The translations under genes and the position numbers were made by a program. A DNA stretch of 64,000 bases from Metabacillus sediminilitoris (GTDB taxonomy: Bacteria > Bacillota > Bacilli > Bacillales > Bacillaceae): NCBI RefSeq assembly GCF_009720625.1, contig NZ_CP046266.1:4693501-4757500 (forward strand), given 5' to 3'. Below the pieces are notes generated by a model. It made no database searches, was not told the DNA's origin, and saw only the letters and a list, made by a program, of their open reading frames with translations. Position 1 is the first letter of the stretch. Each line of letters starts with the position of its first letter. Shown here one piece after another: positions 1-64,000 of the stretch.

Positions 1-1031
1 GAAAAAAGCTTTTGCCACCAAGTTAACCCGCTTATCCCATAAATGGCAGGCACTTTTTCCTGATCAGCGAAATCACCTGCAAAATAGTAGCTATCATATG
101 ATTGATCAATATGATGGATCACCGCTGGAAACGTTGTGGGCAAATTGTATTCTTTCAGTTTTTTTTCTCCTTCTTCAGACAATGATAACTTGAAATTAGC
201 CTGTACTTCCTGTTGGTCAATTGCTTCTACCACATCAAACCAGTAATTATATTGAATGGGATCTTTTAATTCATTTTCAGCTAAACCATTTTTAGTTGAC
301 TGGAACATCACATAGTTCTTTTCTAAGTCCTCGTCTGTTAAGACAATCACTTGATCGTCTTCATTGACAAAAACGATCCCATTCCCTTTATAAGAAAACG
401 ATTCGCCGTATTGCCGTTCATAATTTTGTTTAAGCCATCGGGGTACTTCCTTAGATTCTAAATCATCAAAATAACGCCCCATCCAACCAGTCCAAGTGAC
501 ATTCAATAAATAATAAAACTCCTCACGTACTTCTTGCTCTGTTGGGGATCCAAACGTATTAAACTCTGCAATAAGTGTTTGATTATTTTTACTTAATGAT
601 GAACTAATGGCAATAACCTCTTCAGATGTCATCCCACCATAAAGTAGTTCAGAACGATTTCCTTCTGCATTTTCACTGCCATATTCATCTTCATATACAC
701 CATATCCATCTGCCACGTATAATACGTCATATCCTGATAAATCGTTTGGAAACTCACTTATGTTAAACTTTGGCGGTTGGTCTGTCGGGACAAATCCAAC
801 ATAATCCTCTTTTGGATCATATGTTTGGCTACCATCCTGCTTAAGCTTCAAATGATTAAGAATCCATACTAGCCCTTTGTGTTCACGATATGACTGATCT
901 GGTACGGTTTTATCAATGATTAATACATTCAAATGTTCGGTTGATTTTAGTTGCCATATCCAAAATGGAGATGTAAACAAGATAAAAAGCAGCAAGAACC
1001 CAAAAGTAATAAGTACATTTTTTTTAGTCAT
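1..1031 (-). CDS. Membrane-anchored protein of unknown function, C-terminus off the left edge
   Basis: The open frame begins with an ATG at 1031 and runs off the window edge (343 codons visible). It starts with a lysine pair and one hydrophobic segment (about residues 7-27), then a large extracytoplasmic region. That region opens with a beta-strand-like LNVLIIDKTVP and contains GYDVLYVADGYG, reminiscent of a Rossmann or amidotransferase-like fold, but I do not recognise the family. The ATG overlaps the stop of the upstream glycosyltransferase by 8 nt, so the two are translationally coupled. The operon context suggests a role in assembling, modifying or exporting the polysaccharide made by that glycosyltransferase; this is inference. 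Confidence 0.8.
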   Translation of the reverse strand, partial: MTKKNVLITFGFLLLFILFTSPFWIWQLKSTEHLNVLIIDKTVPDQSYREHKGLVWILNHLKLKQDGSQTYDPKEDYVGFVPTDQPPKFNISEFPNDLSGYDVLYVADGYGVYEDEYGSENAEGNRSELLYGGMTSEEVIAISSSLSKNNQTLIAEFNTFGSPTEQEVREEFYYLLNVTWTGWMGRYFDDLESKEVPRWLKQNYERQYGESFSYKGNGIVFVNEDDQVIVLTDEDLEKNYVMFQSTKNGLAENELKDPIQYNYWFDVVEAIDQQEVQANFKLSLSEEGEKKLKEYNLPTTFPAVIHHIDQSYDSYYFAGDFADQEKVPAIYGISGLTWWQKLF

Positions 1032-2439
1032 TTGAGACACCTTTTCTAATCATTTCTCCCCATCCCTTTTTACCAATTACCATTTCAACCATTCCTTCAA
1101 CACGCCATAAAACAGTTAATGGGCGATACCAAAATGTCTCAGTGAGTGAAATAAAAAATAAAATCGTCAAATGCTTTACCTTTGGATATCTTTCCATCGT
1201 CCATTCCTCTAATAAAACAGCTGCCATTGAGTAGATTGAACCGTAAATGAATGCAAGTATAAAAAATAAGAGCGCATATTCGATATAAATGCTTCCCGTA
1301 AAAATTGAGATAATCAAGATAATATAACCAATCAGTTCAATTAACGGTCCTAAGAATTCTATAAAAAAGAAATAAGGCATGGCAAACAAGCCAATTGATC
1401 CATATTTAGGATTAAACAACAATTTTTTATGCTTCCATAAACTATCAAATAGACCTCGATGCCATCTTTTCCTTTGCCTGCGGAGGAATTTAATGGATTC
1501 AGGTGCTTCCGTCCAACAAACCGGATCTGGTACATAAATTATTTTTTTATTTACTTTTTTCTCTTTTATTAATCTGTGTAGCCGAACAACCAGCTCCATG
1601 TCTTCTCCAACTGTATGGGCATAACCGCCTGCCTCAACAACCCACCTTTTCGAAAATACACCAAAAGCTCCTGAGACAATGAGGAGAAGATTATTTTTAC
1701 TTAACCCAACACGTCCTGTTAAAAAAGCACGTAAATATTCAATAACTTGCATGATAACAATTGGTTTATGTGATAGCCCTATACTGACAAGTTCGCCATT
1801 TTGGATGTCACATCCGTTTGCAATTCTAACGCTACCGCCAGATGCAATCACTTCATCATCTGACTCAATAATTGGTTTTAACACTTTTAAAAAAGCATTT
1901 CTTTCAATAATTGAATCACCATCGAGCGAACAAAAATAAGGATATTTCGAACAATTAATACCTGCATTTAATGCATCGGCTTTCCCGCCGTTTTCTTTAT
2001 CTAACACGATAAGATGAGGATAAATGGTTGATTGATAGACACCTTTTACTTCTTTTGTATCTAACTGTTTACGTACGACACGATTGATTTTCACAAGCTT
2101 AAATCTCATAAAGAGCTTTTCAAGTGTATCATCTGTCGATCCGTCATTGATAATGATCATTTCATACTCAGGGTATTCGATACTTAATAGAGATCTTATC
2201 GTGCCATAAATTCCAGCTGATTCATTATAGGCAGGAACAAGGATAGAAACTGGTTTTGTAAACTCTGACTGCAATAAATCTTCGTATGGCACCACTTCAT
2301 GCAATTGATAATTTTTTCGTATTTGCGAAAGGGAGAGTATGATCATGCCTCCATAAACGGTCATAATCAAGATCATATAGATAAAAATAAACCAGCTGCC
2401 AACTGTTAATAAATGCGACCAATTAATATGAATAACCAC
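1024..2439 (-). CDS. Processive family 2 glycosyltransferase (BcsA/PgaC/YdaM-like)
   Basis: 471 aa. One N-terminal membrane helix (about 10-34) precedes a cytoplasmic GT2 domain with ILVPAYNES, the nucleotide-sugar site NDGSTDD, the acidic LDGDS motif and the processive-enzyme signature in RRQRKRW near residue 320. Further membrane helices follow (about 345-445). This layout is typical of synthases that polymerise and extrude a polysaccharide, such as PgaC or B. subtilis YdaM. The GTG start lies 4 nt after AAGGAG and overlaps the 3' end of the HEAT-repeat gene by 17 nt. There is no PilZ domain, so c-di-GMP control would have to act through a partner. The sugar substrate cannot be told from sequence. 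Confidence 0.9.
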   Translation of the reverse strand: MVIHINWSHLLTVGSWFIFIYMILIMTVYGGMIILSLSQIRKNYQLHEVVPYEDLLQSEFTKPVSILVPAYNESAGIYGTIRSLLSIEYPEYEMIIINDGSTDDTLEKLFMRFKLVKINRVVRKQLDTKEVKGVYQSTIYPHLIVLDKENGGKADALNAGINCSKYPYFCSLDGDSIIERNAFLKVLKPIIESDDEVIASGGSVRIANGCDIQNGELVSIGLSHKPIVIMQVIEYLRAFLTGRVGLSKNNLLLIVSGAFGVFSKRWVVEAGGYAHTVGEDMELVVRLHRLIKEKKVNKKIIYVPDPVCWTEAPESIKFLRRQRKRWHRGLFDSLWKHKKLLFNPKYGSIGLFAMPYFFFIEFLGPLIELIGYIILIISIFTGSIYIEYALLFFILAFIYGSIYSMAAVLLEEWTMERYPKVKHLTILFFISLTETFWYRPLTVLWRVEGMVEMVIGKKGWGEMIRKGVSND

Positions 2440-3475
2440 CGCGCTCCTTTTCTAGCCATTCAAAAGCCATATCCTTAGCAAACATATCCTCAGACTCTTC
2501 CGTTACTTTTGTCAGGATGTCCACGCCATCCTTAAAGCGTAAAATTGCTTTGGCTGCTTCAGAACGAACGACGAATTCACGATCGGATAGTCGCTCAATT
2601 AACTTTCCTTTATAATCTTCCATCCTTTGTACCCCAGCCACCTTTGTAGCCATCATCCTGATTTGCCAACTATCTGAATTAAAAAAAGGTGAAACATATT
2701 TCTTATCAATTGGCACACCTATGTTTGCAAATGCTTTTAACGATCGGATTCTTACTTCTTCTTCGCCTTGCAAAACAAGCCTTTGCAGCAGAGAATGATG
2801 GTTAATAAGTTGTTTTCTCCCGATCGTATCAATTAGAATGTATTGCAGTCTTAAAAGAAGTTCGTCAAAACTAGCAACAAACCGATCAATATGATCTTCT
2901 TCCATATTCGAGAAAATCGATAACAATGAAAAATCTGATATGTTATGATTCAAATTTTTAATATACTCGACTATTTTTTCATCTTGAAACATTGCTAATA
3001 GCTTTAGTATTTGTGTTTTTTCTGCATTCGTCGTTTTTTTCTTTTTGAATATGTCATGTAGTGTTAACCTTAAATGATCCATATAAAAATCTTCAATTAA
3101 ATAGAGAGCATTCATTCTGAGGCTCCATCGTCTTTGTTTGAGCTGTTTTTCTATATACTTTGTCAAATGATTTTTAGCAATGCAACTAATTCTTTTCTTT
3201 ACAGCAGAATCGTCTAATACATTTGAATACTCTTGAAGCAGTTCGATTAGTGCGATGAATTTTTCTTCACTCTGATTTGAATCTAGAAAATGTAGTTCAC
3301 CTGTTTGTAAATAGTGAAACATTTTCAAGCGGTATATTTCCTTTAATTCATTTATTTTTTGTCTCAGTTGATTATTTATATGTTTTTTAACCATGAGATA
3401 AAAAAATAAGCTCAGTAAAATGAACAACATGACAATAAGCAATATAAAAAGGGCTGCTAAACCAATGTCTATCAT
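2423..3475 (-). CDS. HEAT-repeat protein with N-terminal membrane anchor
   Basis: 350 aa. A hydrophobic helix (about residues 5-28) is followed by a basic linker and an alpha-helical region with HEAT/PBS-lyase-type repeats. The best is near the C-terminus, where DREFVVRSEAAKAILRF has the typical repeat pattern. It sits between a diguanylate cyclase and a membrane glycosyltransferase, 1 nt after the former and overlapping the latter. HEAT scaffolds usually mediate protein contacts. An adaptor between the regulator and the synthase is the simplest idea, but that is inference. No catalytic residues are visible. Confidence 0.85.
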   Translation of the reverse strand: MIDIGLAALFILLIVMLFILLSLFFYLMVKKHINNQLRQKINELKEIYRLKMFHYLQTGELHFLDSNQSEEKFIALIELLQEYSNVLDDSAVKKRISCIAKNHLTKYIEKQLKQRRWSLRMNALYLIEDFYMDHLRLTLHDIFKKKKTTNAEKTQILKLLAMFQDEKIVEYIKNLNHNISDFSLLSIFSNMEEDHIDRFVASFDELLLRLQYILIDTIGRKQLINHHSLLQRLVLQGEEEVRIRSLKAFANIGVPIDKKYVSPFFNSDSWQIRMMATKVAGVQRMEDYKGKLIERLSDREFVVRSEAAKAILRFKDGVDILTKVTEESEDMFAKDMAFEWLEKERGGYSY

Positions 3476-3476
3476 A

Positions 3477-5096
3477 CTATTTCATCCTCTTAATTAAATG
3501 CCCTAAGCGAGTTTCCAGCTCCAATAACTTAAAAGGCTTAGTAATATAGTCATCCGCACCTAGCTGCAAGGCTCTTGAAATATCTTGCTCACTTTTACGA
3601 GAGGTAAGCATCATGATTGTAAACCGTTCGTGGTATCGAAGTTCTCTTAACTTCTGAAGAACCTCCAGGCCATCCATCCGCGGCATCATCCCATCCAAAA
3701 TAATTAAGTAAGGTTCATTCTTTTTTAAATACCAATCTGATTCAAAAAATTCCATACCATCCTTAAATGGTTGTATATCTAACGAGAATCCATCTGTATA
3801 TTTACTTTTACTAATCAAATCTTGAAGCATCGTGCGAATAATCGGGTCATCATCAATAATGCCAATATGAACGATTTTTTTATGGAGACGAACATTATTG
3901 ACAGGGACTATTCTCACCTGATTTCTGCCTTCACTTTTTGCCTCATATAGTGCTCCGTCAGCAAGGTCAATATTCTTTTTTAAATCTAGTTCATCTAAAT
4001 AAACTTCTTGTATGCCCGCTGAAAAAGTACAATAGAATTCACTTTGATCGTCCATACTTTTAAATGGTGTTTTTGAAAACTCTGCCAATATCCGGTCAAG
4101 AACAATCTTTGCTTCATTTGCTCGAGTTTCCGGAAATAGGATAAGAAACTCCTCTCCTCCATAACGAATGACAACATCGTTTAGCCTTAATCGAATTCTA
4201 ACGATTTCAGCAAATCCTGCTAAAACTTTATCCCCTACAATATGGCCATATGTATCATTTACTTGTTTAAATTGATCGAGGTCCACCATTGCGATACTAA
4301 ATACTTTATAGTTTCTTTTCATGCTGCTTACAAAACGATCGTATGTTCTCTGTAAATATTTACGATTAAATACTTTCGTTAAATCATCCAATAAAATTAA
4401 GTCCTCTATTGCCAGTTTTCTTTCTATTTGACGATTAATTCTGATCATAAATTCGTCCATCTCCAATGGCTTATGAATATAATCATCCGCACCTAATTGG
4501 TAACTTTTCATTCTCGTTTCCTTTGTATGATCAACACTGATCATGATCATTGGGATAAAATGCTGTTTCATGTTCTCCTTAAGCTCTATTAAAACGTCTA
4601 ACCCACTTTTATTTTTCATGTGTATATCGATAATCACACAATCAGGGTTTAAGTCATAATAAGAATTAATAGCCCTGTCCGGGTCTGCCACTGCAATCAC
4701 AAGCCAATCATTTTTCTCTAATTCATCTTTTAGGTACATTAGTAATGCTGTATCATCATCAATTAACAAAATAAGCTTTTTATCTTTCAATTCCTCTTTC
4801 CGTTCAACGATCTCGTTTATATTAGAAATTTCCTCATAATAAAAAGTTGAAATTAAAGGAAATAAAAACTCTTGCAGATCTTCCTTCAGCCATTCTTTTT
4901 CATCATTTTCATCCAATTGACTCTTTAACTTTTGAGCTATTTCTCCTCCTTTATGAAAGCCAATTGTTGATGCCGTCCCAACAATCGAGTGAAGGAAACG
5001 ATATAACTCCTTTTGTTGAATACGTTCCTGATTGTTTAGCCATGCCTCAAGATGTTTTCTAACATTTTTAATCAAGATCTGTAAATATTTATTCAT
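3477..5096 (-). CDS. Response-regulator diguanylate cyclase (Hpt-like, REC, GGDEF, REC)
   Basis: 539 aa from the chosen start. Order: an Hpt-like helical region with the HSIVGTAS core (about residue 36); a first receiver with DDD and phospho-acceptor Asp in VIIDIHM (about 157); a GGDEF domain with an intact catalytic GGEEF and an inhibitory RLND I-site exactly five residues before it; and a C-terminal second receiver (IIDDDPIIR, ILDGMMPRMDG). It should make c-di-GMP with product inhibition. An upstream ATG at 5126 is possible, but the ATG at 5096 has GGGAGAG at proper spacing. First gene of a four-gene minus-strand operon. No sensor kinase is adjacent. Confidence 0.92.
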   Translation of the reverse strand: MNKYLQILIKNVRKHLEAWLNNQERIQQKELYRFLHSIVGTASTIGFHKGGEIAQKLKSQLDENDEKEWLKEDLQEFLFPLISTFYYEEISNINEIVERKEELKDKKLILLIDDDTALLMYLKDELEKNDWLVIAVADPDRAINSYYDLNPDCVIIDIHMKNKSGLDVLIELKENMKQHFIPMIMISVDHTKETRMKSYQLGADDYIHKPLEMDEFMIRINRQIERKLAIEDLILLDDLTKVFNRKYLQRTYDRFVSSMKRNYKVFSIAMVDLDQFKQVNDTYGHIVGDKVLAGFAEIVRIRLRLNDVVIRYGGEEFLILFPETRANEAKIVLDRILAEFSKTPFKSMDDQSEFYCTFSAGIQEVYLDELDLKKNIDLADGALYEAKSEGRNQVRIVPVNNVRLHKKIVHIGIIDDDPIIRTMLQDLISKSKYTDGFSLDIQPFKDGMEFFESDWYLKKNEPYLIILDGMMPRMDGLEVLQKLRELRYHERFTIMMLTSRKSEQDISRALQLGADDYITKPFKLLELETRLGHLIKRMK

Positions 5097-5403
5097 TAGT
5101 CTCTCCCGACGATTTTTTAAGTTCATTCTATAGTTCTACTTTTTATAATAATTCTACACGGCAAAAAATAATACTAAAAATGTGACAATTTCCGACTTTT
5201 TATAGGCCATTTATCTCTTTATTCCTTTAGTATTTTTAGACTATCCCTATTCCTTAGTGTGAACTATTTTGTCATTCTTAATATTTTCCCTTTCGTTATA
5301 TATTCTTGTGAAAATTTCGCAATCTATTTCAGGAAGTGCACATACTAAGAAGAGTAAAAAGGAGATATATGGGTATAACCTTAGTAATGAAAGTGGTGAT
5401 CTT
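5097..5403. other. Divergent intergenic region, nothing recognised
   Basis: Separates the diguanylate cyclase operon (minus) from mstX-yugO (plus) and must hold both promoters. A plus-strand frame runs through the right half in phase with mstX, but its upstream ATG (5269) has no Shine-Dalgarno. I see no riboswitch or clear operator. Confidence 0.5.
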
Positions 5404-5649
5404 TTGAAAGTAAGTGAAGATGAGAAAAAACAACTTAGTGAAGCCATCGATAAAATGAATGAAGGTTTAGATGCTTTTATAGGTTTTTATAATGATTCTG
5501 AGGAAGATAAAGCACTTATTGAGTTTTCCGACGAAACAATTGAAACAATACAACTCGCTATTGAGACATATGGAAAAGAAGAGGTCACAACAAAAATTAA
5601 CACAATCATTAAAGAAGTCCTATCGTTTTTACCGAATAAGAAAGGATGA
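5404..5649 (+). CDS. mstX: Mistic (MstX), short form, membrane-associated protein
   Basis: 81 aa from a TTG start. The protein closely matches B. subtilis Mistic: the core EDEKKQLSEAIDKMNEGLDAF and the C-terminal NTIIKEVLS correspond directly. Mistic is an acidic, amphipathic four-helix protein that associates with membranes without a signal sequence and is co-transcribed with the YugO potassium channel. The TTG is chosen because an almost complete anti-16S match (GAAAGTGGTGATC) precedes it. The frame extends upstream to an ATG at 5269 without a ribosome site. This matches the short orthologues that lack the N-terminal extension of the B. subtilis protein. It ends 7 nt before yugO. Confidence 0.88.
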   Translation: MKVSEDEKKQLSEAIDKMNEGLDAFIGFYNDSEEDKALIEFSDETIETIQLAIETYGKEEVTTKINTIIKEVLSFLPNKKG

Positions 5650-5656
5650 TTGATGG

Positions 5657-6652
5657 ATGGCAAATTCAAACAAAACCATTATCCACTGGTTACGATGGCC
5701 GCTATATTATCGATTAACATTAATTGTCCTCCTTATTATTCTTGTTTTTGGATCCATCATGTCGCTTGTGGAACCTAATGAATTCCCCACTACCTTTGAT
5801 GGGATTTGGTGGGCTGTTGTAACGATTTCAACTGTTGGTTTTGGTGATTATGTTCCACATACCTATGTTGGCAGAGGAATTGCTATGTTGATGATCATTG
5901 TTGGAGCAAGTTTTGTCACCGCCTATTTTGCAACGATTTCTGCAGCTGCTATTAAGTCACAGCATTCGTATATGGAAGGTGAAAGACCATTTAAAGGTAC
6001 GAATCATGTTGTGTTAATTGGTTGGAATGAAAAGGCTAATGAAATGATTGAATCACTACTATCAGTTAAACCTTATAAACAAATTGTGTTAATCGACGAA
6101 ACATTACATACTGCACCACTTATTGAGAATGTACATTTTATTCGCGGTAATCCCTCAAACGATCGAACCTTGCAAAAGGCAAATATTGAAGATGCTGATG
6201 CAGCGATTATCACAGCTGATCAACATAAAAATGAACATGATGCTGATATGTATTCCATTCTCGTTTTATTAACATTAAAGGGTGTAAATCCCAAATTATA
6301 TTGTGTGATTGAAATCCTAACAGAACATCAAGCAAATAATGCAAGCAGAGCTGGTGCAGATGAAATTATAAAATCCTATAAACTAACGAGCCATTTTATG
6401 ATGAGCAGCTATCTAGCAAAAAATGGCCTTTCACACTTTTATTCTGAGCTAAATCCCGCAAGTGGTAATCTATTTCAAGTTTTGCCCGTAACAGATCGGT
6501 TAGTAGGAAAAACATTTAGGGATGCAAGCCATGAACTCCTTGATAATGAATCAATCTTAATTGGGGTAAAAAGAGGAGAGGAAACGAAATTAAATCCGCC
6601 TCTAACTTATCAAATTCAAGCCAATGATTCCTTAATTGTTTATACTCATTAA
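5657..6652 (+). CDS. yugO: Potassium channel YugO with RCK/TrkA-N domain
   Basis: 331 aa. Two membrane helices (about 17-40 and 72-98) flank a pore loop with the potassium filter TVGFGDY. A cytoplasmic RCK domain follows (VVLIGWNEKA nucleotide-binding start) plus a TrkA-C-like end. In B. subtilis the mstX-yugO pair affects biofilm formation and potassium-based electrical signalling, and the same pair is kept here. The ATG follows GGATGATTG closely. A strong terminator lies directly after the stop. Confidence 0.94.
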   Translation: MANSNKTIIHWLRWPLYYRLTLIVLLIILVFGSIMSLVEPNEFPTTFDGIWWAVVTISTVGFGDYVPHTYVGRGIAMLMIIVGASFVTAYFATISAAAIKSQHSYMEGERPFKGTNHVVLIGWNEKANEMIESLLSVKPYKQIVLIDETLHTAPLIENVHFIRGNPSNDRTLQKANIEDADAAIITADQHKNEHDADMYSILVLLTLKGVNPKLYCVIEILTEHQANNASRAGADEIIKSYKLTSHFMMSSYLAKNGLSHFYSELNPASGNLFQVLPVTDRLVGKTFRDASHELLDNESILIGVKRGEETKLNPPLTYQIQANDSLIVYTH

Positions 6653-6654
6653 GC

Positions 6655-6710
6655 AAAAGCCACTCATCGTATCAAAAGGTGTTTCCCTTTTGGTCGTTGA
6701 GTGGCTTTTT
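6655..6710 (+). terminator. Rho-independent terminator of mstX-yugO
   Basis: AAAAGCCACTCA pairs with TGAGTGGCTTTTT around an inner hairpin (AAAAGG/CCTTTT), giving a long stem with a T run three bases after the yugO stop. Confidence 0.85.
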
Positions 6711-6725
6711 AGCCGTTCATGATAT

Positions 6726-7127
6726 TCAAATAAGTTTTTCCTCAAGTTCTTTGACAAGTGCTTTTCCTTTGTCAATATATTCGTCACTTATGGAAGCATC
6801 TTTATCCTGCGGCTCCTGGAATTGATTAAATGAGGCACTAAAATTCCCATTTCTTGCATGGTCATCTAATCCTATTTGATATTTATGTGCCAAAAGATAT
6901 GGTGTACCTATTTGAACCGTTGTATTGTGAGAATCAAGTTGTCCATCAATTGCCTTAAAAGGAATTCTTAAAAAATGATAGCCAGCATCTGAATCCATTT
7001 TATAATCAAAAGAGCCATGATCATATTCCCAATTACCACCGATTGAGTAGCCAATCGGTTTTAATGTTTGCTCAAGTTCATATAACTCATACGATTTTCC
7101 GTCTAACTGTGAAGGAATGTCAATCAT
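6726..7127 (-). CDS. yugN: YugN-like family protein
   Basis: 133 aa. It resembles B. subtilis YugN, a small soluble protein of unknown biochemical role (YugN-like family), and lies where yugN does, between yugO and pgi. There is no signal peptide or membrane segment. A hydrophilic, slightly acidic C-terminal helix (KALVKELEEKL) is visible. The ATG is preceded by AAAGGGGGTTATAA. Confidence 0.85.
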   Translation of the reverse strand: MIDIPSQLDGKSYELYELEQTLKPIGYSIGGNWEYDHGSFDYKMDSDAGYHFLRIPFKAIDGQLDSHNTTVQIGTPYLLAHKYQIGLDDHARNGNFSASFNQFQEPQDKDASISDEYIDKGKALVKELEEKLI

Positions 7128-7219
7128 TTTATAACCCCCTTTTTATTGTTAGATTTTCCTAATGACGAAAAAACATTCTCAAGGAAATAAAGGTTTATAT
7201 ATTTACATTAATTGAAAAT

Positions 7220-7260
7220 GAAAAAAGAGACTGACAATGAAGCCAGTCCCTCTCTTTTCA
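7220..7260 (-). terminator. Terminator of pgi
   Basis: On the minus strand GAGAGGGACTG pairs with CAGTCTCTTTTTT just after the pgi stop, with a T run. Confidence 0.8.
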
Positions 7261-7263
7261 AAA

Positions 7264-8616
7264 TTATTTTTCTAAGCGTTTTTCAAGCTCAGCTTTTTTC
7301 TCTTCAAATCCTGGTTTACCAAGTAAAGCAAACATATTTACTTTGTATGCTTCAACACCTGGTTGGTCAAATGGATTTACACCTAGTAAATAACCGCTCA
7401 TTGCACATGCCTTTTCGAAGAAATACACTAAATAGCCAAATGTATATTCATCCATTTCAGGAATTGATACAACTAAGTTAGGCACTCCGCCATCGGTATG
7501 AGCTAACATTGTCCCTTGGAATGCTTTTTTATTTACAAAATCAACTGATTTACCTGCTAAATAATTTAATCCATCTAAATCATTTGCCTCTTCTTCAACA
7601 AGTAACTCGTGACGAGAATTTTCTACATTAATAACGGTTTCGAAAATGTCACGGCGTCCTTCCTGTACATATTGTCCTAATGAGTGCAAATCAGTTGAGA
7701 AGTTTGCTGATGATGGATAGATTCCTTTTTGGTCCTTCCCTTCACTTTCACCGAATAATTGTTTCCACCATTCAGAGAAATATTGAAGTCCTGGCTCATA
7801 GTTGATTAGCATTTCAATTGTTTTACCTTTGTTGTATAAAACATTACGTACCGCAGCATATTGGTATGCTGCGTTTTCATCTAATTCAGCTTTACCAAAG
7901 TCAACGCTTGCAGCAGCAGCACCTTTCATCATTGCTTCAATATCAACACCTGTCACTGCAATCGGTAATAATCCAACTGCTGTTAATACTGAATAACGGC
8001 CGCCAACATCATCTGGAATAATAAATGACTCGTAGCCCTCTTCTGTTGCAAGAGTTTTTAATGCTCCGCGAGCTTTATCAGTTGTCGCATAAATACGATG
8101 CTTTGCTTCTTGTGCTCCATACTTTTCAATTAAAAGCTTTCTGAAAAGACGGAAAGCTAAAGCAGGCTCAGTTGTTGTTCCTGATTTAGAAATAACGTTA
8201 ATAGAAAAGTCTTTTCCTTCTAGTAAATCTTGAACATCTTTCATATATGTAGAACTAATATTGTTTCCAACAAAAATGACTTGTGGTGTCTTTCTTTGCT
8301 CTTTCGCTAATGAGTTATAAAAAGAATGATTAAGCATTTCAATTGCTGCACGTGCTCCTAAGTATGAACCACCAATTCCAATTACAAGAAGAACATCTGA
8401 ATCAGATTTGATTTTTTCAGCGCTCTTTTGTATACGGGCAAACTCTTCTTTATCATAGTTTGTTGGAAGATCGACCCAACCTAAAAAATCACTGCCAGCA
8501 CCTGTTTGCTCATGTATAGATTGATGTGCAGCTTTCACAAAGTCACGTAAGTATGTAATTTCATGTTCGTTAAAAAAAGTTAAAGCATTTGAGTAATCAA
8601 AACGTACATGTGTCAT
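7264..8616 (-). CDS. pgi: Glucose-6-phosphate isomerase
   Basis: 450 aa, the usual length in Bacillus. It interconverts glucose-6-phosphate and fructose-6-phosphate in the cytosol. Visible motifs are the phosphate-binding [11 protein letters not shown], the family signature [14 protein letters not shown] and the late catalytic region around [14 protein letters not shown]. The frame is open 25 codons further upstream, but the ATG at 8616 follows GGAGGAG by 8 nt and gives the family N-terminus MTHVRFDYS. Single gene with its own terminator; a cre-like sequence lies about 90 nt upstream. Confidence 0.96.
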
Positions 8617-8704
8617 AACATTTTCTCCTCCATTACTTATCAAATAATAATGTACTACTAACACTTTATCTAAACTGTTCTTGTAAATCAAGCTAGGGTA
8701 AATT

Positions 8705-8718
8705 TGTAAGCGTAACCA
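8705..8718. promoter_or_regulatory. cre-like (CcpA) site upstream of pgi
   Basis: TGTAAGCGTAACCA matches 13 of 14 positions of the catabolite-responsive element consensus TGWAARCGYTWNCW. It lies about 90 nt before the pgi start. Regulation by CcpA is inference. Confidence 0.4.
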
Positions 8719-8750
8719 ATACCGTATTTTATTTTCGACATAATTCTTTT

Positions 8751-8793
8751 AAAAAACACGGAGGAAAAATGACATTCATACTCCGTGTTTTTC
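8751..8793 (-). terminator. Terminator of the yugJ-like dehydrogenase gene
   Basis: AAAACACGGAG and CTCCGTGTTTT form an 11-bp stem with A/T runs on both sides, directly beyond the dehydrogenase stop; it can also work on the plus strand. Confidence 0.8.
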
Positions 8794-8796
8794 TAT

Positions 8797-9960
8797 TTAT
8801 AAGGAAGCCGTTAATATTGCTGTTACATCCTCTTTATTAAGTGCTTTAAAGTTTCCAAATTCACCGTATACCATCGCTTTATCTGCCATTAACTCGATAT
8901 TTTCATTCCCAATGTTGTAGTCTTGTAATCGACTTGGCGCACCGATGCTATTCCAGAATTCACGTAGTTTTTCAATTCCCTCTAATGCAATGGTTCTGTC
9001 ATCTTTGCCACTAGGATCCACTTGAAAGACATTTACAGCTAATTGTACAAATCTAGATACATTTTCATCTAATGTATGCTTCATCCAATGTGGGAAAATG
9101 ATCGCTAATCCGCCGCCATGTGGAATGTCGTATACAGCTGATACGGCGTGTTCAATATTATGTGTAGCCCAGTCTCCATGATAGCCCATTGATAATTGGC
9201 CATTTAAGGCAATTGTTCCACAATAAAGAATCGTTTCACGGAGCTCATAGTTTTCAAGATTCTCTAATAACTTAGGTGCAGTTTCAATCACTGTTTTTAA
9301 AAGTGATTCACAAAAACGATCTTGTAATGGTGTATTTTTCGTATGATGAAAATAATGTTCAAAAACATGTGACATGATATCAACCATTCCATAGATAGTT
9401 TGGTTTTCGGGTACAGTAAAGGTGTTGGACGGATCTAAAATTGAAAATTTCGGATATGTAACTGGACTGCCCCATCCATATTTTTCTTTCGTTTCCCAAT
9501 TTGTAATAACAGAGCCTGCATTCATCTCAGAACCTGTTGCTGCTATTGTTAACACAGTCCCGAACGGCAGAGCTTCAGTCGGAATATACTTTTTTGTAAC
9601 AATATCCCAAGCATCCCCATTATATTTTGCACCTACAGAAATCGCTTTTGTACAATCAATGACACTGCCGCCGCCGACTGCTAAAATAAACTCGATATTT
9701 TCTGTCTTGCATATTTCCACACCACGATGTACTGTTGATAATCTCGGATTTGGTTCAACTCCTGATAATTCAACATATTCAACATTGATTTTTTTAAATA
9801 GGTTAACAACTTGATCATAGAGACCATTTTGTTTAATACTTCCTCCGCCATAAACAAGCAATACTTTTTTTCCGTATTTCGGGATCTCAGTCTCTAATTG
9901 CTCGACCTGTCCTTTCCCAAAGATTAATTGTGTCGGGTTATAGTATGTAAAGTTTTCCAA
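8797..9960 (-). CDS. yugJ: Iron-containing NAD(P)H-dependent alcohol (butanol) dehydrogenase
   Basis: 387 aa, the same length as B. subtilis YugJ and very similar along its length ([18 protein letters not shown] start, [19 protein letters not shown]). The cofactor site is [12 protein letters not shown]. Metal ligands are expected in [11 protein letters not shown] and the later [18 protein letters not shown] segment. It reduces aldehydes to alcohols, probably in redox balancing. B. subtilis has adjacent paralogues yugJ and yugK, and only one is present here. The ATG follows GGGAGGCGAT. Confidence 0.92.
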
Positions 9961-10100
9961 TTCATATCGCCTCCCATAGTTAGATTATGTACATTTAAAA
10001 ATTGAATGTAAAGGAAAGCGAATTTCCAATAATTTTCACATATAGTTTTCCGATATTTTCACAACCTAATGGTGTAGTCATTAATTAAGGAGGTTACAAA

Positions 10101-10328
10101 ATGAGTGGAATTCAACGTATTGCACTGCTACTTACCATCATTGGTGCTATCAACTGGGGACTTATTGGATTTTTCGGATTCAATTTAGTAGCTGCCATTT
10201 TTGGTGACGATACAGCATTATCAAGAATTATATACGGGTTAGTGGGAATAGCAGGTTTAATTAACCTAGGTTTACTATTTAAGCCTTCAGAAGAAGTTGC
10301 TAGAGAACCACGTCCAGAAGCGCGATAA
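10101..10328 (+). CDS. yuzA: YuzA, DUF378 small membrane protein
   Basis: 75 aa with two hydrophobic segments (about 8-28 and 40-60). The family pattern INWGLIGFFGFNLVA identifies DUF378/YuzA, a small membrane protein of unknown function next to yugI in B. subtilis. A strong AAGGAGG lies 8 nt before the ATG. The short C-terminus is charged and polar. Confidence 0.88.
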   Translation: MSGIQRIALLLTIIGAINWGLIGFFGFNLVAAIFGDDTALSRIIYGLVGIAGLINLGLLFKPSEEVAREPRPEAR

Positions 10329-10333
10329 ATTTT

Positions 10334-10369
10334 TAAAGAGGCTAATAATAATGTTAGCTTCTTTTTTTA
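10334..10369 (+). terminator. Terminator of yuzA
   Basis: AAAGAGGCTAA / TTAGCTTCTTT stem followed by a T run soon after the yuzA stop. Confidence 0.8.
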
Positions 10370-10371
10370 CA

Positions 10372-10407
10372 AAAAAAAGGATGGGAATCTTACTTCCCAT
10401 CCTTTTT
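10372..10407 (-). terminator. Bidirectional terminator, mainly for yugI
   Basis: AAAGGATGGGAA / TTCCCATCCTTT perfect stem with A/T tails, between the convergent ends of yuzA and yugI. Confidence 0.85.
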
Positions 10408-10411
10408 ATCA

Positions 10412-10813
10412 TTATTTTTTAATTTCTTCGCGTTTTGATTGTTCGATCCACTCTTCAAGTTTATCTTTTAATGTATTAAAACCTTGTGGAGTTTCTGTTT
10501 CAGTTTTAACTGTTGCTTGACGTTTTTTAGGTTTTCTTTGTACTGCTTCTTTCTTTTCTTCAACAGGTGCTTCTTGAGTTGCACGAATTGATAAACTGAT
10601 TTTTCCTGAGTTTTCGTCAATTGAAAGAACTTTAACTTGTACTTCATCATTAAGTTTTAAATGTTCGTTTACATCTTTAACAAAACCATGAGTAATTTCA
10701 GAAATGTGAACTAATCCTTGTGTTTCTTCGTCAAGAGCTACGAACGCACCGTAAGCTTGAATCCCTGTTACTTTACCTGTATGAACACTACCAACTTCGT
10801 ATTTTGTTGTCAT
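10412..10813 (-). CDS. yugI: S1-domain RNA-binding protein YugI (general stress protein 13)
   Basis: 133 aa. An S1 domain covers about residues 5-75 (VGSVHTGKVTGIQAYGAFV, then VHISEITHGFV and DEVQVKVLSID). A lysine- and glutamate-rich tail follows (EEKKEAVQRKPKKRQ). This matches B. subtilis YugI/GSP13, a ribosome-associated stress protein. It stands alone between two terminators. The start is preceded by TAGGAGTGTTATT. Confidence 0.92.
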   Translation of the reverse strand: MTTKYEVGSVHTGKVTGIQAYGAFVALDEETQGLVHISEITHGFVKDVNEHLKLNDEVQVKVLSIDENSGKISLSIRATQEAPVEEKKEAVQRKPKKRQATVKTETETPQGFNTLKDKLEEWIEQSKREEIKK

Positions 10814-10926
10814 AATAACACTCCTAATTTCTTATATTTAAATGTCCTTTTATACGCAATAAAAAATTATACCACATCTTTACGTATTTATCAAAAATAA
10901 AATATGCTCTCATAATTAGTATACCC

Positions 10927-10951
10927 AAAAAAGCAACGGATGAAGCCGCTG
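10927..10951 (-). terminator. Terminator of the sigma/anti-sigma-like operon
   Basis: On the minus strand AGCAGCGG / CCGTTGCT with six T residues follows the stop of the 559-aa membrane protein. Confidence 0.65.
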
Positions 10952-10954
10952 CTA

Positions 10955-12634
10955 TTAAAGTGGTTTATATTCAATCTTTGGGTAGCCATTTTCCAATTTC
11001 ATACGAAAAGTAACCATGTCACCATTCTCTATCATAAAGATGTGTTCAATCACTTCACCATCTTGCAGGTAGTTTGTGTTCACATTTGTGACCTCATTGG
11101 AAAGTGCTTGAAAGTCAAATGCTGATTCTTTCATTTCTATTTGAAACGCTTCTAGTTCAGGAAGCTTTCCATTCTCTCTATCTGTGGAAAGTTTATAAGC
11201 TGTTTCATAATCACCTTTTTCAATTGCATACATATATATTCTTGCAACAGCCATTTCGATTGTATTCATCCCGGCATAAGGCTGTGTATAAATCGCCAAG
11301 TCACCACTTTCTTTAAACATTTCATACCTAGTGACCATCTCTTTCGTAATTGGCAATAAATTAGTTTGAATGGCATATACATCACTTTTTGGCTTTAACT
11401 CGCCTGAAACTTCAATCTTTGTTTTGACTATTTCATCTGTATAGTAGAAATGTGCTCCCTCAAGCTTTTGATAAAAATCTTTGACTATTTTGGCTGTTTC
11501 AGAAAACTTATTTTCATTTAGTAATGACTCAAAATCCGCTTTTACTTCAGCTTTTATTTTGCCATCTTCCGTTGTGATCGAAGTGTTGTTCGTGCCTTTT
11601 AAATAGAAGTTCAAGTATAAAGCGTACTGCTCTTTTAATTCTTCTCCTTTCGATGACGTTGGATTATTTAGAACAAAATTTTCAATTTCTAGTAATCGTT
11701 CACCTAAATTTTTATGACTAATAGAGAGCGCTCCGTCTAACAAAGCTTTCTTCTCTGATTTGATTTTCAAGTATACTTTCGCATCTTCATCTAAGGAATG
11801 TAATTGGTTATGAATCGTTGAATAATCTGGTCCGAAATTTATAGAACCTTCTCCCTCATGAAAGAATGCATAACCATAAGAATGTAAGGCTTTTATTAAT
11901 TCGCTATATTCTTGATTATCTGTTACGATTGTTCCGGCATTTAATTCATCGACATATGATTCAATATCGGTTACTGTTGATTGGTTTTCCAAATACAATT
12001 GATCCCATTTTTCATAAAACAGTTCATGCAGCATGTCTAGTTTATCAAGATAATCATATAGTTGATCCGCACGAATCGTTTCATCATTTGCGGCTGTTTC
12101 TTGTAATAAGGCAAATTCTTCTTGTGGCATTGATACTCGATAAGAAATGATTCCCTTTACTTTTTCCATGTAAGATGTAAGCTCTTCTTGTGAAGCATAA
12201 TTTTCTCTTTCCTCAAACTTCTCAACAGCATTTTTTGCTTCTTGTACAAAGCCATACTGCTCAACATCTTCAAAATCCAACTTCTCTTTAAGCTCATCTA
12301 GTTTACGTTCATAATAGCCGCGAGTTTCATTTATTGCTGCTTCTATATTTTCATCTGTAACGGGGTGATTGATTATTTCTTCGTTAGGTGTTGTTGATTC
12401 ACCACTAGTCCCGTCTTTTGAATTTGTTAAAAATTGTGCACCTAAAATTCCACCGATAAGAAGAACCCCAATAAATGATGCAATATATGGAAGTTGGAAA
12501 AATATACGGATTTTATGTGGTTTTTCATTTTTTTTCACAACATTGATTATTTTCTCAGGTGAGGAAATAGTTGAGATATGTTCATAGGAATTCTTTAAAC
12601 TTTGCATTTTTTCTTCAAATAATTTGTCATCCAT
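10955..12634 (-). CDS. Large single-pass membrane protein, candidate anti-sigma factor
   Basis: 559 aa. A short cytoplasmic N-terminus (about 1-42) leads to one membrane helix (about 48-66, ending GGILGAQFL) and then about 490 residues outside the cell. That domain is glutamate- and lysine-rich, largely helical and partly coiled-coil-like (RGYYERKLDELKEKL). I do not recognise it. It overlaps the ECF sigma gene by 8 nt (ATGGATGA). The ATG at 12634 is preferred over a GTG at 12643 because GGAAGG precedes it by 8 nt. Position, topology and coupling suggest an anti-sigma factor, but I see no clear zinc-ASD motif, so this is inference. Confidence 0.75.
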   Translation of the reverse strand: MDDKLFEEKMQSLKNSYEHISTISSPEKIINVVKKNEKPHKIRIFFQLPYIASFIGVLLIGGILGAQFLTNSKDGTSGESTTPNEEIINHPVTDENIEAAINETRGYYERKLDELKEKLDFEDVEQYGFVQEAKNAVEKFEERENYASQEELTSYMEKVKGIISYRVSMPQEEFALLQETAANDETIRADQLYDYLDKLDMLHELFYEKWDQLYLENQSTVTDIESYVDELNAGTIVTDNQEYSELIKALHSYGYAFFHEGEGSINFGPDYSTIHNQLHSLDEDAKVYLKIKSEKKALLDGALSISHKNLGERLLEIENFVLNNPTSSKGEELKEQYALYLNFYLKGTNNTSITTEDGKIKAEVKADFESLLNENKFSETAKIVKDFYQKLEGAHFYYTDEIVKTKIEVSGELKPKSDVYAIQTNLLPITKEMVTRYEMFKESGDLAIYTQPYAGMNTIEMAVARIYMYAIEKGDYETAYKLSTDRENGKLPELEAFQIEMKESAFDFQALSNEVTNVNTNYLQDGEVIEHIFMIENGDMVTFRMKLENGYPKIEYKPL

Positions 12635-13187
12635 GTATGTCACCTTCCTTCCTGCTAAGTTCTTCCAACATTTTCTTTAGCATTGTCTTTCCCCGTAATA
12701 ATCTCGTTTTGACTGTAGATAATGAAATCGACATAATTTCAGCGATTTCATCGTATTTCTTGTCATGAAAATAATATAAGACAATTGGTATTCGGTATTT
12801 TTCATCAAGTTTTTGAATGGCGATGTGAAGAATACGATCCTCTTCATTTCGCAGCACTTTAGCCTCTATTTCGGGATAATCATGATTGCGAACATCTTGT
12901 TGAATTTTAAAAACCTTTCGCAGGTTTGATTGACGTTTTCTTGCAAAGTCCCTTGTTACATTTAAGGTGATTTTATATAACCATGTTGAAAATTTTGCCT
13001 GCGAAAATTGGTCAAGAAAGCGATAGACTCGAATAAATACTTCCTGTGTTATATCTTCTATTTCTTCATGCCTATTACCTAATTGGTAGGCGAATTTCTC
13101 AACAATCGGATAATGGATTTCTACAAGTTGTCCGAATGCGTTCATGTTTCCTTGCTTAGCCTTTTTGATTAATTCGTCTTCAGTCAT
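12627..13187 (-). CDS. ECF-type RNA polymerase sigma factor
   Basis: 186 aa. Region 2 is visible as DITQEVFIRVYRFLDQF followed by KFSTWLYKITLN. Region 4 ends with YDEIAEIMSISLSTVKTRL, a helix-turn-helix for the -35 element. The length and two-domain layout fit the ECF (group 4) family; I cannot assign a named B. subtilis member. The start ATG follows a run of 11 G ending GGGGAG, which also serves as the Shine-Dalgarno. Co-expressed with the overlapping downstream membrane protein. No counterpart is known to me at this place in B. subtilis. Confidence 0.92.
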   Translation of the reverse strand: MTEDELIKKAKQGNMNAFGQLVEIHYPIVEKFAYQLGNRHEEIEDITQEVFIRVYRFLDQFSQAKFSTWLYKITLNVTRDFARKRQSNLRKVFKIQQDVRNHDYPEIEAKVLRNEEDRILHIAIQKLDEKYRIPIVLYYFHDKKYDEIAEIMSISLSTVKTRLLRGKTMLKKMLEELSRKEGDIHG

Positions 13188-13195
13188 CTCGGGCT

Positions 13196-13206
13196 CCCCC
13201 CCCCCC
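13196..13206 (-). repeat. 11-nt homopolymeric G tract before the ECF sigma gene
   Basis: On the coding strand eleven consecutive G residues end in GGGGAG six nt before the sigma ATG. Such a tract is exceptional in this AT-rich window and is prone to length change by polymerase slippage. Confidence 0.8.
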
Positions 13207-13294
13207 TATCTTTCATTCATAAAACGTGATTTTGCGTATAATTGTTTCATATTTGAAAAAGGTATTTTTGAGGAAAAGTTGAAATGGAGGTTAC

Positions 13295-13475
13295 TTCTTT
13301 TAAAAAAGGCTCTAAGAACTTGCCTGTTGATTGCAGCGAGGTGTTCACTTTCCGCGGGCGGGTCTGGGAGCCCTCCTCGGCGCTATGCGCCTGTGGGGTC
13401 TTCCTCTGACTCGCTTTTCTAAGTAGGAGTCTTACAAAATCAACAAAGTATTAAAATCAACAATGAGTCTTAATA
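13295..13475 (+). repeat. Dispersed intergenic repeat, family A (divergent type)
   Basis: Contains the family core GTTGATTGCAGCGAG, a GC-rich centre (CCGCGGGCGGG) and an end with TAGGAGTC and AAAATCAACAATGAG. A reverse-oriented relative sharing GTTGATTGCAGC and ATCAATAATGAG lies at 39187-39275. No coding frame is evident. The unusual GC content marks it as inserted DNA. Confidence 0.65.
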
Positions 13476-13501
13476 AAATTTAAAAAGTAGGTTTAAAGCA
13501 C

Positions 13502-13552
13502 AAAAAAAGGGGGATAATACAAGCATAAGGCTTTCTAGTATTCCCCCCTTTT
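13502..13552 (-). terminator. Terminator of alaR-alaT
   Basis: AAAGGGGGATAATAC pairs with GTATTCCCCCCTTT around a 17-nt loop. On the minus strand it ends in seven T residues, downstream of alaT. Confidence 0.75.
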
Positions 13553-13563
13553 ATTTCTCTATA

Positions 13564-13592
13564 TGGCTGACCATTAATGGTCGGCTTTTTTT
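13564..13592 (+). terminator. Plus-strand hairpin with T run, no obvious upstream gene
   Basis: GCTGACCATTAATGGTCGGC followed by seven T residues is a classical terminator in the plus direction. The nearest plus-strand gene upstream is yuzA, more than 3 kb away, so it may belong to the repeat or end an unseen transcript. Confidence 0.5.
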
Positions 13593-13638
13593 ATTGTTAA
13601 TGAAATCACTACTGTTGACGCGTACTATTCGCCGAAAA

Positions 13639-14808
13639 TCACGTACGACTTTCCACAAATCGCTGCATTCTTCTTACAGCTTCTTGAAGCTGTTCTAAAG
13701 ATGATGCATATGAACAACGAACAAATCCTTCTCCGCTTTTACCAAATACATTTCCGGGAACGACGGCAACCTTTTCTTCCATTAATAGTTGTTCAGCAAA
13801 TTCCTCTGATGTAAGGTTTGTTTTTTGAATGGATGGAAATGCGTAAAATGCACCACCAGGAACATGGCAAGTTAACCCAATGTCATTTAATGCTCCCACA
13901 AATAAATTCCTGCGTTGTCTATAGCTCTTTTTCATGTGAATAACATCTTCTTTTCCATTTTTCATTGCTTCAATAGCAGCATATTGTGCCATTGTTGGTG
14001 CACACATCATGGAATACTGATGAATTTTCAACATGGCATTTAGAAATTCCGGATTTGCAGCAATATATCCTAGTCGCCATCCAGTCATCGCAAATCCTTT
14101 TGAAAACCCTGAAACAAGTATTGTACGTTCCTCCATACCCTTAATCGAAACAAAGCTTGTATACGCTTCATCATATGTAAGCTCTGCATAGATTTCATCG
14201 GAAATGACTAACAAATCATACTTTTCAATGATCTCAGCAATCATTTCAAGCTCTTTTTTGTTAAGACAAGTTCCTGTTGGATTATTTGGCGAACATAAGA
14301 TAATGGCTTTTGTCTTCTCAGTAATCGCCTTTTCAAGCTCTTCTGGTTGAAGTTTAAATTCCATATCCCCTGTTGTTTGGACTGGAACGGGAATCCCTCC
14401 TGCTAATGTAACAAGTGATGCATACGAAACAAAACTAGGTTCGATCACGATTACTTCATCACCAGGATTTACAATTGCTCTTAATGATATATCGAGTGCT
14501 TGACTTCCACCAACCGTAACTAATACTTGATTATGTGGATTGTACTCAATATTCGTTAAATTTTTTAAATAATGGCTGATTTCTTTTCTCAGTTCAATTA
14601 ATCCAGCATTTGCTGTATAGGAAGTATATCCTTGTTCTAATGAAAGAATACAAGCCTCCCTTACATTCCAAGGTGTAACAAAGTCAGGCTCTCCAACACC
14701 TAACGAAATAACACCTTCCATACCTGCAGCTAAATCGAAAAACTTTCGGATTCCCGATGGTTTTAATTCTTGTACGATATTTGAGAGGTAATATGAAGGT
14801 TCAATCAT
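13639..14808 (-). CDS. alaT: Alanine transaminase AlaT (class I aminotransferase)
   Basis: 389 aa. PLP enzyme of fold type I: ILCSPNNPTGTCL (substrate region), VISDEIYAELTY (PLP-interacting Asp/Tyr) and the Schiff-base lysine in VSGFSKGFAMTGWRLGY. B. subtilis AlaT (YugH) makes alanine and is co-transcribed with its Lrp-type regulator AlaR. The same order is seen here with a 4-nt ATGA overlap. Cytosolic. Confidence 0.92.
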   Translation of the reverse strand: MIEPSYYLSNIVQELKPSGIRKFFDLAAGMEGVISLGVGEPDFVTPWNVREACILSLEQGYTSYTANAGLIELRKEISHYLKNLTNIEYNPHNQVLVTVGGSQALDISLRAIVNPGDEVIVIEPSFVSYASLVTLAGGIPVPVQTTGDMEFKLQPEELEKAITEKTKAIILCSPNNPTGTCLNKKELEMIAEIIEKYDLLVISDEIYAELTYDEAYTSFVSIKGMEERTILVSGFSKGFAMTGWRLGYIAANPEFLNAMLKIHQYSMMCAPTMAQYAAIEAMKNGKEDVIHMKKSYRQRRNLFVGALNDIGLTCHVPGGAFYAFPSIQKTNLTSEEFAEQLLMEEKVAVVPGNVFGKSGEGFVRCSYASSLEQLQEAVRRMQRFVESRT

Positions 14809-15305
14809 GGTGACACCACAATTCTCTTGTCCTCATCTTCTTGTTCAAATATTGTGCCATCATGCTTATATTTTTTTAAGATAAAATGAGTTGTTGTTGA
14901 TAAGACGGAATCTAAAGTTGAAAGTTTATCTGAAACGAACTGTGCAATCTCAGACATTGATTTACCTTCAATAATAATGGAAAGATCATAAGCTCCAGAC
15001 ATTAAATAAACAGATTTCACTTCTTTAAAACGGTAAATTCTGCTTGCAATTTCATCAAAGCCAACACCGCGTTTTGGCTGAACTTTGACATCGATCATTG
15101 CTTTTACACCTTCATGTCCGTCAACTTTCCCCCAATTTATTTGTGCAGTATAGTCAACAATTATGCGCTGGTCTTCTAAATTTTTTATTAATTGTTTTGT
15201 TTCATCTTCTGTCAACTCAATCATTTTGGCGATTTGTTCTGCAGATAAGCGACAGTCATTCTCTAGAAGCTCTAATATTTCGACTTCCTTTTCTGTAAAC
15301 TTCAT
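14805..15305 (-). CDS. alaR: Lrp/AsnC-family regulator AlaR
   Basis: 166 aa. N-terminal helix-turn-helix (ILELLENDCRLSAEQIAKMI) and a C-terminal RAM/AsnC ligand domain (YLMSGAYDLSIIIEGKSM). B. subtilis AlaR activates alaT in response to alanine. The ATG at 15305 is 8 nt after AGGAG; a GTG nine bases upstream (15314) is too close to it. First gene of the alaR-alaT operon. Confidence 0.9.
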   Translation of the reverse strand: MKFTEKEVEILELLENDCRLSAEQIAKMIELTEDETKQLIKNLEDQRIIVDYTAQINWGKVDGHEGVKAMIDVKVQPKRGVGFDEIASRIYRFKEVKSVYLMSGAYDLSIIIEGKSMSEIAQFVSDKLSTLDSVLSTTTHFILKKYKHDGTIFEQEDEDKRIVVSP

Positions 15306-15563
15306 TTTCACCACTCCTACTATTCAAATCTTCAGATAATTATATCACTCTATTGCATGTTTTTCATATGATTTCAACGAAAGAATAACGGGTAAGTTTT
15401 AACATGTGTGAACCATTTTTTTTCGGTAAAAATATAAAAAACTTCATTAGTTATTTAGCAAGTGACGATAAAAAATATACTCATCACCACCAATTGCTAA
15501 ACGACACTTCATTTTATCATAGGATTAACAACTATATATAGAAAAAAAACGGAGTGAATGCTT

Positions 15564-16397
15564 ATGGAAAAAAGTCATTATTATTGCAGTACCATGAACA
15601 TTCTTGGTGTAAACGTACATTATGAGGTGTATGAAAAATATCCTACGAAGCCAACAATGGTACTGATACATGGATTCTTGTCCTCGAGCTTTTGTTATCG
15701 AAAAATCATTCCATTATTAGAGAATGAATTCCGAATTATTGCCATCGATCTTCCGCCTTTCGGAAAAACAGAGAAGTCAACAAGGTTTGTCCATTCATAC
15801 AAAAACATGGCAAACTTGGTTATTCAATTAGTAGAAAGTTTACAAATTAAAAAAGCTTATATTGTTGGTCATTCAATGGGTGGACAAGTTTCCCTTATTG
15901 CAGCTAAAGAAAGACCAGATTTATTTGAAAAAGTCGTACTTTTATGCAGCTCAGGCTACATGAAGCGTGTCCATCCAACTTTAATATTCGGTTCCTATGT
16001 TCCTTATTTTTATTTATGCATTAAACATTGGCTTGCACGTCAAGGTGTGTTAAAAAATTTATACAATGTCGTTTATGACCGATCTCTCATTGATCAAGAG
16101 ATGATGGATGGCTATATGGAACCATTTCATGATGATCGTATTTTTATGGCCTTAAATAGAATGATTCGCGATCATGAAGGCGATCTTGGCGCTGAGGAAC
16201 TAAAGTTAATCGAACAACCGAGTCTGCTTATTTGGGGAGATGAAGATAAAATTGTTCCCGTCCAAGTTGGTGAGCGATTGAACAAAGACCTGCCAAACTC
16301 AACCTTTTTCTCCTTTAAAAACACAGGCCATTTAGTACCAGAAGAAAGACCAGAGCATGTAACAGAGAAAATATTTGATTTTTGTCAGGCAAACTAG
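15564..16397 (+). CDS. yugF: Alpha/beta hydrolase YugF
   Basis: 277 aa. Oxyanion motif VLIHGFLSS, nucleophile elbow in VGHSMGGQVS, acid in LIWGDEDKIVP and catalytic His in NTGHLVPEERPE, so the triad is complete. It matches B. subtilis YugF, beside alaR-alaT; the substrate is unknown. The ATG at 15564 is used because GGAGTGA lies nine bases before it, whereas the first ATG (15558) overlaps the ribosome site. Family B repeat DNA begins at its stop. Confidence 0.9.
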   Translation: MEKSHYYCSTMNILGVNVHYEVYEKYPTKPTMVLIHGFLSSSFCYRKIIPLLENEFRIIAIDLPPFGKTEKSTRFVHSYKNMANLVIQLVESLQIKKAYIVGHSMGGQVSLIAAKERPDLFEKVVLLCSSGYMKRVHPTLIFGSYVPYFYLCIKHWLARQGVLKNLYNVVYDRSLIDQEMMDGYMEPFHDDRIFMALNRMIRDHEGDLGAEELKLIEQPSLLIWGDEDKIVPVQVGERLNKDLPNSTFFSFKNTGHLVPEERPEHVTEKIFDFCQAN

Positions 16398-16585
16398 AAA
16401 AGCGAAAGCGCCTGTTTAGCTCCGACAAGCATAAGCCAAGCCATAATAGAAGGCGCGTTCTTTGCCTTCCATTATGGCTTGGCTTATAACTCAAGGAGCT
16501 TGGCGCTGCAGCTAGATAAAAAGAAAAAGCGGAGCACCTCGTTAAACCCGACAACCGGGCATGGCGCTTCCGCTTTATATGATTT
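16393..16585 (+). repeat. Dispersed hairpin-rich intergenic repeat, family B
   Basis: Starts AAAAGCGAAAGCGCCTG, contains TAGCTCCGACAAGCATAAG, a long near-perfect inverted repeat (CATAAGCCAAGCCATAAT against ATTATGGCTTGGCTTAT around GAAGG/CCTTC) and then GGAGCTTGGCGCTG. A second hairpin ending GCGCTTCCGCTTT follows. The same ends and centre recur at 54309-54530. Confidence 0.75.
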
Positions 16586-16602
16586 TATGTTAAGGATAAA
16601 AC

Positions 16603-16863
16603 TTAAATCTCACAGCTCGAATTATTTTTAATAAATAGAAGTTGTTTCGAAAGCTTCTCACATTTTTTGAGTGGAATGATTTCCTCAAATGAAAACTCAT
16701 AAATGGCTTGAATTTTTCTTGCTAGAAGGATTTCATCATCATATATATGAACAGCTTGAAGAACATCTACTATTTCTGTATCGTAACTTCCTTCACCGTA
16801 GCCTAGTGGATCCCACTTAAATAATATTTCCATCAATTGAATATTTGTTTGCTGCGCTTCCAT
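16603..16863 (-). CDS. yugE: YugE, DUF1871 family protein
   Basis: 86 aa, soluble and acidic. The FKWDPLGYGEGSYDTEI segment and overall pattern fit the DUF1871/YugE family of unknown function, in the expected place between yugF and patB. The start ATG follows AAAGGTGAAAAA. No catalytic motif is visible. Confidence 0.8.
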   Translation of the reverse strand: MEAQQTNIQLMEILFKWDPLGYGEGSYDTEIVDVLQAVHIYDDEILLARKIQAIYEFSFEEIIPLKKCEKLSKQLLFIKNNSSCEI

Positions 16864-17026
16864 TTTTTCACCTTTTACGTTCTTATTTTTTGCACTGTCA
16901 TTGTATCATAATTGTGAGGTTATATACTAAGAAATGTAGTCATTCTCAAATATCCTTTAATATTTCTTGATTGTAATATTTTACTTATCGTCAAATATGA
17001 TCTTAAATAATAATGAGGTGATAGAA

Positions 17027-18196
17027 TTGAATCGATTTGATCGAGTTATAAACCGGAAAGGGACAGATTCTGCGAAATGGGATTATACGAAAAATATATT
17101 TGGTGTTGATGATGTTCTGCCAATGTGGGTGGCCGATATGGATTTCCCTGCACCAGATGAAGTGATTGATGCTTTGCACGCACGGGTAGACCATGGCATC
17201 TTTGGGTACACGATGCCGGGGAATGAAACAGAAAAATCCATTCAAAGATGGTTAAAAAAACGTCATGATTGGGAGATTGCTGACAATATTATTACATATA
17301 CTCCCGGTATTGTGACAGCTTTAAGCATAGCTATTCAAGCATATACAGAATCAGACGATAAAATTGTTGTTCAACCACCAGTTTATTACCCATTTTTTGA
17401 TATGCCCAAAAAACATAATCGAGAGGTACTTTTTAACAAATTACATTTAAACAAGGATAACCGTTACGATATTGATTTTGAAGATCTAGAAGAAAAGCTG
17501 GCAGATCAAAAGACAAAGATGTTTATTCTTTGTAATCCACATAACCCAAGTGGTCGTGTTTGGAGTAAAGAGGAATTAACAAAAATAGGCCAACTTTGTA
17601 TAAAACATGATGTGCTTATTGTTTCTGATGACATTCACTCTGATTTATTATTATTTGGCAATCGCTATACGCCAATTGCCTCAATTAGTGAAGTGATCGC
17701 AAATCAAACGATAACTTGTATTGCACCTAGTAAAACATTCAATCTTGCTGGTCTACAAGCATCAGCAGTACTTATTGGGAATGATTCACTAAAACGAAAA
17801 TTCAATTCCGTCCTTCAGCTGCATGGTTTAACAACAATTAATACATTAGGTGCAGAAGCAATGAAAGCCGCTTATACACATGGCGAAATATGGCTTGATG
17901 AGCTAATTTGTTATTTTGAAGAAAGTGTTTTATTCATTGAAAATTACTTAAAAGAGCACCTACCTAGCGTAAAAGTAATTAGACCTGAGGCTTCCTATCT
18001 TGTTTGGCTTGATGTAAGAGATTTAGAAATAAGAGATGATGAATTAAAGAATCTCCTTTTAAATAAGGGAAAGCTTGCATTACATTTAGGTTCAACCTTT
18101 GGAGAAAATGGTTCTGGATTTCTCCGGATGAATTTTGCTTGCTCAAGAGAATCATTAAAGGAAGGATTAGTTCGCTTAGTTAAAGCACTAAATTAA
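17027..18196 (+). CDS. patB: Cystathionine beta-lyase / cysteine desulfhydrase PatB (MalY-like)
   Basis: 389 aa. PLP enzyme: LPMWVADMDF start typical of the MalY/PatB group, LCNPHNPSGRVW, VSDDIHSDL and the Schiff-base lysine in CIAPSKTFNLAGLQ. It cleaves C-S bonds of cystathionine or cysteine. The TTG at 17027 is chosen because GAGGTGAT precedes it by 5 nt and the family N-terminus starts there; the frame is open about 20 codons further up. It lies before kinB, as in B. subtilis. Confidence 0.93.
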   Translation: MNRFDRVINRKGTDSAKWDYTKNIFGVDDVLPMWVADMDFPAPDEVIDALHARVDHGIFGYTMPGNETEKSIQRWLKKRHDWEIADNIITYTPGIVTALSIAIQAYTESDDKIVVQPPVYYPFFDMPKKHNREVLFNKLHLNKDNRYDIDFEDLEEKLADQKTKMFILCNPHNPSGRVWSKEELTKIGQLCIKHDVLIVSDDIHSDLLLFGNRYTPIASISEVIANQTITCIAPSKTFNLAGLQASAVLIGNDSLKRKFNSVLQLHGLTTINTLGAEAMKAAYTHGEIWLDELICYFEESVLFIENYLKEHLPSVKVIRPEASYLVWLDVRDLEIRDDELKNLLLNKGKLALHLGSTFGENGSGFLRMNFACSRESLKEGLVRLVKALN

Positions 18197-18202
18197 CTAT
18201 TA

Positions 18203-18229
18203 GGAGCTTAAGAAATGATCTTAAGCTCT
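18203..18229 (+). terminator. Hairpin after patB
   Basis: GAGCTTAAG / CTTAAGCTC nine-base stem just past the patB stop, followed by a weak T-rich tract. Confidence 0.6.
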
Positions 18230-18334
18230 TCATTCTTCCAATTAAATGATTCATAGTAATTTTATTAAAAATTTAATCAATTTTCTGCTTTTTGATGGTA
18301 TAATTAGGCAAACTCATAATAAGGTGACTAACTA

Positions 18335-19618
18335 ATGGAACTAGTAAAAGAACTTATTTTACAAATCTCATTTATCATTATACCTATTTTTATTTATCAA
18401 TTTATTTGGTTAAGTAAATCACATTCTTATATATTGAAGCCAAATAAAGTAATTATTACGTGTAGTACGATTTTATCCTCGCTATTTTGTATTATTTGGC
18501 CAATTGAATTTATTGATGGATTATTCTTTAATCTACAAGCCATTCCACTTTTTGTTAGTTTTATTTATGGTGGTCTGATACCTGGGTTGTTAACCTTACT
18601 TACAACCATTGTTTTTAGAATTTATTTCTTCGATATAGAATGGTATTACGTAGCAGTAAGTTTAATTATTTATAGTGTTATTCCTTTTTTCATTTATCGT
18701 AAATGGAAGGACTTTGGCTTAAAAAAGAAATACTTGTTTTCCATCATTTATGGTTGTAGCAATTTTGCTGTAACTTTACTTTATTACAGTGTTGTAAGCG
18801 TTTCATTTTCTAGCAGATTCACTTTAGATCACTTGCTCGCCATGAGTATAAATATGGCGTCACTTACTATTATTTTAATATGTTCTATTTATTTAATTGA
18901 GTATATGACAGAGAGTACAAGAATCCGAATGGAGTTAGTAAATGCTGAAAAAATGTCGATCGTTAGCGAGCTAGCAGCGAGTGTTGCCCATGAAGTAAGA
19001 AACCCTCTAACAGTCGTACGAGGTTTTATCCAATTAATCGGCAGTACTTCAGATATTACCATAACTAAAAAAAGAGAATATATGGATATTGTACTAAATG
19101 AATTAGATCGTGCCGAAGCCATTATTTCAGATTATTTAGGCTTAGCAAGTCAACAATTCTTTTTGAAAGAAAAAATAGATCTATACGATATTCTTGAAGA
19201 AGTTACAATGCTTATGACCTCCTATGCAAACTTTAAAACGGTTTCGATCCAAAGTCACATTGACCATCATTTGTTTGTAATTGGGGATAAAGCAAAATTA
19301 AAACAAGTATTTATTAATATCATAAAAAATGCCATTGAGGCCGTTTCAAACGTAGATGGGAACGTCATTATTAAGGCGTTCACTTCACATGAGGTGGTCC
19401 GCATTAAAGTAATTGATAATGGGATTGGAATGTCACCAGAACAAATTACCAGACTCGGCGAGCCATATTACACATTAAAGGAAAATGGTACAGGGCTCGG
19501 ACTTACGGTTACATATACAATTATTAAAAATCACGGTGGTTCGATCCGATACAAAAGTGAACCCAATAAAGGAACAGTTGCTATTATATCATTACCTATA
19601 TATAAAGAAGAAAAATAG
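18335..19618 (+). CDS. kinB: Sporulation sensor histidine kinase KinB
   Basis: 427 aa, nearly the B. subtilis KinB length (428). Six hydrophobic helices in residues 5-190 form a 5TM-LYT-type sensor. A HisKA domain follows (phospho-acceptor His in VAHEVRNPLTVVRGF) and an ATPase domain with IINIIKNAIEA, DNGIGM and TGLGL. KinB feeds phosphate into the Spo0F-Spo0B-Spo0A relay. In B. subtilis it is bicistronic with kapB, which is needed for its activity. Here a terminator and two opposite-strand genes separate them. ATG preceded by AAGGTGACTAACTA. Confidence 0.9.
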   Translation: MELVKELILQISFIIIPIFIYQFIWLSKSHSYILKPNKVIITCSTILSSLFCIIWPIEFIDGLFFNLQAIPLFVSFIYGGLIPGLLTLLTTIVFRIYFFDIEWYYVAVSLIIYSVIPFFIYRKWKDFGLKKKYLFSIIYGCSNFAVTLLYYSVVSVSFSSRFTLDHLLAMSINMASLTIILICSIYLIEYMTESTRIRMELVNAEKMSIVSELAASVAHEVRNPLTVVRGFIQLIGSTSDITITKKREYMDIVLNELDRAEAIISDYLGLASQQFFLKEKIDLYDILEEVTMLMTSYANFKTVSIQSHIDHHLFVIGDKAKLKQVFINIIKNAIEAVSNVDGNVIIKAFTSHEVVRIKVIDNGIGMSPEQITRLGEPYYTLKENGTGLGLTVTYTIIKNHGGSIRYKSEPNKGTVAIISLPIYKEEK

Positions 19619-19641
19619 GGCTGCTTGTCAGCCCTATTTTT
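19612..19641. terminator. Bidirectional terminator between kinB and the SOD-like gene
   Basis: AAAATAGGGCTG / CAGCCCTATTTTT stem shared by the convergent 3' ends of kinB and the SOD-like gene. Confidence 0.85.
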
Positions 19642-20203
19642 CTTCTTCAGCCGGTGTTACCTCTTTTTTATCTTCACGTTCTGCTTCCTTATCGGTAATT
19701 TCCCCACAGGCAATTCTTGCACCAGACTCTCCCGCAGGCTGTGTCATCCCGTCATCTTTTCCTTCAGTTATGACAATGGATGTACCTTCCTCAGGAAGCA
19801 AAGAAGTTTTATTATCAGCTTTTAAAGTAAGTTGTGGTGCCATCAATTCAGCATCAACTTTACCATTCTCTGAGATAATATTAGGTAAATCACCTGCATG
19901 TGCACCCTCAGGGTGTAATAACCCATGCTGTTTATCATCTGGGTTAAAGTGATTTCCTGCACTTTTAAAGTCTGGAGCATCACATTTTCCCTTTTCATGA
20001 ATATGCAAACCATGTTCCCCATCAGGAAGTCCTTCTAATAAAACTTCTAATTTCACACCATCAGCTTGCTCAGATAATTTAATTGTTCCTAGAGAATCAC
20101 CGTTTGGATTAAACATTTCAACATCCATTTTTGTAATCGTTTTCTCCATACAGCCGGATAATATAAACGGTAACAATAATAACAATCCCGTTTTACGTTT
20201 CAT
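19634..20203 (-). CDS. Cu/Zn superoxide dismutase-like lipoprotein
   Basis: 189 aa. Signal peptide with lipobox LSGC, so a membrane lipoprotein. SOD fold motifs: HGLHIHEKGKCD (two Cu ligands), GNHFNP (bridging His), LHPEGAHAGDLPN (Zn ligands) and PAGESGARIACGEI. The fourth Cu ligand, normally in IVIHxG, is Thr (IVITEGKDD). B. subtilis YojM, a SOD paralogue, is known to lack Cu ligands too. Activity may be reduced or absent. The tail is charged (EREDKKEVTPAEEEK). The ATG at 20203 is preceded by GGAGGGT. It sits between kinB and kapB, unlike B. subtilis. Confidence 0.88.
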   Translation of the reverse strand: MKRKTGLLLLLPFILSGCMEKTITKMDVEMFNPNGDSLGTIKLSEQADGVKLEVLLEGLPDGEHGLHIHEKGKCDAPDFKSAGNHFNPDDKQHGLLHPEGAHAGDLPNIISENGKVDAELMAPQLTLKADNKTSLLPEEGTSIVITEGKDDGMTQPAGESGARIACGEITDKEAEREDKKEVTPAEEEK

Positions 20204-20413
20204 AATACCCTCCATAAATTTTAGTCACTAAAGGGTATTTTTTGCAAAATGAGCTATGATTATACAGATATGTAAAAGCCGAACTTGCCTAATGCATAAG
20301 CAAATCACGAATAGAAGATATGTTTTACCTTCTTTGACTATGACATCACGATACTTGGGATTAGTTCTGGACATATAAGGGAAAATCCTATTAACTATAC
20401 TGGTATGATTTTG

Positions 20414-20617
20414 TTATTCTTGTTCATTTCTATTAACCGATTTGTTATAAAGTTCGTCCACTTTTCCTTGTTCTTTTTTCGAAACCTTTACAATGTAACG
20501 AAATGCTAAAAAAGCAGCAATACCAAAGATAGCCATCGTAATAACAGCAGGTATGTATTCTGTTTTATCTTCAGGAAAATACAAAAACAATCCTAAAACA
20601 GAAGGAAGTAGATTCAT
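20414..20617 (-). CDS. Small single-pass membrane protein, unknown
   Basis: 67 aa. Hydrophobic segments at about 4-14 and 21-43, then a basic and acidic tail (KVSKKEQGKVDELYNKS). A usable ribosome site (AAAGGTCGTG) precedes the ATG. I do not recognise the family. About 200 bp without features separate it from the SOD-like gene. Confidence 0.6.
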   Translation of the reverse strand: MNLLPSVLGLFLYFPEDKTEYIPAVITMAIFGIAAFLAFRYIVKVSKKEQGKVDELYNKSVNRNEQE

Positions 20618-20889
20618 TTTTTCACGACCTTTCTATATCCTAACTATAGCAAGTTTTCAATCATTTCACTAGCATATTTCTACATGGTAAGATAGAGGGA
20701 GACTTTTAGGCAGGGTGAACTTTCTCCTTCGATCACGAATGGTTAAAAGCCAAGTTCTATCCTTTGATGATGATTATAGGCAACTATCCCTACCATTCCT
20801 TCTTTATTTCAGTTAAGCTTAGATGGTGGGAGATTACTGCCGGTTATTACGAGAAAAAACGATAAAATCTTTATAAAGGAATGAACAAA
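20618..20889. other. Leader region of kapB, no recognised element
   Basis: About 270 bp between divergent genes. Short complementary stretches (for example GGGAGA and TCTCC) hint at secondary structure, but no riboswitch or T-box signature is present. Confidence 0.4.
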
Positions 20890-21270
20890 ATGGATGAAAG
20901 AAAAATTGGAGAAATAGTGACAGGGTTATATAAAACAGGGAAATATATCGGTGAAATTACAGACATTCGTCCCATGCATTATTTAGTCAAAGTAAAGGCA
21001 GTTCTTAAGCATCCACAGCAAGGAGATTTACATAATCCTAATCAAGTAGATGTTCAACTTTTCCATGAAAGACGTGCTTTGGCCTATAATGAACAAACAA
21101 ATGTCCCTAAGAAGATGGTTAAGCTTTATGATGGAGATGTTCCAGATTATAAAGAATCACTTAAAGATGCATTACATTCATTAAAAAACGAGCTTGAACA
21201 AATGGATACTACTTGGGCAAAACAATCACTTGAAAATCTATCCTCTTTAGAAAAAGACTACTTTCATTAA
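20890..21270 (+). CDS. kapB: KinB-activating protein KapB
   Basis: 126 aa. It matches the KapB family over its length (GEIVTGLYKTGKYIGEIT, QVDVQLFHERRALAYNEQ). In B. subtilis KapB is required for KinB to activate sporulation; its mechanism is unknown. AAAGGA lies 9 nt before the ATG at 20890; the ATG at 20881 touches the ribosome site. It has its own upstream region here, so it is no longer co-transcribed with kinB. Confidence 0.9.
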   Translation: MDERKIGEIVTGLYKTGKYIGEITDIRPMHYLVKVKAVLKHPQQGDLHNPNQVDVQLFHERRALAYNEQTNVPKKMVKLYDGDVPDYKESLKDALHSLKNELEQMDTTWAKQSLENLSSLEKDYFH

Positions 21271-21290
21271 AAAGTAAGACCTTTCATTTT

Positions 21291-21342
21291 ACTCAATAAC
21301 AATATTTCCATACTTCTCACATCTCAAATATTGTTATTGAGT
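21291..21342. terminator. Long inverted repeat between kapB and kapD
   Basis: A perfect 17-bp inverted repeat (ACTCAATAACAATATTT and its complement) with an 18-nt loop lies between convergent genes. No strong T run follows, so termination is likely but not certain. Confidence 0.55.
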
Positions 21343-21368
21343 AAGTCACGAATGGTAAAAACTTATTG

Positions 21369-21992
21369 TTATGTTGCATATTTATTTAATACCTTTGCCA
21401 AATCGATACGGTCCCCTATCGTCGGAGGATTCGGTTTTTGTAAATAACGTTTATCCTCTTCAACTAATTTGAATAAATTATACGTCGTTAACGCATCATC
21501 TAATGCACGGTGATGTTTACCCGTTGCCTTTTTTCCATATTCCTCAACAGCCTTCCAAAGTCCCGTTTGATTTCGGTCTCCGAAAAACTTTTTATACTCC
21601 ATTGATAAGTCTCGAAATGTACCGGTAAATGGGAAGGTTTCATCATTCAACTGACAATTTTGGCGTAACACCTTCATATCCATGTTGCCCCATGTTATAA
21701 CCGTTGTAGGATGATGTTGATTGTGTCGTGTTAAAATTGATATTAATTCAGTAAAGGAAATTCCTTCATCTATATTAGCCTGAGAAATTTGCAGAAAGGA
21801 TTTACATCGCTCGCTTAATAAGGGGAATCGTATTGGTTTAACATATGAGGAATATTGTTCTACAATTTCATGGTTCTTAACAGAAACTATGCCAACTTCT
21901 ATGATTTCCGGATAAAATCCTTTTGGGTTTGATTTCCCCTCTGGCATCGTAAATTCAAAATCAATAAATAATAATTGCTCTTGTCCCTCCAA
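21369..21992 (-). CDS. kapD: KapD, DEDDh 3'-5' exonuclease-like inhibitor of the KinA pathway
   Basis: 207 aa. Exonuclease motifs in order: FIDFEFT (D-E), WGNMDMKVL (D) and HRALDDALTTY (H-x4-D), so the metal site is complete. B. subtilis KapD is reported to inhibit the KinA route to sporulation; nuclease activity fits the ERI-1-like family. The start is a TTG with AAAGGAGG 11 nt upstream. It converges on kapB. Confidence 0.88.
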   Translation of the reverse strand: MEGQEQLLFIDFEFTMPEGKSNPKGFYPEIIEVGIVSVKNHEIVEQYSSYVKPIRFPLLSERCKSFLQISQANIDEGISFTELISILTRHNQHHPTTVITWGNMDMKVLRQNCQLNDETFPFTGTFRDLSMEYKKFFGDRNQTGLWKAVEEYGKKATGKHHRALDDALTTYNLFKLVEEDKRYLQKPNPPTIGDRIDLAKVLNKYAT

Positions 21993-22215
21993 GCTATTTC
22001 AATCCTCCTTTCGTTGTATATTCAACTTTTTATCTACCATTATTATATCATCGCAAATACTGATTTAACTTCAATTTTTCAAAAAATAGTGAAAAATCCC
22101 TTGACTATTTTTTCTTTCCTTCTGAAGAATATGGTTTCCACCTATTTTTTAACATCTATTCCTTTATGTATTTATCATTTTTTTTGGTCTACATGATATT
22201 TCTGGACCCTTCTTA

Positions 22216-22386
22216 TCAATGACGATTGGGTGTATGTCAGTCTCACAGCTAATCTACATGTCAGGTTTGCGGACTATTACTAGGATCAAAGCTGCCAGTA
22301 TTTTTCCTTGATTTAGTTGTAATCTTTTTGCAGCTTACGTTTATTTCATTGCCAATTATTGTTCTGATGGACATTTGATTTTTTAG
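22216..22386 (+). pseudogene. Possible remnant of an EamA/DMT-type transporter
   Basis: One plus-strand frame, broken by an internal TGA, reads SQLIYMSGLRTITRIKAASI and then ANYC-type residues. This resembles the last helices of an EamA transporter, where a GLR..A.KAS pattern is common. No intact gene surrounds it. Weak, pattern-based call in an otherwise empty 720-bp gap between kapD and gabD. Confidence 0.25.
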
Positions 22387-22655
22387 AGAATTTGAAAATA
22401 GGATTTTCAAAGGGCTTAAGAGATTTTCTAAGCACTTATTTATGTTGATATACAAGGATTCCATACTTTTACATTAAAACAGTGTTTAGTGGTTTAGAAT
22501 AAAATTAAATGCCCTATATGTTGAATCTAGTGCACTTTTTTAGTACTAGGCTATAATCGTCCTGCCTTCAAATACCTCAACATGATTTCTTTTATTAGTA
22601 ATACAGTTTTCGCTCTATATTTCAGTTTTCAGTTACAAAACTTAACAATGGAAAA

Positions 22656-22692
22656 ATGCACACGATATTAGTAGGTGAACTTTCGTGTGCAT
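22656..22692 (-). terminator. Hairpin downstream of gabD
   Basis: ATGCACACGA / TCGTGTGCAT ten-base perfect stem just after the gabD stop; the T run is weak. Confidence 0.6.
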
Positions 22693-22714
22693 GGCATTAT
22701 GTTAAATTCTATCT

Positions 22715-24142
22715 CTATGATAATCCTATCGAAATATACTTAACTTCTAAATACTCTTCAATTCCGTAGTGGCCGCCTTCACGTCCAAGCCCACTTTGTT
22801 TATATCCGCCAAAAGGAGCTTGAGCAACAGATGGTAGCCCGTCGTTTAAGCCGACAATTCCATATTCAAGTCCCTCGGAAATTTGAACGGCTTCACTAAT
22901 ATTTTCACTAAATACATATGCAGCTAATCCATATGGAGTGTTATTCGCTCGTTCAATGACTTCTTCCACTGTTTGGAATGTTGCAATAGGCGCGAGTGGC
23001 CCGAATGTTTCCTCATTCATGCAAAGCATATCGTCTGTTACATCGACAAGGACGGTCGGTTCAATGAAAAAACCTTTCAGATCTTCTACTTTATTTCCGC
23101 CTATGGCTACTTTTGCCCCTTTTTCTGTTGCATCTTTAAGCTGAGCTACGACTTTATTAACAGCACGCTCATCGATTAGCGGACCGATATTCACTCCTTC
23201 TTCCAGACCGTTACCAACCTTAAATTCAGCAACCGCTTTTGTAAAAGCATCAACAAATGCATCAATAATAGCTCCGTGCACATAAATACGGTTTGCACAT
23301 ACACATGTTTGACCGGCATTTCGATATTTTGAAGCGATTAATCCTTGAACAGCTTTTTCTATATTCGCATTTTCTGTCACGATAAATGGCGCATGTCCAC
23401 CAAGCTCTAAAGATACTTTCTTTACAGTATCAGCTGCCTGGCGCATAAGCAGTTTCCCGACTTCAGTTGATCCGGTAAATGAAATCTTACGGACACGTCC
23501 ATCCTTCATCCATGCTTCTCCAATTGCTTTAGCATCACCTGTAACTATGTTGATAACCCCTTTGGGAATGCCAGCTTGTTCTGCAAGTTCTACGATTTTT
23601 AATGCTGTCAATGGAGTGAGTTCAGCCGGTTTAATGACAGCTGTACATCCTGCTGCCAAGGCTGGTGCCACTTTTCTTGTAATCATCGCTGCCGGGAAAT
23701 TCCAAGGAGTGATTGCTGCTATAACCCCAACAGGTTGTTTTTGAACAAGAATTCGTTTTTTTGAATCAGAAGCAGGTATTGTCTCACCATAAATTCTTTT
23801 TCCTTCTTCTGCATACCAAGAGATGAAACTATTAGCATAATTGACTTCACCGATCGCTTCTTGTAATGGCTTTCCTTGTTCCTTTGTCATTAACGCTCCA
23901 ATTTCATCCTTTGCTTGGTCAATGAGCTGATGCCATTTCATCAAATAATCCCCACGTTCTGCTGCTGTTAATTTAGACCAGTTCTTAAATGCTTCGTGTG
24001 CTGCATCAACTGCTTTTATTGCTTCTTGGGTTCCCCCGTTTGGTACAGTTGCAAACTTTTCATTTGTTGCAGGGTTTACTACATCAATTTTTTCAATTGT
24101 ATCGGTCCATTCTCCGTCAATATACATTTTCCAATGTTTCAT
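22715..24142 (-). CDS. gabD: Succinate-semialdehyde dehydrogenase (NAD(P)+)
   Basis: 475 aa. Aldehyde dehydrogenase superfamily: TPWNFPAAMITRKVAPALAA, general-base Glu in LELGGHAPFIV, catalytic Cys in NAGQTCVCANRI, and NNTPYGLAAYVFS. Subfamily features fit GabD, which oxidises succinate semialdehyde to succinate in GABA breakdown. A related aldehyde as substrate is possible. Single gene; the ATG is preceded by AAAGGGAGTGCTTAAAG. Confidence 0.88.
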   Translation of the reverse strand: MKHWKMYIDGEWTDTIEKIDVVNPATNEKFATVPNGGTQEAIKAVDAAHEAFKNWSKLTAAERGDYLMKWHQLIDQAKDEIGALMTKEQGKPLQEAIGEVNYANSFISWYAEEGKRIYGETIPASDSKKRILVQKQPVGVIAAITPWNFPAAMITRKVAPALAAGCTAVIKPAELTPLTALKIVELAEQAGIPKGVINIVTGDAKAIGEAWMKDGRVRKISFTGSTEVGKLLMRQAADTVKKVSLELGGHAPFIVTENANIEKAVQGLIASKYRNAGQTCVCANRIYVHGAIIDAFVDAFTKAVAEFKVGNGLEEGVNIGPLIDERAVNKVVAQLKDATEKGAKVAIGGNKVEDLKGFFIEPTVLVDVTDDMLCMNEETFGPLAPIATFQTVEEVIERANNTPYGLAAYVFSENISEAVQISEGLEYGIVGLNDGLPSVAQAPFGGYKQSGLGREGGHYGIEEYLEVKYISIGLS

Positions 24143-24423
24143 CTTTAAGCACTCCCTTTGAATCTACATTTTTGCTTATATGTCTATTATATTTCCCCTT
24201 GTTCATCTGATAAAAGAAATAAGCTCAAATCAAGTATCCATCAATCACCATAAAAACAACTTATTTTTCATAATCTCCTAATGTGATCGCTGCTAATAGC
24301 ATATAAGGGTTAATCATCCAATCAGATTAATTTTAGAAATGATCTATCTAAAAATGAAAAATAAATCCATTCCTTTCATTTATTAGGTTACAATAGGACT
24401 AGAATTTATTTATTAGAAAGAGT

Positions 24424-26286
24424 GTGAAGGTTGTGCTACGTTTATTTGGGTGGGCATTTGTAGGAGTAATGGTACCAATCTTTTTTTTCAGTGCATATGT
24501 TGCCGGCAAAGAATCAGAAGCTGTAAAAGGATTAGGAACTGTTTTAGACGAAAAGATTCCAATTGAATCGGTTGATTTACCACAAAATAGCTACATTTTT
24601 GATCATGAAGGACGGCTTATATCTGAAATAACCTCAAAACAGCAAAACCGTACGTATACTCATTACAATGAGATTCCGGATGTTGTGAAGACATTATTTA
24701 TTGCATCAGAGGATCAACGTTTTTTTGATCATATTGGTTTTGATGCTGCAGGTATGCTTCGTGCTGTATTTATTAATGCAAGAAGTCAAGAAGTTGAACA
24801 AGGCGGCAGTACGATCACTCAGCAGCTTGCACGAAATGTTTATTTGACACATGAACGAAGTTATAATCGAAAACTAAGTGAACTACTATACTCCTATCAA
24901 CTCGAAAAGAATTTTACGAAAGAACAGATACTGAAAGATTACTTAAATACAATCTACTTTGGTAACGGGACATATGGAATAGGAACAGCTGCTACATCTT
25001 ATTTTAACAGGCAGCTTCAAGAGCTCCACTTAGCTGAGCTTGTATTTATTAGTGCCATTCCTAATAATCCGTCATTATATGACCCTATAAAAAACTTTGA
25101 GAATACAAAAGAGCGACAAGAGCGATTACTAAAGTTATTATTTGAAAATGGGATAATTTCACAAAAAGAAATGGAAGAATCCATGAACTATCCAATCACG
25201 CTCTCAAAAAAGGAACGTGTTGACTTCCATCCTGATTATGTGACATTCGTCCATCAAGAATTAAAACAATTGATAGCAGAAAGTGAAGGCTATGCCAAAA
25301 AGCTTCAAAATGCAAATGACAATGAACAAATTAACAACGAGCTTTCAAATCGTATTGATCATGTTATCAGTCAAGGAATCATTGTTCATACAGGAATGGA
25401 TGCTGCTTTACAAAACAAGCTTGTAACCGCCATCGAGAAGCATCTTCCTTTTAATGAAATACAAGGTGCTGCAGCTGTCATTGATCATCAGTCACATAAA
25501 ATTGTTGCTCTTTCAGGTGGAAAAGATTATGAAAAGCATGCATTCAATCGAGCTTTTCAAGCATATAGACAGCCGGGCTCTGCGATAAAACCACTCCTTG
25601 ATTTTGCACCATATATTGATCTGACAGGAGCAACTGTAAACTCAAAAATTGATGCGGGCGCTTTTTGTAAAAATAATTACTGCCCTAAAAATTACAGCGG
25701 TAAAAATTATGGAATGGTATCTCTTGAAACAGCATTAAAATATTCATATAACACTGCTGCCGTTCGGATGCTTGATAAAATTGGAATTGAAAAAGGATTT
25801 TCATACTTAAAACCATTTGGTTTTTCTTCCATCACAAAGGATGATGTTCAAAAGCTAGCAACTGCTATCGGAGGTTTCACTTACGGTGTTTCACCTCTTG
25901 AGCTCACAAGCGCATATACTTCGTTTGGAAATGACGGTAATTATTACGAAAATCATGCGATTATAAAAGTTACTGACTTAACCGGAAAAACGCTATACGA
26001 ATGGAAAGATAAACCTGTTCGTGTATGGAAAGAATCAACTAATGATCAAATGCGATCTTTGTTAGCTTCTGTTGTGAAAAGTGGAACAGGACAAAAAGCA
26101 ACTATTTCAAGCGATTATATCGGTGGAAAAACAGGAACATCTAACGACTATAACGATTTATGGTTTGTTGGATTAACAGATAAGTATACTGCTGGTGTTT
26201 GGGTTGGCAAAGATAAAAATGGAAGTATACGGAATGTTTATGACCAGGGTCCGCAAATGCTCATTTGGAGAGACACATTGAAATAA
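24424..26286 (+). CDS. pbpD: Class A penicillin-binding protein PbpD (PBP4)
   Basis: 620 aa, close to B. subtilis PBP4 (624). Short cytoplasmic tail, one membrane anchor (about 5-25), a glycosyltransferase domain (ASEDQRFFDHIGFD, GGSTITQQLARN, YLNTIYFGNGTYG) and a transpeptidase domain with active serine in GSAIK, SYN (KYSYNTAA) and KTGTS. It polymerises and cross-links peptidoglycan outside the membrane. The start is GTG at 24424; a second GTG at 24433 is possible, as the ribosome site (AGAAAGAG) is mediocre for both. Confidence 0.93.
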   Translation: MKVVLRLFGWAFVGVMVPIFFFSAYVAGKESEAVKGLGTVLDEKIPIESVDLPQNSYIFDHEGRLISEITSKQQNRTYTHYNEIPDVVKTLFIASEDQRFFDHIGFDAAGMLRAVFINARSQEVEQGGSTITQQLARNVYLTHERSYNRKLSELLYSYQLEKNFTKEQILKDYLNTIYFGNGTYGIGTAATSYFNRQLQELHLAELVFISAIPNNPSLYDPIKNFENTKERQERLLKLLFENGIISQKEMEESMNYPITLSKKERVDFHPDYVTFVHQELKQLIAESEGYAKKLQNANDNEQINNELSNRIDHVISQGIIVHTGMDAALQNKLVTAIEKHLPFNEIQGAAAVIDHQSHKIVALSGGKDYEKHAFNRAFQAYRQPGSAIKPLLDFAPYIDLTGATVNSKIDAGAFCKNNYCPKNYSGKNYGMVSLETALKYSYNTAAVRMLDKIGIEKGFSYLKPFGFSSITKDDVQKLATAIGGFTYGVSPLELTSAYTSFGNDGNYYENHAIIKVTDLTGKTLYEWKDKPVRVWKESTNDQMRSLLASVVKSGTGQKATISSDYIGGKTGTSNDYNDLWFVGLTDKYTAGVWVGKDKNGSIRNVYDQGPQMLIWRDTLK

Positions 26287-26318
26287 GCAATAGGATCATT
26301 TTAAGGAAGGGGCTAATC

Positions 26319-26729
26319 ATGATGAAAACAGCAAATCATCAAATCCTTTTATTCGACGGGGTTTGCCAATTTTGCAATGATACCGTTCAGTTTATTATTC
26401 GTCATGATAAACGGGAAACCTTTAAATTTGCTGCGTTACAATCGGCAATTGGACAAGAATTATTAAAGAAACACTCCCTGCCAACTAACGACCTTCAATC
26501 TGTTGTGCTGATCAAGAATCAATCTGCTTATACAAGATCGACGGCAGAACTTCACATTTTTCTAGGTTTAGGCGGATGGTGGAGCATTCTCTATCTATTT
26601 GTACTTATGCCCAGGCCGCTTCGTGATGGCATTTATAATTTCATTGCCAAAAATCGATACAAATGGTTTGGTAAGAAAGAAGAGTGTATGGTCCCTTCCC
26701 CGGAAATTCGCAAACGATTTTTATCTTAG
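26319..26729 (+). CDS. yuxK: DCC-family thiol-disulfide oxidoreductase YuxK
   Basis: 136 aa. The N-terminal LLFDGVCQFCND carries the D-x-x-C-x-x-C motif of the DCC family (DUF393). It matches B. subtilis YuxK, next to pbpD. A redox role is expected from the family, but the partner is unknown. The frame is open through the pbpD end. The ATG at 26319 is preceded by AAGGAAGGGG and is preferred. Confidence 0.9.
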   Translation: MMKTANHQILLFDGVCQFCNDTVQFIIRHDKRETFKFAALQSAIGQELLKKHSLPTNDLQSVVLIKNQSAYTRSTAELHIFLGLGGWWSILYLFVLMPRPLRDGIYNFIAKNRYKWFGKKEECMVPSPEIRKRFLS

Positions 26730-26782
26730 CTTAGCTAGTGAACAGGATCACTTGCCACAACCTATACAAGAAATAAGCAAAC

Positions 26783-26815
26783 AAAAAAAGATGGAACAGC
26801 ATTCCATCTTTTTTC
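26783..26815. terminator. Bidirectional terminator between yuxK and yufK
   Basis: AAAAAAAGATGGAA / TTCCATCTTTTTT perfect stem between convergent genes. Confidence 0.9.
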
Positions 26816-26818
26816 CTA

Positions 26819-27376
26819 TTAAACAGGCAAGCTTGCCATTACACTATTGTATAATTTAAAACACAAATATAAAGTTCCTAAAACAAATATAAACCAAAAT
26901 AAGACATGAAATAGAACAAGACCAATTAACGAGGATGAAGTTAAAGAACTGCTGATTTTGTAAACAATAAAGACAAAATAACAGATTGTTGCGATGAGAA
27001 AGATGCCAATAATTCCAAGGGGAAATTGTACGCATAAAAGTGAAAGAGCACCTGCGATTAGATAATATGTTGACCCGCCTCTAATTTTTGTAAGATTCTC
27101 ACCTGCAATATCTTTTGAAAAAAAGAGTAATGAAAGTTCTGTAACCGTATTTGCTATTAATTTTAAAGCCGAAAAAACCATAAAAAACATCAATGCGAAC
27201 AATGAAAATAATGCCAGCCTTATTCCGTTATTCGAAAAGAATTCGAGCATCCCATCATAAATACCGAATACTTTTAAATACTCAATGACGGCGATGACAG
27301 TTGCAATCGATAATGATGTGCTAAACAATAAAATGGTAATAAGTGGAAAGTAACTTGTAAAATACGTATTTTTCAT
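26819..27376 (-). CDS. yufK: YufK family membrane protein (DUF5366)
   Basis: 185 aa, the length of B. subtilis YufK. Five hydrophobic helices are visible (starting FPLITILLFSTSL, IRLALFSLFALMF, LIAGALSLLCVQF, IFLIATICYFVF, LVLFHVLFWFIF). Function unknown. The frame is open 36 codons further upstream, but the ATG at 27376 has GGGGAA 8 nt before it and restores the family start MKNTYF. Confidence 0.82.
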   Translation of the reverse strand: MKNTYFTSYFPLITILLFSTSLSIATVIAVIEYLKVFGIYDGMLEFFSNNGIRLALFSLFALMFFMVFSALKLIANTVTELSLLFFSKDIAGENLTKIRGGSTYYLIAGALSLLCVQFPLGIIGIFLIATICYFVFIVYKISSSLTSSSLIGLVLFHVLFWFIFVLGTLYLCFKLYNSVMASLPV

Positions 27377-27502
27377 CTTTTTATTCCCCGATTGAGTAAA
27401 ATAATCTTCAATGTTATAAATAATTCCTTCATTATTATGTATCAGAGTCCTTCCGTTTACAAGAAAAAAATGACAGTTCACCAATCATTCAATTTTTCCC
27501 AT

Positions 27503-27524
27503 TAAAAAGAGGATGTCCTCTATT
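27503..27524 (-). terminator. Short terminator after the 75-aa membrane protein gene
   Basis: On the minus strand AGAGGA-CA-TCCTCT followed by five T residues, directly downstream of the small gene. Confidence 0.6.
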
Positions 27525-27535
27525 GATTACATCCT

Positions 27536-27763
27536 TTAACGGGCGACAACACGAACATATTCACGTGGTTTAAATCGTTCAAACATTCGTGCATCCTTCG
27601 TTAATAAATCAATTGGTGTTTCGGAAGTTGATATATTTATTGTTTTGTTTTCAATTGGAATAGTTTCAACATATTCTCTTTTCATTTTTTCATTCATTAG
27701 CCAAGCACTGCTAAACAACGTTAAGAACAAGCTTCCTGCGATGAAAATCTTCCATTTTTGCAA
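27536..27763 (-). CDS. Small membrane-anchored protein, unknown
   Basis: 75 aa from a TTG start, which has GAGGTGAT five to six nt upstream. Start KWKIFIAGSLFLTLFSSAWL forms one helix; the rest is a soluble, likely extracytoplasmic tail ending PREYVRVVAR. I do not recognise a family. It is divergent from mrpA, with about 260 bp between them. Confidence 0.6.
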   Translation of the reverse strand: MQKWKIFIAGSLFLTLFSSAWLMNEKMKREYVETIPIENKTINISTSETPIDLLTKDARMFERFKPREYVRVVAR

Positions 27764-28020
27764 GTAAATCACCTCAAGTTTATGATTAACTTGAGAGATT
27801 AGGAATATACAAGTTAGCAAATATTTGTTATCATTTTTATGTTCATATGAACTCGAAATCACATGAACATTCACGTATAATGATAGTTACAAACGAACTT
27901 GAACATAATAATTTTGATAAAGGCACCAAAGAACCTTAACAAATTATTTTCGTTCATCATGTACTATTTCTGGTTTTTTAGAAATTCATTCTATCGCCAA
28001 AAATGTAAGGAGGTTTATAG

Positions 28021-30426
28021 ATGACATTACTTCATGTGGCAATTCTATCACCATTTATCATTGCCATACTTGTGCCATTTCTTCATAATTATTTTCAGAA
28101 AATTCATACAGGTTGGTTCATTTTACCACTACCGATTTTGCTTTTTGTTTATTTTCTCTCACTCATATCATCCACCATGAATGGGGAAACAATAAGGAAT
28201 ACAGCCAGTTGGATTCCTTCTCTCGGCATCAATTTCACAGCATACATAGATGGTTTAGGTTTGCTATTCGCCCTGCTTATTACAGGAATCGGTGCCCTTG
28301 TTATTCTTTATTCCATTTATTATTTATCGAAGGTAAAGGAACAATTAAATACATTTTATGTATACTTACTCCTGTTTATGGGTGCAATGCTAGGAGTTGT
28401 TTTATCAGATAACTTAATTGTTCTTTATACTTTTTGGGAGCTTACATCCCTTTCATCCTTTCTCTTAATTGGATATTGGTATGAACGAGAGAAATCACGT
28501 TATGGTGCTCAGAAATCAATGATGATCACAATCTTTGGCGGCCTTCTTATGCTCGGTGGCTTCATCATGCTTTATATGATGACGAATACGTTTAGTATTA
28601 GAGAAATTATTGAGCAAGTTCCAACAATTGCTCAACATCATTTGTTTATCCCAGCATTAATCCTTATTCTTTTCGGGGCATTTACAAAATCTGCACAATT
28701 TCCATTTTACATTTGGTTACCTGATGCGATGGAAGCGCCTACACCTGTTAGTGCTTATTTACATTCAGCAACAATGGTTAAAGCAGGTATTTATTTAGTA
28801 GCAAGGTTTAGTCCAGTTTTCGCTGGAACACCTGAATGGTTCTGGATTGTATCCGCTTTTGGAATCTTCACCATGTTCTGGGGATCGTTTAATGCTATAA
28901 AACAAACAGATTTAAAGGGGATTTTAGCCTTCTCAACTGTCAGTCAGCTCGGGATGATTATGTCAATGCTTGGTGTTGGCTCAGCTGCAATAGCTCTTGA
29001 TTCGATTGATGACAGCTACTATACAGTTGCCATTTTAGCTGCAATGTTTCATTTAATGAATCATGCAACATTTAAAGGAAGTTTATTTATGATCGTAGGT
29101 ATCATTGATCATGAAACAGGCACTCGTGATATTCGAAAATTAGGTGGATTAATGGGCTTAATGCCAATTACGTTTACCATATCGATTATTGGTGCATTCT
29201 CAATGGCTGGCTTGCCGCCCTTCAATGGTTTTCTTAGTAAAGAAATGTTCTTTTCAAGTATGATTCGTATCGTTGAATTGAATATCTTCAATCTAGAATC
29301 ACTGGGACTTTTATTCCCGATCGTAGCATGGGTTGGAAGTATTTTCACATTTATTTATAGTATGGTTCTTGTCTTTAAGACGTTTACAGGCAAGTATCAG
29401 CCAGAAAAACTGGAGAAAAAACCACATGAAGCACCAATAGGAATGCTTATATCTCCAATTATTTTAGCTTCACTTGTCATTGTGTTCTTTTTCTTCCCTA
29501 ATTTATTAGCATATACGATCATTGAGCCGGCAATGGCTTCAATCATTCCTGCTGTACTTGGTGATGGCGAGCATTTCCATGTTCATATTTCACCTTGGCA
29601 TGGCTTTACTTTGGAGTTGTATATGACAATAGGAGTTGTTGCATTGGGGATACTTGGTTATTTCACACTTAGAAAATGGAGCGGTATTTATCGATTTATC
29701 CCTGAAAGATTAACGATTAATAAAGGATATGACGCAGCCTTGTACAGCCTTGATAAATCATCGTTTCATCTCACAAGGTTTTACATGACAGGCTCTATCC
29801 GAAACTACCTTTTGTATATCTTTACTTTCTTTATTGTTATTTTAGGAACATCACTTGCTGTTAAAGGTGGATTTTCATTCAGCTTAGAAGGAAATGCATC
29901 TGTTGGTATTTATGAAGTGATTCTTGCAGGTGTCATTTTGATTGGAACAATCACTTCTCTTTTTGCCAAATCTCGTTTGACATCGATCATAGCACTTGGT
30001 TCAGTAGGTTATACAGTTTCACTCTTTTTCGTCCTTTTTAGAGCACCTGATTTAGCTCTTACTCAACTATCTGTTGAAACTGTATCTGTAGCATTGTTTT
30101 TACTTTGCTTTTATCATTTGCCAGAGTTTAAAAAGCCAGAGAAAAAGCTTAATTTTAATTGGCCAAACTTTATTATTTCATTAGGTGTTGGAACAATCGT
30201 TTCCTTACTGGCATTATCGGCAAATAGCCAGCGTGTTTCCGAAACAATTTCCACTTATTTTATTGAAAACAGCTACAAGTTAGCAGGCGGGAAAAATATG
30301 GTCAATGTCATACTTGTAGATTTTAGAGGGTTTGATACATTATTTGAAATAACTGTACTAGGAATTGCCTCATTAGGTATTTTCGGCATGATTCGTCTTC
30401 AAGTCAGAAAGGAGGAAGAAAGATGA
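28021..30426 (+). CDS. mrpA: Na+/H+ antiporter subunit A, MrpA
   Basis: 801 aa, full length for MrpA. Many membrane helices related to complex I NuoL/N subunits: WELTSLSSFLLIGYWYE (key Glu), the FTKSAQFPFYIWLPDAMEAPTPVSAYLHSATMVKAG region, and a C-terminal MrpB-like part. First gene of the seven-gene mrp operon, whose hetero-oligomeric complex exchanges cytoplasmic Na+ for H+ and supports alkali and salt tolerance. ATG after AAGGAGGTTTATAG. Overlaps mrpB by 4 nt. Confidence 0.96.
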   Translation: MTLLHVAILSPFIIAILVPFLHNYFQKIHTGWFILPLPILLFVYFLSLISSTMNGETIRNTASWIPSLGINFTAYIDGLGLLFALLITGIGALVILYSIYYLSKVKEQLNTFYVYLLLFMGAMLGVVLSDNLIVLYTFWELTSLSSFLLIGYWYEREKSRYGAQKSMMITIFGGLLMLGGFIMLYMMTNTFSIREIIEQVPTIAQHHLFIPALILILFGAFTKSAQFPFYIWLPDAMEAPTPVSAYLHSATMVKAGIYLVARFSPVFAGTPEWFWIVSAFGIFTMFWGSFNAIKQTDLKGILAFSTVSQLGMIMSMLGVGSAAIALDSIDDSYYTVAILAAMFHLMNHATFKGSLFMIVGIIDHETGTRDIRKLGGLMGLMPITFTISIIGAFSMAGLPPFNGFLSKEMFFSSMIRIVELNIFNLESLGLLFPIVAWVGSIFTFIYSMVLVFKTFTGKYQPEKLEKKPHEAPIGMLISPIILASLVIVFFFFPNLLAYTIIEPAMASIIPAVLGDGEHFHVHISPWHGFTLELYMTIGVVALGILGYFTLRKWSGIYRFIPERLTINKGYDAALYSLDKSSFHLTRFYMTGSIRNYLLYIFTFFIVILGTSLAVKGGFSFSLEGNASVGIYEVILAGVILIGTITSLFAKSRLTSIIALGSVGYTVSLFFVLFRAPDLALTQLSVETVSVALFLLCFYHLPEFKKPEKKLNFNWPNFIISLGVGTIVSLLALSANSQRVSETISTYFIENSYKLAGGKNMVNVILVDFRGFDTLFEITVLGIASLGIFGMIRLQVRKEEER

Positions 30427-30860
30427 AGAAAACAAACATAAAAACGAATGATCTCATCCTCCAAACTGCAACAAAAGTGGTTGTATTTATTATCATTTTG
30501 TTTTCATGGCATCTCTTCTTTTCAGGCCATTATACACCGGGCGGTGGCTTCATCGGTGGATTATTGACGTCAGGTGCCATTGTCCTTTTACTCTTAGCCT
30601 TTGATTTAAAAACGGTCCTAGCGTTTTTACCAATAGACTACATTAAAATGACAGCAACTGGATTGCTTATCGCTTTGTTAACTGGGGTTGGCTCATTTTT
30701 CTTTGACGCTCCATTTTTAACTCACACATTTAGTTATGTTGATCTCCCTATTCTTGGGACAACATCTTTAGCTACCGCTGTTTTGTTTGATTTAGGTGTT
30801 TATCTCGTTGTTATTGGTGTAACAATGACGATTATTCAAACGATTGGAGAGACAGAATAA
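30423..30860 (+). CDS. mrpB: Na+/H+ antiporter subunit B, MrpB
   Basis: 145 aa. Four helices, with the family stretch HYTPGGGFIGGLLTSGAIVL. Subunit of the Mrp complex in the cytoplasmic membrane. Its ATG overlaps the mrpA stop (ATGA), with GAGGAAG upstream; mrpC starts at the next base after its stop. Confidence 0.95.
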   Translation: MKKTNIKTNDLILQTATKVVVFIIILFSWHLFFSGHYTPGGGFIGGLLTSGAIVLLLLAFDLKTVLAFLPIDYIKMTATGLLIALLTGVGSFFFDAPFLTHTFSYVDLPILGTTSLATAVLFDLGVYLVVIGVTMTIIQTIGETE

Positions 30861-31199
30861 ATGGAAGTTTTAATGTGTATAATCTGTGGTTTTTTATTTA
30901 GTGCAGCCACTTATTTAATGCTCTCTAAAAGTATATTGCGGATTATTATCGGTACTGGTTTGTTAAGTCATGGTGCACATCTCTTAATTTTAACGATGGG
31001 CGGTCTAAAAAATGGAGCTGCACCATTACTTGGTGAACATGCAAAATGGTATGTTGATCCACTCCCCCAAGCGTTAATTTTAACAGCAATCGTTATTAGT
31101 TTCGGGGTTACATCATTTTTCCTCGTTCTCGCGTACCGCTCATATCAGGAGCTTGGAACAGATGATATGGATCAACTAAGGGGAAATGATTATGAATAA
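30861..31199 (+). CDS. mrpC: Na+/H+ antiporter subunit C, MrpC
   Basis: 112 aa. NuoK-like three-helix subunit (LSHGAHLLILTMGGL, DPLPQALILTAIVISFGVT with the conserved acid/proline pattern). Immediately follows mrpB and overlaps mrpD by 8 nt. Confidence 0.95.
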   Translation: MEVLMCIICGFLFSAATYLMLSKSILRIIIGTGLLSHGAHLLILTMGGLKNGAAPLLGEHAKWYVDPLPQALILTAIVISFGVTSFFLVLAYRSYQELGTDDMDQLRGNDYE

Positions 31200-32673
31200 C
31201 TTAATTATCTTACCAATCATCATACCGCTGTTTACAGCGATTATATTAATCTTTTTCAATAAAAACATAAAAGTACAGAAGTGGATAAGTGCCATAGCAT
31301 CATTCGCTGGCATTATTATTTCTTCTGTCATCGTACAACGTGTACACGAAAGCGGCATTCAAACATTAGCGGTCGGAAACTGGAAGGCGCCATATGGGAT
31401 CGTACTTGTAGCAGATATGTACTCAAGTCTTTTAGTATTAACGACAAGTATTATCGCTTTTACATCATTGTTATTTGCCTTCTCAACGATTAGCCATGAT
31501 CGGGAGAAATTTTTCTTCTATCCTGGCGTACAATTTTTGATTTTAGGTGTTTCAGGTGCATTTTTAACAGGCGACCTTTTCAATCTTTTTGTATTTTTCG
31601 AAGTCATGCTGATGTCTTCCTATTTGCTGCTAGTTTTAGGCAGTAGAAAAATACAGCTGCAAGAATCAATTAAGTACATCCTAGTGAATGTTATTTCATC
31701 GGCCCTTTTTGTTATTGCTGTTGCTTACCTTTATGCGGTCACTGGCACATTAAACATGGCTGATTTAAGTGTCAGAATTTCTGAAATGGGGCAATCGGGT
31801 TATATAACTGTCCTTGCCATCCTATTTTTAATTGTGTTTGGGCTGAAGGGAGCCATTTTTCCATTATTTTTCTGGCTGCCAGGTTCCTATCAAGCACCGC
31901 CAACAGTCGTAACCGCTTTATTTGGTGCACTGTTGACAAAGGTTGGTGTCTATTCGATTACACGTGTGTACACACTTATTTTTTATCATGACCCATCCTT
32001 TACACATCAAATTCTTGCTTGGTTAGCAGCTTTAACAATCATATTTGGTGCGATTGGCGCAATCGCTTTTTGGGATATCAAGAAAATTGTTATCTATAAT
32101 ATTATCACTGCTGTTGGTGTGATCTTATTTGGAATTGCCGCAAACACTCCAGAGGCAGTTGAAGGATCTGTTTATTATTTAATTCATGATATGATCATTA
32201 AAGGCGCTCTGTTTTTATTAGTTGGTGTGATCATCGCTATAACAGGGACAAGCCATTTACGAAAATTTAGCGGTTTGATAGCAAGTCATCCGTTTTTAGG
32301 TTGGATGTTCTTTATTGCAGCATTGTCTTTAGCAGGGATTCCGCCATTTAGTGGATTTGTTGGGAAACTAAAAATCGTACAAGGCGGTTTTGAAGCCGGA
32401 GAATATACAATTGCATTCATTGTTCTCATGTCGAGCTTACTTGTACTTTACTCTGTTATGAAAATCTTTATTCATGGGTTTTGGGGAGAACCGAAAGAAG
32501 AACTTCTCGTTCAAAAGAAATCACCGAAAGGCCTATTAATACCAATTGTAATTTTAATCGCTTTAACTACTGCATATGGTCTCGGTGTAGAATGGATATC
32601 ACCTTATATTTCTCAAGCTGCCGATACTTTGCTTGACCCAACAATTTATATTCAAGCCGTATTGAAGGAGTAG
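31192..32673 (+). CDS. mrpD: Na+/H+ antiporter subunit D, MrpD
   Basis: 493 aa. NuoM/N-like antiporter subunit with FFEVMLMSSYLLLVLG (key Glu), LKGAIFPLFFWLPGSYQAPP and IPPFSGFVGKLKI. The ATG at 31192 is chosen over 31186, because AGGGGAAATGATT gives it normal spacing. Translationally coupled to mrpC. Confidence 0.95.
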   Translation: MNNLIILPIIIPLFTAIILIFFNKNIKVQKWISAIASFAGIIISSVIVQRVHESGIQTLAVGNWKAPYGIVLVADMYSSLLVLTTSIIAFTSLLFAFSTISHDREKFFFYPGVQFLILGVSGAFLTGDLFNLFVFFEVMLMSSYLLLVLGSRKIQLQESIKYILVNVISSALFVIAVAYLYAVTGTLNMADLSVRISEMGQSGYITVLAILFLIVFGLKGAIFPLFFWLPGSYQAPPTVVTALFGALLTKVGVYSITRVYTLIFYHDPSFTHQILAWLAALTIIFGAIGAIAFWDIKKIVIYNIITAVGVILFGIAANTPEAVEGSVYYLIHDMIIKGALFLLVGVIIAITGTSHLRKFSGLIASHPFLGWMFFIAALSLAGIPPFSGFVGKLKIVQGGFEAGEYTIAFIVLMSSLLVLYSVMKIFIHGFWGEPKEELLVQKKSPKGLLIPIVILIALTTAYGLGVEWISPYISQAADTLLDPTIYIQAVLKE

Positions 32674-32678
32674 TGCAT

Positions 32679-33155
32679 ATGGCATTTCAACTATTACTAA
32701 ACTTTTTTCTCGCATATATTTGGATGTTTCTATCAAATGATTATTCATCACTTGCCTTTTTCAAAGGGTATTTCTTTGGAGCGTTGATTCTATTTTTTCT
32801 ACGGAGATTTTTCAAACAACGCTTTTATCTATTAAACGTCATGGCCGTGATCAAACTTTTTTTCCTCTTTTGCAGTGAACTAGTAAAAGCAAATATAGGT
32901 GTTGTAAAAGTTGTCTTATCTCCTAAACTTTCGATGCAGCCAGCGATTTTCGCCTTAGAAACAGATCTTGAAAAGGATTGGGAAATCACGTTACTTTCAA
33001 ATTTAATTACCTTAACACCAGGAACTCTTGTAATAGAAGTATCTGAAGATAATAAGACACTTTATATCCACGCAATGGATATTGATGATGTTGAACAAGC
33101 TAAGCTCGATATTAAAAATTCATTTGAAAAAGCAATTAAGGAGGTGAGCCGATAA
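32679..33155 (+). CDS. mrpE: Na+/H+ antiporter subunit E, MrpE
   Basis: 158 aa. Two or three N-terminal helices followed by the conserved soluble part LLSNLITLTPGTLVIEVSED. The ATG at 32679 lies 8 nt after AAGGAG, which itself lies in the last codons of mrpD; a GTG at 32673 is less likely. Overlaps mrpF by one base. Confidence 0.94.
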   Translation: MAFQLLLNFFLAYIWMFLSNDYSSLAFFKGYFFGALILFFLRRFFKQRFYLLNVMAVIKLFFLFCSELVKANIGVVKVVLSPKLSMQPAIFALETDLEKDWEITLLSNLITLTPGTLVIEVSEDNKTLYIHAMDIDDVEQAKLDIKNSFEKAIKEVSR

Positions 33156-33439
33156 TGTTTCAATTTATCATCGGCCTCTCGTTATTCATCGTTGCCATCT
33201 CATCTTTATTATTCGTCTTTCGCCTTGTAAAAGGGCCTACAACACCAGACAGAGTCATCGCCCTTGATGCAATAGGCATTAACTTGATTGCCATTACGGC
33301 CATCCTCTCGATTGCAATTGATTCCAGTGCATTCGTAGAGATCATTTTACTTATTGGAATCGTCGCATTCATTGGAACAGTTGCCTTTTCAAAGTGGCTG
33401 GAGAAGGGAGAAATCATCGAAAATGATCGAAATCAGTAA
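33155..33439 (+). CDS. mrpF: Na+/H+ antiporter subunit F, MrpF
   Basis: 94 aa. Three helices; the [17 protein letters not shown] motif with its conserved Asp is diagnostic. In B. subtilis MrpF was also linked to cholate efflux. Start ATG overlaps the mrpE stop (TAATG). Confidence 0.95.
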
Positions 33440-33785
33440 ATTTGTCGTAGGACTTCTCATTCTCCTTGGTTCATTACTAAGCTTACTTGCAGCGATCGGT
33501 GTTGTCAGACTGCCTGATGCCTATACACGCAATCATGCTGCCTCAAAGAGTGCAACCTTAGGAGTTCTAAGTATACTGCTTGGACTATTTCTTTATTATT
33601 TACTAATAGATCATGTAGCTAACGCAAGGGTACTTTTAGGAATTGTATTCGTCTTTATCACTTCACCTATTGCTGGTCATCTTATCATGAGAGCCGCTTA
33701 CAATATTGGAGTGCCATTATGGGAAAACAGTGTACAGGATGATTTACAAAAAGCTAGGAAACGTAAAAAAGTAGATGAGCAATAA
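33423..33785 (+). CDS. mrpG: Na+/H+ antiporter subunit G, MrpG
   Basis: 120 aa. Three helices and the family stretch [23 protein letters not shown]. The frame is open upstream inside mrpF, but the ATG at 33423 restores the family N-terminus and overlaps mrpF by 17 nt. Last gene of the operon; its tail is basic ([11 protein letters not shown]). Confidence 0.94.
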
Positions 33786-33803
33786 GCTTATCTACTTTTT
33801 TTA
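33764..33803 (+). terminator. Terminator of the mrp operon
   Basis: AAAAAGTAGATGAGC / GCTTATCTACTTTTTTT stem spanning the mrpG stop, with seven T residues. Confidence 0.85.
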
Positions 33804-33850
33804 TTTCAAATTTTCGTGTCGATCAAACGAGGCAGCTGATAGTTTATTGA

Positions 33851-34240
33851 TTATTTCTTTTTTATAACGGCCATTGTACAACGTGATATACAAATTAAAT
33901 GATCCATTTCATCAACTATCTTAATTTCCCATACCATTGTTGTCTTTCCTTGATGTAAAGGCTTTGCATATGCGGTAACCATTCCTGACTCTTTTCCGCG
34001 AACATGATTAGCGTTTATTTCCATACCGACACAAATTTCAGTTTCATGGTTAATTAAATAGTAGGTTCCTACACTTGCAACTGTTTCTGCTAATGCAACA
34101 GAGGCTCCACCATGTAACATACCATATGTTTGACGTGTGCGTTGATCAACAGGCATTGTTGCAACAACTTCTTCAGCTGTAACAGATGTTATCGTAATGC
34201 CTAAGGCTTCCATCAATGTATTTTTAATATCGATGTCCAT
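33851..34240 (-). CDS. yuxO: Hotdog-fold acyl-CoA thioesterase YuxO (MenI-like)
   Basis: 129 aa. PaaI-type hotdog enzyme with LHGGASVALAETVAS (catalytic Glu) and GMEINANHVRG. B. subtilis YuxO has been assigned as the 1,4-dihydroxy-2-naphthoyl-CoA thioesterase of menaquinone synthesis. It lies between mrpG and comA, as in B. subtilis. Start preceded by AAAGGGGGAGTTAG. Confidence 0.88.
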   Translation of the reverse strand: MDIDIKNTLMEALGITITSVTAEEVVATMPVDQRTRQTYGMLHGGASVALAETVASVGTYYLINHETEICVGMEINANHVRGKESGMVTAYAKPLHQGKTTMVWEIKIVDEMDHLICISRCTMAVIKKK

Positions 34241-34268
34241 CTAACTCCCCCTTTACCACTTCATTATG

Positions 34269-34910
34269 TTAATCAATGATTCCTTCTGCTTTTGCAATAA
34301 GAACTGCTTCTGTACGCGTACTAACATTTAGCTTATTAAATATCGCTGTTAAGCTATATTCAATCGACCTTTTGCTTAGATGAAGATGATCGGCAATTTC
34401 CTGATTTGTCAGTCCCTTTTCAACTTCTTGCAAGATCGCTTTTTCACGTTCATTAAAGTCTTGTCGGTCCGAATTTGTTTCAATCATTTCCGCTTGTTTC
34501 TGACTAAGCAGATTTTTAAAATATTGATACGGTACTACAATGTCACCTTCAATTGCATGGTGAATATAGGTTAATAGTTTCTTTTTTGATTCTGTCTTAC
34601 TAACAGCTCCATGGATACCAATTCGAATGGCTTCATCGAAATAATCCCAAACATCATATCCAGTGTATAGAATGATTTTACAAGAGTGATTCTTATGTAT
34701 GACTGTTTTCGATATTTCCATCCCATTTATATCACCTAAGTTTAAATCCATTAAAATCACATCAAATGGTGATAAGTCAATATTATTTATTGCTTCAACA
34801 GTATATGGAGGATCTAAGCAATCAACCTTAATCCCTGGCTCAGCCTCAAGTATTGCTTTTGTACCTTCTCGAACTGCTGGATGATCATCTACGACTAAAA
34901 TATGTATCAT
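34269..34910 (-). CDS. comA: Competence response regulator ComA
   Basis: 213 aa (B. subtilis 214). NarL-type: receiver with phospho-acceptor Asp in VILMDLNLG and conserved YTGYDVWDYFDEAIR, then a LuxR helix-turn-helix (NQEIADHLHLSKRSIEYSLT) almost identical to B. subtilis ComA. Phosphorylated by ComP, it activates quorum-controlled promoters such as degQ and srfA. It is preceded by a terminator-like hairpin after comP, so it may be made partly by readthrough. Confidence 0.95.
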   Translation of the reverse strand: MIHILVVDDHPAVREGTKAILEAEPGIKVDCLDPPYTVEAINNIDLSPFDVILMDLNLGDINGMEISKTVIHKNHSCKIILYTGYDVWDYFDEAIRIGIHGAVSKTESKKKLLTYIHHAIEGDIVVPYQYFKNLLSQKQAEMIETNSDRQDFNEREKAILQEVEKGLTNQEIADHLHLSKRSIEYSLTAIFNKLNVSTRTEAVLIAKAEGIID

Positions 34911-34985
34911 TCATCTCACCCTTTTACAAGATCCTATCTGTTTCTTGAAATGTTTCTTAATTATATTTATATTATATAACTTTAT

Positions 34986-35016
34986 AAAAGGACTTGGCAC
35001 CAGCCAAGTCCTTTTT
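34986..35016 (-). terminator. Terminator/attenuator between comP and comA
   Basis: AAAAGGACTTGGC / GCCAAGTCCTTTTT, 13-bp stem with a 4-nt loop, directly after the comP stop and before comA. Confidence 0.8.
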
Positions 35017-35017
35017 A

Positions 35018-37318
35018 CTATATCTCAACATCAATTTTTAATCCATTACCTTTTGACGTATTTATCGTAATTGAGCCTTTTAATGCTTTTACACGCTCAC
35101 TAATTCCCGACAAGCCCATACTTTCAGTCTTATCATAAAAATCTCTATATTCAAAGCCTACTCCATTATCTTCATAATGCAGAACAATTTTTTCTTTAAT
35201 ACAAACTAATATAATAAGAACTTGTGATGCTTTTGAATGTTTGTGTGCATTTGTTAAAAGCTCTTGAACAATGCGATAAATGTTTAATTGTGTATCAATA
35301 TCAAGTGTTATTGTAAAGTTGCCTGTATTGATACGAATGTCAAAATCAACATATTCCTGATATTGCATAACAAGCTTATTTAATGCTTTTACTAAACCTA
35401 AATCATAAAGTAATTGTGGACGAAGTTCTTGGCATGTCTCACGTGTCGTTTTAATGATCTTTGTCATACTGCTATTCATCTCTTGCAGCTTTTTCTTTAA
35501 TTGACTTGAATCCGCATCAACTTCAACTAATGCAAGCTCACACTGTCTCTTTAAAGACACTAAATCTTGCAGCACAGAATCGTGAAGATCCTTCGCTAAA
35601 TTAGAACGTTGCTTCTCTTCGATCGAAAACAACAGCTTCGTCAGCCAGCCTGGATTATGTCCTTCTGTCTCAAGCTTTTGCATATGCTGCATAAGTTCGT
35701 CAATCTTTAAAAAATTCTCTAAAGAAACATTTGTGTAGAATGATAAGGTTTTTAACCAAGAAATTTCGTCTCTTGTGAGTCTTGGTGTATTAAGAATAGA
35801 TAAGCAAAGCAAAACATAGCTTTTATTTTCAGTTTCACCAGTATTAATGACAAATCCTCGATCTACTTCGATGATTTTCCCAATTTCATCAGTTACATCT
35901 CTTATCTGTTTAATATATGGGCTATAATCCGCTTCTTTAGCGTTTAAATCAACAGATGTAAGATTTTTTTCACGATCCACTTCAATAAAATAAGCTTTAC
36001 TTACAAGTAAAACATCTAAAATAACTTGTTTTAACTCAGAAACAACATGCTCTAAATTACTTGCCTTTCTGATACTTTGTGTGTATTTAAAAATGCTATC
36101 TTGATAGTTATATTTTTCAGAAAATCTTTTAAATCGAAAGCGGAAATCCAAGATTTCTTTGGAATAGAATATTAAAACTATTACTAAATAGATATATACA
36201 GATAGCCTAATTGGATAAAAGGTTGGGTTATTTTCTTTTAATAAGAGCATAATTCCTACTATAATAAATGAGGGAATAACTGCTAATAATGAGTAATACC
36301 TAATTCTTCCTAATAGAAAATCTATATCATATATTTTAGTAGCTAAGAATTGATATACCAAAGAAAAAGGAATTAATAATAAAAAGGCAGCTAAAAAAGT
36401 TGCTGAAAAGATATACTTTTGAAAGATAACATATGGTATAACGTAAAATAGTAAAAAGGGTGTAAATGCTATTACGTTTGTCATTATAAGAATCTTTACT
36501 ATATAAGCTTGCTCAGAATATTTTATTTTTTTCAGACCTGTAAACTTTAAAACAAAGGTTAAAACAAGTAAGAATAAAAATGAACATAGATTTAATATTC
36601 TATTAAAATCAAAGTTGTTTACTATTAGCATATTTTGAACTATTTCTGAAACGAAGTTAATAATTACCAGGAGATAGCCAATTCTTAGGAAATTGAAACT
36701 AAATAGTTTTTTTCCTAATTCTTGAAAATATTGATATATAAAATGAAGGTAGCTCACAGGAACTAATAAAAAAAGAGTCAAATTAATATATCGACTTATT
36801 GAATCTCCTCTTGAAGAACCACTTGCACTTATATATGCCATACCAATAATTAAAAGAAACAAATTTAAAAAGTGAGCAGACCTTAAATTTACACCTTTGT
36901 TTGTTCGATAGACGAAAAAAATACAAAATAAACATAAAAAAAGGACAGTCAAAGGAATTATTATAATAAACAAACTTTGATAACTAATAAGTGATGTTGG
37001 TATTTCAAATTCTTTTATTGTACCATTTTGTAAAACCTTTAAATCATATACTTGTTCAAGAATTCCATATTTTATAGCTGGGCTGTGTAACAACGGATCT
37101 TCATTATTAATTTCTAAAACAACGTCGTTTAGATGAATGCCAACTTTTTCAGCCCACGTCTTTGGTTCAATAACATTTATCAACATTTCATTATCACTTG
37201 TTACTTTAACACCAGCTCCAACATACGGATACTTATAATTCAAGTGTATGGTGTAAAAAGTTACAATTATGCTGAGTATGACTGCTATTTGAATTATTCT
37301 ATTAAAGGTAATACGCAT
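35018..37318 (-). CDS. comP: Quorum-sensing histidine kinase ComP
   Basis: 766 aa. An N-terminal helix leads to an extracytoplasmic PDZ-like domain (about 30-105, KVGIHLNDVVLEINNED). Multiple membrane helices follow (about 110-380), then a HisKA_3 domain with the phospho-acceptor in LAKDLHDSVLQDLV and an ATPase domain (NAHKHSKASQ, DNGVGF, GLSGISERV). It senses the ComX pheromone and phosphorylates ComA. ATG at 37318 follows GAAAGGTG; comX ends 22 nt upstream. The sensor half is expected to be pherotype-specific. Confidence 0.93.
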   Translation of the reverse strand: MRITFNRIIQIAVILSIIVTFYTIHLNYKYPYVGAGVKVTSDNEMLINVIEPKTWAEKVGIHLNDVVLEINNEDPLLHSPAIKYGILEQVYDLKVLQNGTIKEFEIPTSLISYQSLFIIIIPLTVLFLCLFCIFFVYRTNKGVNLRSAHFLNLFLLIIGMAYISASGSSRGDSISRYINLTLFLLVPVSYLHFIYQYFQELGKKLFSFNFLRIGYLLVIINFVSEIVQNMLIVNNFDFNRILNLCSFLFLLVLTFVLKFTGLKKIKYSEQAYIVKILIMTNVIAFTPFLLFYVIPYVIFQKYIFSATFLAAFLLLIPFSLVYQFLATKIYDIDFLLGRIRYYSLLAVIPSFIIVGIMLLLKENNPTFYPIRLSVYIYLVIVLIFYSKEILDFRFRFKRFSEKYNYQDSIFKYTQSIRKASNLEHVVSELKQVILDVLLVSKAYFIEVDREKNLTSVDLNAKEADYSPYIKQIRDVTDEIGKIIEVDRGFVINTGETENKSYVLLCLSILNTPRLTRDEISWLKTLSFYTNVSLENFLKIDELMQHMQKLETEGHNPGWLTKLLFSIEEKQRSNLAKDLHDSVLQDLVSLKRQCELALVEVDADSSQLKKKLQEMNSSMTKIIKTTRETCQELRPQLLYDLGLVKALNKLVMQYQEYVDFDIRINTGNFTITLDIDTQLNIYRIVQELLTNAHKHSKASQVLIILVCIKEKIVLHYEDNGVGFEYRDFYDKTESMGLSGISERVKALKGSITINTSKGNGLKIDVEI

Positions 37319-37340
37319 TAATAACACCTTTCAATTAATA

Positions 37341-37499
37341 TTAAATCCAATAAAAATTTTTTAATGAAGCTGAACCAAGAATTCCCTCTATTACTCCTAA
37401 AACATCGTCTAATTCCACACCTAATAAGCTTGCTTGGCCATTAACAACTTTCTCTAGTACGTCTGGATTTTCAATTAAAAAGTTTACGATTTCTTGCAT
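37341..37499 (-). CDS. comX: ComX pheromone precursor
   Basis: 52 aa, too short for usual ORF cut-offs. The N-terminal half MQEIVNFLIENPDVLEKV, with SLLGVELDDV after it, follows the ComX pattern (B. subtilis MQDLINYFLNYPEAL). The C-terminus SASLKNFYWI holds a single Trp, penultimate, the residue ComQ isoprenylates. The mature pheromone is the modified C-terminal peptide. AAGGAGAG within the comQ end precedes the ATG; comQ stops 2 nt earlier and comP follows. Confidence 0.93.
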   Translation of the reverse strand: MQEIVNFLIENPDVLEKVVNGQASLLGVELDDVLGVIEGILGSASLKNFYWI

Positions 37500-37501
37500 G
37501 G

Positions 37502-38443
37502 TTATCTCTCCTTATTAGTTGGTTTTTTATTTATTATCAAATGAGATTTAATTTTCTCTATATGAATTTCTTTTATGTCTAAACTTTCTATTTTCTTTTT
37601 TGCTCGATTAATAGCAACTTGCTTAATTACATTTAAGTATTGCATCACACCTGAATCGAACAGAATTTGTTTATAGTTTTCGATACTGCCGAATTCTTCT
37701 ATTATTTCTCTGCCACTTTCAATAAACTTCATTAATACATGAGAATGTTCATTGTAGCCTTTCTCTAAATAAAGATATGCAAGAGATTTTTTTTTTGAAG
37801 TGATGTCATTTTTATTTAAATTAAATAAATCTCTGAAATCGTTATCTGCTTGTGCAGCAATTCCAACTTGATATGAATATTCTTCAACTTCAGGGAAATT
37901 AGCCCCTGCTAACAACATTCCGCTTACCGAAGCTAAAGCAATAAGGGAACCTGCTTTACGCTTCATCACATGCAAACATTCTTCTTCTGTGCTCATTAAA
38001 TTTTGCAAATCATCATGTTGTCCCTCCATTGCTTTCATGGAGAATTGTAAAAACGCTGATAGTACTTGATGTTTATATGGTGAGGAGAGGTTTAAAACAG
38101 TTTGTTGGCTTATTGTGTAAAGTGTTGTTGCAGCATTGATTGCAATGGAGCGATCAATTTGCATCCATAGTTCTTTCATATTATCTAAATCCTCAAGATC
38201 ATCAAACATGTCAAAAGATAAAATTAGTAATTCAATTGCTGCGGCTAGTTGTATAATTTCTGAGTCTTTACCGCCAAATGCCTCATGATGAATGATGGCT
38301 AATTGTCCAAAATTAACGATTTGCTTGTCTTCCACAAAAGAAAATAATAGATCTTGTAGCTCAGAATGTTCTAGTTGTGAGGAAATAGATTGCAACATGT
38401 GCCTTTTAATAGATTGACTCTCAACTTCTGCTATAACAACCAC
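37502..38443 (-). CDS. comQ: ComX isoprenyl transferase ComQ
   Basis: 313 aa. Isoprenyl-diphosphate-synthase-like fold: first aspartate-rich motif in MFDDLEDLDN, the MEGQHDDL segment and MKRKAGSLIALASVSG, all as in ComQ. It modifies the Trp of ComX with a geranyl or farnesyl group and is needed for secretion of active pheromone. The start is uncertain: the annotated GTG overlaps its own GAGGTGG site, and an internal ATG at 38398 has only AAAAGG close by. Confidence 0.92.
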   Translation of the reverse strand: MVVIAEVESQSIKRHMLQSISSQLEHSELQDLLFSFVEDKQIVNFGQLAIIHHEAFGGKDSEIIQLAAAIELLILSFDMFDDLEDLDNMKELWMQIDRSIAINAATTLYTISQQTVLNLSSPYKHQVLSAFLQFSMKAMEGQHDDLQNLMSTEEECLHVMKRKAGSLIALASVSGMLLAGANFPEVEEYSYQVGIAAQADNDFRDLFNLNKNDITSKKKSLAYLYLEKGYNEHSHVLMKFIESGREIIEEFGSIENYKQILFDSGVMQYLNVIKQVAINRAKKKIESLDIKEIHIEKIKSHLIINKKPTNKER

Positions 38444-38636
38444 CTCTATAGCTTAATATTACTATACATCTAGGGTTTTTAGTAGGAAATAATAGTATAA
38501 TGTACCCCTTACTCTACTACATTTTCTCCTAGTTTTTTCTTAATTGTCAATATAAACATTAGAAAAGTTTGGCAAATTACCAAGCCCAAATAGTGAATCC
38601 CCTCCTGATTTTCAAATCACCTTTTCTTCAAAAATA

Positions 38637-38793
38637 AAAGGCTCTTATCTAATAGATTGTTGCTTTAAAATGAAAACTCTTAAGGTTGATTGGAGCAGAT
38701 TGCGAGACTCCTGAAGCGAGCATCCTCTAGCAGCAAACAACCACACCTCAATACTCGGTAAATGGAAACAAAGTTTGTGAAAACAGCCAAATA
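38637..38793 (-). repeat. Dispersed intergenic repeat, family A (reverse orientation)
   Basis: Read on the minus strand it starts GGCTGTTTTCACAAACTTTG, includes GGTGTGGTTG, GAGGATGCTCGCTTC and TCTCGCAATCTGCTCCAATC, and ends near ATTAGATAAGAGCC. These segments line up with the copies at 43522-43750 and 55582-55768. It fills much of the gap between comQ and degQ. Confidence 0.8.
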
Positions 38794-38822
38794 AAAAAAC
38801 TTGGCTAGTAGCCAAGTTTTTT
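38793..38822 (-). terminator. Terminator of degQ
   Basis: AAACTTGGC / GCCAAGTTT stem with A/T runs on both sides, adjoining the degQ stop. Confidence 0.85.
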
Positions 38823-38961
38823 AAGAAACATTCAGAATTGCGTATTTATCATACTTATCTATACTTCTATTTATACAACGTAAAGATTCTTTTGTCTCTT
38901 TAATATCTTGTTCAATTTTTATTAATAGCTCAGTCATTTCATCAATTTTTTGCTGATCCAT
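38821..38961 (-). CDS. degQ: DegQ, pleiotropic regulator of degradative enzymes
   Basis: 46 aa, the exact length of B. subtilis DegQ, and clearly related: ELLIKIEQDIKETKESLR and NRSIDKYDKY match ENDIKETTDSLR and NKSIDQLDKY. DegQ stimulates phosphotransfer from DegS to DegU and so raises secreted enzymes and other DegU outputs. AAAAGGAGTGTG precedes the ATG. It lies upstream of comQ as in B. subtilis, and a ComA-box-like site lies about 130 bp upstream. Confidence 0.93.
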   Translation of the reverse strand: MDQQKIDEMTELLIKIEQDIKETKESLRCINRSIDKYDKYAILNVS

Positions 38962-39087
38962 CGTTTCACACTCCTTTTATGTTGGTAAACGAATGCATGG
39001 CCAACGTATACAATATATGCTGCTTTCTATAGTTTCATTTTAATCTAATTGACAGTTCCTTTCACCGAAAATAATTCATCCTACACG

Positions 39088-39103
39088 GTGCGTGATACCG
39101 CAA
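39088..39103 (-). promoter_or_regulatory. Candidate ComA binding site upstream of degQ
   Basis: On the minus strand TTGCGGtatcACGCAC has a perfect left half and a 4-of-6 right half of the ComA consensus TTGCGG-N4-CCGCAA, 127 nt before degQ. degQ is a known ComA target in B. subtilis, which supports the call. Confidence 0.5.
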
Positions 39104-39186
39104 ACGAAACGCAATAGTCCAAAATATATATTTTATATACATCTTTTTACCCGATTTTAAAAACAAGGTACTGTTATAGCTCATTA

Positions 39187-39275
39187 TTGATTTTGGCACA
39201 ATGTTCTGTAGCTGAAGTCGTGAAAACGAACGCCTCTAGCTGCAATCAACAAGTTTAATAGAGCCAAAAACAAAA
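39187..39275 (-). repeat. Dispersed intergenic repeat, family A (divergent, reverse)
   Basis: On the minus strand it reads TTGTTGATTGCAGCTAGAGG and ends near ATCAATAATGAGC, matching segments of the element at 13295-13475. Short and degraded. Confidence 0.5.
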
Positions 39276-39316
39276 AGTTGACCTTTTGTTTTCAATGAAA
39301 AAGCAAAAGGTCAACC
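39270..39316 (-). terminator. Terminator of the 74-aa gene
   Basis: AGTTGACCTTTTG / CAAAAGGTCAAC stem with a T-rich tail on the minus strand. Confidence 0.75.
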
Positions 39317-39321
39317 CATTT

Positions 39322-39546
39322 TTATACGGTTAAAATCTGATGATCAAATATATTTTGTGCATTTACAATAGCTAATTCAATTAATTCCGCTTTTTTCTCT
39401 ATAGGTCCATGATACTCTAAGGTGTAATCCTCAATTCCAGTTTTTGAAAACAAGCATTCCATTTTAATTTTGCAATTGTCTTTCATAACCGAAAAAACCG
39501 CAACCATCTTATCATCTAATACAAAAAATGTAGGCTGCACTCCCAT
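39322..39546 (-). CDS. Small conserved-looking protein, unknown
   Basis: 74 aa, soluble, with alternating strand-like segments (QPTFFVLDDKMVAVFSVM) and a helical C-terminus. AAAGGAGGTC precedes the ATG, and a terminator follows the stop, so it is a real monocistronic gene. B. subtilis has the unrelated-length gene yuzC at this place; I cannot show homology. Confidence 0.65.
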   Translation of the reverse strand: MGVQPTFFVLDDKMVAVFSVMKDNCKIKMECLFSKTGIEDYTLEYHGPIEKKAELIELAIVNAQNIFDHQILTV

Positions 39547-39855
39547 TGAGCGTATGACCTCCTTTAATTGTTCTTTTACCAGTTAAAAGACCAACTTCTA
39601 TTAGGAAAAAACAGCGAGTTTATTACTTCTTTCGACGTAAGGGGGATTTTTCCTTTTTAAAAAGAAAAATTTTTTTCTTTTATTTATTCTAAAATCTCAT
39701 AGTAAAAACCGCTACTGACTTTATGTATTTATCACATTATTTTTATTTATTTTATACAGACATATCTATCTGCATACAATCCTCTTTGTGTTAAATCTTT
39801 ACAAGAATATTGTTTATCAAAAATCAAAAAATAGAAGAGGTGAGGTGAAAAAGAA
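39547..39855. other. Divergent intergenic region, nothing recognised
   Basis: Very AT-rich, about 310 bp between the 74-aa gene and terC. I looked for the manganese yybP-ykoY riboswitch that precedes some TerC genes and found none of its core. Confidence 0.5.
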
Positions 39856-40548
39856 ATGGATTTTTTCTCTATTGAATTTTTTACAGCACTGTTGTCAATC
39901 ATTGTTATTGACTTAGTTTTAGCTGGTGACAATGCAATTGTCATTGGTCTTGCAGCCAGAAAGCTTCCTAAAGATCAGCAAAAAAAGGTCATTATTTTAG
40001 GAACCATTGGGGCAATTGTTATTAGAGCGATTGCCACTATGCTTGTTGTGTACTTGTTAAAAGTTCCTGGTCTTCTTCTAATTGGAGGCATCCTTTTAAT
40101 TTGGATTGCTTACAAATTAATAACAGAAGAAGAAAAACATGAAGTAGAATCAGGTAATAATATGTGGGCAGCGATTAGAACAATCATCATAGCTGATGCT
40201 GCTATGGGGCTTGATAATGTACTAGCTGTAGCTGGTGCGGCACACGGAAGTCTTTTATTAGTCTTCCTTGGCCTGCTTATCTCGATTCCGATTGTTGTAT
40301 GGGGAAGTACAATTATTTTGAAATTCATGGAAAAGTATCCAATCATTATTTTAATCGGTGCTGCTGTGGTAACTTGGACAGCTACAAAAATGATTGTAAA
40401 AGAACCTTTTATAGCCGGTTTTTTTGCAGAAGAATGGCTCCAATATGCATTTGAGTTTATTGTAGTAGCAGCAGTCGTAGCGTTTGGTTATTTCAAAGGC
40501 AAGCGAAATAAAGAGTCATTGCATGATACACAAAAAACTGCTAGTTAA
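39856..40548 (+). CDS. TerC-family integral membrane protein (YjbE-like)
   Basis: 230 aa, about seven helices. Family signatures VLAGDNAIVIGLAARKLP and MGLDNVLAVAGAAHG carry the paired Asp-Asn motifs expected to bind a metal. Closest in style to B. subtilis YjbE; some TerC proteins export Mn2+ during metalation of secreted enzymes. ATG 8 nt after GAGGTGA. It converges on a decayed yuxH with overlapping stops. Confidence 0.9.
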   Translation: MDFFSIEFFTALLSIIVIDLVLAGDNAIVIGLAARKLPKDQQKKVIILGTIGAIVIRAIATMLVVYLLKVPGLLLIGGILLIWIAYKLITEEEKHEVESGNNMWAAIRTIIIADAAMGLDNVLAVAGAAHGSLLLVFLGLLISIPIVVWGSTIILKFMEKYPIIILIGAAVVTWTATKMIVKEPFIAGFFAEEWLQYAFEFIVVAAVVAFGYFKGKRNKESLHDTQKTAS

Positions 40549-40566
40549 ACACTAGCAGTTTTTTGT
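40530..40566. terminator. Terminator of terC
   Basis: ACAAAAAACTGCTAGT and ACTAGCAGTTTTTTGT form a perfect stem across the terC stop codon. Confidence 0.9.
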
Positions 40567-41045
40567 GTATAAATATTTGCATCCCTTGCTTCCATCATAC
40601 TTAAAGCCCAGTTACTAGCATGGATATAAAATTGATTAATGACCTCTTTTGGTAAATTCAATCCTTCTAATTCCCATTTGAAATGTTCAATCTGTATAGA
40701 CCATGAAAGAACCTGATAGAGATCATTTTTCGTTTCTAAGAGTGCCTCTTGAATATCATCTGTTAGGGGTAAATCATTTAAAATATCAACTAAATTACGA
40801 TTTAATCATGTAACAATTAATAAGAATATTCCAGTTAACATGTATGTTGCTGATTGGCTTCTGCCAGTGTGAACAGCAATTTGTTCACATAATTTGGAAC
40901 GGATAAGTGACATTTTAATCACTTCCTGCATTTTTCAACCATTATTGGAATTTTGCATACTTTTAATAGAGAGCCCATATGGCCATTTATTCATTTCGCT
41001 CCAGCAAGACAATAGCCTGTTTGATTGACTTAATTTTATTTTAGG
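40545..41045 (-). pseudogene. yuxH: Remnant of yuxH (EAL-HDOD signalling protein), C-terminal HDOD part
   Basis: The minus strand reads KSIKQAIVLLERNE, then in another frame EMNKWPYGLSIKS, a TGA, then EVIKMSLIRSKLCEQIAVHTGR, an in-frame TGA after LLIVT, and LNRNLVDILNDLPLTDD up to the end. These pieces follow the HDOD domain of YuxH in order, broken by at least two stops and a frameshift. The N-terminal EAL domain is missing. yuxH lies beside degQ in B. subtilis, so position supports the call. Confidence 0.75.
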
Positions 41046-41227
41046 ACGTAATACAGGAGAGTAAAAATAGGTTGCCGTACTACAAGCACTTCCATCCAAT
41101 GACCCCTCACAACTATACCCACTTTTTTCGAATCGTATTTTACTATAACATTATTTTCCAATTTACAGAAAAATGTTAAATGAAAGAGGCTCTTGGACAT
41201 CTATCGTGAAATACTGATTTCATCTAT

Positions 41228-41344
41228 TTATAAAAACTTTAATAATCCAATCGTTAGCTTCATCCAGCCAAAAAATGATAACCATAATGGTACACTTAAA
41301 AACGTTGCCCAGATCATCCCTTTAAAAAAGTTTTCTTCATGCAC
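41228..41344 (-). CDS. Putative 38-aa single-pass membrane miniprotein
   Basis: A short minus-strand frame starts at a GTG (41344) with AGAGGTG 8 nt upstream (an alternative GTG is at 41353). It reads FFKGMIWATFLSVPLWLSFF followed by GWMKLTIGLLKFL. Charged N-terminus, then one strongly hydrophobic stretch. No family recognised; the ribosome site and codon pattern support it, but it is short. Confidence 0.5.
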   Translation of the reverse strand: MHEENFFKGMIWATFLSVPLWLSFFGWMKLTIGLLKFL

Positions 41345-41412
41345 ATTACTCACACCTCTCAAAATTAGATATTATTTCTTATTTTTTCCTTGGTGCAGGT
41401 ATTTAAACATTT

Positions 41413-41426
41413 AGAAAGCGCTTACA
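41413..41426. promoter_or_regulatory. cre-like (CcpA) site upstream of the hpaB-type gene
   Basis: AGAAAGCGCTTACA matches 13 of 14 consensus positions (TGWAARCGYTWNCW), about 160 bp before the start. Catabolite control of an aromatic oxygenase would be logical; this is inference. Confidence 0.5.
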
Positions 41427-41587
41427 AACATTAAGTTTATATTACTATTATCTTTATTCCTTATTGAGAAGCATAATTCCTTTTAAAAGTTTCCGCTATT
41501 TTATTACATTATTTTTACATATTCTCCTCACCCTAAGATTTTCAGATGCATATATTGTTACATATTTGACGGTGAGGAGTGATGAAA

Positions 41588-43051
41588 TTGGCTGCCATAA
41601 GTGGAAGGGAATACTTAACACGCATGGATCAAATGAAGCCAAATGTGTGGATTCGAGGTGAACAAATAACCGAAAAGCTTTCAGCACATCCCGTTTATAA
41701 AGGAGCGATGTTAACAAAAGCTTCTCTCTATGATTTACAAGTCCACCCAGACTTTATAGAGAACATGACGTTCAAGTCCCCAAAAACGAATCAACGAGTC
41801 GGCCTATCATATTTACAGCCTAAAACAAAAGAAGACCTCGAAGCTAGAAAATTTATGATGAAAACATGGGCATCAAAAACAGCAGGAATGATGGGAAGAA
41901 CACCAGATTATTTAAACACGGTCATTATGGCTCTATCATCCTCAGCAAGCTTACTTAATGATCAGGATGAAGAATTTAGTAAAAACTTAATAAATTTATA
42001 TGAAACGGCTCGCGAACGAGATCTCTCCTTCACCCATAGCTTTATTAATCCTCAAATCAACCGATCTTCAACTTATGATGAAATAACAGCCCAGCCCATC
42101 GCAACAAAGATAATAAAAAAAACTTCAGATGGACTTATTGTCAAAGGAGCTAGACTTTTAGCAACACAAGGCGGCATGACTGACGAGGTCTTAATCTTTC
42201 CATCTGGCGCTAAAAATATGGAGGAGGAATATGCCTTTTCTTTTAGTATCCCTACTGATACAAATGGGGTAAAGTTTATTTGCCGTGAATCCTATAACCA
42301 GGGGGCATCTCATTTTAACTATCCACTTTCATCTCGTTTTCATGAAATAGATACGATGATTATTTTTGATAACGTCTTAGTTCCCTGGGAACGTGTGTTT
42401 TTTTATCATCGACCAGACATTGCTTATCAACTATTTTCAAGAAGTAGTTTTACTCCACTTACACTTCAGCAGGTCGTAATTAGGCAAATTACAAAAACTG
42501 AATTTATTCTTGGCCTTGCTCAATTGATGGTAAATACGCTGAATCTATCTGAATACCATCATATTAGGGAAAAAATAAGTGAAGTAATTATTGGATTAGA
42601 AACAATGAACGCCTTGTTGGATCGTGCGGATAAACAGGCATCTATTGATGAATGGGGGACAATGATCCCAAATACTCATTCCCTATACGTAGCAGTAAAT
42701 ATGTTCCCTAAACTCTACCCTCGTATGATTGAAATTTTGCAGCTTATTGGTGCAGGCGGATTAGTTGCCATTCAAACGGAAGAGGACTTCCATTCTCCAT
42801 TGCAGAAAGATTTAAATCACTATTGCCAAGGATCCGGGTGCAATGCTGTAACAAAGACGAAAATATTCAGGCTTGCCTGGGATGTAGCAATGAGTGCTTT
42901 TGGAACTCGTCAAACTCAATATGAACGATATTTTTTTGGTGATCCTATCAGACTTTCCTCAAATCTATATATGGGCTACCCAAGAGACAAGTATACCAAT
43001 CAAGTTGAGGAATTTTTGGACATCTCACATACAAATGAACAATCATCTTGA
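41588..43051 (+). CDS. hpaB: 4-hydroxyphenylacetate 3-monooxygenase oxygenase (HpaB/YoaI-type)
   Basis: 487 aa. Flavin-dependent two-component monooxygenase family: REYLTRMDQMKPNVWIRGE start, RTPDYLN, the FDNVLVPWERVF motif and QLIGAGGLVAIQTEEDF. It should hydroxylate 4-hydroxyphenylacetate or a similar phenol using reduced FAD from a separate reductase, which is not encoded nearby. Similar to B. subtilis YoaI. The TTG at 41588 lies 8 nt after GAGGAG; the ATG at 41582 is too close. A cre-like site lies upstream. Confidence 0.88.
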   Translation: MAAISGREYLTRMDQMKPNVWIRGEQITEKLSAHPVYKGAMLTKASLYDLQVHPDFIENMTFKSPKTNQRVGLSYLQPKTKEDLEARKFMMKTWASKTAGMMGRTPDYLNTVIMALSSSASLLNDQDEEFSKNLINLYETARERDLSFTHSFINPQINRSSTYDEITAQPIATKIIKKTSDGLIVKGARLLATQGGMTDEVLIFPSGAKNMEEEYAFSFSIPTDTNGVKFICRESYNQGASHFNYPLSSRFHEIDTMIIFDNVLVPWERVFFYHRPDIAYQLFSRSSFTPLTLQQVVIRQITKTEFILGLAQLMVNTLNLSEYHHIREKISEVIIGLETMNALLDRADKQASIDEWGTMIPNTHSLYVAVNMFPKLYPRMIEILQLIGAGGLVAIQTEEDFHSPLQKDLNHYCQGSGCNAVTKTKIFRLAWDVAMSAFGTRQTQYERYFFGDPIRLSSNLYMGYPRDKYTNQVEEFLDISHTNEQSS

Positions 43052-43151
43052 TCAACTAAAGATGTAGTTCCAGTCATTCCACCTGTAAGCGTTTGACCAA
43101 TTAAGGTTTTGTTTCAACAGCTAGATAAATGATTTTATCCAATAAGCAATA

Positions 43152-43184
43152 CAAAGAGGCAACTGAAAGCTTTGCCTCTTTGTC
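43152..43184 (+). terminator. Terminator of the hpaB-type gene
   Basis: AAAGAGGCA / TGCCTCTTT stem about 100 bp after the stop; it may also serve yueH from the other side. Confidence 0.65.
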
Positions 43185-43201
43185 ATTAACTATTATACCT
43201 C

Positions 43202-43450
43202 TTACATTTCGCCAACCCAGTGAATCATTTTATTCGCTAACTCTTCAGCCGTTTCAACCGGAACACGCTGTGATAAGGAATCAATAAGTCTTGACTTTAG
43301 CAGTCCTCTTTCTTCTTCATATTGAACAGTTGTCGACCACTCTATCTCTGGAATGGCAATTAAACTAAATTCTTGTTTTTTATTTTCATAAATATAAACA
43401 TTTGTAATAAGCTCATTACCATTATGTACATTTGCCTTTCTTATTTTCAA
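43202..43450 (-). CDS. yueH: YueH family protein
   Basis: 82 aa from a TTG start (KIRKANVHNGNELITNVYIY), which has AGAAAGGATG at good spacing; an ATG 22 codons further up lacks a site. Length and place next to yueG-yueF fit B. subtilis YueH, of unknown function. C-terminal TAEELANKMIHWVG is an amphipathic helix. Confidence 0.6.
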   Translation of the reverse strand: MKIRKANVHNGNELITNVYIYENKKQEFSLIAIPEIEWSTTVQYEEERGLLKSRLIDSLSQRVPVETAEELANKMIHWVGEM

Positions 43451-43521
43451 AGCGATTTCATCCTTTCTATTTCCTGCTGCTTTTATTATAGTAGTTGTTT
43501 TATTCTTTTGCAGCAAATAAT

Positions 43522-43750
43522 AAAAGGCTGTTTTCGCAAATTTTGTTGCTATTTACCAAGTAGTGCGGTGTGTGGTTGATTGCAGCGAGAGATGCTCGCT
43601 TTTTAGCGGGGCGGGCTGTGAGCCTCCTTAGCGTAAACGCCTGCATGAGTCTCACCTGTCCCACTGCTCTTAGCAGGAGTGCAGCAATCTGCTCCAATCA
43701 AACTTAAATAGTTCTCGTTCTAAAAGCAACACTCTCTTAGAAAAGAGCCT
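43522..43750 (+). repeat. Dispersed intergenic repeat, family A (long copy)
   Basis: Begins GGCTGTTTTCGCAAATTTTG, then TTGCTATTTACCAAG, GTTGATTGCAGCGAG, GC-rich middle, and ends GCAATCTGCTCCAATCA with TAAATAGTT and CTCTTAGAAAAGAG. Nearly the same ends occur at 55582-55768 and, reversed, at 38637-38793. Confidence 0.85.
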
Positions 43751-43818
43751 TCAAAAAAAAGACTGACTCAACAGTGCCATGCTTTCTCATGTATCTGTTT
43801 AGATCAGCCTTTGAAATA

Positions 43819-44040
43819 CTATTTATTTAAGATGGATGGCTGATCAATTAAATCAGCATCATAGAAGTTCGTTATATTGAAGAGATTTTGTGTTTGAATG
43901 AAATCACCAGTGCTAACTGAACCTGAGCCAACTGTTGTTTTATCCGAAGATTTAGGTGATAAACTAAATGTATCGCCAACTTTAAATATCGCATTGGCTT
44001 CTACCTCATTTACTTGTACCGGCCCTACGAATGCAGGCAT
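43819..44040 (-). CDS. yueG: GerPF-type spore germination protein YueG
   Basis: 73 aa. Starts MPAFVGPVQVNEV and contains FKVGDTFSLSPKS and GSGSVSTGDFIQTQN, typical of the small GerPA/GerPF family. GerP proteins help germinants cross the spore coat. The frame is open upstream, but the ATG at 44040 gives the family start and follows AAGGGTGAGG. In B. subtilis yueG lies beside yueF, as here. Confidence 0.88.
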   Translation of the reverse strand: MPAFVGPVQVNEVEANAIFKVGDTFSLSPKSSDKTTVGSGSVSTGDFIQTQNLFNITNFYDADLIDQPSILNK

Positions 44041-44133
44041 TTCCTCACCCTTTTTCAATTGTAGATTGCCACTTCTATCGCCTTTCAAGTAGCTTTATCA
44101 GCATTATATGTTCAAATGAAGGAAGGGTTCAGC

Positions 44134-45270
44134 CTAGATCTTCAAATTTTCACTATTAAGGTCTTGTTTATATTTCATGCGTAACTTGATTAATCGAACA
44201 ATATTTAACGTCACAGCTTTTAACACACCATAAGTTGGTACTGCTAAAATCATACCCAGAATTCCGCCAAAACTGCCGGCACCGATTAACAGTAAAATAA
44301 TCGTTAACGGATGTGTATTTAGGCGTTTCCCAATAATGAGTGGAGATAAAAAATTTCCATCTATTTGCTGAACAACTAACACAACAAGCGCAGCTAATAA
44401 CGCCTTTGTCGGCGACTCAAGTAAAGCGATAATAACAGCTGGTGCTGCCCCGATAAACGGACCTAAATAAGGAATGATATTCGCCACTGCAACGACAATT
44501 CCAAGGACAAGCGCATAATCTAATCCAATAATTGTATAACCGATAAAACAGCCTATCCCTACTGCAAGTGACACAATTAGCTGCCCTTGAATATATGCTG
44601 AAAGTGTTTCATTTAAATCATCAAAAATCTTTAACCCTTCATGACGATATGCATTCGGTAAGATTAAAACTGCTTTTGAAGGTAGTTTTTGGCCATCCTT
44701 TAGCATATAGAATAAGATAAACGGTACTGTTATCAATGTTAACGTTATATTTGTTACAACACCTAAAACTTTTGTGATACTTGTAGTAATGTTTTCAGGT
44801 AAGTTTCCTACATAACCTGTCAATGTATTTTCAATTTGTTCGAGTGATACATACTCCTGTTCCATTACCCATTCAAACCAGCCGGTTTGCGACATATTAA
44901 TGACAAATGAACTAATTTCCTTTACATATCTCGGGAAATTTTTTATTAAATCTGTAACCTGCTCAGAAAGAATTGGACCAATAAAGGCGATGAGTAATGA
45001 AACCACACCAATCGCAACGATGTATGGAATTAATATCGCTAATGTTCTTGGCACCTTACCTTTCTCAAGCCACTTAACTACTGGAGCAAAAATAAAAAAT
45101 AGAATTCCCGCAATAAGTATCGGGAAAAATAAAGTTGAAGCAAAGACGATGATTGGCTCAAATAAAAAAGATACCTTTGAACCAATATAGACAATTAATA
45201 GCATCAGTAAAATCTGCAATGTCCAAAAATGGGTCTTTGATTTTAGCACATTTTTTTCCTCCTGTTTCAT
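44134..45270 (-). CDS. yueF: AI-2E family transporter YueF
   Basis: 378 aa. About eight hydrophobic helices in the AI-2E/PerM arrangement, with a middle soluble part (QTGWFEWVMEQEYVSLEQ) and the late motifs PYLGPFIGAAPAV and RLNTHPLTIILLLIGAGSFGG. Substrate unknown; family members have been linked to Na+/H+ exchange or signal export. Start preceded by AAGAGGAAGAGGATCC. Confidence 0.9.
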   Translation of the reverse strand: MKQEEKNVLKSKTHFWTLQILLMLLIVYIGSKVSFLFEPIIVFASTLFFPILIAGILFFIFAPVVKWLEKGKVPRTLAILIPYIVAIGVVSLLIAFIGPILSEQVTDLIKNFPRYVKEISSFVINMSQTGWFEWVMEQEYVSLEQIENTLTGYVGNLPENITTSITKVLGVVTNITLTLITVPFILFYMLKDGQKLPSKAVLILPNAYRHEGLKIFDDLNETLSAYIQGQLIVSLAVGIGCFIGYTIIGLDYALVLGIVVAVANIIPYLGPFIGAAPAVIIALLESPTKALLAALVVLVVQQIDGNFLSPLIIGKRLNTHPLTIILLLIGAGSFGGILGMILAVPTYGVLKAVTLNIVRLIKLRMKYKQDLNSENLKI

Positions 45271-45465
45271 GGATCCTCTTCCTCTTTTTATCTCTATGCT
45301 AGTATAGACAAATTCTCACATGATTAGAATAAGTATGGTAACATCACAAACTATGTATACGAATCTGTTGATTTTATGGTTTCAGAAAGTTCTAAGATCT
45401 ATAAAAACTGTACAAGGTATAAGAAAAGATTACCAGTAAATCCAGCCTTTTTACAAATGAAAGAA

Positions 45466-45499
45466 TAGAGGTCAGACATATTCTAAGTCTGACCTCTAC
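45466..45499. terminator. Hairpin between yueF and yugP
   Basis: AGAGGTCAGAC / GTCTGACCTCT perfect 11-bp stem downstream of the yugP stop; the following T tract is short. Confidence 0.55.
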
Positions 45500-45540
45500 A
45501 TGCATGATCATTTTCAAATAACGATCCTGCACACTATTTA

Positions 45541-46221
45541 TTATTCTTCATTATTATTCATACCCACAAACATGAGTATGAAACGTAATAGCTCCATAAT
45601 AGCGATAATCGTTGCTGCTACATATGTTAAAGCGGCGGCATTTAAAACCTTTCTTGCGCCACTCTCTTCGTTGTTTCGAATCATTCCCGAACTCACCATA
45701 AAATCATGGGCTCTAGCTGAAGCATTATACTCGACAGGTAGTGTGACTACCTGAAAAAGGACACTAACTGCAAAAAATATGATTCCTAGCAGGAACATTC
45801 CAGACGCTTGCATTAACATACCAGCTAGAATAAAGAAGAAGGATAAATTTGATCCCCAGTTTGCAACAGGTACAAGAGCGTGTCTGATTCTTAATGGAGT
45901 ATAATCCATTTTATCTTGCACAGCGTGACCAACTTCGTGAGTAGCTACTGAGATAGCAGCAATCGAATTTCCATAGTAATTGTCTTGAGAAAGGCGAACT
46001 ACTTTACTTCTAGGATCATAATGATCTGTTAGTCTTCCTCTTACTGGTTCAACCTTAACATTATATAATCCGTTCTCATCCAAAACCCGTCTTGCCGCTT
46101 CGGCACCGGTAATCCCTGATGATGTGCCTACATTTGAATATTTTTTATACGTGTTTTTTAAATACAATTGAATCAATAATGGTACAGCCATGATGATAAT
46201 AAAATAAATAAGAAATCCCAT
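45541..46221 (-). CDS. yugP: Zinc-dependent membrane metallopeptidase YugP
   Basis: 226 aa. An N-terminal helix, a metallopeptidase part with the zinc motif in VATHEVGHAVQDK, then three or four helices (PVANWGSNLSFFFILAGML, LGIIFFAVSVLFQ) and LPVEYNASARA. Matches B. subtilis YugP. There the gene neighbours yugO; here it sits between yueF and yueE, a rearrangement. ATG after GGAGGAAAGATC. Confidence 0.9.
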   Translation of the reverse strand: MGFLIYFIIIMAVPLLIQLYLKNTYKKYSNVGTSSGITGAEAARRVLDENGLYNVKVEPVRGRLTDHYDPRSKVVRLSQDNYYGNSIAAISVATHEVGHAVQDKMDYTPLRIRHALVPVANWGSNLSFFFILAGMLMQASGMFLLGIIFFAVSVLFQVVTLPVEYNASARAHDFMVSSGMIRNNEESGARKVLNAAALTYVAATIIAIMELLRFILMFVGMNNNEE

Positions 46222-46668
46222 CTTGATCTTTCCTCCTGTTAAAAGTAATTTTTAAAAATGCACGATATTGAATATGATCGTATCGACCGGAAACATATTT
46301 TCTTTCTCTATAAGCACTGATTGGCACTAGCTGCATCTTCACCTGTATTGTAAGAGGATGATGAAACTCTGACTACTTTTTAACTTAACCTATTTTCTTA
46401 AAAATGTGCTTTCCTTCCTGCTCAACTTCCTTATGCTATACGTTTTACTCAGTCATCATGCAGTTAAAGTCATATTTGTCTCATTATATATATTACTATT
46501 ATCTTATCTTTCCCAAACACCACAGTCAAACATTATACTTTTCTTGATAACATGACCGTAAGGAAAAAGAAAAGAGACATCATACCTATAGATGTTTATA
46601 CGAATGAATGATGTGGTTGGTTTCAATTTTTTATTTAAAATTATGTATGTTGAGAACAAAAGATTTCA
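46222..46668. other. Intergenic region, nothing recognised
   Basis: About 450 bp of AT-rich sequence between yugP and the terminator of yueE. No coding frame with a ribosome site and no repeat-family match seen. Confidence 0.5.
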
Positions 46669-46712
46669 AAAAACACACAGTAAAATTCTATTAAGAAATT
46701 TTTCTGTGTGCT
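46669..46712 (-). terminator. Terminator of yueE
   Basis: On the minus strand GCACACAG...CTGTGTGT, extended by AAAAATTT / AATTTTA pairing, with six T residues. Confidence 0.75.
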
Positions 46713-46792
46713 CTTATTTATTAACCCACTGATCAATATTGTATATGAAAGAAAAAGAACATCTTGCACCCGATTTTTTTATCATCGACATT

Positions 46793-47323
46793 TCAAACTG
46801 TCTTCCGATATTCATTAATCAGCTGTTCTATTTCTTGATCAAGTCTATTTATTTTTTTTAGTGCATCTTCTCTGCTTATTTCACGGTAATGATGCTTACC
46901 AAATGGTTCTTCATCCATTTCGTCGGCGAGACGGACAATTTGCTGCAGGGAATTTTTTTTCATTGAATTTTCAGGCAAGTAGGAATCTGTATGGAGTAAA
47001 ATGGCTAATGCAATCTCTTTTGCGTATTGGCGATCTTCTCCAAGACGAATAAGAAGCTTATGGGCACGTTCCGCTCCCTTAATCGCATGAATATCATTTT
47101 TTTTATATTCCTCATAATCCCATTTACCATTTGTATACCATTCGTAATGACCAATGTCATGAAGCAGGCCTGCTTTAGCTGCAATGTCAGGATTTACATC
47201 ATGCTTAATGGCGAGCTGCACAGCATACCCGGCAACTCTAATCGCGTGTGAAACACCTGAACGATTTAAATATTTTTGTGCAATTGGATGATTAAATACA
47301 TCCATTATTTTTACTCGTCGCAT
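46793..47323 (-). CDS. yueE: HD-domain phosphohydrolase YueE
   Basis: 176 aa. HD superfamily: SHAIRVAGYAVQLA (first His), LLHDIGHYEW (HD pair) and IVRLADEMDE (distal Asp). It should hydrolyse a phosphoester, the substrate being unknown. Similar in size and place to B. subtilis YueE (between yueF and yueD). ATG preceded by AAGGAGGGTAACC. Confidence 0.83.
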   Translation of the reverse strand: MRRVKIMDVFNHPIAQKYLNRSGVSHAIRVAGYAVQLAIKHDVNPDIAAKAGLLHDIGHYEWYTNGKWDYEEYKKNDIHAIKGAERAHKLLIRLGEDRQYAKEIALAILLHTDSYLPENSMKKNSLQQIVRLADEMDEEPFGKHHYREISREDALKKINRLDQEIEQLINEYRKTV

Positions 47324-47465
47324 GGTTACCCTCCTTAAACTAAATATTCAGAATAATGTAACACATATCTTTATTCATATCAACAAGTAAGATAGGTTCT
47401 CTTACAGTTCATTCCCTAAAAAAACAAACTTTTATTATTTATATGTAAAAAAATAAAAATTGGAA

Positions 47466-47494
47466 CAAAAAAAAGCTATCATATGATAGCTTTT
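47466..47494 (-). terminator. Terminator of the orphan sensor kinase
   Basis: AAAGCTATCATATGATAGCTTT perfect stem with A/T runs, adjoining the kinase stop codon. Confidence 0.85.
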
Positions 47495-48812
47495 AAGATT
47501 TAATCGGGATTTTCACAATAAAGGTTGTGGTATTTTTAACGGAGTTAACAACAATAGAACCTCCATATTTATCCACTACGTACTTTACAATACCTAGCCC
47601 ATCACCTCTAGGGACTCCGCGTTTCTCTTCTTTAGTTGAAAATCCAACATCAAAAATTTTATTTATGATTTCATTTGGAATAATCGGACCGATATTTTCT
47701 ACTTTAAATACATACATTGTTGGAGAAGATTCTGCTTCAATACTAATGAATCGATCAGATTCAGGCAGGAGTAAGGTTGCATCAAATGCATTATCTATTA
47801 AATTAGAAAATAACTTAATTAAATCGATCGATTTTATTTTATGATATGTATGATCATCTATTAAAAGATGCATATCAACCTTTTCATTTTGCGCTCTCGC
47901 CCACTTAGATTGTAATAAGATATATAGTGCTGGATTTTTCACTTTAAGCGGAAGCTCCATTGTTTCGACTTCACTCGTTAAAGAATTCACATACTCAAAT
48001 GCCCGGTCTTCTCTTCCAATCTTCAATAAACCTTGAATAACCTGGATATGATTAATAAAATCATGACGAATGGATCTCATAGTTTGCAGCATTGAATGAA
48101 ATTCACCTTGGTACGTCTCTTCTGTATCTCCGACCTGTGTTGAAACCTCTTTGCGCAACCATAATTGAAAGCCAATAAAAATACTAAAGGAAAGGATAAC
48201 AAACAATCCACTAAATAAAAAAAACGGAACGCTGTTTTTCATCACAGTATCTGTTATTTTATCCACTTTATCGACACTTTCATTTACGACAAGTGACCCG
48301 AGTGTTTGCCCATTTTCATTTACAATAGGTATACCAGATAAAATATAGGTACCTCCTATATCATCCTCTATTCTAGCAAAAAATGGCTTATACTCTGTAA
48401 ACTTACTATTTAGTTCTTTTGGCAGCATGCAGCAATCATCCACACTTGTTGTTGAATCATTTGCTAAAAGTCCCTTTGCTACTATTCCTGGTTGATTATT
48501 CTCTTGATTTTTGAGGATATAAACAAATTTAGCACCTGTATACTTACGAGCTTCGATAAGCTCAGCCTCAAGCTTTTTAAGATTATGTATTGATTGTTCC
48601 TCTAAATATTTTTCATATGTATGTATGTCGAGATGATCTACAATGGACCTAGCTGTTGACATAGCCTGATTTGCAATTGTTAATTCGATCGTTTTACGTG
48701 TATTAAAATAAGTAGCATAAAAGTTTAATGAAGACAGTAAAGTGATGATCATAACTGATAAGGAAATGATGACTGCAAACTTTTTTTGTTTTACTTGTTT
48801 AATGTCAGTCAC
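47493..48812 (-). CDS. Orphan Spo0B-type sensor histidine kinase (CitA/AgrC-like)
   Basis: About 440 aa. One helix near the N-terminus (FAVIISLSVMIITLLSSL), an extracytoplasmic sensor of about 150 residues (YVLSG-type PAS/Cache region, with CCM in the middle), a second helix (VPFFLFSGLFVILSFSIFI), a DHp with MRSIRHDFINHIQVIQG and an ATPase domain (NLIDNAFDA, GDGLGIVKYVVDKYGG). The start is unclear: AGAGGTGA is followed at correct spacing only by an ATT (48803). A GTG at 48812 overlaps that site, and an ATG at 48899 has none. No response regulator gene adjoins it. Confidence 0.85.
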   Translation of the reverse strand: MTDIKQVKQKKFAVIISLSVMIITLLSSLNFYATYFNTRKTIELTIANQAMSTARSIVDHLDIHTYEKYLEEQSIHNLKKLEAELIEARKYTGAKFVYILKNQENNQPGIVAKGLLANDSTTSVDDCCMLPKELNSKFTEYKPFFARIEDDIGGTYILSGIPIVNENGQTLGSLVVNESVDKVDKITDTVMKNSVPFFLFSGLFVILSFSIFIGFQLWLRKEVSTQVGDTEETYQGEFHSMLQTMRSIRHDFINHIQVIQGLLKIGREDRAFEYVNSLTSEVETMELPLKVKNPALYILLQSKWARAQNEKVDMHLLIDDHTYHKIKSIDLIKLFSNLIDNAFDATLLLPESDRFISIEAESSPTMYVFKVENIGPIIPNEIINKIFDVGFSTKEEKRGVPRGDGLGIVKYVVDKYGGSIVVNSVKNTTTFIVKIPIKS

Positions 48813-49084
48813 CTCTAAACTGTTTACAATATACGAAACTATTAAGATTTGATGAATCAAATTGAAGTAGACATGACAATCCTTAAAATTATTAAACATA
48901 AATCATGTAAATCGTCTTTTTATGGGTCTTTTTATCTATCCTACCATCTAAACACAAAGTAATAAATATGTAAATTGAGGCCTCAAATTTTCATTACAAT
49001 TATTATTACACCAGTTGACAATTTTTGCGAATCTTTTTTTGGCATTTAATAATTATTAAGTTTTTGTAAAATGTCCTTTCACCT

Positions 49085-49837
49085 TTAGATGAACTCCTTT
49101 ATATCATAAACACGACCATTTTCTAATGAACTTGATAACAATTTTATTAAAAGATGTGCAACAAAGCCTGGTGCTCTTAATAAGCCTTTCTCATGATATT
49201 CTTTGAACTGATTACTTGAAGAAAAATCCTTTCTATCTGCTGTACGAATCGTACTTTGCATTTGGGTATCCATAATGCCTGGTGAAAATGCAATAGCAAT
49301 CACGTTATTCTCACGTTCTCCCTGCTCCACACCTATTGTATTTGTAAACATGTTTAATCCTGCCTTTACACTACAATAAGTGCTCCAACCTGCTGTAGGT
49401 CGGTTTGCAGCACCAGAAGTTATATTAACAATCACTGCCTGCCCTGTATATCCCTTTGATTCTTTTATAAAATAATCAGACATAATCATCGGAGCAAGTA
49501 AATTAAGTTTAACAGCAGATACGATGTTTTTTTCATCTGCTTCACCTACATACTTGATTGGATCAACCATCCCTGCATTATTAATCAATGTAATCTTGTT
49601 TGCCAATTTAGCATCAATCTTAGAAAACACTTTTTTCATTACAGCTCTAATTTGATCAATATCTGAAAGATCACATTCTTCAAAAAAAATGGCTGTTTTT
49701 TTACTAGCTGCTAGTTCGTCAAAAGCAGGATTGCTTGTTCTTGATAAATAAATAATGACATTGTTAGGATTTAGTAATTCCTTTACAATCGCTTCCCCCA
49801 AACCGCGTGATGCACCAGTTACGATATAATAGTTCAT
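49085..49837 (-). CDS. yueD: Short-chain dehydrogenase, benzil reductase YueD
   Basis: 250 aa. Rossmann start YYIVTGASRGLGEAI, NNAG motif and catalytic Ser-Tyr-Lys (VNITSGAANRP...YCSVKAGLNMF). It aligns with B. subtilis/B. cereus YueD, which reduces benzil to (S)-benzoin with NADPH; the natural substrate is unclear. ATG after GGAGGCAGTGTA. Confidence 0.88.
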   Translation of the reverse strand: MNYYIVTGASRGLGEAIVKELLNPNNVIIYLSRTSNPAFDELAASKKTAIFFEECDLSDIDQIRAVMKKVFSKIDAKLANKITLINNAGMVDPIKYVGEADEKNIVSAVKLNLLAPMIMSDYFIKESKGYTGQAVIVNITSGAANRPTAGWSTYCSVKAGLNMFTNTIGVEQGERENNVIAIAFSPGIMDTQMQSTIRTADRKDFSSSNQFKEYHEKGLLRAPGFVAHLLIKLLSSSLENGRVYDIKEFI

Positions 49838-50084
49838 TACACTGCCTCCATATACATACTTTTGCTTTCTTTATTTATCCTAAATCATTTACATGATTTT
49901 ATATAGTCGTGGATTTAGGTTGATAATTGTTCACGGATTATTTTATTTTTAGCTGATTTATTAAAAATTTCAATGATTTCGTTTAATTTCGCTTATCTTC
50001 ACATGCATGATGTATCATAAAGAAAGTTCTATCTATTTTTAGTATTGTATTGATTAAGTATACGAATTGGATGGTGGTTTTTAC

Positions 50085-50330
50085 ATGTTAATTAATCTTT
50101 CAAAGGAAGCCAAGCAAGGAATGAAAGAAGAAATTATTAGCTTTTTTTATCAAGAAAGAGATGAAGAAATTGGAGAGATTGCAGCCGAAGCAGTTTTGGA
50201 CTTTTGTTTAGAAAAACTAGGACCTTATATTTATAATGAGGGAATACAAGATGCGATCAAGCTCATTAGTGAGCGAAATACGAATACAGAGGATGATCTC
50301 CATTCACTTAAGCGCCCTCTTTATCGTTAA
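50085..50330 (+). CDS. DUF2164 family protein
   Basis: 81 aa. The stretch ISFFYQERDEEIGEIAAEAV with LDFCLEKLGPYIYNEGI fits DUF2164, a small soluble family of unknown function. ATG at 50085 has GGATGGTGG 7 nt upstream; a further in-frame ATG at 50067 has no site. The broken yjfB-like gene follows closely. Confidence 0.82.
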   Translation: MLINLSKEAKQGMKEEIISFFYQERDEEIGEIAAEAVLDFCLEKLGPYIYNEGIQDAIKLISERNTNTEDDLHSLKRPLYR

Positions 50331-50388
50331 CTTTTTCCGTTTCAATATACATAACAAGCTTCCGATACAATCAAGAGGAGGTGTTTTT

Positions 50389-50561
50389 ATAGATATTGCC
50401 GCTTTATCGATTGGAATGAATCAGGCTTCGTTGGGCAAAGCATTAGCATTGCCTTAGTTAAAAAAACGATGGCAGCCGCACAGCAAAATAATCAAAATAT
50501 ACTCCAAATGCTCGAAGCACCACACCCTAATTTAGGGAAATCTATTGATGTAAAAGGATAA
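50389..50561 (+). pseudogene. Broken YjfB-family (putative motility protein) gene
   Basis: After AGAGGAGGTG the expected start is ATA instead of ATG, and the reading IDIAALSIGMNQASLG is in one frame. The continuation SIALVKKTMAAAQQ ... PHPNLGKSIDVKG is in another; the shift is one base near 50433. Together they give a typical 57-residue YjfB protein. A lost start and a frameshift in the same short gene indicate inactivation, unless sequencing errors are to blame. Confidence 0.75.
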
Positions 50562-50569
50562 TATGAAGA

Positions 50570-50619
50570 GACTGGATGAAAAGCTTTTGGTGTTTAAAAA
50601 AGCTCCAGTCTCTTTCTTC
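50570..50619 (+). terminator. Terminator after the yjfB-like remnant
   Basis: AAGAGACTGGA...TCCAGTCTCTT stem with an inner AGCTTTT/AAAAAAGCT pairing and T-rich tail. Confidence 0.8.
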
Positions 50620-50913
50620 ATTTTCTAGTTACTAAACAATGTTTTTGTTCCTTATACCTACTACCAAAACTGCCACTCTTACTCTTTTTAACATTATCAC
50701 ATATTATTCTCCTACTATAATGAACTGAAGTGAGTATCCACTTGATTACAGTTTGCCATGATTTTTTCTCGAGATAATAAAATAATACTAAAAACAGAAA
50801 TATAAGAACCATAAACAAATAGAAGAAAGTAAAAAGGGTTTTATTACTAGAATGTTTGTCTCATACAAGAATAGTTTTCCATTCATATATTACATTGAAA
50901 GGAGGAATATAAA
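50620..50913. other. Leader region of the cotX-like gene
   Basis: About 290 bp. A minus-strand frame (50618-50818) exists but lacks a ribosome site. No sigma-K promoter could be assigned with confidence. Confidence 0.4.
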
Positions 50914-51321
50914 ATGAAAGCAAAACCATATAATTGGGCAGCACCCCGCGGAACTGTACAACAATATGCAGACCAGGTGAGTGATATCGAACAATTTTCA
51001 TCTGAGACGATTATTGTCAGAGATTCTACTAACATTTCTGTTACAACGACAGATACACAAGTAGCTGTGTCTCTTCAAGTTGCACTTCAAGTTGCTATCG
51101 CTCTTGTTATCAACTTAACGATCGCTGATAGTAATCGCGCTGAGCAAGTAACACAACAATTATTACAACAGGCTGACATGAAACAAGTTAATAGACAAAG
51201 TCTTGTCATCGAAAACTCTAGCGGTGTTACTGTTGCAACTACTGATACGGATGTAGCAATCTCTCTTCAAGTTCTTCTACAAATTTTAGTTGCATTAATT
51301 GTTAGCCTCGATATTTTTTAA
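50914..51321 (+). CDS. cotX: Spore coat protein of the CotX family
   Basis: 135 aa. Two internal repeats, NISVTTTDTQVAVSLQVALQ and GVTVATTDTDVAISLQVLLQ, each followed by a hydrophobic end (LVINLTI, LIVSLDI). This tandem TTDT..V..SLQ pattern is the hallmark of CotX/CotV, insoluble outer coat and crust proteins. ATG with AAAGGAGG at 7 nt. Followed by a terminator and then a cotW-like gene, as part of a cotVWX-type cluster. Confidence 0.9.
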   Translation: MKAKPYNWAAPRGTVQQYADQVSDIEQFSSETIIVRDSTNISVTTTDTQVAVSLQVALQVAIALVINLTIADSNRAEQVTQQLLQQADMKQVNRQSLVIENSSGVTVATTDTDVAISLQVLLQILVALIVSLDIF

Positions 51322-51328
51322 AATATAA

Positions 51329-51370
51329 GAGAAGGCTGTCGAAAAAGATATCTTTTAGACAGCCTCTTTC
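51329..51370 (+). terminator. Terminator of cotX
   Basis: GAGAAGGCTGTC / GACAGCCTCTTTC stem just after the cotX stop. Confidence 0.85.
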
Positions 51371-51492
51371 ATAGTAACAATATTTGAATGGTGTCTAATC
51401 AAAAATAATTGATTAGACATTATAGAACTACTATTCAATTAAACATATATGTCATTATCCTCAATACAATTAACCAAAGTGAGGTGAAACAA

Positions 51493-51771
51493 GTGTCTGA
51501 TAAAAAATTAAATCTCCATGAAATCTCGTCTTCAATGATGGAGCTTTTTGTGCAGGATGTTCTCCGTAAAAATGGTGTTACGAAAGAAAATAGAAAGAAC
51601 TTATCAGAAGAACAAAAGGCACATCTTAAGAAAGTAGTAACAGACCTTCAAGCACAAGTTGACGAGTTTGTTAAGGGAAAAAAAATAAAAGTAGAGTCAG
51701 AAGAAAAAGTTGAACTTTCCAATCAACGCCCTCTACGTGAAATACTCAAAAAAAAGAAAAAAAAGAAATAG
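51493..51771 (+). CDS. cotW: Spore coat protein, CotW-like
   Basis: 92 aa from a GTG start with GAGGTGAAACAA upstream. LFVQDVLRKNGVTKENRKNL and LKKVVTDLQAQVDEF follow the B. subtilis CotW pattern (VQNIFSKHGVTKDKMKK, LVKDLQAK). The protein is charged, probably coiled-coil, and ends in seven lysines encoded by A8-G-A8-G-A3. CotW and CotX are outer-coat/crust proteins. A different frame stays open past the stop (see findings). Confidence 0.8.
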   Translation: MSDKKLNLHEISSSMMELFVQDVLRKNGVTKENRKNLSEEQKAHLKKVVTDLQAQVDEFVKGKKIKVESEEKVELSNQRPLREILKKKKKKK

Positions 51772-51935
51772 TTCGGATTGATCGTGAAGTGGGAAATGTT
51801 AAGAAAATTCTAATTGGCCATGGTTCTAAAAAGCTGAGATTATTAGCTATTACTCTACATGATAAGTTGATAGTGTCACATTCATGCCAGAAGGAAATTC
51901 CTATCATTGCCAGACGTTCACAATCAGTCAACCTT

Positions 51936-51967
51936 AAAAAGTTATCCTCTCATGAGGATAACTTTTC
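51936..51967 (+). terminator. Terminator downstream of cotW
   Basis: AAAAGTTATCCTC / GAGGATAACTTTT 13-bp perfect stem with a 4-nt loop. Confidence 0.85.
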
Positions 51968-52030
51968 ATCGTCTTAAAACTTTCAATATTATCGTTAACA
52001 TCATACAAAGTTTAAAGATTTTAAGCTGTT

Positions 52031-52068
52031 CATTAATCAAAACTGTATCTTTGCTCCAACCATGGATC
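52031..52068. repeat. 38-bp direct repeat, left copy (yuiH 3'-end fragment)
   Basis: Identical over 38 bp to 53008-53045, the 3' end of yuiH including its stop. Just beyond the repeat the minus strand encodes CGDPW here against KGDPW in the intact gene. The left copy is therefore the tail of a slightly different yuiH allele, not a recent exact duplication. Confidence 0.9.
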
Positions 52069-52188
52069 TCCGCACATGTCATTAAGTAACCATTTTATGT
52101 CTTATTTTCCTTCTATATAAAAGACTCTTAATATTCGGTGGAATTATTATTAAAACTCCTGGGGATACTTTACATAAGGAGGTATCTT

Positions 52189-52725
52189 ATGGAAAAAGTT
52201 ATTGAAGAAATGACTAATGCATTACACAAAATAGAAATGGAGCATTGGATGAATCATGATTTGTTTAGTATACAATGGTGGAGTATCCTACTTTTGAATG
52301 CTATCCTTCTCATAATATTTATTTTGTTTATAGATCGGCAAAGGATTTTGCTAATTTCACTAGCATTTATGATCAGTTATGCTTTAACTACTGTTTTTGA
52401 TGATATAGGAGAATACTTCCTTTTGTGGAGTCACCCTTATCAGTTAGTTCAGTTTCTTTCTCCCCTTGCCTCTGTGGAATTTATTGTAGTTCCCAGTATT
52501 ATGGCATTAATGTATCAAACATTTAGCAAGTGGAAATTTTATTTAATTGCGGACCTTATTGTTGTTGGTATAATCTCTTTTATAGTTCAACCAATTTTTG
52601 TATATACTGATCTTTATAAATTGCATAATTGGACTTACTTTTACTCATTTATTGTTTTATTCATAATCGGGATTATTGGAAAAATGGTTATGGATTTTAT
52701 TAAAAACAAGCAACTTATCCACTAA
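52189..52725 (+). CDS. Multi-pass membrane protein (CBO0543-like), unknown
   Basis: 178 aa. A short hydrophilic start (IEEMTNALHKIEMEHW) is followed by about five helices (ILLLNAILLIIFILFI, ISLAFMISYALTTVF, FIVVPSIMALMYQTF, LIVVGIISFIVQPIF, FYSFIVLFIIGIIG). The layout resembles the CBO0543 family of Firmicute membrane proteins, but I am not sure. AAGGAGG precedes the ATG by 6 nt. It lies inside the segment bounded by the 38-bp direct repeats. Confidence 0.7.
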   Translation: MEKVIEEMTNALHKIEMEHWMNHDLFSIQWWSILLLNAILLIIFILFIDRQRILLISLAFMISYALTTVFDDIGEYFLLWSHPYQLVQFLSPLASVEFIVVPSIMALMYQTFSKWKFYLIADLIVVGIISFIVQPIFVYTDLYKLHNWTYFYSFIVLFIIGIIGKMVMDFIKNKQLIH

Positions 52726-52872
52726 AATCCGGCCAAAAATATTATTGAGCTGAAAAACCATGGGTTTTCAATTGCAATTGTCGTTATTGAAAAAGGAAAT
52801 CATGATTTATCTCAAGCGCTTGAGAGTACAGATTCACTATCTGACTCTGGCTTAATTACGCTTTTTCAATAA
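52726..52872 (+). pseudogene. Orphan coding-like fragment after the membrane protein
   Basis: In the same frame, directly after the stop, 48 codons read NIIELKNHGFSIAIVVIEKG to a TAA, without a start or ribosome site. The composition looks protein-like and suggests the remains of another gene. No family recognised. Confidence 0.3.
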
Positions 52873-53007
52873 CGATTAAAATGAAAATGGAAAGACTATT
52901 CTTTTGAAAGTAGAAAATTAGTTATATCTGATATCATTTTTACAAAAAGAATCAACCAGGGCCCCGACAGTTCTCCTACAATCGAGTTCAAGAATGCCGA
53001 GGTCATG

Positions 53008-53045
53008 CATTAATCAAAACTGTATCTTTGCTCCAACCATGGATC
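53008..53045. repeat. 38-bp direct repeat, right copy (3' end of intact yuiH)
   Basis: Second copy of the repeat at 52031-52068; it contains the stop codon and last codons of yuiH. Confidence 0.9.
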
Positions 53046-53609
53046 CCCCTTCATATGATACCCATTTCGTTCCCAAAAACCTGGATGGCCTTGTTCAGTA
53101 AATTGGATACCGCGTAGCCATTTTGCACTTTTCCAAAAATAAAGATGTGGAAACACTCCTCGAAGCGGATACCCATGTTCAGGTGTCAGCGGGTCGTTGT
53201 TGTATGAATGGGCAAGCAAACTCGTCTCTTTCAGAAAATCTTCAATTGTAAGATTTGTTGTCCAGCCTTCTTCTGCATGCAATACAACATGTTTAGCATG
53301 TGACTGGATCGATACGTCCTTAACAAGATCCCTCGTTCTTACTCCCTTCCAACTTGTATCAAGCTTTGACCAACCCGTAACACAATGAATATCATTTGAA
53401 AGTTCCACTTGTGGGAATATTGTCAAAATCTCCTCTAACGAGTAAAGCTTCGGATTCTCAACTAAACCATATATTTGCAAATTCCATTTAGAACTGTCTT
53501 CATAATATGGAACACTTCCAGAATGGAGAACTGGAAATGTTGTGGTTACATTCTGATTTGGCGGTACTCGATCAGATGAATTCATTTTTCTTTTTTTGCC
53601 AAAGTACAC
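53010..53609 (-). CDS. yuiH: Molybdopterin-dependent sulfite-oxidase-type oxidoreductase YuiH
   Basis: 199 aa. Sulfite oxidase/YedY fold; the Moco-binding Cys is in DIHCVTGWSKLDTSWKG and other ligands lie in HGYPLRGVFPHLY and KSAKWLRGI. There is no signal peptide, so it is cytosolic, as in B. subtilis YuiH. Substrate unknown. The start is taken as GTG at 53609; an ATG at 53585 is an alternative. Divergent from bioY, with which it shares the promoter region. Confidence 0.9.
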   Translation of the reverse strand: MYFGKKRKMNSSDRVPPNQNVTTTFPVLHSGSVPYYEDSSKWNLQIYGLVENPKLYSLEEILTIFPQVELSNDIHCVTGWSKLDTSWKGVRTRDLVKDVSIQSHAKHVVLHAEEGWTTNLTIEDFLKETSLLAHSYNNDPLTPEHGYPLRGVFPHLYFWKSAKWLRGIQFTEQGHPGFWERNGYHMKGDPWLEQRYSFD

Positions 53610-53629
53610 TGAACATCATACCCTTCTGT

Positions 53630-53660
53630 TTGTTAACTATATATAAATTTAAGTTGACAT
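53630..53660 (+). promoter_or_regulatory. Candidate BirA (biotin) operator upstream of bioY
   Basis: TTGTTAAC, 15 nt, then GTTGACAT. The left half equals the Bacillus BirA half-site, the right half differs at two positions, and the 15-nt spacing is standard. It lies 58 nt before bioY. Confidence 0.65.
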
Positions 53661-53717
53661 ACATGCAAACCTCAATTATTCTTTTTTTATTAGAATGGGA
53701 AAACGAGGGGGATAACC

Positions 53718-54305
53718 ATGAAACGAAAATTAAGTACATATGATCTTACGCTAGTTGGAATGTTTGCTGCTTTAATGGCTGTTGGGGCTAATATTACATC
53801 CTGGGCGCCATTCCTTCAAATCGCAAATGTTCCATTGTCCATGCAGCCCTTTTTCTGTATATTAGCTGGTCTGCTTTTGGGCAGCAGACTTGGTGCCTTA
53901 TCAATGACAATTTATGCGTTAGTAGGAATAGCAGGTGCACCTGTCTTTGCACAGTTTCATGCTGGGATTGGTGTTATTTTCGAAAGTACTGGTGGATTTA
54001 TTTTATCTTATATTGTTACTGCTTATGCTGTTGGGAAAATCATTGAGTTAGGGAAAGAAAAAAAGAAATCATCGTTCATGATCGCTTCATTTGTTGGTAT
54101 TTCTCTTATCTATGTAATCGGAACAACATATATGTGGCTTGCATTAAACATGTGGATGAATGCTCCAATGTCCTATAGTACTGCTTGGACTATAATGGCT
54201 TGGTTTATTGTAAAGGATGTAGCTTTTACAATTTTCGGAGCACTAATTGCCCCGAGAATTTATTCGGCTGTTACAAAAGCAACAAATAAAAAAATTGCTG
54301 CGTAA
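53718..54305 (+). CDS. bioY: Biotin transporter BioY (ECF S-component)
   Basis: 195 aa, six helices. Family motifs: MQPFFCILAGLLLGSRLG and YALVGIAGAPVFAQFHAGIG with the biotin-binding FESTGGFILSY. It binds biotin in the membrane and works with the EcfA/A'/T module encoded elsewhere. Corresponds to B. subtilis yuiG, beside yuiH and yuiF. ATG after GAGGGGGATAACC; a BirA-type operator lies upstream. Confidence 0.93.
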   Translation: MKRKLSTYDLTLVGMFAALMAVGANITSWAPFLQIANVPLSMQPFFCILAGLLLGSRLGALSMTIYALVGIAGAPVFAQFHAGIGVIFESTGGFILSYIVTAYAVGKIIELGKEKKKSSFMIASFVGISLIYVIGTTYMWLALNMWMNAPMSYSTAWTIMAWFIVKDVAFTIFGALIAPRIYSAVTKATNKKIAA

Positions 54306-54308
54306 CCC

Positions 54309-54530
54309 ATAAAAGCGGATGGCCATGTTCAGCCCCGACAGGCATAAGACGCGCATGAATAGAAGGTTGTTCTTTACCTTCAATTCATGCGTGGCTTATG
54401 ACCAGAGGCAGTTACAAACGCAACGTCCTGTCGCTGTAACTGCACTTGCACGTCCTGTGCTTCGGGGCTTGGCGCTGGAGCTCGACAAACGAAAAGCCGG
54501 AAGCGTTTTGTTTGAAAATTCTCTTATAAA
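54309..54530 (+). repeat. Dispersed hairpin-rich intergenic repeat, family B (expanded copy)
   Basis: Shares AAAAGCGGA-type start, CAGCCCCGACAGGCATAAG, a central inverted repeat (GCATGAATAGAAGG / CCTTCAATTCATGC) and GGGGCTTGGCGCTGGAGCT with 16393-16585. It has an extra internal hairpin (CAGTTACA / TGTAACTG) and two ACGTCCTGT copies. No coding capacity. Confidence 0.75.
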
Positions 54531-54554
54531 AGAAGACATCCTATGATGTCTTCT

Positions 54555-55103
54555 CTATTGAATACTCCCTTTATTCTCTTCTAAATACTGCTGCTCCTGT
54601 TCAGGAGTCATGACACCTGTTGCCTCACCAACATTACCGCCTTGCAAACTCCAAATCTTATTATGATCTTTATCAGCTCTTTGGAAGTCTCCTTCAGCCC
54701 AACGTTGAAGGATGTCCAGTAATAACTCCCCGTTTTTATAATTGTCATTCTCAACAACACTTATCAAAAATTGAATTCGTTCATTTGTCATTTCATAATG
54801 GAGCCACTTTTCTTCTGCAACAACCTTTTGATGTGACATCCCGTGCATATAATTTAAGATATCTTCCTCAGAGAGGTTTGTCTTATTACTTCCGAATGGG
54901 TTTTCAGTGATATTATTTGTTTCTGTTTTCGTAGTGTTTTGTTGAGATGCTGCTATAGTATTGTCTTCTTTCGCTACAGTTTCTGAGGAAGAGACCGCCT
55001 TTTTATCAATCATATCTACTAATATAACTCCTAAAACTCCTATACATAAGGCAAATACAATCATACTTGTTACAATTAGTTTGTGTTCTTTCATCCAACT
55101 CAT
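54555..55103 (-). CDS. DUF6241-like membrane-anchored protein
   Basis: 182 aa. One N-terminal helix (LIVTSMIVFALCIGVLGVIL), a Ser/Thr/Asn-rich linker, then a helical domain with LSEEDILNYMHGMSHQKVVA and RWAEGDFQRADKDHNKIW. The pattern fits the extracytoplasmic DUF6241 proteins of Bacillus, of unknown function. The ATG at 55103 follows AGGGGGAGATATT; the longer frame lacks a site. Confidence 0.72.
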   Translation of the reverse strand: MSWMKEHKLIVTSMIVFALCIGVLGVILVDMIDKKAVSSSETVAKEDNTIAASQQNTTKTETNNITENPFGSNKTNLSEEDILNYMHGMSHQKVVAEEKWLHYEMTNERIQFLISVVENDNYKNGELLLDILQRWAEGDFQRADKDHNKIWSLQGGNVGEATGVMTPEQEQQYLEENKGSIQ

Positions 55104-55288
55104 AATATCTCCCCCTCCTAAAAATAGGATAATTAAATGATACACTGGAATAAATAGGAATGACAAGAAAAAGGATTGTCGAAAAATCGTTAAATCCTCC
55201 TTTTTTACTATTTTCTAAACTTGAATGTATAATTGATTCTAGTTTTGTCAATAAAAATAGTAGAGTAAATGACAAGGGAGTGTACGAG

Positions 55289-55468
55289 ATGAAAGAATTA
55301 GTACTTAAAAAATATTTTTTAAACATACATGAGAGAGAAATGCTAGAAAAAGAAATAATAGAAAAAGATCCAGAATTGATAGAGACAGTACTAGAATGGG
55401 ATGATGAGGAGTTACTGGAGAGAGTTAATATAAGCATAAAAGAATGGAACACAACATTAAAGCCATGA
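55289..55468 (+). CDS. Small acidic protein, unknown
   Basis: 59 aa, soluble, rich in Glu and Leu (HEREMLEKEIIEKDPELIE), probably all-helical. AAGGGAGTG precedes the ATG at 55289, and a strong terminator follows about 65 bp after the stop. No family recognised. Confidence 0.55.
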   Translation: MKELVLKKYFLNIHEREMLEKEIIEKDPELIETVLEWDDEELLERVNISIKEWNTTLKP

Positions 55469-55533
55469 CTTTAACGCCATATACCATTCATGCTCGGCCG
55501 CATGAGCCGCTGCCGAGCCAACTTTATGTATTC

Positions 55534-55581
55534 AAAAAAGAGGACAAATCACACTGTAAAATGATTTGTCCTCTTTTTTTT
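55534..55581 (+). terminator. Terminator after the 59-aa gene
   Basis: AAAAAAGAGGACAAATCA / TGATTTGTCCTCTTTTTT perfect stem with a T run; works in both directions. Confidence 0.9.
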
Positions 55582-55768
55582 AGACTGTTTTCGCAAACTT
55601 TGTTGCTATTTACCAAGGGAGTGCGGTGTGGTTGATTGCATCGAGAGGGATGCTCTCATTCCGCGGGGCAGGGGGTGAGCAACCCACAGGAGTCTCGCAA
55701 TCTGCTCCAATCACTTTAAATAGTTTTCGTTTTAAAAGAACAATCTCTTAGAAAAGAGTTTTTTTAAT
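55582..55768 (+). repeat. Dispersed intergenic repeat, family A
   Basis: Begins GACTGTTTTCGCAAACTTTG, then TTGCTATTTACCAAG, GGTTGATTGCATCGAGAG, a GC-rich centre with TCCGCGGGGC, AGGAGTCTCGCAATCTGC and CTCTTAGAAAAGAG at the end. It aligns with 43522-43750 and the reverse of 38637-38793, and lies between a terminator and the yuiF 3' end. Confidence 0.85.
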
Positions 55769-55782
55769 GTGTAAAAAATTCA

Positions 55783-57120
55783 TTATAAAATAATTGCGGC
55801 AATCCACCCAAAAATAATCAATGGAATATTATAGTGAAAAAAGGTTGGGACACATGTATCCCAAATATGATTATGATTGCCGTCAACTGCTAAACCAGAT
55901 GTTGGGCCAAGTGTACTATCAGATGCTGGAGAACCTGCATCGCCAAGCGCGCCTGCTGTACCAATAATGGCAATTGTCGCCATCGGGCTAAACCCTAATT
56001 GAATACATAAAGGAACAAAAATGGCTGTAATGATTGGAACGGTTGAAAAGGAAGAACCAATTCCCATTGTGACAAGTAAGCCTACAAGAAGCATTAACAA
56101 TGCACCAATAGCCTGGTTTCCACCAATCAAGTTAGCAGATTTTTCAACAAGTTGTTCAACATGGCCTGTTTCCTGTATAACACTAGCAAAACCTGATGCT
56201 GTTATCATGACAAATCCGATAAATGCCATCATTTTCATTCCATTTGTCATGACGATATCTGCTTCATTACGTTTTAAAACGCCCCCAATAAATAGAACGA
56301 TTAATCCAGCTAATGCACCAAAGATCATTCCTTCTACTTCAAGCTTTTGCGAAAGAAATAGTTGAACAGAAAGCGACGCAATAATTGCGATGATTCCAAT
56401 CATGATGCTTTTCTTAGTATATGGATTCTCTAAATCTTGTCCTGTAACTTCACGAGTTTCATAGTGTCTTTTTTTACGATATGTGAAAAAGATTGCAATT
56501 AAGAGCCCTACAACCATTCCAAGAGCTGGGATAGCCATCGCAGTCGGGATATCAGATAAAGATACCTCTAAGCCGCTTTTTTCCATATTTGTCTGCATGA
56601 TTCCTTGAAAAATGGCGCCAAAGCCAACAGGTAAATACATATATGGTGTAATTAAGCCAAAGGCAATAATCGTTGCGATTAAGCGGCGATCAACCTGAAG
56701 TTCATTTAAAACCTTTAATAAAGGTGGAATTAGTACAGGTATAAATGCAATATGAACTGGGACAACATTTTGCGAGAAGATCGAAATAATTAAGATGATT
56801 AAGAGAATTAAGGCTTTCGAAAGTGTCTTCCGTTTTTCTTCACCTTCTTTGCCTACTACTTTAATTGCAGTAGCTACCATCGCGTCAGGTAGCCCAGTTT
56901 TAGATAAAGCAACAGCAAATGCTCCTAATAAAGCATAGCTTAAGGCAATTGTTGCACTTCCGCCTAACCCATTCGTAAATGCCTCAATAGTTGCAGCGAT
57001 ACCTAATCCGCCAGTTAATCCACCTACTAGTGCACCAACAATCAATGCAAACACAACGTTTATTCTTAATAAGCTTAAAATAAGCATAACAGTTACAGCA
57101 ATTAATACGGCGTTCAACAT
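55783..57120 (-). CDS. yuiF: NhaC-type Na+/H+ antiporter family protein YuiF
   Basis: 445 aa, 11-12 helices. The ArsB/NhaC-like fold is suggested by the paired regions [15 protein letters not shown] and [15 protein letters not shown] with [20 protein letters not shown] near the end. Matches B. subtilis YuiF; an ion- or amino-acid-coupled antiport role is expected, but the substrate is not fixed by sequence. ATG at 57120 after GGGTTTTGGGGG. Confidence 0.88.
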
Positions 57121-57366
57121 AAAAACCCCCAAAACCCTTTAGTTTACTAATATGGTAAAGAACCAAAAAAACAGTTATAAATTTATCATAATCTTTTTCA
57201 ATATGTCAACGGGAATTTTAGCTAAAAGAGGGAGAGTATTGGTGATTGGTAGAAAAATTTAGCATAAGGTACTTTTCCATTCATTCAGCATCTTAGATGA
57301 ATACTTCTGTATTACCTTGCAAAAACCTACCTTAATCTTGCATATCCCCTAGATTGCCGGAAATAA

Positions 57367-57402
57367 AAAAGAATCGGCCAAATATAGAGCCGACTCTTTC
57401 TA
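57367..57402 (-). terminator. Terminator of pepA
   Basis: On the minus strand AAAGAGTCGGC / GCCGATTCTTTTTT stem directly after the aminopeptidase stop. Confidence 0.8.
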
Positions 57403-57410
57403 ACAATCAA

Positions 57411-58916
57411 TTATTCACTTGCTTCAAACCGTTCTACAAACGCTGCCAATGTTCTTGCCATTACTCCTGTTGCTCCAGATGGACCAAGGTCGCTGCCTTT
57501 CGAAGTTGTTGCTGTACCTGCAATATCAAGATGAACCCATGGTGTGTTTTCAGCGAATTCACCAATAAAGGTTCCAGCCATAATCGCATGGCCTTCTCGG
57601 CCTGGTGAATTATTTAAGTCCGCCATTTTGCTGTTGCGTACGCGTTTTTTATCTTTTTCTGTGATAGGCAAACGCCAAATTGGTTCTTCACATTCATGTG
57701 AAGCTTGAAGTACTTGTTCAAATAAAGCTTCATTATTTGTCATGGCACCTGTAGTATCAGTACCTAATGCAATAATAACTCCGCCTGTTAAAGTTGCAAC
57801 GTCTATTAAATAATTTGCGCCATGATGCTTAGCATATGTCACTCCATCTGCTAGAACTAAGCGCCCTTCTGCATCTGTATTTAACACTTCAATTGTTTTT
57901 CCACTTAATGATACGATGACATCATCCGGTTTAAAGGCACCACCGCTAATCATATTATCTGTTGAAGGAATGACTGCTACAACATTTTGTTCTGGTTTAA
58001 TCTCACCAATAATCTCCATTGCCCCAAGAACTGCTGCAGCACCGCCCATATCGGTTTTCATACCGACAATGCCATCCTTTGGCTTAATCGAATAGCCGCC
58101 AGTATCATAAGTAATTCCTTTACCAACTAAGCCGACAACATCTGTCCACTCTTCTTTTCCTTGATATTTTAAAACAATCATTTTAGGAGGCTCTACTGAA
58201 CCTTTGTTTACTGCAAGCAATGCTCCCATTCCGAGTCGTTCCATATCTTCTTTTTCAAGAATTTCATATTCAAACTGATACTTATTCGCTAATTCGATCG
58301 AGTATAATGCAAGTTCAGTTGCAGTTAACAAATTGGGCGGCATATTGGTTAACGTTCTTGCACTATTAGTTCCCTTACCAAAGGCATATCCAACTTCCAA
58401 TCCTGACTTAATCTCATCTATCTCTTCTGTTTGTGAAAGGACATGAATCGTTTCGATGTTCTTTTCAGGTTCATTGGCTTTTTGTTTGTAATCAACAATT
58501 TTGTAAGTAGATAATGCAAAAGCCTCAGCTAAAGCATGTGCCGCGTCATTGCCAGCAACATTTTCTGAAACAAAAGTATCTAATGCAATCGTAACATCTT
58601 GTAATTTTGCCTCTTGGATTGTTTTGAAAATTTTTCCGAATGCTTCTCTTACAAAGTCAAATTCTATTTCTTTTTCTTTTCCTAAGCCAACAAAATATAA
58701 ACGTTTTATCGCTAGTCTTCCTAGGGTAAGTATTTTAGTAATCGCCTTTTGTTTTGTAGACAAGTCTCCATCTTTTATTAAATCTGTGATTTGACCATCC
58801 AGCTGTGAATCCAATTCTGCTGCAAGACCTGATAATTTCCCATTGTGTTGATAAATTCCGATGACTAGTGTTTCATGTTGAATATTTTGTTCAAACTGAT
58901 TATGTACCTTAAACAA
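57411..58916 (-). CDS. yuiE: Leucyl aminopeptidase, M17 family (YuiE/PepA)
   Basis: 501 aa. N-terminal macro-like domain and C-terminal M17 catalytic domain with [28 protein letters not shown] and the signature [12 protein letters not shown], giving the two-metal site. It removes N-terminal residues from peptides in the cytosol. The TTG at 58916 is chosen since GAGG lies 8 nt before it and the family start MFKV results; a GTG at 58925 overlaps that site. Confidence 0.93.
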
Positions 58917-59269
58917 AAAGAACACCTCGTTTTATTTTGATTTGCTAAAAGACCTTAACAAGTCTCGTAACGAATATAAAGGGGCGCTGGACACCAAAAA
59001 ACTTCATACAAACGTAAAGCTTAAGAATCAACTAAAAAAGATGTTTTATGATCTAAAAGCTTAGTAGGAAGATATGCTATAATGAAGAAAATCTTTCATA
59101 CATATCCTCATTTTAGCTACTTATCTGCCATTGTATACAAAGGTAAAGGTATCTGAAGCCTATTAATGTTTGGTATATGTATTACATATTTTATTGTAAC
59201 AGATCATGAATCGTTTTAAACGAAATGTACTCTTTATCCTATCTCACAGCAATGAAAGGAGTATATACT
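58917..59269. other. Divergent intergenic region, nothing recognised
   Basis: About 350 bp between pepA and yuiD. No repeat-family copy, riboswitch or coding frame with a ribosome site seen. Confidence 0.5.
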
Positions 59270-59746
59270 TTGGATTTACTACATAATTTCCCCTTACTTG
59301 CGTCATTAGCTGCTATCTTTTTTGCTCAATTTGTGAAAGTACCAATCCAATTTATCGCTACGAGGAAATGGAATTGGTCTCTGTTAACAAGTACAGGCGG
59401 GATGCCCAGTTCACATTCAGCAGCTGTCACTGCTCTTTCTACAGGGGTTGCATTGGATCATGGACTAGAATCGTCCATCTTTGCGATATCTGCTGTTTTT
59501 GCCATTATTACGATGTTTGATGCAACTGGTGTCAGAAGACATGCAGGTGAACAAGCCACTGTTTTAAATAAGCTTGTGGTTGATTTCAATAAATTTGTAG
59601 AAGAAGCAAAAGTATGGCCGAAAAAAGCCGAACAAGAAAAACAGAAGCAGCTAAAAGAACTTCTTGGACACCAGCCTATTGAAGTTTTCTTTGGAGGGCT
59701 AACAGGTATTCTACTTACTCTATTTTTATATTTCTTATTTTTATAA
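59270..59746 (+). CDS. yuiD: DUF212 membrane protein YuiD (PAP2-related)
   Basis: 158 aa, the length of B. subtilis YuiD. Membrane protein with LTSTGGMPSSHSAAVTALST and FDATGVRRHAGEQA, which recall acid phosphatase/vanadium haloperoxidase motifs, plus HQPIEVFFGGLTG at the end. A phosphatase role is only suspected. TTG start 8 nt after AAGGAG; the frame is open 15 codons further up without a site. Confidence 0.9.
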   Translation: MDLLHNFPLLASLAAIFFAQFVKVPIQFIATRKWNWSLLTSTGGMPSSHSAAVTALSTGVALDHGLESSIFAISAVFAIITMFDATGVRRHAGEQATVLNKLVVDFNKFVEEAKVWPKKAEQEKQKQLKELLGHQPIEVFFGGLTGILLTLFLYFLFL

Positions 59747-59770
59747 AAAAAATGAGGATTGCACTGATTT

Positions 59771-59840
59771 AACCCGCCATGTCAGCTGGAACGGCAAGGT
59801 AAAAGCTGTTTTCTAATGATTACTATTAATCTCGGCGGTG
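59771..59840 (+). other. Nested hairpins before the cobalamin-binding protein gene
   Basis: CCGCC (59774) can pair with GGCGG (59834), and inside it CAGCT pairs with AGCTG around a GC-richer loop. The whole lies between yuiD and a gene for a B12-binding-type protein. The B12-box of cobalamin riboswitches is not present. Confidence 0.3.
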
Positions 59841-59874
59841 TTCTTACACTCTCGTGAAATGCAGGTGATGATAA

Positions 59875-60669
59875 TTGAGGCTGATTTCCATATGTCCTAG
59901 TAATACAGAGCTTGCCGTTTATCTAGGATTAAAAGATTACCTTGTGGCTCTGGATGATTTTTCAGATTGGCCGGCAGATATCTCTCATCTTCCAAGGCTT
60001 GGCCCAGACCTTTCAATCAATATGGATCTATTAGAAACATTTAAACCAGACTTAGTGCTGGCGTCTTTAAGTGTACCTGGTATGGAAAAAAATGTGGATG
60101 AACTAAAAAAGCGCAACATCCCACACATTGTATTTAACCCGCAATCTTTTAATGATATCGCTGAAAATCTTATTTCTTTAGGAAAAATAACAGGAAAAGA
60201 AAAGGAAACATCACATGCAATTGAGCACTATCAGCAAACTCTTTCTACATATAAAGAGATTGCAAAAAAAATTCAACATCCTAAATCAGTCTACTTCGAA
60301 TGGTGGCCAAATCCTATTTTTACTCCCGGGAAAATCAATTGGTTAACAGAACTTTGTCAATTAGCAGGTGCTAAAAATGTTTTTGATGATGTTGAACTGG
60401 CTAGTGTCAAAACAACATGGGAAGATGTACATCGAAGAGATCCGGAACATATTTGCCTATCATGGGTCGGGGTAAAGCAGTCAAGGATGAAACGAGAACA
60501 TGTTTTGAAAAGAAATGAAGCTTCCAACTTACGGGCTGTGCAAAATGGGCATATCCATCTATTAGAAGAGGCATTATTTTGCCGGCCTTCACCACGGTTG
60601 CTTATTGGACTTCAAAAACTAGCGTATATTCTACATCCTGATATGTTTCCTCCTCCAACGAAAGATTAA
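59875..60669 (+). CDS. Cobalamin-binding-type (BtuF-like) protein without signal peptide
   Basis: 264 aa. Periplasmic-binding-protein fold III: RLISICPSNTELAVYLGL, DLSINMDLLETFKPDLVLAS and a central helix, as in BtuF. The start is TTG with AGGTGATGATAA upstream and falls directly before the first beta-strand. There is no signal peptide or lipobox and no ABC transporter beside it. It may work in the cytosol as a corrinoid-binding protein; this is inference. Confidence 0.82.
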   Translation: MRLISICPSNTELAVYLGLKDYLVALDDFSDWPADISHLPRLGPDLSINMDLLETFKPDLVLASLSVPGMEKNVDELKKRNIPHIVFNPQSFNDIAENLISLGKITGKEKETSHAIEHYQQTLSTYKEIAKKIQHPKSVYFEWWPNPIFTPGKINWLTELCQLAGAKNVFDDVELASVKTTWEDVHRRDPEHICLSWVGVKQSRMKREHVLKRNEASNLRAVQNGHIHLLEEALFCRPSPRLLIGLQKLAYILHPDMFPPPTKD

Positions 60670-60676
60670 TCATATA

Positions 60677-60718
60677 AAACGAAAAGCTAGTGTGTTTTTT
60701 CCACTAGCTTTTCGTTTT
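60677..60718. terminator. Bidirectional terminator between the BtuF-like gene and yuiC
   Basis: AAAACGAAAAGCTAGTG / CACTAGCTTTTCGTTTT 17-bp perfect stem that includes the last codons of yuiC. Confidence 0.92.
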
Positions 60719-61429
60719 ATTTTTTATATATTTTTGCCTAAATACCTGCATTGATTTATCATTATTTAAACTTTCTAATTGTTCATCTGTTAATTTACCG
60801 TCGCCCATTTGTATAACATAGACATCTAATTGTTTTTTTCCCCAGCTCGCGTATACTTCTTTCACTGTCTCATAATAAAGGTCTAGTCTATTCCCTTTTA
60901 TAGCGCTACCTGTATCGGCAACAACTCCATACCCATAATCAGGGATAAATAAAATTGTCCCAATAGGAAACACATTTGGATCTGCAGCAACAGTTGAATA
61001 TAAATCTCTCTTTACTTTCACACCTGAATATGTAATCCCATAACTAGGATGGTCTGGTTGTTTTCCAGTTGATTCAATCCCTGCAGTATAACCTGTGGCA
61101 ACGACCTTCTTTGTTGGATATTTTGACCAATCAAATGCTTCTTCCAGGGGAACATCATGATTAACTGTTTCTACGCTTGATGAAACTTTCGTTGCAACGG
61201 TTTGTTCAGTATTCATTGTTTTAAAGGTTAAACCTAATATTCTGAACGTTTCCTTCTTATCCTCAGCTTCTTCTTCATAGCTCCCATCAGAAGTTGAACG
61301 ATCATCTAAATACCAGTTAGATATATCCTTTGCTTCTACACCTGAAATAGCCTCAATTGTCGTTGTTAATGCTCCTAAAAATAATAAGGTCATAAACAAC
61401 CTTCTAGATACTCTCTTTATACTTATCAT
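60704..61429 (-). CDS. yuiC: 3D-domain cell-wall protein YuiC (Stp/MltA-like fold)
   Basis: 241 aa. N-terminal helix or signal ([18 protein letters not shown]), a linker, then the 3D domain: [29 protein letters not shown] and the RLDLYY Asp that names the family. B. subtilis YuiC is a stationary-phase muralytic-type enzyme. A polar C-terminal extension follows the domain. ATG at 61429; the GAGGAG site is rather far (14 nt), so a GTG at 61444 is not excluded. Confidence 0.88.
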
Positions 61430-61577
61430 ATTTTGCCTATTCACTCCTCTCACAAATTATTCGTTTCCAGTTTTGAGAGAGAATATTCAAAAATAGGCGA
61501 AATACATATTTTAACAATTTTTAAAAACACGAAATCCTTTACAATTTTACACACAAAATACACCTATATTTAAACAA

Positions 61578-61614
61578 CAAAAAAGCCTGCACGTCACACC
61601 CGGCAGACTTTCAA
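61578..61614 (-). terminator. Terminator of yuiB
   Basis: On the minus strand AGTCTGC...GCAGGCTTTTTT just beyond the yuiB stop. Confidence 0.7.
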
Positions 61615-61625
61615 AAGTACGATTT

Positions 61626-61946
61626 TTAAAACATTTGGTATCCTCTTTTACGGAGCATCTTAATAATAACTCCTGATAAAATTGCCCCAATCAAACCTGA
61701 AGATAGGATTAAAATATCGGCAAGTGCTAAAGATAAAATTTTCTCGCCTAAAGCTGGAAAAGATTTATTAGGGCTTTGAAAATATTCAATAAATCTCACA
61801 TTATCTATAATAAAAATACAAACAATTGGATAGACAATTGCCATAATCCAAGACATGCGTAAAAGCATATTTAATAAAAACCCGATTCCAAAAAATAATA
61901 CTAAGAATAAAAGCATTGATATTAATAAAACAGGTAAGCTTAACAT
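61626..61946 (-). CDS. yuiB: YuiB membrane protein
   Basis: 106 aa (B. subtilis 105). Three helices (VLLISMLLFLVLFFGIGFLL, WIMAIVYPIVCIFII, LALADILILSSGLIGAILS). Function unknown; lies between yuiA and yuiC, as in B. subtilis. ATG at 61946 is 6 nt after GGGAGGTG. Confidence 0.88.
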   Translation of the reverse strand: MLSLPVLLISMLLFLVLFFGIGFLLNMLLRMSWIMAIVYPIVCIFIIDNVRFIEYFQSPNKSFPALGEKILSLALADILILSSGLIGAILSGVIIKMLRKRGYQMF

Positions 61947-62094
61947 GTCTACCACCTCCCATACACCAATTTAAGTGTACTGAACTAACGGTAGACAGTC
62001 AATCATAAGTCTATGAATGTTTGTTAAAGAATTGCTAAATTATTGTGAGTGAAAAATAGAACAAATGGATGTCTATCCAGATCATTTGTCTAGT

Positions 62095-62310
62095 TTCTAT
62101 ACAGTGATTAAAGGATCATTTCTTCCCATTCTTAACAGTCAGTAAATCTCATCGTGCAAGATTTGAGTGATGACAAAGAAGATATGTGGGGGATAAAGTG
62201 AACCCCCACTTACAGAAGGGTAGCTTTATCCCATCCTTAACAGGCAGTAAAAGGTTTCTCGGAGTTGCAAGAAGTTTAGTGGGTGATCACTGCCTGTAAA
62301 GATCCGATAA
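62095..62310. repeat. Tandem structured repeat between yuiA and yuiB
   Basis: Two related units: CCCATTCTTAACAGTCAGTAAA (near 62118, imperfect) and CCCATCCTTAACAGGCAGTA (near 62231). Between them GGGATAAAG / CTTTATCCC pairs. The second unit can close with ACTGCCTGT near 62290 (AACAGGCAGT / ACTGCCTGT). No coding content; hairpin-rich noncoding element. Confidence 0.55.
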
Positions 62311-62318
62311 GTCTCGCT

Positions 62319-62447
62319 TTATGATTTTTCACCAGTACCTTCACAGCTGGTACATGTTTCTGAACCGCCTAAGATTAATTGAAAATAGCCTATTCCTGAG
62401 CAATAAGGACATTCTTTCTTTGTCGTCTCTACCGTTGTTGTCTTCAT
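62319..62447 (-). CDS. yuiA: YuiA, small zinc-finger-like protein
   Basis: 42 aa, missed by length cut-offs. Two CxxC motifs in DnaJ-like form, CPYCSGIGYFQLILGG and CTSCEGTG, which likely bind one zinc. It corresponds to B. subtilis YuiA next to yuiB. AAAGGAGAG precedes the ATG by 8 nt. Function unknown. Confidence 0.85.
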   Translation of the reverse strand: MKTTTVETTKKECPYCSGIGYFQLILGGSETCTSCEGTGEKS

Positions 62448-62600
62448 CCAAATCTCTCCTTTTTAGAAATAGTAGTTTCGTCATAATATACCAAATATTC
62501 TGTCAACTATAAAGGAAGATAATCTGACGAATATTTTCATGTAAGCGAATACATACACCCTTATCTTTCAATCCCTTTAGAATTCTTACAATTGGGAATA

Positions 62601-63086
62601 TTATAAAAATAAGTGGTATACATTATAGCCAAAGTGATCTCCAGGATTAAAATGATCGTGCTTTTTAAGGCTATAATCGAAAGAGGCTTTAGCAAAATTT
62701 ACAAGTAGTAAGGATGAATCTGGATGATCAATAAGATCCTTTGGGTGAATAAATGCTGCATCTTCTAACTCACTTGTTTGGACGGTAATTTCATTTGTTT
62801 CTGCTCTTAAGGTAAAAATGACCATGTTATCACTTATCACTTCATTTATCACACCTGATCGAATCCCAATGACACCTTCCACCTTGGCGTTGATTCCCGT
62901 TTCTTCAAATACTTCTCTTCCAATTGCTTCATCTATCGTTTCACCTTGTTCCACAAAACCAGCGGGAAATGACCATTTACCTTTTAATCCTCCATATGTT
63001 TTCTTAACAACAAGCCATTCATTACGATTATTTTGTACAATTCCTGTTACAGCTAACCACACATTTCCCCGCTTTGATTGTGACAT
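62601..63086 (-). CDS. Nudix hydrolase
   Basis: 161 aa. The Nudix box is complete: GFVEQGETIDEAIGREVFEETGI. The family hydrolyses nucleoside diphosphates linked to another group; the substrate is not predictable here. ATG after GGGGGAATTGATAAG. It lies between yuiA and yumB. Confidence 0.9.
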   Translation of the reverse strand: MSQSKRGNVWLAVTGIVQNNRNEWLVVKKTYGGLKGKWSFPAGFVEQGETIDEAIGREVFEETGINAKVEGVIGIRSGVINEVISDNMVIFTLRAETNEITVQTSELEDAAFIHPKDLIDHPDSSLLLVNFAKASFDYSLKKHDHFNPGDHFGYNVYHLFL

Positions 63087-63180
63087 CTTATCAATTCCCC
63101 CAATTATTTCCTATAAAAATGGATACGAGACTATACTTAGTGTCTAAACTTGTAAAATTAAAATAAAAAAATCCAGATTC

Positions 63181-64000
63181 CTATAAGAAGTTGAATTTCC
63201 CCTTTTTCATCACTAAGGAAGGACCACCAATCATATATAAAGCACGATTATCAATCATCTTTTTCATAAAAGATGCCTTAGAGCCTACAAATTTCTTGCC
63301 GAAGACAAATCCAACTGCATCATGATCACCTAAGGATGCAACAGATCCTTTCATGACTGGTGTAAATGAAATCATTTTTTTAGAGCCGGAAATCGCTGCT
63401 TGTAAGTTTTTGGCACAAACTTCTCCTTGCTGCATAGCAATCTGTGCTGTAGGTGGATAGGGACGGTTTGTTTCTTCATTTATAATCAATGAGCAATCAC
63501 CGATAACAAATACGTCTTCATGACCTGGTGCGCGTAAATAATCATCAACCTTCACACGTCCTCGTATATTTTCAAATCCTGCTTCTTCGACAACGCTATT
63601 ACCTCGAACACCAGCTGCCCATACAACCGTACCTGCTTTAATTGTTTCCATGCGATTGTCTTTGGAAACGATAATACCATCCTTTATACATTCCTTTATT
63701 GCCGTACCTATTCTAAATTCCACACCTTTTTTTTGTAAGTATTTCACTGCATAATTTACTAATCCAGGATCAAATCCAGGTAAAGCAGTTGGCGCAGCTT
63801 CAACACAAATCATGCGAACTTTCTGGAAATCAATATCATATTCTTTACAAAGTTTTGGGATTCTGTTTCCTAATTCACCTAAGAACTCAATTCCTGTAAA
63901 ACCAGCACCACCAACTATAATGGCAAGGCGTTCTACTTTTTTATCCTTTTCCATATTATAGGTAGCAAATTGATATTCTATATGCTCACGTAATTGACGT
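63181..64000 (-). CDS. yumB: NADH dehydrogenase (NDH-2 type) YumB, N-terminus off the right edge
   Basis: 273 codons visible; the frame continues past the window ([16 protein letters not shown] before the first internal ATG), so the real start and FAD-binding N-terminus lie outside. Second Rossmann motif [19 protein letters not shown], then [21 protein letters not shown] and QIAMQQG typical of NDH-2. It passes electrons from NADH to menaquinone at the inner membrane face. Closest to B. subtilis YumB, near yuiA. Confidence 0.92.

Follow-up and report, generated by a model that had tools for sequence, protein, structure and literature searches.

A penultimate tryptophan as the usual ComX ending in comQXPA loci sampled outside the Bacillus subtilis group, with the locus of Metabacillus sediminilitoris as a case

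Our analysis of a 64,000-nucleotide stretch of the Metabacillus sediminilitoris chromosome (the window) centres on a comX locus that forms a genuine and complete comQXPA quorum-sensing system, probably in working order; among the loci that we sampled beyond the B. subtilis group, the penultimate Trp of its ComX precursor is the usual arrangement. The reading we prefer, at a probability of a little under four in five, sees a working locus in which an aromatic-Trp-X tail would be prenylated and read by a PDZ-like part of ComP, ComA would pass the signal on to degQ, and signal and sensor would diversify as an exchangeable cassette. The window comX gene itself is ordinary for Metabacillus; the notable part is the family-wide pattern together with a cassette that is free of comQ.

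Table 1. Features of the comQXPA locus and its neighbours (positions in the window)
Feature	Position	Strand	Basis
menI (yuxO)-like thioesterase, downstream neighbour	33851..34240	-	4HBT; MenI_Listeria 145.5 bits, below the cut-off of 185
comA, response regulator	34269..34910	-	Response_reg and GerE
comP, membrane sensor histidine kinase	35018..37327	-	HisKA_3 and HATPase_c
Hypervariable comX-3'/comP-5' cassette, approximate extent	36200..37400	-	Carried over from four close Metabacillus pairs
ComP extracellular PDZ-like domain, between the first two helices, limits approximate	37001..37219	-	PF00595, model, Foldseek
comX, pheromone precursor, tail SASLKNFYWI	37341..37499	-	PF05952, ribosome site
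Penultimate Trp codon of comX (residue 51), predicted prenylation site	37347..37349	-	Sequence; invariant in 17/17 Metabacillus loci
comQ, tryptophan prenyltransferase	37502..38443	-	PF00348 67.5 bits; motifs; place in ComQ tree
ComQ pseudo second Asp-rich motif NDFRD, residues 201-205	37829..37843	-	Gln three residues before
ComQ first Asp-rich motif DDLED, residues 81-85	38189..38203	-	DDxxD in 106/106 aligned ComQ
degQ-like, 46 aa, upstream neighbour, probable output gene	38821..38961	-	Homologues adjoin comQ in relatives
ComA-box-like site TTGCGGTATCACGCAC, 142 nt upstream of degQ	39088..39103	-	10/12 consensus bases

The locus is complete in the order degQ-comQ-comX-comP-comA-menI, all on the minus strand of a genome assembled as one 5.6-Mb contig, with comQ directly upstream of comX and with comP and then comA adjacent downstream (Table 1). 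The preliminary description of this DNA had placed comX in the company of comQ and comP in a non-subtilis species, which is borne out, and comA is present as well. The upstream neighbour is a gene that we take to be degQ; between it and comQ lies a mechanically called ORF of 56 aa (window 38645-38815). The comX ORF listed for the window (52 aa, ATG start, ribosome site AAGGAGAGATAACCATG) ends ...GSASLKNFYWI and places Trp at residue 51, so that ORF, tail and penultimate Trp are real as first described. Pfam ComX (PF05952) scores 38.8 bits against a cut-off of 25 and matches residues 1-30 only, which leaves the tail uncovered by the model, and a search of NCBIfam gave no family for the window ComX. 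That the ORF is not due to chance follows from its matches in 16 further Metabacillus genomes (71-90% identity) and from a Trp that stays second from the end in all 17 Metabacillus sequences at this locus, the window counted.

How common this ending is was judged from 139 ComX-candidate ORFs, namely the window's own, 120 places found by Pfam or ComX searches in genomes of the family and the order, and 18 from a sample of the class. The surveys at order and class level took in 397 and 398 genomes, as samples, and detect only ComX seen by the Pfam model, so very divergent ComX are missed. Five of 45 places outside the window's family (G434, G201, G215, G226, G359) were left out as weak or lying inside long frames. 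ComX of the B. subtilis type sit in one genus of the window's family (the subtilis-group genus), and the tail of one member there, LSKKCKGIFWEQ, is identical to the RO-E-2 peptide given in PMC5331326. Outside this genus Trp is penultimate in 85 of 95 candidate ORFs, spread over 31 of 37 genera and 17 of 21 families, and Tyr or Phe precedes it in 74 of the 85. The exceptions have Trp third (four ORFs), fourth, fifth or last (one each) or none near the end (three: L212, L214 and L257, all kept in the 95; L257 is probably not a ComX). Within the subtilis-group genus a penultimate Trp occurs in 2 of 44 rows; in its other rows the last Trp is third (19), fourth (10), fifth (6) or twentieth (4) from the end, or sixth, seventh or last (1 each), and five of the 44 rows have two Trp within their last 22 residues. 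When the count is confined to those of the first 121 rows that are complete comQXPA loci (15 are incomplete by the thresholds of our analysis), the penultimate Trp is found in 60 of 63 outside the genus as opposed to 2 of 43 inside. The comparison of ComX C-termini thus does not make the position special to the species, and a rare or species-private Trp position is ruled out by the 85 of 95 ORFs outside the subtilis-group genus. Rather, with a penultimate Trp being usual among sampled relatives outside the B. subtilis group, it is the textbook ComX signal that looks exceptional.

This bears on how the literature on ComX is to be understood. A review of ComX chemistry, which covers seven Bacillus strains, gives Trp as third or fourth from the C-terminus in the natural ComX of six strains, as twentieth in that of natto, and regards a prenylation consensus common to ComX as apparently nonexistent (PMC5331326). 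The window ComX does not share the third-or-fourth trait of those six strains and, judged by the sequences sampled here, this is a trait of the strains studied, not of the ComX family; indeed, the sampled loci from beyond the B. subtilis group do show a consensus, Tyr/Phe-Trp-any residue-end. The variants named in the preliminary description (RQWGD, FWEQ) both have Trp third from the end, so that 'third' stands for them and 'fourth' does not, and its range of third or fourth is too narrow even for the subtilis-group genus, where positions 5, 6, 7 and 20 occur too. Elsewhere, comQXPA has been found beyond the B. subtilis group (Dogsa et al. 2014, PMC4008528), the target of ComQ is termed an internal Trp (PMC10853753, PMC13290415) and the parts of PMC5385187 and PMC4408185 covered here hold nothing bearing on Trp position in ComX. 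No description of a natural penultimate-Trp ComX was found in the literature searched, which was available in part, and one may exist in print. The claim of a new variant therefore stands as to the lack of a report in that literature but not as to its being isolated, given the 85 of 95 ORFs.

A tree of ComQ (121 rows) unites the subtilis-group genus in a single branch of 44 rows (SH-aLRT 97), inside which Trp position shifts often. Scored as 'second' versus 'other', Trp position changes 7 times over the tree, while shuffles average 38 changes; the tree was built by a quick method, is unrooted and has long branches joined. As it is unrooted, an 'ancestral' penultimate Trp is something we infer. 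A tentative wider scenario, to which we give somewhat less than even odds, may nevertheless be envisaged: aromatic-Trp-X-COOH would be the original ComX format, with its C-terminus read by a PDZ domain, one constant lipid from ComQ and pherotypes arising by cassette swap, and the B. subtilis group would have relaxed Trp position and, in some of its members, drawn comQ into the variable block.

In our preferred reading ComQ would attach a geranyl (possibly a farnesyl) group to the indole of this penultimate Trp, the prenylated Trp would cyclise into the tricyclic form familiar from B. subtilis, and the short ComX tail would be cleaved off and exit the cell. Consistent with this, window ComQ carries DDxxD and a pseudo-second motif of the NDxxx/GDxxx type, both motifs being required for Trp prenylation by ComQ (PMC5331326), and has the conserved Gln tied to this activity (PMC13290415). 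A different cause for keeping Trp, such as leader folding, export or a prenyl-free contact with ComP, in a lineage that leaves it unprenylated, might be argued from the lack of any chemistry for a natural penultimate-Trp ComX in the literature searched, which was seen in part. We consider it very unlikely, as DDxxD (106/106 aligned ComQ), NDxxx (63/63 outside the subtilis-group genus) and the Gln ahead of the second motif (106/106) are all kept and ComQ RO-E-2 modifies Trp at the second position in vitro, where Trp must be second, third or fourth from the end and the minimum substrate, LSKKCKGIFWE, has an aromatic-Trp-X end of its own, FWE (PMC5331326). Within the subtilis-group genus the second motif of ComQ reads NDxxx in 40 of 43, SD twice and GD once, and near-identical ComQs serve tails with unlike Trp positions (L155 vs L111, L107 vs L116), which fits the tolerance of ComQ in vitro. 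A search of solved structures with ComQ returned two remote isoprenyl synthases.

As for prenyl length, the residue four before DDxxD is Phe in window ComQ and in the ComQ beside the RO-E-2 ComX, Ala in the natto type (four loci, Trp at position 20) and Ser in what we take to be the 168-type locus, whose prenyl group is presumably farnesyl. By analogy with the control of chain length in farnesyl diphosphate synthases the Phe hints, from one residue and very few reference enzymes, at a geranylated Trp in the window ComX. In line with the types compared, RO-E-2 ComX is geranylated and natto-type ComX farnesylated (PMC5331326). If prenylation holds, the penultimate-Trp tails would offer uniform substrates for the study of ComQ and a testable PDZ ligand, as well as a naturally occurring set of receptor/signal pairs whose ComQ hardly differs, in which modification could be separated from recognition.

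Turning to the receptor, comP has a ribosome site and is listed with a GTG start, although an ATG at 37318 looks likelier from the sequence around it. Window ComP has HisKA_3 and HATPase_c domains; the membrane helices that precede them appear only in a low-confidence model (mean pLDDT 65, built from nine sequences). The same model forms the ectodomain from strands and short helices at block pLDDT 76-90, and PF00595 (PDZ) matches it at E=0.00025, below the Pfam cut-off. With Foldseek the model finds CtpB, CtpA, DegS and AlgW over about 80-100 columns (E about 0.02-0.2, all above 0.001), some of these PDZ entries containing bound peptides, behind two animal receptors that rank first and match chiefly via helices; a search of solved structures yielded PDZ matches at E 0.56-0.96. 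PDZ domains commonly bind free C-termini, which would explain why Trp keeps a fixed distance from the end. The free C-terminus, aromatic-Trp(prenyl)-X, would be read by the PDZ-like ectodomain of ComP together with its membrane part. A possible parallel comes from B. amyloliquefaciens, a member of the B. subtilis group, and the ComX tails of that group differ from the window's in Trp position. For its ComP a PDZ domain that lies outside the cell, between membrane helices one and two, has been proposed to bind ComX (PMC9620489); the PDZ-like stretch of window ComP would be its counterpart.

What varies around the fixed Trp was followed in 17 Metabacillus loci, the extra com copies of G002, G005, G006 and G019 being left out. 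Over ComX residues 1-42 there is hardly any variation (mean entropy 0.36 bits), Trp never changes and residue 50 is always Tyr or Phe, while the most variable position is the last residue (2.5 bits), followed by residues 47 and 49 (2.1 and 2.0). Five close pairs (G012/G001, G008/G017, G013/G009, G011/G016, G006/G005) conserve comQ (82-97% identity), comA (95-100%) and ComP from 421 to its end (90-99%) and diverge in the last ten residues of ComX (50-70%) and in ComP 1-130 (37-75%); in a pair with identical tails (G019/G006) ComP 1-130 is 98% identical. At the DNA level, identity in four of the pairs (G001/G012, G005/G006, G013/G009, G008/G017) falls to 50-83% in the bin starting at comX +100 and is regained 1,300-1,750 nt past the comX start. 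The flanks of this hypervariable comX-3'/comP-5' cassette are 88-100% identical and comQ lies outside it, which rules out that comQ, comX and comP always diversify as a single block. The window has no relative near enough for such a profile, and its cassette limits in Table 1 are taken from these pairs. Moreover, G005 shares its cassette with G003 at 93-99% and has both flanks closer to those of G006, which points to exchange. We therefore envisage that Trp and its distance from the C-terminus would stay fixed, that surrounding residues (above all the last, fourth and sixth from the end) would vary and travel with the ComP ectodomain as one cassette, and that comQ would remain constant.

Statistics on tail and receptor are compatible with such co-travel. 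Given ComQ and ComA, the last four residues of ComX show a partial rank correlation with ComP 1-130 (r 0.32, p 0.0025), and the control, ComX 1-42 against ComP 1-130, gives r -0.05. There are further correlations of ComP from 421 to its end, both with the tail (r 0.18-0.39) and with ComX 1-42 (r 0.24, p 0.04), and a scan by 40-residue blocks gives r 0.38 for ComP 81-120, r 0.31 for 201-240 and r 0.36 for the kinase block 601-640; since the kinase part correlates too, the statistic does not localise the contact with the tail.

Is the window signal then a pherotype of its own? One might suppose a species-private pherotype, newly arisen when Trp moved one place endward, because the last six residues (KNFYWI) are absent from every other ComX among the 139 compared and the natural positions reviewed are 3, 4 and 20 (PMC5331326, seen in part). 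As to Trp position this is contradicted by the penultimate Trp in 85 of 95 ORFs and 31 of 37 genera outside the subtilis-group genus and, as to the receptor, the nearest ComP 1-130 are those of G012 (62%, tail KNYYWI) and G016 (61%, tail KNFYWY), so we hold it to be unlikely. The nearest ComQ are those of G013 and G009. Since the window ComP ectodomain is closest to those of species with KNYYWI and KNFYWY tails, the data suggest that the window signal belongs to a shared, cassette-borne signal group; the distinct pherotype first proposed is distinct in the letters of its tail but has a receptor that groups with Metabacillus species of near-identical tails.

Downstream of the receptor, ComP would phosphorylate ComA, which would turn on degQ through the upstream box. 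The site was scored against what we assume to be the ComA-box consensus. All 74 same-family loci that have degQ (7 of 81 are without it) carry, upstream of the gene, a site that agrees with the consensus in 10 or more of its 12 bases, a count without shuffled control. In the genome the exact pattern TTGCGGN5CGCA occurs once, at the site in Table 1, and a control pattern occurs twice, so only place and conservation speak for the ComA-box-like site. That the locus is decaying and the strain has lost signalling would be in keeping with some Metabacillus genomes that are without comX, comQ or comA at the site; to our minds it is highly improbable, as all four com genes are open and full length, their motifs and the box-like site are intact and both comX and comP have ribosome sites.

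The closest known system is ComQXPA of B. subtilis (168, RO-E-2, natto and others), which shares with the window gene order, precursor length, ComQ motifs, ComP domains, the degQ and menI neighbours and a ComA-box-like site, and differs in having Trp third, fourth or deeper where the window has it second. It also differs in part as to comQ, which falls within the variable block in comparisons of the 168-type locus with three others including the natto type, as opposed to outside in the four close Metabacillus pairs; comQ clusters are given as 65-70% identical in PMC4408185. Nonetheless, comQ is outside the block in G100/G113, G102/G103 and G023/G033, so that comQ-free cassettes extend beyond Metabacillus to one pair in genus g4 (G023/G033) and two pairs of the subtilis-group genus; block limits are less sharp in G039/G108/G059, G045/G025 and G021/G029/G032. 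The 'Non-B. subtilis-like' clade of Dogsa et al. (2014, PMC4008528) likewise consists of canonical comQXPA loci from beyond the B. subtilis group whose ComX has a Trp close to its end; the parts of the main text covered here leave the Trp position in that clade unstated and Metabacillus unnamed. More distant is PalX/PalQ of Paenibacillus alvei (PMC10853753), where, as in the window, an end Trp follows aromatics (core DNVRRFFW; there it is prenylated) and a histidine kinase is clustered. Unlike window ComX, PalX has Trp as its last residue, added alanines abolish its activity and its leader is of the NHLP type, PalQ being at most 25% identical to ComQ. The window precursor has a ComX leader, no other Pfam match and a Trp that is not last, and so falls outside the PalX type.

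Several com loci depart from the canonical arrangement. In Metabacillus G002, G007 and G015 the usual site (L276, L277, L278) reads degQ-comQ-comP-menI, with neither comX nor comA found there and a comQ-comP gap of about 50-60 nt, and a second site (L284, L281, L282) has a comX (tail SLSKFWM), a comP of 46% identity and comA in convergent orientation; their com system seems to be split, with ComQ perhaps acting from afar. The draft genomes of L279 (G024), L280 (G090), L173 and L214 show degQ-comQ-comA-menI with comX-comP on another contig, the ComX-like ORF of G090 being without Trp near its end. L283 (Metabacillus G010) reads degQ-comP-comA-menI, and searches of the 240-contig draft for comQ (E up to 1e-4) and for ComX found nothing, so its ComP is perhaps a listener, a receptor without a signal of its own. 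Extra com loci occur in three Metabacillus genomes (L098 and L102 in G019, L099 in G006, L100 in G005) and are of two types, one being comX (QSYFWR)-comP-comA with no comQ match within 2 kb upstream and the other a very divergent comQXPA whose ComX ends RKAWRN. Finally, in a stretch that gave no ComQ match, L245 (G507) combines comP in two frames and comA with a ComX-like ORF in which Trp is last (..VPFYW), an ending that recalls PalX.
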